From a virus: a DNA stretch of 21,430 nucleotides. Every line of letters starts with the position of its first letter. The stretch's first letter is position 1. Both the position numbers and the translations under genes were made by a program. The stretch spans positions 1 to 21,430 of the IMG/VR virus record IMGVR_UViG_3300042320_000254; one strand, written 5' to 3'. Shown piece after piece: positions 1 through 21,430 of this stretch. Below the pieces are notes generated by a model. It did no database searches, had not been told where the DNA came from, and saw nothing but the letters and a program-made list of their open reading frames with translations.

Positions 1-65
1 CCACGAGCAAACCCATCGGACGTATTGGCTTGATCAGCAACGCCGGTGTAGCCGACGATGCCCAT
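1..65 (-). CDS. Start of an unidentified gene, cut by the window edge
   Basis: An open frame begins with ATG at 65 and runs off the left edge. Its first residues read MGIVGYTGVADQANTSDGFA. The start overlaps the TGA stop of the preceding gene in the arrangement TGATG, typical of translational coupling within one transcript. Position just after the capsid and decoration-like genes suggests a virion or head-to-tail gene, but 21 residues are too few to assign a family. Confidence 0.6.
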   Translation of the reverse strand, partial: MGIVGYTGVADQANTSDGFAR

Positions 66-367
66 CAGATACCTGCTTGGATGAGATTAAGCGTTGCGGT
101 ACCCGATCCCGAGTTCACCAGGACCTTGATGCCGGTTACCGGGAAGGCATAGTTGCCATCGGCATTGGCTGCCAGCGAAGCTACTGTGGGATGCGAGAAC
201 CAAGTCGAGAATCCCACAGCGGGATCGTCGAAGGTGTGCTGAACGGTATAGTTGACCGTCCCAGTTACAACGACACCAAACCCGACATTAAAAGGGCTGA
301 TGTTGGTATTCATGACCAGAGCGCTGCTTGAGCCTACTCCTGTCTTTGAAACGGATTGAACTTTCAT
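65..367 (-). CDS. Small beta-rich protein near the capsid genes (100 aa)
   Basis: I do not recognise the family. The protein is rich in Val, Thr, Gly and Asn and poor in charge, with alternating hydrophobic stretches such as FGVVVTGTVNYTVQ and GIKVLVNSGSGTATLN, which suggests a beta-sandwich. The start ATG is preceded by TAAGGA at a normal distance. In composition it resembles the 130-aa protein encoded at 996-1388, so both could be small capsid-surface or fibre-associated proteins. That is inference from composition and location. A stem-loop (388-403) lies between this gene and the preceding one. Confidence 0.7.
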   Translation of the reverse strand: MKVQSVSKTGVGSSSALVMNTNISPFNVGFGVVVTGTVNYTVQHTFDDPAVGFSTWFSHPTVASLAANADGNYAFPVTGIKVLVNSGSGTATLNLIQAGI

Positions 368-387
368 TGCAAGTCCTTAAAGTAAGC

Positions 388-403
388 GGGGGCCTTAGCC
401 CCC
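388..403 (-). other. Intergenic stem-loop, GGGGCTNNGGCCCC family (TAAG loop)
   Basis: On the minus strand the sequence reads GGGGGC-TAAG-GCCCCC, a perfect 6-bp GC stem with a 4-base loop. It begins 6 nt after the TAA stop of the basic Gly-Gly motif protein. No T-run follows, so it is not a standard rho-independent terminator. It belongs to a set of four hairpins with the same core placed the same way. A role in transcript 3'-end protection or weak termination is inferred. Confidence 0.75.
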
Positions 404-409
404 ACCGTT

Positions 410-985
410 TCAGCACGCGCCGCCGTAGGCCTTCTTAGCAATCCGACCGCCCTTTTTGTGGGTGTCGGCAAGCTTCGTAATGTACGGAGGTTTGGTAGCA
501 GGCACCTTCGGGTACTTCACTGCCTTGCCGTCGTCCTGAAGTCCGCCCTTCTTGAACTTTTGGATAACGCCACCGGTCGCATACTTCTCAATAACGCCGC
601 CGGTTGCATAGGCTGCAACACCACCCGATTTAAGGCCTTTATGCGCCTTGGAAGCAGGCTTGTCCTCGTGGGACTTGAGTTCCTTTTTGATGCCTTTCAT
701 CTCGGCCATTTCGGCCTTGTGCATCGACTTGGACTCAACCTCGCCGCCCTTCTTGCGCATCATTGGACCGCGCATACCGCCTTTAGGCACGGTCATCTTG
801 GGAGCGATACCACGACGTGCTGCCATGGGGATACCACGCTCTGAAGGCTTTGCAGCCGCAGGCATACCCATAGCGTCGGGCATCCCGCCCATCGCTTTAC
901 GTTGCACATGACCACCCTTCTTCAGCTTCAACTCCACTGAAGGCTCGGTGGTCATCATTTTCACCATCGGCTTGAACTGACCCAT
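410..985 (-). CDS. Basic protein made of K-G-G motif repeats (191 aa)
   Basis: The ATG at 985 is chosen because it follows AAGGAGCGGATC, a strong ribosome-binding site; upstream in-frame ATGs would overlap the preceding gene. The protein is very rich in Lys, Gly, Met and Ala. Short repeats recur: KKGGHV (22-27), KKGGEV (79-83), YATGGVIEKYATGGVIQK (126-143), FKKGGL (144-149) and KKGGRI (178-182). No enzyme motif, signal peptide or membrane segment is seen. The same motif type appears between domains of the two giant proteins encoded at 7715-14985. Low complexity and high charge suggest a DNA-binding or packaged internal protein, but this is inference. Confidence 0.75.
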   Translation of the reverse strand: MGQFKPMVKMMTTEPSVELKLKKGGHVQRKAMGGMPDAMGMPAAAKPSERGIPMAARRGIAPKMTVPKGGMRGPMMRKKGGEVESKSMHKAEMAEMKGIKKELKSHEDKPASKAHKGLKSGGVAAYATGGVIEKYATGGVIQKFKKGGLQDDGKAVKYPKVPATKPPYITKLADTHKKGGRIAKKAYGGAC

Positions 986-995
986 GATCCGCTCC

Positions 996-1388
996 TTATG
1001 CGAACGACTTGTAGACAATCGTCACACGGGCAGCGCCTGCACTTGCTGCTGTGCCGGTCTGGCTGAAGGTTACGGTTGCATAGTCAATATCGCTGGTACC
1101 CACGTTAGCCCAGGCACTGTATACGCCGGTCGTAGCGACCGAAGCGCGTCCAGCAGAGCCAACCGAAGTAGCAGCAACAAACGCCGCAGCCGACCCCGTC
1201 TTGCCTACCGTGACCGTGTTGGTCGTACCGGCATTGAAAGCAGTCGTCACGTCGATGTTGACATCAACGATCTGAGCGCCTGCGGGGAGCGTGCCAATGG
1301 TGACCGCGGCGGTGTCCGTATAAGCGATCGTTGCGGTGATCGCCGACAGTACGCCTGCTGCATTAGTCACATTGTTGTTGTACGCCAT
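996..1388 (-). CDS. Beta-rich protein next to the major capsid gene (130 aa), decoration-like
   Basis: The protein is dominated by Ala, Thr, Val and Gly with a regular alternation suited to beta-strands (IAYTDTAAVTIGTLPAG, VTFSQTG) and ends in VTIVYKSFA. It has no Cys and no Trp-rich or catalytic motif. The start is fixed by AGGAG a few bases upstream. Its place directly after the major capsid gene fits a capsid decoration or cement protein, but homology was not tested and a fibre component is possible. The ribosome-binding site lies in the 3' arm of a hairpin (1393-1409), so translation may depend on RNA folding. Confidence 0.7.
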   Translation of the reverse strand: MAYNNNVTNAAGVLSAITATIAYTDTAAVTIGTLPAGAQIVDVNIDVTTAFNAGTTNTVTVGKTGSAAAFVAATSVGSAGRASVATTGVYSAWANVGTSDIDYATVTFSQTGTAASAGAARVTIVYKSFA

Positions 1389-1392
1389 TTTT

Positions 1393-1409
1393 CTCTCCTA
1401 TGAGGAGAG
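1393..1409 (-). promoter_or_regulatory. Hairpin that covers the ribosome-binding site of the 130-aa gene
   Basis: On the minus strand CTCTCCT-CAT-AGGAGAG forms a perfect 7-bp stem with a 3-base loop. Its 3' arm contains the AGGAG used by the gene starting at 1388. The 5' three bases of this stem are also the last three bases of the neighbouring hairpin 1407-1424, so the two cannot both form completely. This suggests, without proving, translational control of the downstream gene. Confidence 0.6.
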
Positions 1410-1424
1410 GGGCCGAAGCCCCTC
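1407..1424 (-). other. Intergenic stem-loop after the capsid gene, C(TTCG)G tetraloop
   Basis: The minus strand reads GAGGGGC-TTCG-GCCCCTC, a 7-bp stem closed by the very stable C(UUCG)G tetraloop in RNA. It starts 6 nt after the TAA stop of the major capsid gene. There is no downstream T-run. It shares its core with the hairpins at 388-403, 19797-19810 and 20131-20144. Likely roles are protection of the abundant capsid message from 3' decay or partial termination. Confidence 0.8.
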
Positions 1425-1430
1425 GCCGGT

Positions 1431-2345
1431 TTAGACGCCAGGAGTACCGTACATGGCACGCGGGTCGGTCCAGCCGATGTCGTAACGCTCGGTGGCCTTG
1501 TAACGCATGGAGTCGGTTTCGAAATCACCTTCCATGGTCTTTTCAAGGGCACGGCGCATCATCAGCTTCATGCCTTCCGGTGCGTCGGTCTGCACCCACC
1601 ATGCGGTAGGCGAGGTCAAACGGCTGATAACCGAAGCGCCCTCGGACAGCAAGCCAATCGATTTGATCGGGTTGATGTCGTTGTTCGCGGTACCAGCACG
1701 CAGAACGCTCTTAAGCAGAACTTCAGCCTGGAAGGTGTTGCCAGGAGCAACAACCAACTTCAGCGGGTTCAAACGGATCTTCTTGCCGTTGTTGTCAACA
1801 GCCTGACGGATCTGGATGAGCATCTGCTCGAGCGACGTTTGCGAAAGGTTCGCAGCGGTCGTAAGCAGGTTGCTGAAGGTGCCCGAGACGATTGGGTGAG
1901 AGGCGGAGTTCAAAGGAACGCCGTCGCCACCGTTATAGCCTGCGGTAAAGGCACGGTTGAGCACGTTGGCTGCCAAGGTCTCCTTGGTCTCGACGAGAGA
2001 CTGTGCGAGGTGCTTAGCATAGACCTGACCAATCCGGATATGGTCGCCGTCTTCCACGAGCACTTTGGTCAGTGCGAAGGCCAAACCATAGACCTTGTAC
2101 ACATAGCGCTTGAGGAAGAGCACGCCGCCCTGCTGATATGTGACGGGAGTGCCGTCAGGCATTTCAGGGGCTGCGCCGAAACCATAAAGGACCGGCTCTT
2201 CGTGGTAGTTACGGGGGATACCGTTTTGCTCACGGAAAACGGTAGACCATTCATCGGCTCTCTGGTCGTAAATGCCGTCGAACGATTCGTTAAGGATCGG
2301 TTCGACAATCGACCGAAAGTCGGTACTGCGCATCGGGGCTGCCAT
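1431..2345 (-). CDS. Major capsid protein (304 aa), HK97-type fold expected
   Basis: Forms the icosahedral shell. The length and layout fit phage major head proteins related to the Mu gpT type. Features seen are an N-terminal segment with repeated aromatic and charged residues, the central run FTAGYNGGDGVPLNSASHP (about 133-151), then NLSQTSLEQML, the KLVVAPGN segment and TAWWVQTDAPEGMKL, and a C-terminal YDIGWTDPRAMYG. The order 'aGYnG-G.pLfs..HP' followed by 'LS..sLe', 'P..LvVa' and 'tAWw' is characteristic of that group. AAGGAGG sits 8 nt before the ATG. It follows the scaffold-like gene and two structural-type genes in the same direction. The fold is inferred from pattern recognition, not from a search. 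Confidence 0.88.
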   Translation of the reverse strand: MAAPMRSTDFRSIVEPILNESFDGIYDQRADEWSTVFREQNGIPRNYHEEPVLYGFGAAPEMPDGTPVTYQQGGVLFLKRYVYKVYGLAFALTKVLVEDGDHIRIGQVYAKHLAQSLVETKETLAANVLNRAFTAGYNGGDGVPLNSASHPIVSGTFSNLLTTAANLSQTSLEQMLIQIRQAVDNNGKKIRLNPLKLVVAPGNTFQAEVLLKSVLRAGTANNDINPIKSIGLLSEGASVISRLTSPTAWWVQTDAPEGMKLMMRRALEKTMEGDFETDSMRYKATERYDIGWTDPRAMYGTPGV

Positions 2346-2358
2346 GATCTAGCCCTCC

Positions 2359-2955
2359 TTAAGCGATGGTTACGGGGTAGGCCTTCGCCGAACCCGTGTA
2401 GATGGCACCGAACTGATGCTCGGCAATCTGGGCACGCACGATGACATAGGTATCGCCCCAAGCATTGTCGGGGTAAGGCGCAATGTCGATCACGCGCATT
2501 TGGGCGGAGGCGTTAGCTGCGGCAGCCGAGGTGCTCAGCATGCAAGCAGAAAGACCTGTGGTCGTGCTTCCGGCGGTCGTCGATGCAAGATCGTATTCCT
2601 GGCCGATCGCGGTTTGTGCGATGGTGGCGTTGGTCTGGATCTCATAAACGATGGCGGGATCGCTGTAGAAATACGCAACGATCTCGGTGGCCGAGGTGGA
2701 AGCAGGCCAGTAGTTGGAAACGCGCCGACGACCCGTGGTGTCGGTGAATTCCACGCCTGCGAAACAGCCCACAAAAGCGTCACCAGCAGCGGCAACAACG
2801 ATAGCGCCGGTGCTGACGTCGATCTTGACAGGCTGACCCTTAAGAATGTTCGTCGCGTAGCCCGACGTAATGCCATTGGCAATTGCTTGCGCACGGTCCA
2901 ACCCGGACGGGTGGAACGCAGGCCGCATGCCGAAGGCAGCAGAGGTAGCACTCAT
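2359..2955 (-). CDS. Structural-type protein upstream of the capsid gene (198 aa)
   Basis: The ATG at 2955 is preferred because it follows CAGGAG and leaves no overlap with the preceding gene; the in-frame upstream ATG would overlap it. The product starts MSATSAAFGMRPAFHPSG. It contains a beta-rich core (ILKGQPVKIDVSTGAIVVAA, FVGCFAGVEFTDTTGRRRVS) and an Ala/Thr/Ser-rich middle. Such beta-barrel-like proteins commonly lie next to capsid genes and may decorate or stabilise the shell. I do not recognise a named family, and the role is inferred from location and composition. Confidence 0.75.
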   Translation of the reverse strand: MSATSAAFGMRPAFHPSGLDRAQAIANGITSGYATNILKGQPVKIDVSTGAIVVAAAGDAFVGCFAGVEFTDTTGRRRVSNYWPASTSATEIVAYFYSDPAIVYEIQTNATIAQTAIGQEYDLASTTAGSTTTGLSACMLSTSAAAANASAQMRVIDIAPYPDNAWGDTYVIVRAQIAEHQFGAIYTGSAKAYPVTIA

Positions 2956-2974
2956 GTTAAAGACTCCTGAGGTC

Positions 2975-3511
2975 TCAACCCTGGAATACCGGGGGTCGAG
3001 TGGGTTGGTCAAAATTCATCCCGTCGCCCTCAACCATCCCAAGCCGTCTGCCGTTTGAGTCGCGTGCGCCTTGCAACTGCTCGACTTGCACCCGGATCTT
3101 CTCCTGCTCTTCCAGGGGCGCCTCGAAGTGAGCCTGCGTCATGTAGTCCTGATAAATGTCCATTGGAAGCTTGAACAAGATCATTTCGTTACATGCTACA
3201 AACCCTGCAAACTCGCCTGCTTTCACTTTTAGATGCTCAAAGCCGGGAAGATCATCAGCTTTAACAGGCTCGTAGCCCAGGCGCATCCGCTTGTGAATCG
3301 GATCATACGAATTGGTAGTCGATAGCCAACAAAGGTGGAAGCCGGGAATCTCCGGCGGTGTCGGGAGAGCCTCCTGTAGCCACTCCGACCGGAACATCTT
3401 GCGACGTTCCTCCGCAAAGGCAAAACCTGCCTCAGGTGCGTCACGCTGTCGATCCTCGGAAGCCCGAGTGCGTCGGCCAGCGTCAGAATTCTTTCTAAGC
3501 CTATCGTCCAT
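2975..3511 (-). CDS. Conserved phage head-region protein of unknown function (178 aa)
   Basis: The start at 3511 is supported by AAAGGAG 6 nt upstream and overlaps the scaffold gene's stop by 11 nt; a start 21 nt earlier lacks a site. The N-terminus is basic and Arg-rich (about 1-40). The core reads IPGFHLCWLSTTNSYD, then RMRLGYEPVKADDLPGFE, VKAGEFAGFVACNEMILFK and a helical C-terminus with EEQEKIRVQVEQLQ. I recognise this pattern from uncharacterised proteins beside capsid genes in proteobacterial phages, where the gene order is also scaffold, this protein, capsid. A role in head assembly is inferred. Confidence 0.75.
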   Translation of the reverse strand: MDDRLRKNSDAGRRTRASEDRQRDAPEAGFAFAEERRKMFRSEWLQEALPTPPEIPGFHLCWLSTTNSYDPIHKRMRLGYEPVKADDLPGFEHLKVKAGEFAGFVACNEMILFKLPMDIYQDYMTQAHFEAPLEEQEKIRVQVEQLQGARDSNGRRLGMVEGDGMNFDQPTRPPVFQG

Positions 3512-4484
3512 TTCCACTCCTTTGTTGTTCACGGTCGAAATCCATGAAGCGTTTGATCATCTTCATGCGTTGTTCCTTGTTGTCCCACATTCCAGCCTCC
3601 TTGATCGCAGCCACCCGCTGGGGTGAGAGTAAAAACTCGTTGCTACTACCTGAGGTGCTCGAACTGGACCGCTCGGAACCCGTTACAACAGAGCGTGGTC
3701 TCGGACGACTATTGCTCTTGCCTTGATTGTAACGATGAGGAAGGTACTTTGACAAGCGTTCATCAAGCTCGTCCCAATACTCTTCGGTTGATGGGTCGTA
3801 TCCCTCTTCGGCCATGGCTTTATCGATCTGAAGTGCTACCTTGGAATCGGTATCGCGGCCCTTGGGGTCGTACCACCGGTTTTTTGACATCCAATCGGAT
3901 GCTAGGCGCTGCATATCGGGGTCCGGGGGCTTAATTCCCGAGGTCTCGATCTGCCTGGAGGCCTGATGCTTGAGGTTTTGCAGCGCTTCGACCTGCCGCT
4001 TGGCCTCGTACATGGCTTCCTGGGCGTTTACCACCCCATCACCGTCGCCTGACTCGACTGCTTCCTTCAATTTCATCTGCGTCCAGCGCAACCGAACGTC
4101 AGCGTCCTCAATAGCCTTGTCCACTCGGGCCATTTCTGCCCCAGAGGTGCGCTTTTCGAGGCTTGCAAGGCGTTCGGCAAGCTCCTGATTCTGCTTTTTG
4201 AGCGAGGAGATCAGGTGATAGTTGTGGCGCTTCTCTTCTTTACCCAATTGCCGCTTAAGCTTGCGCTCTTCGCGCCTTGCGGCTCGAATTGCCTCGCGAT
4301 CGGGGTCCGAAGGGTCGATGTCATCGTCTTCGTTGTTGTTAACAAACCCGTTATGGACCGAAATATCCGGCTCCGGAGGGGTCTGATCGATGGGCTCAAC
4401 GCTATCGGGCAGTTCAACAATGGCCGAGCCATCGTTTGCCTCCTGAACGTTAAGCTGCATTTCTAGCTTGTCGCTTGCATTCAC
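3501..4484 (-). CDS. Scaffold-like head assembly protein (327 aa)
   Basis: A GTG start is used, preceded by GGGAG at 6 nt. The protein shows the usual plan of a scaffolding protein: an acidic disordered N-terminus (about 1-65, with NNNEDDDIDPSDPDRE), a long charged helical/coiled-coil section (about 65-190, KQNQELAERLASLEK, ALQNLKHQASRQIE), then a Trp/Tyr-containing section, a Ser-rich low-complexity stretch near 270-285, and a basic C-terminal helix (MKMIKRFMDFDREQQR) of the sort that contacts capsid protein. It lies between the co-chaperonin and capsid genes. No protease domain is visible, so it probably exits or recycles rather than self-cleaving. Function is inferred from composition and position. 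Confidence 0.8.
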   Translation of the reverse strand: MNASDKLEMQLNVQEANDGSAIVELPDSVEPIDQTPPEPDISVHNGFVNNNEDDDIDPSDPDREAIRAARREERKLKRQLGKEEKRHNYHLISSLKKQNQELAERLASLEKRTSGAEMARVDKAIEDADVRLRWTQMKLKEAVESGDGDGVVNAQEAMYEAKRQVEALQNLKHQASRQIETSGIKPPDPDMQRLASDWMSKNRWYDPKGRDTDSKVALQIDKAMAEEGYDPSTEEYWDELDERLSKYLPHRYNQGKSNSRPRPRSVVTGSERSSSSTSGSSNEFLLSPQRVAAIKEAGMWDNKEQRMKMIKRFMDFDREQQRSGNGR

Positions 4485-4500
4485 GGTTTTCTCCCAAAAC

Positions 4501-4917
4501 CTAGATGTAAATGTGCATCGTCAAGGGGTCCATCGTGACCTTGGCGATGATCTCGTGGTCGTTGAAGATGCAAAACAGCGCCTTTTCATCGCTTCCGGGT
4601 ACCGCAACCTCCCATCGATCCCCGCCCCACTTGGGAACGCGGACGAATTCGCCGATTTCGCACCATGAGCCTTCCGGCCATGGGTCCATCGAGTCGCGTT
4701 TACGGAAAGCAAGGGGGCCGATAGCAATAACCTTGGCCACTTGGCTGTTCCACTTCTCAACCTCTTTGGTCTCTTCGACCAAAACGATGCCCGAAGACGT
4801 CGTTTTCTTCTTGGGCGACTTGATCTGAACGAGCAATCGAGCGCCTAAGGGTGCTGCACCTGGGTGAACTTCAGGAAATGCTTCCCGAATCGCCGCTTCA
4901 TTCGAAGCGTTAGTCAT
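4501..4917 (-). CDS. Phage-encoded GroES-like co-chaperonin (138 aa)
   Basis: Lid of the GroEL folding chamber in the cytoplasm, probably helping fold phage capsid protein. The order of elements is that of the Cpn10 family: P-L-G-A-R-L-L-V (23-30), a basic mobile loop ending in T-T-S-S-G-I-V-L (39-46) whose IVL tripeptide matches the GroEL-binding one, the strand KVIAIGPLAF (62-71), W-C-E-I-G-E-F-V-R-V-P (85-95), and a C-terminal DHEIIAKV. It is longer than bacterial GroES (about 97 aa), with an extra N-terminus and an insertion around PWPEGSW, as seen in phage versions. GGAGG precedes the ATG. It overlaps the preceding small gene by 8 nt and is followed at once by the scaffold gene. Confidence 0.9.
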   Translation of the reverse strand: MTNASNEAAIREAFPEVHPGAAPLGARLLVQIKSPKKKTTSSGIVLVEETKEVEKWNSQVAKVIAIGPLAFRKRDSMDPWPEGSWCEIGEFVRVPKWGGDRWEVAVPGSDEKALFCIFNDHEIIAKVTMDPLTMHIYI

Positions 4918-5092
4918 ACTGATCCTCCGTTAAAAGTTGGTCGATAGCCTTCAGAGCTTGTTCAAGCCCTCGGTATTCACCTACGAGGCGCTGATACACC
5001 TCGTAACTGTTGGCATTACCGTTCGCCAAGGAGGTTGCAATATCAGCCTGCAACCCCTTGATGATCCCGATAAGCTGAGAAAAGTCGTTCAT
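4910..5092 (-). CDS. Small helical hypothetical protein (60 aa)
   Basis: Not recognised. The protein is predicted mostly helical (MNDFSQLIGIIKGLQADIATS; YRGLEQALKAIDQLL) with an acidic end, TEDQYD. The ATG overlaps the stop of the 51-aa gene as ATGA, and its own stop overlaps the co-chaperonin gene, so all three are probably translated together. AAGGA lies about 13 nt upstream and translational coupling may matter more. Confidence 0.65.
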   Translation of the reverse strand: MNDFSQLIGIIKGLQADIATSLANGNANSYEVYQRLVGEYRGLEQALKAIDQLLTEDQYD

Positions 5093-5244
5093 TTGCGCTT
5101 AAGTGCTTCCTTCTCGTAGGGGCGCAGGTTGGGCGACTCATCCTTTTTCTTGTTGGGCATAGGACGGCCGCCGTTCTTAAGCTTTTGGCCGGTCAGCTTT
5201 TCGCCCATGGCAAGACGCTTGTGCATGTTGATTGCTTCGCTCAT
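5089..5244 (-). CDS. Small basic hypothetical protein (51 aa)
   Basis: A short frame from ATG at 5244 to TGA at 5089. The product begins MSEAINMHKRLAMGEKL, has a basic Gly-Gly stretch LKNGGRPMPNKKK, and ends YEKEALKRK. The ribosome-binding GGAG lies inside the last codons of the portal gene, 7 nt before the ATG, and the stop overlaps the next start as ATGA. The NGGRPMP segment loosely recalls the Lys-Gly-Gly motif of larger proteins here. Function unknown; tight packing and a good binding site argue that it is real. Confidence 0.7.
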   Translation of the reverse strand: MSEAINMHKRLAMGEKLTGQKLKNGGRPMPNKKKDESPNLRPYEKEALKRK

Positions 5245-5246
5245 TT

Positions 5247-7730
5247 TCAAACTCCAAAGGTTCGTTGTGCAGCCTCTTGCGCGGCCATAGCGGTGCGCTC
5301 TTGCTCTTGGGTGAGTGCTGCGTTCTCACCGGCAATTTTTGCCGCCTCGATCTGCTGGCGGGTAAGGTTATCCTCGACGTTCATTGCGATGTCGGCCTGG
5401 ATCTTCTGGGCGTTTTGCGCCACGTCGGTATCTTGCTTTTCCTTCTTCAGCATGAGTTCGCCCTGATCCTTTTGGGCTCGGCGCTGGGTCTCTGCCACCG
5501 AAGTCTGAACAAGGGCCTCGACCTCCGGCGGTACCGGTGGCTTGGGCTGCATTTGCTGCGCGATCTGCATAAGCTGCTGGAGGATCGGCATCATCGGCTC
5601 GAAGGTCTCGGCCGAGTCGATATGGACGTGCCTTGCAACCGCGGACATGAGTTGCTGGGCCTCCTCGAAGATCGGCGTGACCTTCAGGGTATCCATGTCC
5701 TTGACCTCGGTGGCGTTGATGTACTCGCTCATCCGTTTGAGGTACCAGAGCGTTAAGTGCTGCTTGGCGTGTTCAAGCATGGCCGGTACGAACTTCTGTC
5801 CGATGATTGGGTTCATGCCGTAGACAGGGTCCATAGCGTAGGCCAAGTGCGTCTGCAAGTGCGCGATATGGTCCTGGTTCGGGAAGGCTGCGACCGGCTG
5901 CCCAAGGGACATGGCCACGTTCTCGAGCGCAGGGTTCATCTCCTTGACTTCGCGGACATCCGGCAGGACCTGATTGATCTCGGGCACCTTCATCTGCTTC
6001 AAGATCCGCTTCATGACCTCCCGGCGATCAAATAAGTCGGGATTGTCCTTAGCGAGTGCAGCCAGGGCTTGGTTTTGGGCAAAGCGTTGGGTCTCGCTGA
6101 AGATATGCGGATCAGAGACGGGGACGATGTCGGTGTTGCGGTCAAAGTCCTGGCGGCCAATGACGAGGTCCTCGACCATATCGCCCTTGCGCATATCCTC
6201 GAGCCACCAGCGATTGATCCTGCCAAGGACCATCAGCATCTTGCGCATGGACTTGTGCAGTCTCATGTGGATGCTGGAGTAAACCGCGGCGCCTTGCTCG
6301 ATCAAAGCCTGGGTAGTTCCGACCGGTGCGTTGTTGGATATATCAGCGATCTTCTCTTCGCTCGTTGTTACGACGCCCTTGGCCGCGTTGGTAATCCAGC
6401 CCAGCAACTCGAAGAGCACGGGCGATGGCGGATTGAAGGGGAAGGGCATGGCGATCTTCTTAATATCGTCAACGCCTGGGGCTCCCTCGATCTCGGCAAC
6501 CTGGGTCGGCTCAACCTGCACGCTCTGGCCTGTTATACGGGCTCCCTTGAGCTTGAGCATGGTCGGTGAGTTATTGATATGGGCAGAGTCTAAAAGGGCT
6601 CTCAGGGCCCCTGTAAGGGCCGCAGACAAGCCTCCAATCAACTGGGGCAAACCGATCGCATAAGCACCGCGCCAAGGGATAAATTTGAACTCGATGAGCC
6701 AGTCGAGCTTTTGCATCTGCTCGTCGCCCTCTTCCCAGTTACGGTAAAGGCCGACCACCTGCCGGGACTGCTCGTCGATCATCAGGATGTAAGGAGCAAG
6801 GTCGCCATTCGACTTTTCGTCATCATCGATCGTGAGGTTGACGTAGGAATGGAAGACGCGGCGCTCACCGTCGATGTTCTCGCTGGTCGACTTCTTGCCC
6901 TCGATTTTCTCGTTAGCCTTTTGCGCGGCCGTTGGCTCGGGCTCCATACTGGCGCGGGTATAGGTAACGTCCAGGTAAAGGTTTGCAGCGATCCGGCGGT
7001 TGAACTCCTCCTCGGATATGTCCTGCATTTCGGTACAACGCTGGGCGGTGTAAAAGCTTGGCGCGGAGAAGGGCAGCAGGATCTTATCGATAGGCACGAA
7101 CTCGGCGCAGGGGCGCTTCTTTTGCTCGTCATACCAAAGTTTCAGGTACTGGCTGCCACCGAGTGGTAGCTGAGTAGCAAGCTGCTCGAGTTCATCGCGA
7201 AGCTCTTCGATCTGCTCGGTACACTGCCAGTTCATGAAGTCGCGCTTACGCTCGGCAACATCCTGCTTTTGCTCGGTAACATCGCCAAGGATTTTTGTGC
7301 CTACAGGGCCATCAGGCGGCATGATCTCTTTCATGCACCGGCTGGCAAAATCCACGCAGGCTTCGGCAATTACTGGGTGTACAGCCTTGGATGCGCCCTG
7401 GAAGGTTGCACCGCCTGGAGCCTCATTACCAAGACCTGACCGCTTTAAGCCTTCCTCGTACTGCTTATCGCGCTCCTTACGAGCCTCCATGTCTTTCTCG
7501 AATAGCTCGAGGTACTTCAGAGCGAGGTCGTCCAGGGTGTTTGGATCGATCTTGGCTGCAAGGTTTTCATAGAACTGCGGATCTTCTTCGGGCCCGTCGT
7601 TCTCGGTCATGCGGACAACAGCCGACCCGTCCTCGAGTTCTTCGACGTCGGGCTTCTCGTCAAATAGCTTGTAGATCGTCTCGTCGCCCTCGGGGCTTTC
7701 CTCAAGGGGTAGATTCATTTCGATCGCCAT
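5247..7730 (-). CDS. Portal protein (827 aa), P22-like long type
   Basis: Forms the dodecameric ring at one capsid vertex through which DNA is packed and ejected. The size (about 700-830 aa) and placement before the head assembly genes fit the P22-type family. The N-terminal part is acidic. The core includes the segments GATFQGASKAVHPVIAEACV (about 107-126), FVPIDKILLPFSA, IEFKFIPWRGAYAIGLPQLI, and the long helix region GGLSAALTGALRALLDSAHI, followed by TSPT-like and PVGTTQALIEQGAAVYSSIH segments. The C-terminal 120 residues are Gln/Ala/Lys-rich and probably coiled-coil, like the portal barrel. GAGGAA precedes the ATG, which overlaps the upstream gene by 16 nt. Confidence 0.9.
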   Translation of the reverse strand: MAIEMNLPLEESPEGDETIYKLFDEKPDVEELEDGSAVVRMTENDGPEEDPQFYENLAAKIDPNTLDDLALKYLELFEKDMEARKERDKQYEEGLKRSGLGNEAPGGATFQGASKAVHPVIAEACVDFASRCMKEIMPPDGPVGTKILGDVTEQKQDVAERKRDFMNWQCTEQIEELRDELEQLATQLPLGGSQYLKLWYDEQKKRPCAEFVPIDKILLPFSAPSFYTAQRCTEMQDISEEEFNRRIAANLYLDVTYTRASMEPEPTAAQKANEKIEGKKSTSENIDGERRVFHSYVNLTIDDDEKSNGDLAPYILMIDEQSRQVVGLYRNWEEGDEQMQKLDWLIEFKFIPWRGAYAIGLPQLIGGLSAALTGALRALLDSAHINNSPTMLKLKGARITGQSVQVEPTQVAEIEGAPGVDDIKKIAMPFPFNPPSPVLFELLGWITNAAKGVVTTSEEKIADISNNAPVGTTQALIEQGAAVYSSIHMRLHKSMRKMLMVLGRINRWWLEDMRKGDMVEDLVIGRQDFDRNTDIVPVSDPHIFSETQRFAQNQALAALAKDNPDLFDRREVMKRILKQMKVPEINQVLPDVREVKEMNPALENVAMSLGQPVAAFPNQDHIAHLQTHLAYAMDPVYGMNPIIGQKFVPAMLEHAKQHLTLWYLKRMSEYINATEVKDMDTLKVTPIFEEAQQLMSAVARHVHIDSAETFEPMMPILQQLMQIAQQMQPKPPVPPEVEALVQTSVAETQRRAQKDQGELMLKKEKQDTDVAQNAQKIQADIAMNVEDNLTRQQIEAAKIAGENAALTQEQERTAMAAQEAAQRTFGV

Positions 7731-10700
7731 GATTTCCTCATCATTTCAAGACGCATAGCGTCGGTATCGGGCTCTCCGCCCTCTTTGTAGCCACGCAACG
7801 CCCTCATAAGATCTTCGTGGGTCGTCTTCTCGTCGGCTACTTTATCCCAGACCGCGTGGTGCGCTAGGTGCTGGTAATACGGGTCAAGCGATGGATCAAT
7901 ATCAAGGCCAAGTGCAGACTGCCTAGCCGCCAAGCGATCGACCGCCTCACGAGCGCCCAGCCCCTTACCCCTTTGCATCATCGTCTGGGGGGCTACAGGG
8001 CTCTCCAGGGAGTGCAGGTTAAGCTGTCTTGCGTCCAGGGTAGGTAAGTCTCCACGACCCAGCATCGAGCCTATAAAGCCGCTTTTAGCGCCTGCTATGC
8101 CCTTAATGCTTTCGGCCCAGTCGCGGTACTCATCAGCCGATCCGACAAGCGCCTGCTGCATTTGCGGGACCAGGGTCGACATGTTGTTGACGCCATACCG
8201 AAGCTGCTCGGTAAGCTGGTTGGCTTTGCCGAAGGGTGCGAACTTGGCCCGAATGTCGTCCAGGGCTTTCTCGTTGACCACGCCCTTCTCGGCGTCGTCG
8301 AGGAACTTCTGCCCCTGCTTGGAGCCCAGCCATTCAGCGAAGGCGCCCTCCGGCCTTACCAGCCCTTCGGTCTTCGGTACCTTCAAGCCTGCCTTGGTTG
8401 CCGTGTCATGGGATAGACCGCCGCGGCCAATGCTCGACTGCGTAATACCGTAGGCCTTAATCAGGTCCCGGACTCCGAGGTTACCGGCAGCGGCCCGCTT
8501 GCCCTGCTCAATCATAAAGTCTCCGTACCCACGCTGGATGTAATCCGGAACCTCGGCAAGATTAAGCTGCTTGTTAACCTCGGCCAGGGGCCTCCACTGC
8601 CACTCCTGGATCTTGGTGGCCTGGGGGTCTTGAAACTTGGCGATAGCCTCGGCCGCACGCTTGAGCTTCTTTGCACCGCCTGCCGCCATTTTCACCACCC
8701 CTCCATGTTTATACGGGATGGGCTGGCTAAATTTCTCACGGATCTCGGGGGTGATGTCGAACCCGATCTGGTCCATGGACTTTGACTTGCTGTACAACTC
8801 GTCAAGGTATTGCTCGGCCCTTTCGAGGCTTCGGAATCCAGGATGATCTGGTATCGCAATGTCGGTATCAGCATCGACCACATAGTACCGATCGCCTTGT
8901 AGCGAAACATCAAGCGGCCGTTGTTGCGTAATGCCTGGGATAGTCCGGACATTGTCCTTGCCAACCAGAGCCTTGAGCCTGCCAGGGATGATCTCGTCAT
9001 AGAACTTGCGCATTCCTGCCTCGGTGGACTCGCCATCGGCACCTTGAGGAAAGCGCAAGAAAGACTTGTGGCCGTCAATGAACGCAACGCGGTCGTAGCC
9101 CTCATCGACTGCACGCTTGATGATGTTCTTCAGGGACAGGTCAACCCACTCGTTGGTGTTCTTAACGAATGGCCCTGGCGGCGGACCATTTCGCTGCACA
9201 TCTTTAACAGCGATCATCTTTTCACGAATTTCTTGCAACTTTTCAACCAGTGCGCCGTATTCACTATCAGACCATGGAGCATTACCCCCCTCCATTGCTA
9301 TCTGTTTATCAAGTATGTCGCTCATCTCTGCGGACAGCTTTTCATATTGATTATCGACTTCGGGCCCCTTAAATCCAGACCGGCCCTTTTGCGCCCAGTC
9401 AGACTGAAGCTCCTCAATGAAAAGCACGTTCTTGCCTTCAGCGTCCACACGGTCATTCATCCTGATATGAGAAATGACGTTTGGATCTGACCAGTGCGGC
9501 GATCGAAACGCAGGATTTGCCTTACGCGAGGCAAATTCAATGTCGTAATCGGTTAACTTATCTTCAGGTTGAGAATTTAAGATTACCCGCGCCTCTTCCT
9601 CGCTGACCCTTTTAACCGGTACTTTAAGCAGGATCTCGCGGTAGTTCTTGCCCCCAGGTTCTTGGTAATCGTGAAATTCGGTCAGCCGCTCCCCAGGCTT
9701 GGTGCCATAGCTGTGAGTCCGGCTGAACTTGTTGATGTCCTCTTCGGCCTTCATCGCAAACTCGGCGGCATCGAGGTCGTTCTCCGCAAGAGCTTTCTTA
9801 TAACGCTCATCGGCAATCTTGCGCAACTGATTAATCTGCCTGTAATCGTTGACATCGAGGTTGGGCATATGCAGGTTGGCAAACCCTTTCATGTAGGGCG
9901 GTATGACAGACCTGCTCAGGACCACCTCTTCGACGTCGGGCATCGTGCCCTTGGTCATAGCCTGAACTTCCTCACGCGTGACGTTGGGCGCGGCAGCAAG
10001 CTTTTGAGCTAGGCCCGCATCCTCGAGGCGCTGCTTGCTGATACCTGCCTTGGTGAACTCATTGAGGAAGGCCTGCCCTGGCCCTTGCTTGCGCTGCAAG
10101 GCGGTGGCCATCTCTTCGATCGGGTTGTAAAAGCCAAGCTTGCTGACAGGTGCGTTGACGTTCAGTGGCGCTAACATGCTCAGAGCGTTGCCAAGCGGGC
10201 CTTCGCCAAACATGGCGCGATCGACTTGCTCGAGGCCTGTCCTGCCCAGTGCTGTGGCACCGCGTGTAATGGCTTGGGTTGCAGGCTTAACGAATGGCGT
10301 AACCATGCCGCCGATGTCTGTCAGTGCGCCGACATTGCGGCCAATCTCGCGCAGGTTTGCCTGCGATTGCTGGCGCTGTGGCGAACCTTCCATGATGCTG
10401 CCGGTGTAAGGCACCTGCTCTTCAGTGCTACCAAACAAGCCCGTAGCAAAGCCGCGGCTAAGCGCACCGAGTGGTGTCTCAGGCGTGGAGTCGCGCATCT
10501 GCTTTTGCTTGGCAGCCTTGGCGGCCATGGGATTGAAGTTGAACATCTGGGTGGGGTCGCCACCATTGCTCATACGAACCAATCCACCCTTGCGATACTC
10601 TTGCTGGCCCTTGTCGAAGAAATTAGACCGGACAAGAGGCGTGAGACTCGTATAACCGCCACCAAGATCTTCGTCTTCCTGTACGGGCTGCACGGGCTCC

Positions 10701-11890
10701 TGGTTTTCGGTGATGTTCCGAATATTCTGGGCGATGTCCTGAACTTGGCCACCAATCTCAGGCTGCTTCAGAATGGATGCGAAAGCATTGGCGGTTTCGC
10801 CGACTTGCGCAGGCGTTACCCCCTCCAGGCCTTGTAACTGCTCCATACCAAGCCGTAGGGAGCCGAGCCCCGATTGAGGTACAAGGCTGGGAACATCCTG
10901 CAACGTGCTAAGGGTTGCTTCAAAAGAAGCAGGATCGTAAGCCTGCAAGTTGCGTAGCGATTGGACTGGATCGATGTCGCCGGTGATTTGATCGACAGAC
11001 ATCAGCCTAGCAAGCCCTTGGTTTAGAGCGTTGCTTTCCTGCGAAGCGATCGACTGATCAAGCGCTGCTAACTCGGGCGTGGCCGCTACTTGATTACGAT
11101 CAAAGCGGTCAATCATTTCAACGACGCCAGGGTCTGCAAAGCCTGCGCCAAGCCCTTTATCACTTAAACCCGGGGTGTAATCAAGTGGGTTTGCACCTGT
11201 TACAGCCGCGTTGCTTGTTAGCTGCGAAAAAGGCTGAATGTCAGCGGGAGCGCCTAATAAATCCTCTTTCCATTTTGGGAATTCCTCATTCCATACCTCT
11301 GCTTTTATATCTCTTGGCTGATCAACGGCCGATTCGGTCATCGTATAAGCCAGCGGGTTTTGCAGCACATTCACAAAGGTTGAGGCCAGCGCAGGGTTCT
11401 CATAAACCTGCCACGCAGCTTCGTCAATCTCTTGGCGATTAAGCTTATCTAATGGGTCCGAACCGTGGTACTTAGGCACTGAGTCAAAGCTGTTAGGTCC
11501 TGAAGGCTGCGTTTGACTAACCAACTCCGAAAGACCGCTTGTCAAGGCGTCAACATATTCAGGATCAAGATCCTTGATGCGACCAAGCAATTCTGCTGGC
11601 GACTGGACATCGGCGATGTACTCGCCGATTTTTGGTGTGTAAATGCGATCCAGACCCTTTAATAAATTCCAAGTGTCCTCTTCAGGGAGGATTGTTAAGT
11701 CTTCGTTGAATTGGCTTAAAGGCGATCCGCTATCCCTTGAGTTGTAACGCGCCATTTGATCAATTGCTTCGTCAGCAAGCAAAGGCTTATCGGTTACGTC
11801 ACCGCCGCCCTGCATGCGAATAGGTTCACCCTTGGACTTCTTCGCGGCCTTCTTGGGCAGGTTGGCAGTGAACGGGTTGATCGGTTTCAT
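7715..11890 (-). CDS. Giant multidomain 'polyvalent-type' virion-associated protein (1391 aa)
   Basis: No single family covers the protein. Residues 1-430 are largely helical and not recognised. The linker RKGGLVRMSNGG (433-444) leads to a Gly/Ala-rich helical segment (445-600). Residues about 725-980 contain YGTKPGERLTEFHDYQ, KNYREILLKVP, HWSDPNVISHIRMNDR, LFIEELQSDWAQKGR and EGYDRVAFIDG. I recognise this order from domains of very large phage polyvalent proteins, thought to be injected with DNA. A second linker KHGGVVKMAAGG (1061-1072) leads to a C-terminal module (1090-1365) with LGRGDLPTLDARQLNLH and YYQHLAHHAVWDKV. The start overlaps the previous stop as ATGA, and the place between terminase and portal matches such proteins. 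Catalytic activity is not established. Confidence 0.8.
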   Translation of the reverse strand: MKPINPFTANLPKKAAKKSKGEPIRMQGGGDVTDKPLLADEAIDQMARYNSRDSGSPLSQFNEDLTILPEEDTWNLLKGLDRIYTPKIGEYIADVQSPAELLGRIKDLDPEYVDALTSGLSELVSQTQPSGPNSFDSVPKYHGSDPLDKLNRQEIDEAAWQVYENPALASTFVNVLQNPLAYTMTESAVDQPRDIKAEVWNEEFPKWKEDLLGAPADIQPFSQLTSNAAVTGANPLDYTPGLSDKGLGAGFADPGVVEMIDRFDRNQVAATPELAALDQSIASQESNALNQGLARLMSVDQITGDIDPVQSLRNLQAYDPASFEATLSTLQDVPSLVPQSGLGSLRLGMEQLQGLEGVTPAQVGETANAFASILKQPEIGGQVQDIAQNIRNITENQEPVQPVQEDEDLGGGYTSLTPLVRSNFFDKGQQEYRKGGLVRMSNGGDPTQMFNFNPMAAKAAKQKQMRDSTPETPLGALSRGFATGLFGSTEEQVPYTGSIMEGSPQRQQSQANLREIGRNVGALTDIGGMVTPFVKPATQAITRGATALGRTGLEQVDRAMFGEGPLGNALSMLAPLNVNAPVSKLGFYNPIEEMATALQRKQGPGQAFLNEFTKAGISKQRLEDAGLAQKLAAAPNVTREEVQAMTKGTMPDVEEVVLSRSVIPPYMKGFANLHMPNLDVNDYRQINQLRKIADERYKKALAENDLDAAEFAMKAEEDINKFSRTHSYGTKPGERLTEFHDYQEPGGKNYREILLKVPVKRVSEEEARVILNSQPEDKLTDYDIEFASRKANPAFRSPHWSDPNVISHIRMNDRVDAEGKNVLFIEELQSDWAQKGRSGFKGPEVDNQYEKLSAEMSDILDKQIAMEGGNAPWSDSEYGALVEKLQEIREKMIAVKDVQRNGPPPGPFVKNTNEWVDLSLKNIIKRAVDEGYDRVAFIDGHKSFLRFPQGADGESTEAGMRKFYDEIIPGRLKALVGKDNVRTIPGITQQRPLDVSLQGDRYYVVDADTDIAIPDHPGFRSLERAEQYLDELYSKSKSMDQIGFDITPEIREKFSQPIPYKHGGVVKMAAGGAKKLKRAAEAIAKFQDPQATKIQEWQWRPLAEVNKQLNLAEVPDYIQRGYGDFMIEQGKRAAAGNLGVRDLIKAYGITQSSIGRGGLSHDTATKAGLKVPKTEGLVRPEGAFAEWLGSKQGQKFLDDAEKGVVNEKALDDIRAKFAPFGKANQLTEQLRYGVNNMSTLVPQMQQALVGSADEYRDWAESIKGIAGAKSGFIGSMLGRGDLPTLDARQLNLHSLESPVAPQTMMQRGKGLGAREAVDRLAARQSALGLDIDPSLDPYYQHLAHHAVWDKVADEKTTHEDLMRALRGYKEGGEPDTDAMRLEMMRKSWRSK

Positions 11891-14800
11891 TTGCGCCCTT
11901 TCACTATGCCGCCCTTCTTCTTGCTCAGCTTGACGCCCTGGACGTCGGAGCCTTTGGGCGCGATTAGTAAGGATTCGTAAACGTCGTGGGGCATCTTGCT
12001 CGACTTCATGGACATGCGCCCAACGATGTCGCCGATCCCGAAGACATCGCCCTGGCTCTTCGGCCTAAGGGTTGGGTTGTCGCCCGTCATGGTATTGAAC
12101 ATTTCGGCAGGCGTGGCGTACTCAGTGGCCAGCCCGTACTTGTGTCCCATGCCCGATTGCTCGATGGCCACGAGGAAGTCCAGGTCCTTGAGGATTGGAT
12201 CGCCTTCGGTCTCGTAAAGCTGTTTGCGCACGAGGTTTGACTTGGTGATCGAGCCCTTCTTGCGGTCGCCAATGGTGAGGTCTGTTTCCTTCTCGGCGCT
12301 CATCATGGGCCTGCCGGTATTCGGGTTGATCAGTACACCGACGTCCTGCATGACCTTCTTGTCCATGACCTCGCCGGTACGCGGGTTCACGAAGGCGCCC
12401 GAGTAAAAGTCCGAGCGCTTCATGTTGTTGACCTCGAGAACCTTCTCGACAAGCTTTTGCACGTTCGGGTTGTTCTTGGGGTCAAGGAACCACCGGCTAG
12501 GCATCGGCAGGAGGTTGACGCGATCGGGCTGGGACAGCCTGCTTGCGATGTCCATAGTGGGGTCGATGGCCGACGTGATGGTCTGCTTGGCAGGCTTAGC
12601 AAGGGCCTGGAGACCGCTTACTATGGCCTTGCCGCCTGCCTGCATCTTCTTGATCTTGCCGCCCTTCTTGTAGCCAGCCTTCTGAAGCTTGGTTAGTAGC
12701 TCTTCGGATAGGAACTGGGAAGGCGCATAGCCTCGAGTCCAGTCCATGTACCCAGGCTGACGACCCTTCTCGGTAAGGACCTTGTTAATGTAGTCCTCCA
12801 TTAGCAGTTCTCGTGGCGCAGGCATGAAGCTGACGCCAAGATCCTCGCCTTTGAGGATGGTCGGGAAGGCCGGGTGAAGGTCGGGCCTGTCCATCATCTC
12901 GCCGCTAAGCTGGAAGAGGCGGTTGCCAAGCGAACCTGTCGGCACTTCCAAGAGCGCCGGATCTGTCGTGCGCTGAATGATCCGATCGTAATCGAAGATC
13001 TGACCTTTCTTACCGCCAACGCCGATACCGCCCATGACGTCAGCAGCGGCTGCGCGTTTGTCGAAGGTGTCGACAAGCTTGCGGAACTTCCTGGGGTTCG
13101 TAATGTCGACGTCGGCCGGGAATAGGTTCTTGCCCTCCTTATCGACCACCGAGGCAAGCTTTGCGTTCAGGGTGTCCTTGAGTTCGGGCGTGAGCTTTTC
13201 TTGCTTAACGCCGCCCATAAACTCCTTGTAGAGGCGGTCGAATACCATCTGGTTCGACTTGTGCTGCGTCGGCGTTCCAAGCATGGTCGTCCAGATCGCT
13301 TGGCCTTCAGGCACGCGGCGATTGGACCCTATGATGGTCTGCCCCACTCCAGGCGTCTTAACGCCCCAGGTCGCACCGGCATAACGCGGATCGGTAAGCT
13401 GAATACCTGAGAATCCCGGACCACCAAGAAAGCCCTCTCCGACTTTAGTTCTATCGGCCTGGGTGATCATCAGTGTCTTGCCTTCGTGCTTGCCTAAAGC
13501 TTCGGACGGCAGGATGAGACCGGACTCGGTGACCTCCAGAATTCTCTTCTCGACGTCCTTGGGCATTTCCATGTTCAAGCCAGTCTTGCCCTGGAAGCTC
13601 TGACCAGGAAGAGCCCTAAAAGCCTTCTCGGCGGCCTTCTTGGCCAAACCGCCGCCTGCCATGCTTACGAGGCCGCCTCGAGCACCGCCCTGGTAATTAC
13701 CCGGATCGTCCGGCTTAGCTGTAGGTACGATCGGCGTCGTTGAGTCTGCCGTGATGGTTGCTGGGCTGGTAATCGTTGGGCTGGTAACCGTCGGACTGGT
13801 CGTCGTAGATCCCGCAGGCGGGACGTAGGTCGACAGCTTGGGTGCCAGGGCATTCAGGCGTGCGGTCTTAGCGGCTGCCAACTGGTTTTGCCGTTGCAGG
13901 CGGAGCGCGTCTTGGTTGGCAAACTGAGCGGCTCGGTTTTGGGCCATCAGGTTCGAAGCTGCATCCCTTGCTACGGACTGCTGTCTCATTTGGCCCAGGC
14001 CTGTCGCCATGGGATTAAGACCTTTATAGGGAACTCCGCCAGCAGCCATGCCGGGAGCCGCCCTCCAGCCCTGACCTCCAGTTGCGTCGTCATTGCTCGA
14101 TCCGTCTACCAGACCGCCGCGTGCGAAACCGCGACCAGACATGTCCTGAGCCACGCTCGGGTCGTAGATTGCATAAGCCTTGCCCGTTGCGTTGGGCATT
14201 TGAGTACCGGCAAAGCCAGCGTCGAGGATCTCTTGGCGGATCATATCCTTTCCGATCCCAGGCTTGACCATGGCCTGCCTGCGCAGCATGTCGTAGTAGT
14301 CAAGGCCTTCCATTTGGCCCTGGGGCGTGTCGTACATCTTGTCGAACATCAGCATCCGGTTGCGATCAACGTCGACAGGCGTGACGTTAGCTCCAGGCTG
14401 ATTGCCGGTGAACTTGTTGGCGTACCGGGGAAGCTCTGCCGTGTAAAATGCGCGGCCCATCGAGGCGTGGGGATCTGCCCTCATGATGTCGAACTTGCCC
14501 TCGATCGGGATACGCTGGCCAGAGTAGACGCGCATGAAGTCGGGCTCGGGCCCCTTAAGCACCTCGGCTACCGGCTTGGGCGCCTTGGGCATCATGGACT
14601 CGACCTTCTGCATGTTGTTTAGCCTGCCTGCCATCTTTTGCAGTGCAGCATTGGTCCCAGCCCCTCCGGCCATCGATGCAGGGACCGACCCGAAGGTCTG
14701 GCCCATCTGGGCCGTGTGAGCGCGGTCAGGCTGCGTTAAAGGGTTTGGGGTCATGCCTCGTAAGGCGTGGCTCATTTCTTCGCTTGTAGGCCCTTGTAGG

Positions 14801-14985
14801 CCCCTTGCAAGCATGGCTGGCATGAAGCCTGCCGTCTTGATGTTGCTTAGCGCCTGGGTGATGTCGCCTGCCGTACCCAAGCCTTCTGCCAGGGCGCCTC
14901 GTACCGCACCGCGGCCCATGTCGGCTAGGCCTTGCAGGGCCTGGGGGATGAACGTCGGATTCTTCTGGGCGCGTGGGTTTGGCAT
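11887..14985 (-). CDS. Giant multidomain polyvalent-type protein with ADP-ribosyltransferase-like module (1032 aa)
   Basis: Residues about 148-285 resemble the ADP-ribosyltransferase-like fold found in phage MuF-type proteins: MRVYSGQ, then MGRAFYTAELPRYANKF, NVTPVDVDRNRMLMFDKM, DAGFAGTQM and AYAIYDPS. Whether the active residues are kept cannot be judged. RGGLV (289-293) and RGGLVSMAGGGL (436-447) flank a Gln/Ala section and a Thr/Ser/Pro linker (393-422). A second module (465-770) includes ALGKHEGKTLMITQADRTKV, GGPGFSGIQL and QHKSNQMVFDRL. KKGGKIKKMQAGG (773-785) leads to a third module (800-1012) with MGHKYGLATEYATPAEMF and KSQGDVFGIGDIVGR. The end is KKKGGIVKGRK. A weak AGGGA precedes the ATG. 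Likely delivered or assembled with the virion, by analogy. Confidence 0.8.
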   Translation of the reverse strand: MPNPRAQKNPTFIPQALQGLADMGRGAVRGALAEGLGTAGDITQALSNIKTAGFMPAMLARGLQGPTSEEMSHALRGMTPNPLTQPDRAHTAQMGQTFGSVPASMAGGAGTNAALQKMAGRLNNMQKVESMMPKAPKPVAEVLKGPEPDFMRVYSGQRIPIEGKFDIMRADPHASMGRAFYTAELPRYANKFTGNQPGANVTPVDVDRNRMLMFDKMYDTPQGQMEGLDYYDMLRRQAMVKPGIGKDMIRQEILDAGFAGTQMPNATGKAYAIYDPSVAQDMSGRGFARGGLVDGSSNDDATGGQGWRAAPGMAAGGVPYKGLNPMATGLGQMRQQSVARDAASNLMAQNRAAQFANQDALRLQRQNQLAAAKTARLNALAPKLSTYVPPAGSTTTSPTVTSPTITSPATITADSTTPIVPTAKPDDPGNYQGGARGGLVSMAGGGLAKKAAEKAFRALPGQSFQGKTGLNMEMPKDVEKRILEVTESGLILPSEALGKHEGKTLMITQADRTKVGEGFLGGPGFSGIQLTDPRYAGATWGVKTPGVGQTIIGSNRRVPEGQAIWTTMLGTPTQHKSNQMVFDRLYKEFMGGVKQEKLTPELKDTLNAKLASVVDKEGKNLFPADVDITNPRKFRKLVDTFDKRAAAADVMGGIGVGGKKGQIFDYDRIIQRTTDPALLEVPTGSLGNRLFQLSGEMMDRPDLHPAFPTILKGEDLGVSFMPAPRELLMEDYINKVLTEKGRQPGYMDWTRGYAPSQFLSEELLTKLQKAGYKKGGKIKKMQAGGKAIVSGLQALAKPAKQTITSAIDPTMDIASRLSQPDRVNLLPMPSRWFLDPKNNPNVQKLVEKVLEVNNMKRSDFYSGAFVNPRTGEVMDKKVMQDVGVLINPNTGRPMMSAEKETDLTIGDRKKGSITKSNLVRKQLYETEGDPILKDLDFLVAIEQSGMGHKYGLATEYATPAEMFNTMTGDNPTLRPKSQGDVFGIGDIVGRMSMKSSKMPHDVYESLLIAPKGSDVQGVKLSKKKGGIVKGRK

Positions 14986-14993
14986 GGTGGTCC

Positions 14994-16427
14994 CTAAACC
15001 GCGTAAGGATTGACCCGCCGAGGCCGGTCCTCGGGGTATTGGTCGTCATTATCCGGCGGCGGAGGATCAATGACAAGCCATCCCATGTCTCGCAGCACGC
15101 GCAGGGCTTGGGACGTTGTATCCACGAGGTCGTCATGCCTGACCTCAGGGAAGGCGCAAAGCTGATTGACGAGGGGCTCAGCCCAAGATCGGGGGTGGCC
15201 TTCGTTCTTCGTGCTCTCCGGAATATACACCCGTCCGGCCTTGATCAGCGGGGCGATCAGGTTGACCCGTTGGACCTTGTCCGCTCCGCCGGGATTGTAT
15301 GACCGACAGGGTATGTGGGCACGCCCCAGGTCCTGGAGGAGGGAGATGCCGGAGGACTTGTCTTCAACCAGAACCATGTCAGTCTTCTTGCCCTGTCCGA
15401 ATTCATTGGGGTCGCCGTAAACCGTGCCGAAGTCTTCAATTACCTTCTCCTTCAGGTCAGGATATTGCAAGCGCTCTTCCCAGCAGTCGATCAGCATGGC
15501 GCAAAAGCCTTTGTCTTCGCTGGGCTTGAAGATTCCCCATACGCTACAGGCTGAGGGGTCGTTGATGGTCTTTTCGGTATAGGCGCCGTCGTAGGACTGG
15601 ACCACGAACTCAAAGCGCGGAAAGGGCTTATCTGACGGCCATAGCTTGATCCAGGCGCGTTTGATGATCCCAGCCTCTTCGGGGTCGATGATCTCGGCGT
15701 GGATCTCTTGGCGGCCCAGGGAGGTGCCCTCGTACTGCAAGATCTGCTGTTTGAACGTCCCGGCAAGGTTTGCAAGGTTGTCGTAGGTCGAAGCCTGAGT
15801 GACGACGACGTCCTCGCCGTCTCGGTTCAGCAGGTCGATGATCAGCGGCTTGGGCTTGGGCGTGGTGGTTACGACGATCCGCGGCTTATCGCCCAGGCGG
15901 ACCGAGAACATGATCTGGTCCCAGGCTGCATCCAGGTATTCCCAGGCTGCCAATTCGTCGCACCAAGCATGGTGCCATTGCGGACCCCGGAAGCGCTCAG
16001 GTTCACTAGCCGGTATGCCTTTGATCAGGGAGCCATTCGTAAGAACGATCTCGTGCAGGCTCCTGGTGTACTTGACCCGGATCTCCTCGGGCATGCAGTT
16101 GAGCAGGCCTGACTCGCCCTCGATCATCGTGTCGCGGATGTCGGCCGAGGTCGGTCCCGAGATCAAGATGCGGATGTTGGGCGTCGTCCAGGCTGTGTGC
16201 CAAACGTCCTCGGCGGCTGTCCTGGTCTTGCCTGCGCCCCTACCTGCAAGTAGGAGCCATACCGTCCACCAGTTACCCTTGGGCGGGATCTGGTGCTTGT
16301 GTGCCCTCATGAGCCATTTCATCCGGGCCCTGAAGGCTGCCGCTGCTTCCGGGGGTAGCTTCTTCAGCGCCTCCTGGTGCAGGGCAAGCTTGGCTTCAAT
16401 CCGCTTGCTTTGACTTGCTGTCAGCAT
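14994..16427 (-). CDS. terL: Terminase large subunit (477 aa)
   Basis: ATP-driven DNA packaging motor with a nuclease that cuts concatemers. The ATPase part shows Walker A AGRGAGKT (61-68), Walker B ending WCDE (155-158), and the coupling motif VVTTTP (185-190). The RNase H-like nuclease part shows acidic residues in SYDGAY (D280), VLVEDKSSG (E355, D356) and RHDDLVDTTSQAL (D432, D433, D436). The start overlaps the small subunit gene by 32 nt with no good ribosome-binding site, so translation is probably coupled. The next upstream in-frame codons run into a stop, which fixes this as the longest possible start. All expected motifs are intact. Confidence 0.95.
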   Translation of the reverse strand: MLTASQSKRIEAKLALHQEALKKLPPEAAAAFRARMKWLMRAHKHQIPPKGNWWTVWLLLAGRGAGKTRTAAEDVWHTAWTTPNIRILISGPTSADIRDTMIEGESGLLNCMPEEIRVKYTRSLHEIVLTNGSLIKGIPASEPERFRGPQWHHAWCDELAAWEYLDAAWDQIMFSVRLGDKPRIVVTTTPKPKPLIIDLLNRDGEDVVVTQASTYDNLANLAGTFKQQILQYEGTSLGRQEIHAEIIDPEEAGIIKRAWIKLWPSDKPFPRFEFVVQSYDGAYTEKTINDPSACSVWGIFKPSEDKGFCAMLIDCWEERLQYPDLKEKVIEDFGTVYGDPNEFGQGKKTDMVLVEDKSSGISLLQDLGRAHIPCRSYNPGGADKVQRVNLIAPLIKAGRVYIPESTKNEGHPRSWAEPLVNQLCAFPEVRHDDLVDTTSQALRVLRDMGWLVIDPPPPDNDDQYPEDRPRRVNPYAV

Positions 16428-16839
16428 TCTGGCGGATGCCGGTCAATTCATCGATCAGGGATTGTGCGACGTCCATCACCATGTCCACTTGTACGGGGCC
16501 TTCGTCCTTGCCGGTGATCTCGTGCTTAGTCCGGTCGGTGTAGTCCTTGGGGAATCTTGCGGCCATCGAGCGAGACCAGAGCGAGGTGTTCAGGGTCACG
16601 CCATCCTTGGTCTGCTTCAAGTGGCTTTGGGCTATGTCCTCCCACCATTGCAGGGCTAGTTCCTCTGAAAGGGCCAAGGCGTTAAAAAATTCTTCGTTCT
16701 TTTGCGCCCAGCCCCACATAGTCACCCTAGTGACACCTATGGTCGCGGCGATCTGGGCCTTGCTCTTACCTTGGCGGCCCATCTCAATAACCAGTTCGCA
16801 ATATTTGGGATCGTAGTCGGTCGGTCTTCCTGCTGGCAT
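16396..16839 (-). CDS. terS: Terminase small subunit (147 aa)
   Basis: Recognises phage DNA and recruits the large subunit for packaging. The N-terminus MPAGRPTDYDPKYCELVIE leads to a helix-turn-helix, GKSKAQIAATIGVTRVTMWG (24-43), typical of small terminases. A central helical region (about 48-95) fits oligomerisation, and the Gln/Asp-rich C-terminus may bind the large subunit. AAGGA lies in the loop of a perfect dyad just before the ATG. It is the first gene after the terminator at 16885-16909 and overlaps terL. Confidence 0.9.
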   Translation of the reverse strand: MPAGRPTDYDPKYCELVIEMGRQGKSKAQIAATIGVTRVTMWGWAQKNEEFFNALALSEELALQWWEDIAQSHLKQTKDGVTLNTSLWSRSMAARFPKDYTDRTKHEITGKDEGPVQVDMVMDVAQSLIDELTGIRQNADSKSKQAD

Positions 16840-16841
16840 TC

Positions 16842-16861
16842 TGATTTTCCTTCAAAAATCA
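16842..16861 (-). promoter_or_regulatory. Perfect dyad presenting the terS ribosome-binding site in its loop
   Basis: The minus strand reads TGATTTT-TGAAGG-AAAATCA: a 7-bp perfect inverted repeat with a 6-base loop that holds the AAGG of the ribosome-binding site for terS. The ATG follows 3 bases after the stem. In RNA this AT-rich hairpin could expose or tune the site. As DNA it could be a protein-binding operator or a terminase recognition site. No choice is possible from sequence alone. Confidence 0.5.
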
Positions 16862-16884
16862 AGCACTTACCTTTAGGATACACG

Positions 16885-16909
16885 AAAAAAACCCCCTGTG
16901 GAAGGGGGT
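16885..16909 (-). terminator. Rho-independent terminator before terS
   Basis: On the minus strand ACCCCC-TTCCACA-GGGGGT is followed by a run of seven T residues counting the stem's last base. This is the standard terminator form and works only in the minus direction. It lies between the accessory gene cluster and the terminase gene, so it would separate early or accessory transcripts from the late operon unless read-through or antitermination occurs. Confidence 0.9.
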
Positions 16910-16960
16910 AACGTCGTGAGGGGAAGGACCCACAACCAGGAGACACACAGAAAACAGCCC

Positions 16961-17185
16961 CTATTGTACTCCCGCTTCGGGCTGCTTGTACATCCTCATC
17001 CTGATCAGGTCCGACACGCCGAACATGCCTACCGGCTCAGCCAGGGTTGCGCAAAGCTCCCGCTCCTCGTCGAGTAGCTGCTGGACATAGGCGGTTAGCT
17101 TGTCGATGTTGAAGGCGTACTGCTTGCCCTTGATGGCCTTGCCTTTTAGGTCATCGATGATTTGGTTCCTCAGGTCTTGGTTCAT
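16961..17185 (-). CDS. Small hypothetical protein (74 aa)
   Basis: Start ATG at 17185 follows AAAGGAG, and overlaps the stop of the zinc-ribbon gene as ATGA; the longer in-frame start lacks a site. The product begins MNQDLRNQIIDDLKGKAIKG, is largely helical and charged, and contains DKLTAYVQQLLDEERELCATL. No family recognised. It is the last gene before the terminator at 16885-16909. Confidence 0.7.
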   Translation of the reverse strand: MNQDLRNQIIDDLKGKAIKGKQYAFNIDKLTAYVQQLLDEERELCATLAEPVGMFGVSDLIRMRMYKQPEAGVQ

Positions 17186-17364
17186 GTTTGCTCCTTTATC
17201 CTTGGTGATCGTTCTTCGGTCCAGAATTCCTCTTCGCACTGCTTGCACTTGTGGCGGCGCTCTACGAAGTAATAATGCCTTTCAGGGTTCCAGAATGTTC
17301 GAGTCTCGAGGATCTTAGTCTTGTACCCCTGACCCTTTGGGGTTCGGCAGTAAGGGCAGATCAT
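17182..17364 (-). CDS. Zinc-ribbon protein resembling the NrdR N-terminus (60 aa)
   Basis: Two Cys pairs, MICPYC (residues 3 and 6) and HKCKQC (40 and 43), are separated by a section with KTKILETRTF and VERRHKCKQCEEEFWTEE. This spacing and the 'C..C, then ..R.r..C..C...F.T.E' order resemble the zinc ribbon of the bacterial regulator NrdR, but the ATP-cone domain is absent. It may be a free-standing phage DNA- or RNA-binding zinc ribbon. AAGGGGG precedes the ATG. Overlaps both neighbours by ATGA. Confidence 0.75.
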   Translation of the reverse strand: MICPYCRTPKGQGYKTKILETRTFWNPERHYYFVERRHKCKQCEEEFWTEERSPRIKEQT

Positions 17365-17648
17365 GCCCGCCCCCTTGCTCGTATGGCGGCGGCAATACGC
17401 TCACGTTCTTTGCGCAAGATCTCAAGCGTCTTGGTTTGCACGGGTTCGTCCGTCCCTTTCACCGCCAATTCAGCACACGCCTCACGCTCGGCAGCGGCAA
17501 CTAGAGCGGCGAAGCGTTCAAGTTCCTCAATAGTCAGATGTGCCAGTCCTATTTCCGCAGGCGACCCGACAAGAACAACGCCGCTAAGGTTTGTTCCCAC
17601 GCGCAGCCCAGCCTCCCGCGCTATGCGGATGATGTCTTCTCTGTTCAT
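17361..17648 (-). CDS. Small protein of the 'M-[DN]-R-E-D-I-I' family, copy 1 (95 aa)
   Basis: Start ATG at 17648 is supported by AAGGGGAAACAC upstream and by ATGA overlap with the next copy. The product begins MNREDIIRIAREAGL, then has LERFAALVAAAEREACAEL and ends AAAIRARGRA. The adjacent gene (17645-17878) encodes the same beginning, middle and end with a different central stretch, so the two are tandem duplicates. Proteins with this pattern are common and uncharacterised in phages and prophages of Burkholderiales, as far as I recognise. A cytoplasmic helical protein is likely; function unknown. Confidence 0.75.
   Translation of the reverse strand: MNREDIIRIAREAGLRVGTNLSGVVLVGSPAEIGLAHLTIEELERFAALVAAAEREACAELAVKGTDEPVQTKTLEILRKERERIAAAIRARGRA
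17371..17393. repeat. Direct repeat, left copy of 23-nt exact repeat (partner 17655-17677)
   Basis: The 23 bases beginning ccccttgctcgtatggcggc occur again at 17655-17677, 284 nt away. They cover the 3' end of each duplicated gene and the ribosome-binding site of the following gene. A second pair, 17610-17642 and 17840-17872, covers the 5' ends and differs at one base. The high DNA identity at both ends shows a recent tandem duplication, with the middle diverged or replaced. Confidence 0.85.
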
Positions 17649-17878
17649 GTGTTTCCCCTTGCTCGTATGGCGGCGGCGCATCTCTCAATCGTTGGCCCAT
17701 GCGTCAATGCTTTTGAATCTTTTGGCAAAGGAATATCCTCACACACCTTTGCACACGCAGAACGCTCAGCAGCAGCAACAAGGGCGGCGAAGCGTGTTAC
17801 AGAACCTAATGGCTTTTCGTCAGGCCCGTAAGCCAATCCAGCCTCCCGCGCCATGCGGATGATGTCTTCTCTATCCAT
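17645..17878 (-). CDS. Small protein of the 'M-[DN]-R-E-D-I-I' family, copy 2 (77 aa)
   Basis: The product begins MDREDIIRMAREAGLAYGP, continues FAALVAAAERSACAKVCED and ends CAAAIRARGNT. It is a tandem paralogue of the gene at 17361-17648 but 18 residues shorter, with a different centre. AAGGAG lies upstream at a suitable distance; this site falls inside the 3' end of the broken gene at 17871-18087. A more distant relative is encoded at 18930-19148. Function unknown. Confidence 0.75.
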   Translation of the reverse strand: MDREDIIRMAREAGLAYGPDEKPLGSVTRFAALVAAAERSACAKVCEDIPLPKDSKALTHGPTIERCAAAIRARGNT

Positions 17879-17915
17879 GATTCTTCTCCTTCAAGGCTTG
17901 CTCAATAAGCTCGGC
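17871..17915 (-). pseudogene. 3' remnant of a broken minus-strand gene
   Basis: In the minus-strand frame ending at TAG 17871, the codons read AELIEQALKEKNHG, a plausible helical C-terminus. It resembles the C-terminal AIEAKLKEKNT of the gene ending at 18084. It carries the AAGGAG used by the next gene and overlaps that gene's start by 8 nt, as neighbouring intact genes do. No start with a ribosome-binding site precedes it, and the upstream DNA is the RhuM-like plus-strand fragment. It is best read as the tail of the gene whose head is at 18055-18087, or of another lost gene. Confidence 0.5.
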
Positions 17916-17916
17916 C

Positions 17917-18000
17917 ATCAACGAGCACCTGAAACGGCTATATGCCGAGGGCGAAATCCAACCTGAGGCAACTATTAGGCAATTCCTAATAGTTCGACAG
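17917..18000 (+). pseudogene. RhuM-family gene fragment, plus-strand half
   Basis: Read on the plus strand, 28 codons give INEHLKRLYAEGEIQPEA followed by TIRQFLIVRQ. This matches the section of RhuM-family proteins of form 'I..HL..iy.eGEi..eaTi..f.ivr.eG' that directly precedes the HYNLDAI signature. The continuation of that signature is found on the opposite strand at 17995-18054. There is no start codon with a binding site and the plus frame soon diverges into antisense of the other half. It is the only plus-strand coding-like sequence in the window, hence a fragment. Confidence 0.7.
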
Positions 18001-18087
18001 GATGGCGTCGAGGTTGTAGTGTTCAATGCTCCGATTGACCTGACGAGCACCTTCCGCTAGTCGCAAGGCTTCGGGTTGTTTGTTCAT
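17986..18087 (-). pseudogene. Chimeric short frame: phage gene start joined to an inverted RhuM-family half (33 aa)
   Basis: The frame begins MNKQPEALRLA (18087-18055), a beginning I recognise from small phage proteins. It continues in frame with EGARQVNRSIEHYNLDAILS (18054-17995), the RhuM-family signature that should follow the fragment on the plus strand, and stops three codons later at TAG. The ATG overlaps the previous gene's stop as ATGA, so the short peptide may still be made. The two RhuM halves share CGACAG (17995-18000), which is V-R-Q codon sequence on plus and L-S codon sequence on minus. This points to a rearrangement at short inverted homology. Confidence 0.65.
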
Positions 18088-18482
18088 GTGTTTTTTTCCT
18101 TTAGCTTGGCTTCAATGGCACGAAAATCTGACCAATGGATTGCTATACCAAGGCTTTTCTGTATCTCTTCAATCTCATCATCCGTCAGCCCAACCCATTC
18201 ACGCTTTGGCGGTGTGGTGTAGAGTGGTATGTCATCTGGATTGGGGCCGATCAGGTTGCCTTCTTCATCGAACTTTGATGAGCGATGCCACCAAAGTTCC
18301 CCCTTGCCCCCATTGGTAATCCACGCCACCGGCTCTTGTTGCGCTAATGCTGCATTCCATCCTCGCTGATAAGCCTGTGCAATCTCGATTTGTTTGTTGT
18401 GTTCAGTTTTAACGACACGTTTTTCCCATGCGTGTTCTGCAAGTTGAATTTTTGCCTCGTAATCATCGTATGAATCGCTCAT
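18084..18482 (-). CDS. Conserved phage hypothetical protein (132 aa)
   Basis: Start at ATG 18482 is supported by CTGGAG upstream; longer in-frame starts would cross the membrane-protein gene. The product begins MSDSYDDYEAKIQLAEHAWEK, has YQRGWNAALAQQ, the segment EPVAWITNGGKGELWW, and IPLYTTPPKREWVGLTDDEI. The 'EPVAW...PLYT.PP.REWVGLTD.EI' combination is a recurring feature of uncharacterised proteins in Burkholderiales phages and prophages. Helical ends flank a beta-like centre. Function unknown. Confidence 0.75.
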   Translation of the reverse strand: MSDSYDDYEAKIQLAEHAWEKRVVKTEHNKQIEIAQAYQRGWNAALAQQEPVAWITNGGKGELWWHRSSKFDEEGNLIGPNPDDIPLYTTPPKREWVGLTDDEIEEIQKSLGIAIHWSDFRAIEAKLKEKNT

Positions 18483-18517
18483 GTGTTCTCCAGTTTGATA
18501 ACGTCTTTGCGGTCCAT
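18479..18517 (-). CDS. Twelve-residue micro-ORF, possible gene remnant
   Basis: ATG at 18517 overlaps the preceding TGA (TGATG) and the TGA at 18479 overlaps the next ATG (ATGA). The peptide reads MDRKDVIKLENT. Its first seven residues resemble MDREDII of the duplicated family at 17361-17878, so it could be the collapsed remains of another copy that still serves as a coupling leader. It may equally be chance filling of the 34-nt gap. Confidence 0.3.
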   Translation of the reverse strand: MDRKDVIKLENT

Positions 18518-18684
18518 CAAAACACCCCGAACCAAATGCCCGTGCCGTGGACGCAGCCCACCGGGAATACGATCGCCCCAGCAATCAGCAGCAGCCACTT
18601 GGCGCCCTGTATCGAGACAATGACGTGCGTTAACCAAGCCAGGATTACCCAAGCTGTAAGTGCAAATCCAAGCATGCCTTCCAT
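18517..18684 (-). CDS. Small two-helix membrane protein (55 aa)
   Basis: Frame from ATG 18684, directly after the previous TAA, to TGA 18517, with GAGGGG upstream. The product begins MEGMLGFALTAWVILAWLTH, then has SIQGAKWLLLIAGAIVFPVG and ends VHGTGIWFGVF. Two hydrophobic stretches (about 5-24 and 29-46) predict an inner-membrane hairpin. The order 'WLTHVIV.I..A.W..LIAGAI.FP.G..HG.G.WF' is one I know from many small uncharacterised phage and prophage proteins of Burkholderiales. Its accessory position and lack of a paired endolysin in view do not allow a holin call. Function unknown. Confidence 0.8.
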   Translation of the reverse strand: MEGMLGFALTAWVILAWLTHVIVSIQGAKWLLLIAGAIVFPVGCVHGTGIWFGVF

Positions 18685-18933
18685 TTATTTTCCCCTCGCG
18701 TTTTTAATACGTTCTTCAATCTGCCAGTCCAACTCTCTCAACAGGTCCTCGATCGTGTCGCCACGGCCGGTCGTATAGCCGCGATCGATCATCCACTGGG
18801 CCACTTTCTGCCGGTTGATAATGGTTGCAAGCGAGGCCCAGGTCCGAGCGTCGCCCTCCTTGATCTTGTCCATCAGGCCTGTGCTTTCCAGGTACGACTT
18901 TGGCTTTTGGTGCATGTTGTGGTCGCCGCTCAT
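18685..18933 (-). CDS. Small hypothetical protein (82 aa)
   Basis: Start at ATG 18933 follows AAGGAG at 8 nt and overlaps the previous stop as ATGA. The product contains KSYLESTGLMDKIKEGDART and WQIEERIKNARGK, with a central INRQKVAQWMIDRGYTTGRG. It is charged and helical with no membrane segment or Cys. Not recognised. Confidence 0.7.
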   Translation of the reverse strand: MSGDHNMHQKPKSYLESTGLMDKIKEGDARTWASLATIINRQKVAQWMIDRGYTTGRGDTIEDLLRELDWQIEERIKNARGK

Positions 18934-19148
18934 ACATGGCGCTCCTTGATCATTTTTTTAATACGCTCAGCTTCCGTTTTCGGGATCTGTGCCGTGTCGA
19001 TAATCCTGCATACCGAGTCCCTTTCCATGCTCAGCAGCAGGTTTGCAAACCGATCGAGGTCCTTCAGGTAGGCGATGTATGCCACGTCCTCGATCGTGTC
19101 TTTAAGGCCTGCTTCCGAGGCTAGAAGGCGCAGTCTTTTATCGTCCAT
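18930..19148 (-). CDS. Small protein distantly related to the 'M-[DN]-R-E-D-I-I' family (72 aa)
   Basis: Start at ATG 19148 follows GTGGAG and overlaps the preceding gene's stop by 11 nt. The product begins MDDKRLRLLASEAGLKD and continues LDRFANLLLSMERDSVCRII. The layout 'MD......A.EAGL ... RFA.LL...ER.....' matches the tandem pair at 17361-17878, so this looks like an older member of that family. Function unknown. Confidence 0.7.
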   Translation of the reverse strand: MDDKRLRLLASEAGLKDTIEDVAYIAYLKDLDRFANLLLSMERDSVCRIIDTAQIPKTEAERIKKMIKERHV

Positions 19149-19341
19149 CGTCGATCTCCACGGTGATTTTGTACTTGCGGCCATTCTCACCCTGGACACG
19201 GACGATCTTCTTAGAACTTAGGTATGCACCCTCCGGCGTGAGGTCCAACTCGATACCGGAAGGGTCCTTCATGAGCCCGTTCGGGTCCCTTTCCAGGGAC
19301 TCCAGAACAAGCGCGGCAATGTAGTCGCAGTAGATCATCAT
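19138..19341 (-). CDS. Small hypothetical protein (67 aa)
   Basis: Two adjacent ATG codons begin the frame (19341 and 19338), 5 nt after the previous stop, with no clear ribosome-binding site; coupling is likely. The product starts MMIYCDYIAALVLESLERD and ends with a beta-like KKIVRVQGENGRKYKITVEI. Not recognised. The stop overlaps the next gene by 11 nt. Confidence 0.65.
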   Translation of the reverse strand: MMIYCDYIAALVLESLERDPNGLMKDPSGIELDLTPEGAYLSSKKIVRVQGENGRKYKITVEIDDGR

Positions 19342-19346
19342 GGCAA

Positions 19347-19727
19347 TCAGAATGAAAAGTCGTGGTACTTCTCACGCTCACCGAGGCGAAGGCCACAGCC
19401 TTGCGACTTGACGAGGCGATTGGTCTCGGGATTCACGAAGTGCTGGACCCACTGGCCGCTCTTCATCTTGCGGAAGATCCGCTTGCAGTTGTTGGGGTTT
19501 TGGGTGTACTCGTAACGCTGGCTTTCGCTCAACCCATTGTTATCAACACGCTTGTAATCGTCGTCCTGCACGACGATGTAGCGCTTGGCCATGTTGACCT
19601 CGACCACCGTGCAGGGGTTGCGGTCGGTCCAGGAAAGCAAGGTTGCTGGCATACCAACGTAGGGCGCTGGCTCACCGACTGTCATGCGGCTGTAGAGGCT
19701 GTTTACAAGGCTTGCTGTTTGCATCAT
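19347..19727 (-). CDS. Conserved phage hypothetical protein (126 aa) with its own promoter
   Basis: First gene after the promoter at 19765-19793. AGGAG lies close to two adjacent ATG codons; the second (19724) has the better spacing. The product contains PYVGMPATLLSWTDRNPCTV, NMAKRYIVVQDDDYKR, LSESQRYEYTQNPN and ends GLRLGEREKYHDFSF. I recognise the 'VGM.AT...W.DR...TV ... SESQ.YEY..NPNG ... RFGERE.Y.DF' layout from uncharacterised proteins of phages and bacteria. The 5' leader is nearly identical to that of the gene at 20152-20535. Confidence 0.75.
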   Translation of the reverse strand: MMQTASLVNSLYSRMTVGEPAPYVGMPATLLSWTDRNPCTVVEVNMAKRYIVVQDDDYKRVDNNGLSESQRYEYTQNPNNCKRIFRKMKSGQWVQHFVNPETNRLVKSQGCGLRLGEREKYHDFSF

Positions 19728-19742
19728 TTTCTCCTGTTTCTC

Positions 19743-19758
19743 ACGGCGGAATTGCCGT
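19743..19758 (-). promoter_or_regulatory. 5'-end hairpin in the leader of the 126-aa gene
   Basis: The minus strand reads ACGGC-AATTCC-GCCGT, and the base of the stem sits 7 nt after the -10 box, where transcription should start. It is followed by TGAGAAACAGGAGAAAA, the ribosome-binding leader shared with the gene at 20535. A hairpin at the extreme 5' end commonly protects messages from decay; that role is inferred. Confidence 0.55.
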
Positions 19759-19764
19759 ATGCGT

Positions 19765-19793
19765 ATTAGAACTGCTTTTTATCCACTTGTCAA
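19765..19793 (-). promoter_or_regulatory. Sigma70-type promoter
   Basis: On the minus strand a perfect -35 TTGACA (19793-19788) is separated by 17 bases from -10 TCTAAT (19770-19765), a five-of-six match. It lies between the hairpin at 19797-19810 and the start of the 126-aa gene. It would drive the accessory gene run down to the terminator at 16885-16909 using the host polymerase. Confidence 0.8.
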
Positions 19794-19796
19794 CAA

Positions 19797-19810
19797 GGGG
19801 CCGGAGCCCC
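19797..19810 (-). other. Intergenic stem-loop, GGGGCTNNGGCCCC family (TCCG loop)
   Basis: The minus strand reads GGGGC-TCCG-GCCCC and begins 7 nt after the stop of the 94-aa gene. The C(UCCG)G loop belongs to the stable UNCG group. It lies just upstream of the promoter at 19765-19793, so it may mark the 3' end of the preceding message, though only TTG follows and no T-run. Confidence 0.75.
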
Positions 19811-19817
19811 GGTTCGC

Positions 19818-20102
19818 TTAGCTAAGTTCCGCTGCTGAAGGGATGTATTCGTAGGCCTCATCATCATCTTCAGTGCCTTTGATCCAGGCGCCCCTATTTT
19901 GCTTAACGGCTCCCTCGAGCACTTCAGTGCTTACCCAGTCACATATCTGCACGGGCATCCAGCCATTCTTTTGCTGGCGGCCACGAGTTGCGCTTTTCAA
20001 GTGGCAGAAGGTGCCGCCATCGCGCTGGGCGCCAACCCCAATCACTACCCACTTGTCATCATCGTGAAAGATAATCTGGTCGATAAAGTTTTGTTTGTTC
20101 AT
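19818..20102 (-). CDS. Small hypothetical protein (94 aa)
   Basis: Start ATG 20102 follows CAGGAGCAAACAAA; the longer frame upstream crosses the hairpin and the previous gene. The product begins MNKQNFIDQIIFHDDDKWVV, has a central GGTFCHLKSATRGRQQKNGW and an acidic end DDDEAYEYIPSAAELS. It may be a small beta-containing protein; not recognised. Both ends of the gene are next to stem-loops of the same family. Confidence 0.7.
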   Translation of the reverse strand: MNKQNFIDQIIFHDDDKWVVIGVGAQRDGGTFCHLKSATRGRQQKNGWMPVQICDWVSTEVLEGAVKQNRGAWIKGTEDDDEAYEYIPSAAELS

Positions 20103-20130
20103 TTTGTTTGCTCCTGGTTGGTTTTGTTGA

Positions 20131-20144
20131 GGGGCCGTAGCCCC
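20131..20144 (-). other. Intergenic stem-loop, GGGGCTNNGGCCCC family (TACG loop)
   Basis: The minus strand reads GGGGC-TACG-GCCCC and begins 7 nt after the stop of the 127-aa gene. The C(UACG)G loop is of the stable UNCG type. With the hairpin at 20554-20570 it brackets the 127-aa gene's message on both sides. No T-run follows. Confidence 0.75.
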
Positions 20145-20151
20145 GGTAGCT

Positions 20152-20535
20152 TTAAGCCCAGGCCTCGTCGGCCAACTCACGAGCCTCCATTGCCAGATCG
20201 TCTGAACGTCCATAAGACTCATAAGCTTCAGATCCGTAAACGGGACGGGCTGTTGACCAATTATCAAAACCCACTGGCAATTTACCGCCGCGTGCGCGAT
20301 TTGTTAATGCAGCCGCAACCTTCTCAGCCTTAGCCTCACCATCGCTTGCAAATACAGTGGTGGTTACATACAACTCACGGGCATCGCCAAACTCGTTAAC
20401 GGCGCGTACATAACAAGCGAAACCGTAACGCTCACCACGGGGATTTGAGTAATCCGCAAATTCTGGATCGTGGCCAATGACCACAAAATATGAGGTTGCA
20501 TGAAAAACGATTTCGTTTGCTTTGAAGGTTGCCAT
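20152..20535 (-). CDS. Conserved small phage protein (127 aa)
   Basis: Start ATG 20535 follows CAGGAGAAAACAA; an earlier in-frame ATG would place the start before the ribosome-binding site. The product starts MATFKANEIVFHATSYFVVI, has ERYGFACYVRAVNEFGDARE, LYVTTTVFASDGEAKAEKVA, a Gly-Lys-Leu-Pro-V-G-F-D-N-W segment, and an acidic Ala-rich end. Probably a compact alpha/beta protein. Function unknown. It has its own leader and putative extended -10 promoter, and a stem-loop follows its stop. Confidence 0.75.
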   Translation of the reverse strand: MATFKANEIVFHATSYFVVIGHDPEFADYSNPRGERYGFACYVRAVNEFGDARELYVTTTVFASDGEAKAEKVAAALTNRARGGKLPVGFDNWSTARPVYGSEAYESYGRSDDLAMEARELADEAWA

Positions 20536-20553
20536 TTGTTTTCTCCTGTTTCT

Positions 20554-20570
20554 CACAGCGACTTGCTGTG
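20554..20570 (-). promoter_or_regulatory. 5'-end hairpin in the leader of the 127-aa gene
   Basis: The minus strand reads CACAGC-AAGTC-GCTGTG, a 6-bp stem whose base lies 7 nt after the -10 box. It is followed by the shared leader GAGAAACAGGAGAAAA. Sequence of the stem differs from the hairpin at 19743-19758 but position and function-like layout are the same. Confidence 0.6.
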
Positions 20571-20576
20571 GATAGG

Positions 20577-20585
20577 ATTACAGCA
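20577..20585 (-). promoter_or_regulatory. Probable extended -10 promoter
   Basis: The minus strand has TGC directly before TGTAAT, an extended -10 form with a five-of-six -10 match. There is no recognisable -35. The distance from -10 to the shared leader TGAGAAACAGGAG is 21 nt, exactly as for the promoter at 19765-19793, and both have GGATAAAAA a few bases upstream. It lies just after the HNH gene. Confidence 0.55.
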
Positions 20586-20592
20586 CAGTTTT

Positions 20593-20928
20593 TTATCCTC
20601 CTGGCTTATTTTCTTTATCCAGCCGACGAACGGTACGTTGCGCCCGAAGAGTGCCGACCATCAGCGCTGCCTTGGCTTGCAAGTCCTGCTCCGTGATCCC
20701 GTAATGCTTGGGAAATCCCTTGGTCCCCAGGCCGTGAACGCCCGTCTTCCCCCTATGGTGCTCCGGGCACAAAGGGATAGCCTCGTAGTGCGTGGCCTTC
20801 CTGCCCATACCGACGCCCGATCGAGGGTGATGGATCTCGGCCGGGGTCCCTGGTGTACCCAGGTGAGCGCAGAGAATGCAGCCGATCTCCGATAGGTCGT
20901 TGAGCCACTGCTTCTCGTTGTTGGTCAT
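20593..20928 (-). CDS. HNH-type nuclease, Ref-like (111 aa)
   Basis: Likely DNA endonuclease. The Cys pair in IGCILCAH (17, 20), the GTPAEIHHPRSG segment (His 33-34), IPLCPEHHRG (Cys 54, His 57-58) and GFPKHYGITEQDL follow the layout of the phage P1 Ref family, RecA-dependent HNH-fold nucleases, which are also found as small stand-alone phage genes. The N-terminal DNA-binding part of P1 Ref is absent, as in most short relatives. The start overlaps the previous stop as ATGA with a weak AGGG upstream. The assignment is by motif order. Confidence 0.8.
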   Translation of the reverse strand: MTNNEKQWLNDLSEIGCILCAHLGTPGTPAEIHHPRSGVGMGRKATHYEAIPLCPEHHRGKTGVHGLGTKGFPKHYGITEQDLQAKAALMVGTLRAQRTVRRLDKENKPGG

Positions 20929-21380
20929 CGAATAGCCCTATGGACGCGCTGATTGCGGCCGCTATGGCCTTTTCTCCGCTCTCCGGTATCTTCAATCCAA
21001 CCCTTGCGCATAAGCGGCGCTATGCGCGGCGTAACGGTCGGAGCGGCGTCGGCAGGGAAGTGCTGAAGGATCTGGTCCTTGATGCAGCCATCCTGGCCGT
21101 AGGACTGGATAACCTGGAGGACCTTGGACTCCATTGCATTCGGATCAAAGGACTTGGCCGCATCATGGCTCGTGTCGGGATCGGTCGACCTCGCAAAGGC
21201 CAAGGAAGACACGCCGAAGAGGTCCTGCTGCTTGCTGGGCACGCGCTTTTTGAGTGCTGCATTCCAGGCTGCCTGCCAGCAGTTCGCAAGGGTCTGGTCC
21301 TTGATGCCGGTGCTCTCGTACCATTCGCGGTAGGCGTCACGCATTGCGGGTGTATTGGCCCAGGTTCTCATATGCTTCAT
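20925..21380 (-). CDS. Phage protein with C-terminal winged-helix-like domain (151 aa)
   Basis: The N-terminus has WYESTGIKDQTLANCWQAAW, common at the start of small phage proteins. A linker with ARSTDPDTSHDAAK precedes the C-terminal part (about 80-150): MESKVLQVIQSYGQDGCIKD, then AAPTVTPRIAPLMRKGWI and DTGERRKGHSGRNQRV. This is the helix, recognition helix and basic wing of a winged-helix DNA-binding domain seen in many phage proteins. It probably binds DNA as a regulator or partner of the nuclease encoded next. The exact start is unsure (21380 or 21371); both overlap the preceding gene and neither has a strong ribosome-binding site. Confidence 0.75.
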   Translation of the reverse strand: MKHMRTWANTPAMRDAYREWYESTGIKDQTLANCWQAAWNAALKKRVPSKQQDLFGVSSLAFARSTDPDTSHDAAKSFDPNAMESKVLQVIQSYGQDGCIKDQILQHFPADAAPTVTPRIAPLMRKGWIEDTGERRKGHSGRNQRVHRAIR

Positions 21381-21430
21381 CCAGTTTTTGTTTGACGTTC
21401 GGTGGAATCTTGGGCAACGGCGCCCAAGCG
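21337..21430 (-). CDS. 3' end of an unidentified gene, cut by the window edge
   Basis: An open frame enters from the right edge and reads AWAPLPKIPPNVKQKLDEAY, then ENLGQYTRNA before TGA. The helical, charged content and the overlap with the next gene's start, matching the coupling style of this cluster, support that it is real. Too short to identify. Confidence 0.55.
   Translation of the reverse strand, partial: AWAPLPKIPPNVKQKLDEAYENLGQYTRNA

What the first reader, a model, noticed from the sequence alone, without database searches (positions are those of the whole stretch)
410..14985. Recurring K-x-G-G-x-V-x-M-x-x-G-G motif in three virion-region proteins, placed between modules
Seen: RKGGLVRMSNGG and KHGGVVKMAAGG in the 1391-aa protein; RGGLVSMAGGGL, KKGGKIKKMQAGG and a terminal KKKGGIVKG in the 1032-aa protein; many copies (KKGGHV, KKGGEV, ATGGVIEK, KKGGRI) in the 191-aa basic protein. 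In the large proteins each copy sits at a boundary between recognisable modules. Inference: the motif may be a processing site, a packaging or docking tag bound by one partner, or a scar of gene fusion. I know of no assigned function.
Basis: partly seen in the sequence, partly recalled or inferred. Interest (0 to 1): 0.65.

Follow-up and report, generated by a model that had tools for sequence, protein, structure and literature searches.

The report
Shared peptide tag on phage proteins
A family of uncultured short-tailed phages marks the end of each module of its giant, probably injected, effector proteins with the same short peptide, which also fills a second head-region protein, so it probably works as an address label that loads proteins into the virus particle.

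Summary
The motif is real and far above chance: about 0.01 copies expected in the window's three proteins, 5 strict copies found. It is a peptide-level motif, not a DNA repeat. Unbiased logos sharpen it to [Y/F/M/L]-[K/A]-x-G-G-x-[V/I]; the trailing M-x-x-G-G is optional. The core is the same in the giants and in the basic repeat protein (99 and 143 copies against 1.5 and 0.5 expected) and absent from portal, capsid and terminase in the main panel.

A 12-13-residue pattern search of IMG/VR led back to this one virion-gene cluster in 206 of 237 contigs, against 3 of 22 controls. The motif sits in two syntenic slots: terL-portal and MCP-adaptor.

In the giants (polyvalent-protein relatives: ART, GNAT, LPD23) it marks module ends. 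Alignment boundaries cluster on it 6-fold, and sites internal here are natural C-termini in relatives (KKGGRVK-stop).

Best reading: a virion docking or packaging tag on cargo modules, with internal copies left by fusion. Location and selection are shown; docking is inferred (about 0.55). A cleavage site, pure scar or DNA tether is less likely. The partner is unknown. The tag is not universal: most slot-1 enzymes in a marine clade lack it, and most cultured relatives show little or none.

The parts
11887..14985 (-). 1032-aa giant protein of the terL-portal slot (polyvalent-type)
   Evidence: ORF; relatives with 58-98% identity in 25 viral loci; relatives carry LPD23
7715..11890 (-). 1391-aa giant protein of the terL-portal slot (polyvalent-type)
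   Evidence: ORF; 52 viral loci; near relative L003 keeps an ART-PolyVal module absent here; Foldseek to ART-PolyVal/LPD phage proteins
410..1018 (-). basic repeat protein of the MCP-adaptor slot, about 10 motif copies, loose ones included ('hub' class)
   Evidence: family of 31 non-redundant relatives has 143 copies against 0.5 expected
14086..14130 (-). motif GFARGGLVDGSSNDD (1032-aa protein, residue 286), degenerate: core only
   Evidence: GG invariant and F/A/V mostly kept across homologues
13645..13689 (-). motif GGARGGLVSMAGGGL (residue 433)
   Evidence: conservation 0.88 against 0.69 in flanks
12631..12675 (-). motif GYKKGGKIKKMQAGG (residue 771)
   Evidence: conservation 0.95 against 0.75 in flanks; is the natural C-terminus in L022, L026, L180, L216
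11890..11925 (-). C-terminal motif SKKKGGIVKGRK of the 1032-aa protein
   Evidence: K K K G G x V invariant in 13 homologues
11798..11836 (-). half motif EPIRMQGGG at the N-terminus of the 1391-aa protein; the remainder of TKAEGGLIRMQGGG after loss of a 198-aa ART module relative to L003
   Evidence: sequence comparison with L003, 1589 aa
10556..10600 (-). motif EYRKGGLVRMSNGGD (1391-aa protein, residue 431)
   Evidence: lies in a low-confidence stretch of the model
8672..8716 (-). motif PYKHGGVVKMAAGGA (residue 1059)
   Evidence: begins where the folded domain ends; lies near the C-terminus in L046
7718..7789 (-). C-terminal tag YKEGGEPDTDAMRLEMMRKSWRSK (GG followed by a predicted helix)
   Evidence: helix 966-980 of the modelled fragment, low confidence; same C-tail in many slot-1 relatives
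884..928 (-). hub copy KLKKGGHVQRKAMGG
716..760 (-). hub copy MRKKGGEVESKSMHK
569..613 (-). hub copies AYATGGVIEKYATGG
419..463 (-). hub C-terminal copy THKKGGRIAKKAYGG
5247..7730 (-). portal (no motif); downstream border of slot 1
   Evidence: PHROG portal 2.5e-19; 0 motifs in 76 non-redundant portals
1431..2345 (-). major capsid protein (no motif); upstream border of slot 2
   Evidence: Phage_capsid_4 1.8e-12

Best explanation
The motif is a short linear peptide, [YFML]-[KA]-x-G-G-x-[VI], often followed by M-x-x-G-G or by a short amphipathic helix. It serves as a docking or encapsidation tag. Originally it is the C-terminal tail of each protein or module that must enter the virion: polyvalent-type effector modules encoded between terL and portal, and the basic repeat protein encoded after the capsid gene. 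When tagged modules fuse into giants, the old tails stay behind as inter-module linkers, so each module remains tagged. A common component of the procapsid in this phage lineage (scaffold, portal or capsid interior are the candidates) would bind the tags, load the cargo before DNA packaging, and let it be ejected with the DNA. Shown: the motif, its selection, its restriction to this gene cluster and its position at module ends. Inferred: virion location, binding and ejection.
For: Enrichment and restriction (99 against 1.45 and 143 against 0.5; zero in portal, MCP, terL, GroES, decoration and p185 families of that panel). One shared core in two unrelated protein classes. Pattern-only retrieval leads back to one virion cluster in 206/237 against 3/22 controls, Fisher p about 1e-12, in two syntenic slots. 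Same module internal here, C-terminal with the tag in L022, L026, L180, L216 and L046. Alignment boundaries within 10 aa of motifs 17.4% against 2.8%. In motif-blind contigs of two portal clades 18/18 slot-1 proteins end in the tag. Within a clade the tail is kept although the last module differs, e.g. L083/L085/L086/L087. SLiM-like conservation with variable x positions. Motif just outside the fold. Codons differ between copies. Relatives carry ART-PolyVal, GNAT and LPD23, domains of the kinds that Iyer et al. 2017 (PMC5512222) describe in polyvalent proteins, many of them predicted to be packaged and injected. Some scaffold and putative ejection-protein relatives carry single copies.
Against: No binding partner identified and no virion proteomics for any tagged phage. 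In a marine portal clade slot 1 is mostly empty and only 2 of about 18 slot-1 ORFs are tagged; several of the others look like ordinary enzymes. Cultured relatives KcrB, CRP-901, QDWS535 and Pag-Yong1 show no convincing motif set, so the virion does not need it. Tail similarity follows portal relatedness only weakly over all pairs (Spearman 0.17). The wider slot-1 count (49/59) includes contigs chosen by the motif.
Confidence: 0.55

Rival explanations
1. Processing site: a protease cuts at the GG of each motif, separating the modules of a polyprotein during head maturation or after injection (as adenovirus and ASFV proteases cut after GG; from memory).
For: Copies sit exactly between modules and outside folds; the recurring M-x-x-G-G resembles GG-X cleavage sites; some relatives carry HExxH domains; DdrB of phage P1 is processed before packaging (PMC5512222).
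Against: No protease recognised among the late-gene products searched with Pfam; HExxH in only 14/98 large motif proteins and none in the window's three; the motif is often the extreme C-terminus, e.g. KKGGRVK-stop; the basic repeat protein would be shredded; M-x-x-G-G is not the conserved part.
Confidence: 0.17
2. Neutral fusion scar or flexible linker: gene fusion repeatedly joins modules at leftover C-terminal tails, and the remaining Gly-rich peptides have no present function.
For: Module boundaries coincide with motifs; the window protein has lost a whole ART module up to a half motif.
Against: Y/F, K, GG and V are kept while x positions drift; codons vary but the peptide does not; the hub protein multiplies the motif without being a fusion of enzymes.
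Confidence: 0.12
3. Nucleic-acid tether: Lys-Gly-Gly repeats bind the packaged DNA, so the giants and the basic protein ride with the genome.
For: Many copies are Lys-rich and the hub protein is 22% K+R.
Against: Neutral or acidic forms are common in the giants (YKDGGAVHMQDGG, YAEGGAV); the invariant residues are Y, GG and V rather than charge.
Confidence: 0.09
4. Mimic of the terminase C-tail that docks on the portal: TerL in one clade ends with RFRxGGFI.
For: 91 copies of a loosened motif in TerL of motif-blind contigs.
Against: That stretch follows the DDxVD segment common in TerL nuclease domains (from memory); the window's own TerL has LRDMGWLVID while its giants carry the tag, so the two do not covary.
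Confidence: 0.03

Closest known systems
Polyvalent proteins of phages (Iyer et al. 2017, PMC5512222)
   Same: Large multidomain proteins with ART, GNAT and LPD domains, encoded among virion genes and predicted to be packaged and injected
   Different: A recurring tag at module ends was not found in the passages searched in that paper; here it links the giants to a separate repeat protein
Phage T4 capsid targeting sequence of internal proteins
   Same: Short peptide that sends internal proteins into the prohead (function from memory)
   Different: T4's is N-terminal and removed by the prohead protease (from memory); this one is C-terminal or between modules, reiterated, and no protease was recognised
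Cargo-loading peptides of encapsulins
   Same: C-terminal peptide that docks cargo inside an HK97-fold shell (from memory)
   Different: Different consensus; not reiterated between modules; docking not shown here
KGG stress-induced repeat (GsiB type)
   Same: Repeats a Lys-Gly-Gly tripeptide
   Different: No Pfam match in the basic protein; different surrounding consensus and context

Membership tests
Phage polyvalent proteins | two or more (often catalytic) domains in one long chain | tested here: met
   ART-PolyVal 2.3e-6 (28.9 bits, cutoff 31.2) in L003; LPD23 1e-9 above cutoff in L019; GNAT PF00583 above cutoff in L060. The window's own copies have no Pfam domain above cutoff but match ART-PolyVal/LPD phage proteins by fold.
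Phage polyvalent proteins | encoded with virion genes of a terminase-portal phage | tested here: met
   between terL and portal
Phage polyvalent proteins | packaged in the virion and injected | not testable with these tools
   needs virion proteomics
T4-type capsid targeting sequence | N-terminal location | tested here: not met
   tag lies at C-termini or between modules
T4-type capsid targeting sequence | cleavage by a prohead protease of the phage | tested here: inconclusive
   no protease recognised among the late-gene products searched; divergent proteases could be missed and not every late gene was scanned
Encapsulin cargo-loading peptide | C-terminal peptide binding the inner face of an HK97-fold shell | not testable with these tools
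KGG repeat family (PF10685) | match to the family profile | tested here: not met
   0 Pfam families in the basic protein at E<=0.1

The most novel reading that the evidence does not exclude
A lineage-wide, modular 'loading tag' for phage virions: one short peptide recruits different cargo proteins into the head, is retained at each module when cargo fuses into polyproteins, and can be used to predict the injected effectors of uncultured phages from sequence alone.
Probability: 0.45. Interest if true: 0.82.

Novelty: new variant of a known kind. Interest (0 to 1): 0.63.

Why it matters
How large effector proteins are loaded into phage heads is known for few phages. A common tag would give a sequence signature for virion cargo in an abundant group of uncultured phages, explain how multidomain polyvalent proteins arise (fusion of already tagged modules), and offer a simple handle for testing protein packaging. 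If it proves to be a cleavage site instead, it would reveal a polyprotein strategy in tailed phages.

Tried and rejected
Two first DNA patterns were out of frame by one base; the second was kept as a control. tblastn with a tag peptide in INPHARED found nothing. The AlphaFold model of the 1032-aa protein is useless (pLDDT 32). PDB fold search gave nothing below 1e-3. A motif-blind marine portal sample did not extend the slot-1 tag: slot 1 is mostly empty there, and those contigs mostly stop soon after the capsid gene. DNA repeat or recombination site: rejected as the main reading, because copies use different codons. TerL-tail mimicry: considered, no covariation. 'Hub is the receptor': the genomes G006/G008 have the slot-1 tag without the hub. 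Literature: no paper found for a KGG motif of phage virions in the held open-access library; subscription papers were not searched.

Full report
Observation. The window is a fragment of a probably short-tailed phage with the gene order terS, terL, 1032 aa, 1391 aa, portal, GroES-like, scaffold, p185, decoration, MCP, p130, basic protein. The strict pattern gives 5 copies in the three proteins against about 0.01 in residue shuffles and none in the ten other proteins tested. In 113 loci fetched by homology there are 97 copies in 67 proteins against 0.45.

Sharpening the motif. I anchored only on GGx[VIL] in the giant and repeat-protein families and measured the other positions. Position -3 is Y, F, M or L (1.1 and 2.7 bits) and position -2 is K or A (0.75 and 1.7 bits), in both classes independently. 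So the core is [YFML]-[KA]-x-G-G-x-[VI]. M-x-x-G-G is a frequent extension. Homologous sites show the same rule: at residue 1060 of the 1391-aa protein Y, K, G, G and V are invariant while the x positions are 0.40 and 0.55; at residue 772 of the 1032-aa protein the motif is 0.95 conserved against 0.75 in the flanks. Not every site beats its flanks: the sites at 287, 433 and 1060 are average or below in mean conservation, because only the core positions are kept. Copies use different codons for the same residues, so the peptide is kept, not the DNA.

Where it occurs. With the refined core, non-redundant giants have 99 copies (1.45 expected) and the repeat-protein family 143 (0.5 expected); portal, MCP, terL, GroES, decoration and p185 have none in that panel. 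I then searched IMG/VR with the motif alone, as an in-frame degenerate DNA pattern. Of 237 contigs (the two sets may overlap slightly), 206 carry at least one virion gene related to this phage's and 135 carry two or more; of 22 control contigs from a frame-shifted pattern of similar size the numbers are 3 and 0 (Fisher p about 1e-12). The 36-bit pattern has only 9 hits in 257 Gb of prokaryote genomes. In the contigs the motif genes lie in two slots of one operon: between terL and portal, and between MCP and the tail adaptor.

Module ends. Relatives of the giants are mosaic. Internal boundaries of pairwise alignments fall within 10 aa of a motif in 17.4% of cases against 2.8% for random positions; these alignments are not independent of each other. 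The same module that is followed by YKKGGKIKKMQAGG inside the window's 1032-aa protein ends the whole protein in four relatives: AGYKKGGRVK-stop, GYAHGGSVSKPDTDQMKYELLRGK-stop, GYAEGGKVSGLSAIEKV-stop and GYADGGSVSGLSVLEKV-stop; the module before KHGGVVKMAAGG is C-terminal in L046. In L003, a near relative of the 1391-aa protein, an ART-PolyVal module (residues 42-206) precedes AEGGLIRMQGGG; the window protein lacks that module and keeps IRMQGGG. The usable AlphaFold model (residues 411-1391, mean pLDDT 57) has a folded part at 583-1059, and confidence falls at residue 1060, where YKHGGVVKMAAGG begins; the motif at 433 is in a low-confidence stretch, and the C-terminal YKEGGEPDTDAMRLEMMRKSWRSK is GG plus a helix, also at low confidence.

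C-terminal tag. In contigs fetched by portal homology, blind to the motif, all 18 slot-1 proteins of two clades end in [Y/F/K]xxGGxV plus a short tail such as GGSVxVEDPVIIEHKLKLMGLI or GGAVKYDPSEIEQLVAQMREEFHA. Within a clade the tail is kept while the last module changes. Over a wider set, partly chosen by the motif, 49 of 59 slot-1 proteins have GGx[VILM] in the last 50 residues against 24% of internal windows and 26 of 208 other proteins. Against generality: in a marine portal clade slot 1 is mostly empty, and of about 18 ORFs there only two are tagged; several of the rest look like oxygenases, HNH-type or small accessory proteins (these names are my reading of the sequences). This shows that genomic position alone does not create the tag. 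Cultured relatives by MCP (Caulobacter KcrB and kin, Roseobacter CRP-901/902, Pelagibacter HTVC023P/027P, Planktothrix Pag-Yong1, Alcaligenes QDWS535) have little or nothing in the five that I examined, and the four without a tag set (KcrB, CRP-901, Pag-Yong1, QDWS535) have no slot-1 gene.

What it does. The giants resemble polyvalent proteins: relatives carry ART-PolyVal, GNAT and LPD23, and the fold search finds ART-PolyVal and LPD phage proteins. Iyer et al. predict that such proteins are packaged and injected (PMC5512222). A peptide shared by these giants, a basic repeat protein and, in some relatives, scaffold and a putative ejection protein is best read as a ligand for one common virion component, i.e. 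a loading tag. This step is inference. Cleavage remains possible, but no protease was recognised among the late-gene products searched and HExxH occurs in only 14 of 98 large motif proteins.

Noticed in passing
L347, L361, L396, L487, L413 and other marine contigs: A second C-terminal signature often follows the KGG motif in small head-region proteins: RGxGxAxxGxxFxxR or RADGIAxxGKTRGxxx; forms of it also occur in the cultured Pelagibacter phage HTVC023P.
   Followed up: partly
L418-L497, end of terL: TerL of a marine clade ends with a conserved RFR(K/R/Q)GG[FY][IVL] stretch resembling the tag.
   Followed up: partly
L170, L228, L244, L259 scaffold N-terminal parts: Scaffold proteins of some relatives carry one copy of the core motif (e.g. 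EMASGGEVDADAE), absent from the window's scaffold.
   Followed up: partly
L414 (Caulobacter phage KcrB) 26190-27929: The putative ejection protein ends in RYMDGGRV, a possible lone tag in a phage that otherwise lacks the motif.
   Followed up: no
window 4501-4917: GroES-like co-chaperonin between portal and scaffold genes, conserved through the lineage.
   Followed up: no
L019, L058, L078, L080: Relatives of the 1032-aa protein carry an HExxH metallopeptidase-like module (with LPD23 in L019) at the position where the window has a different module.
   Followed up: partly
L114-L116 (contig IMGVR_UViG_3300034064_000176, 58,639 bases): The contig has the start of terL at both ends, so it is probably a complete genome of about 57 kb of a near relative of the window's phage.
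   Followed up: no
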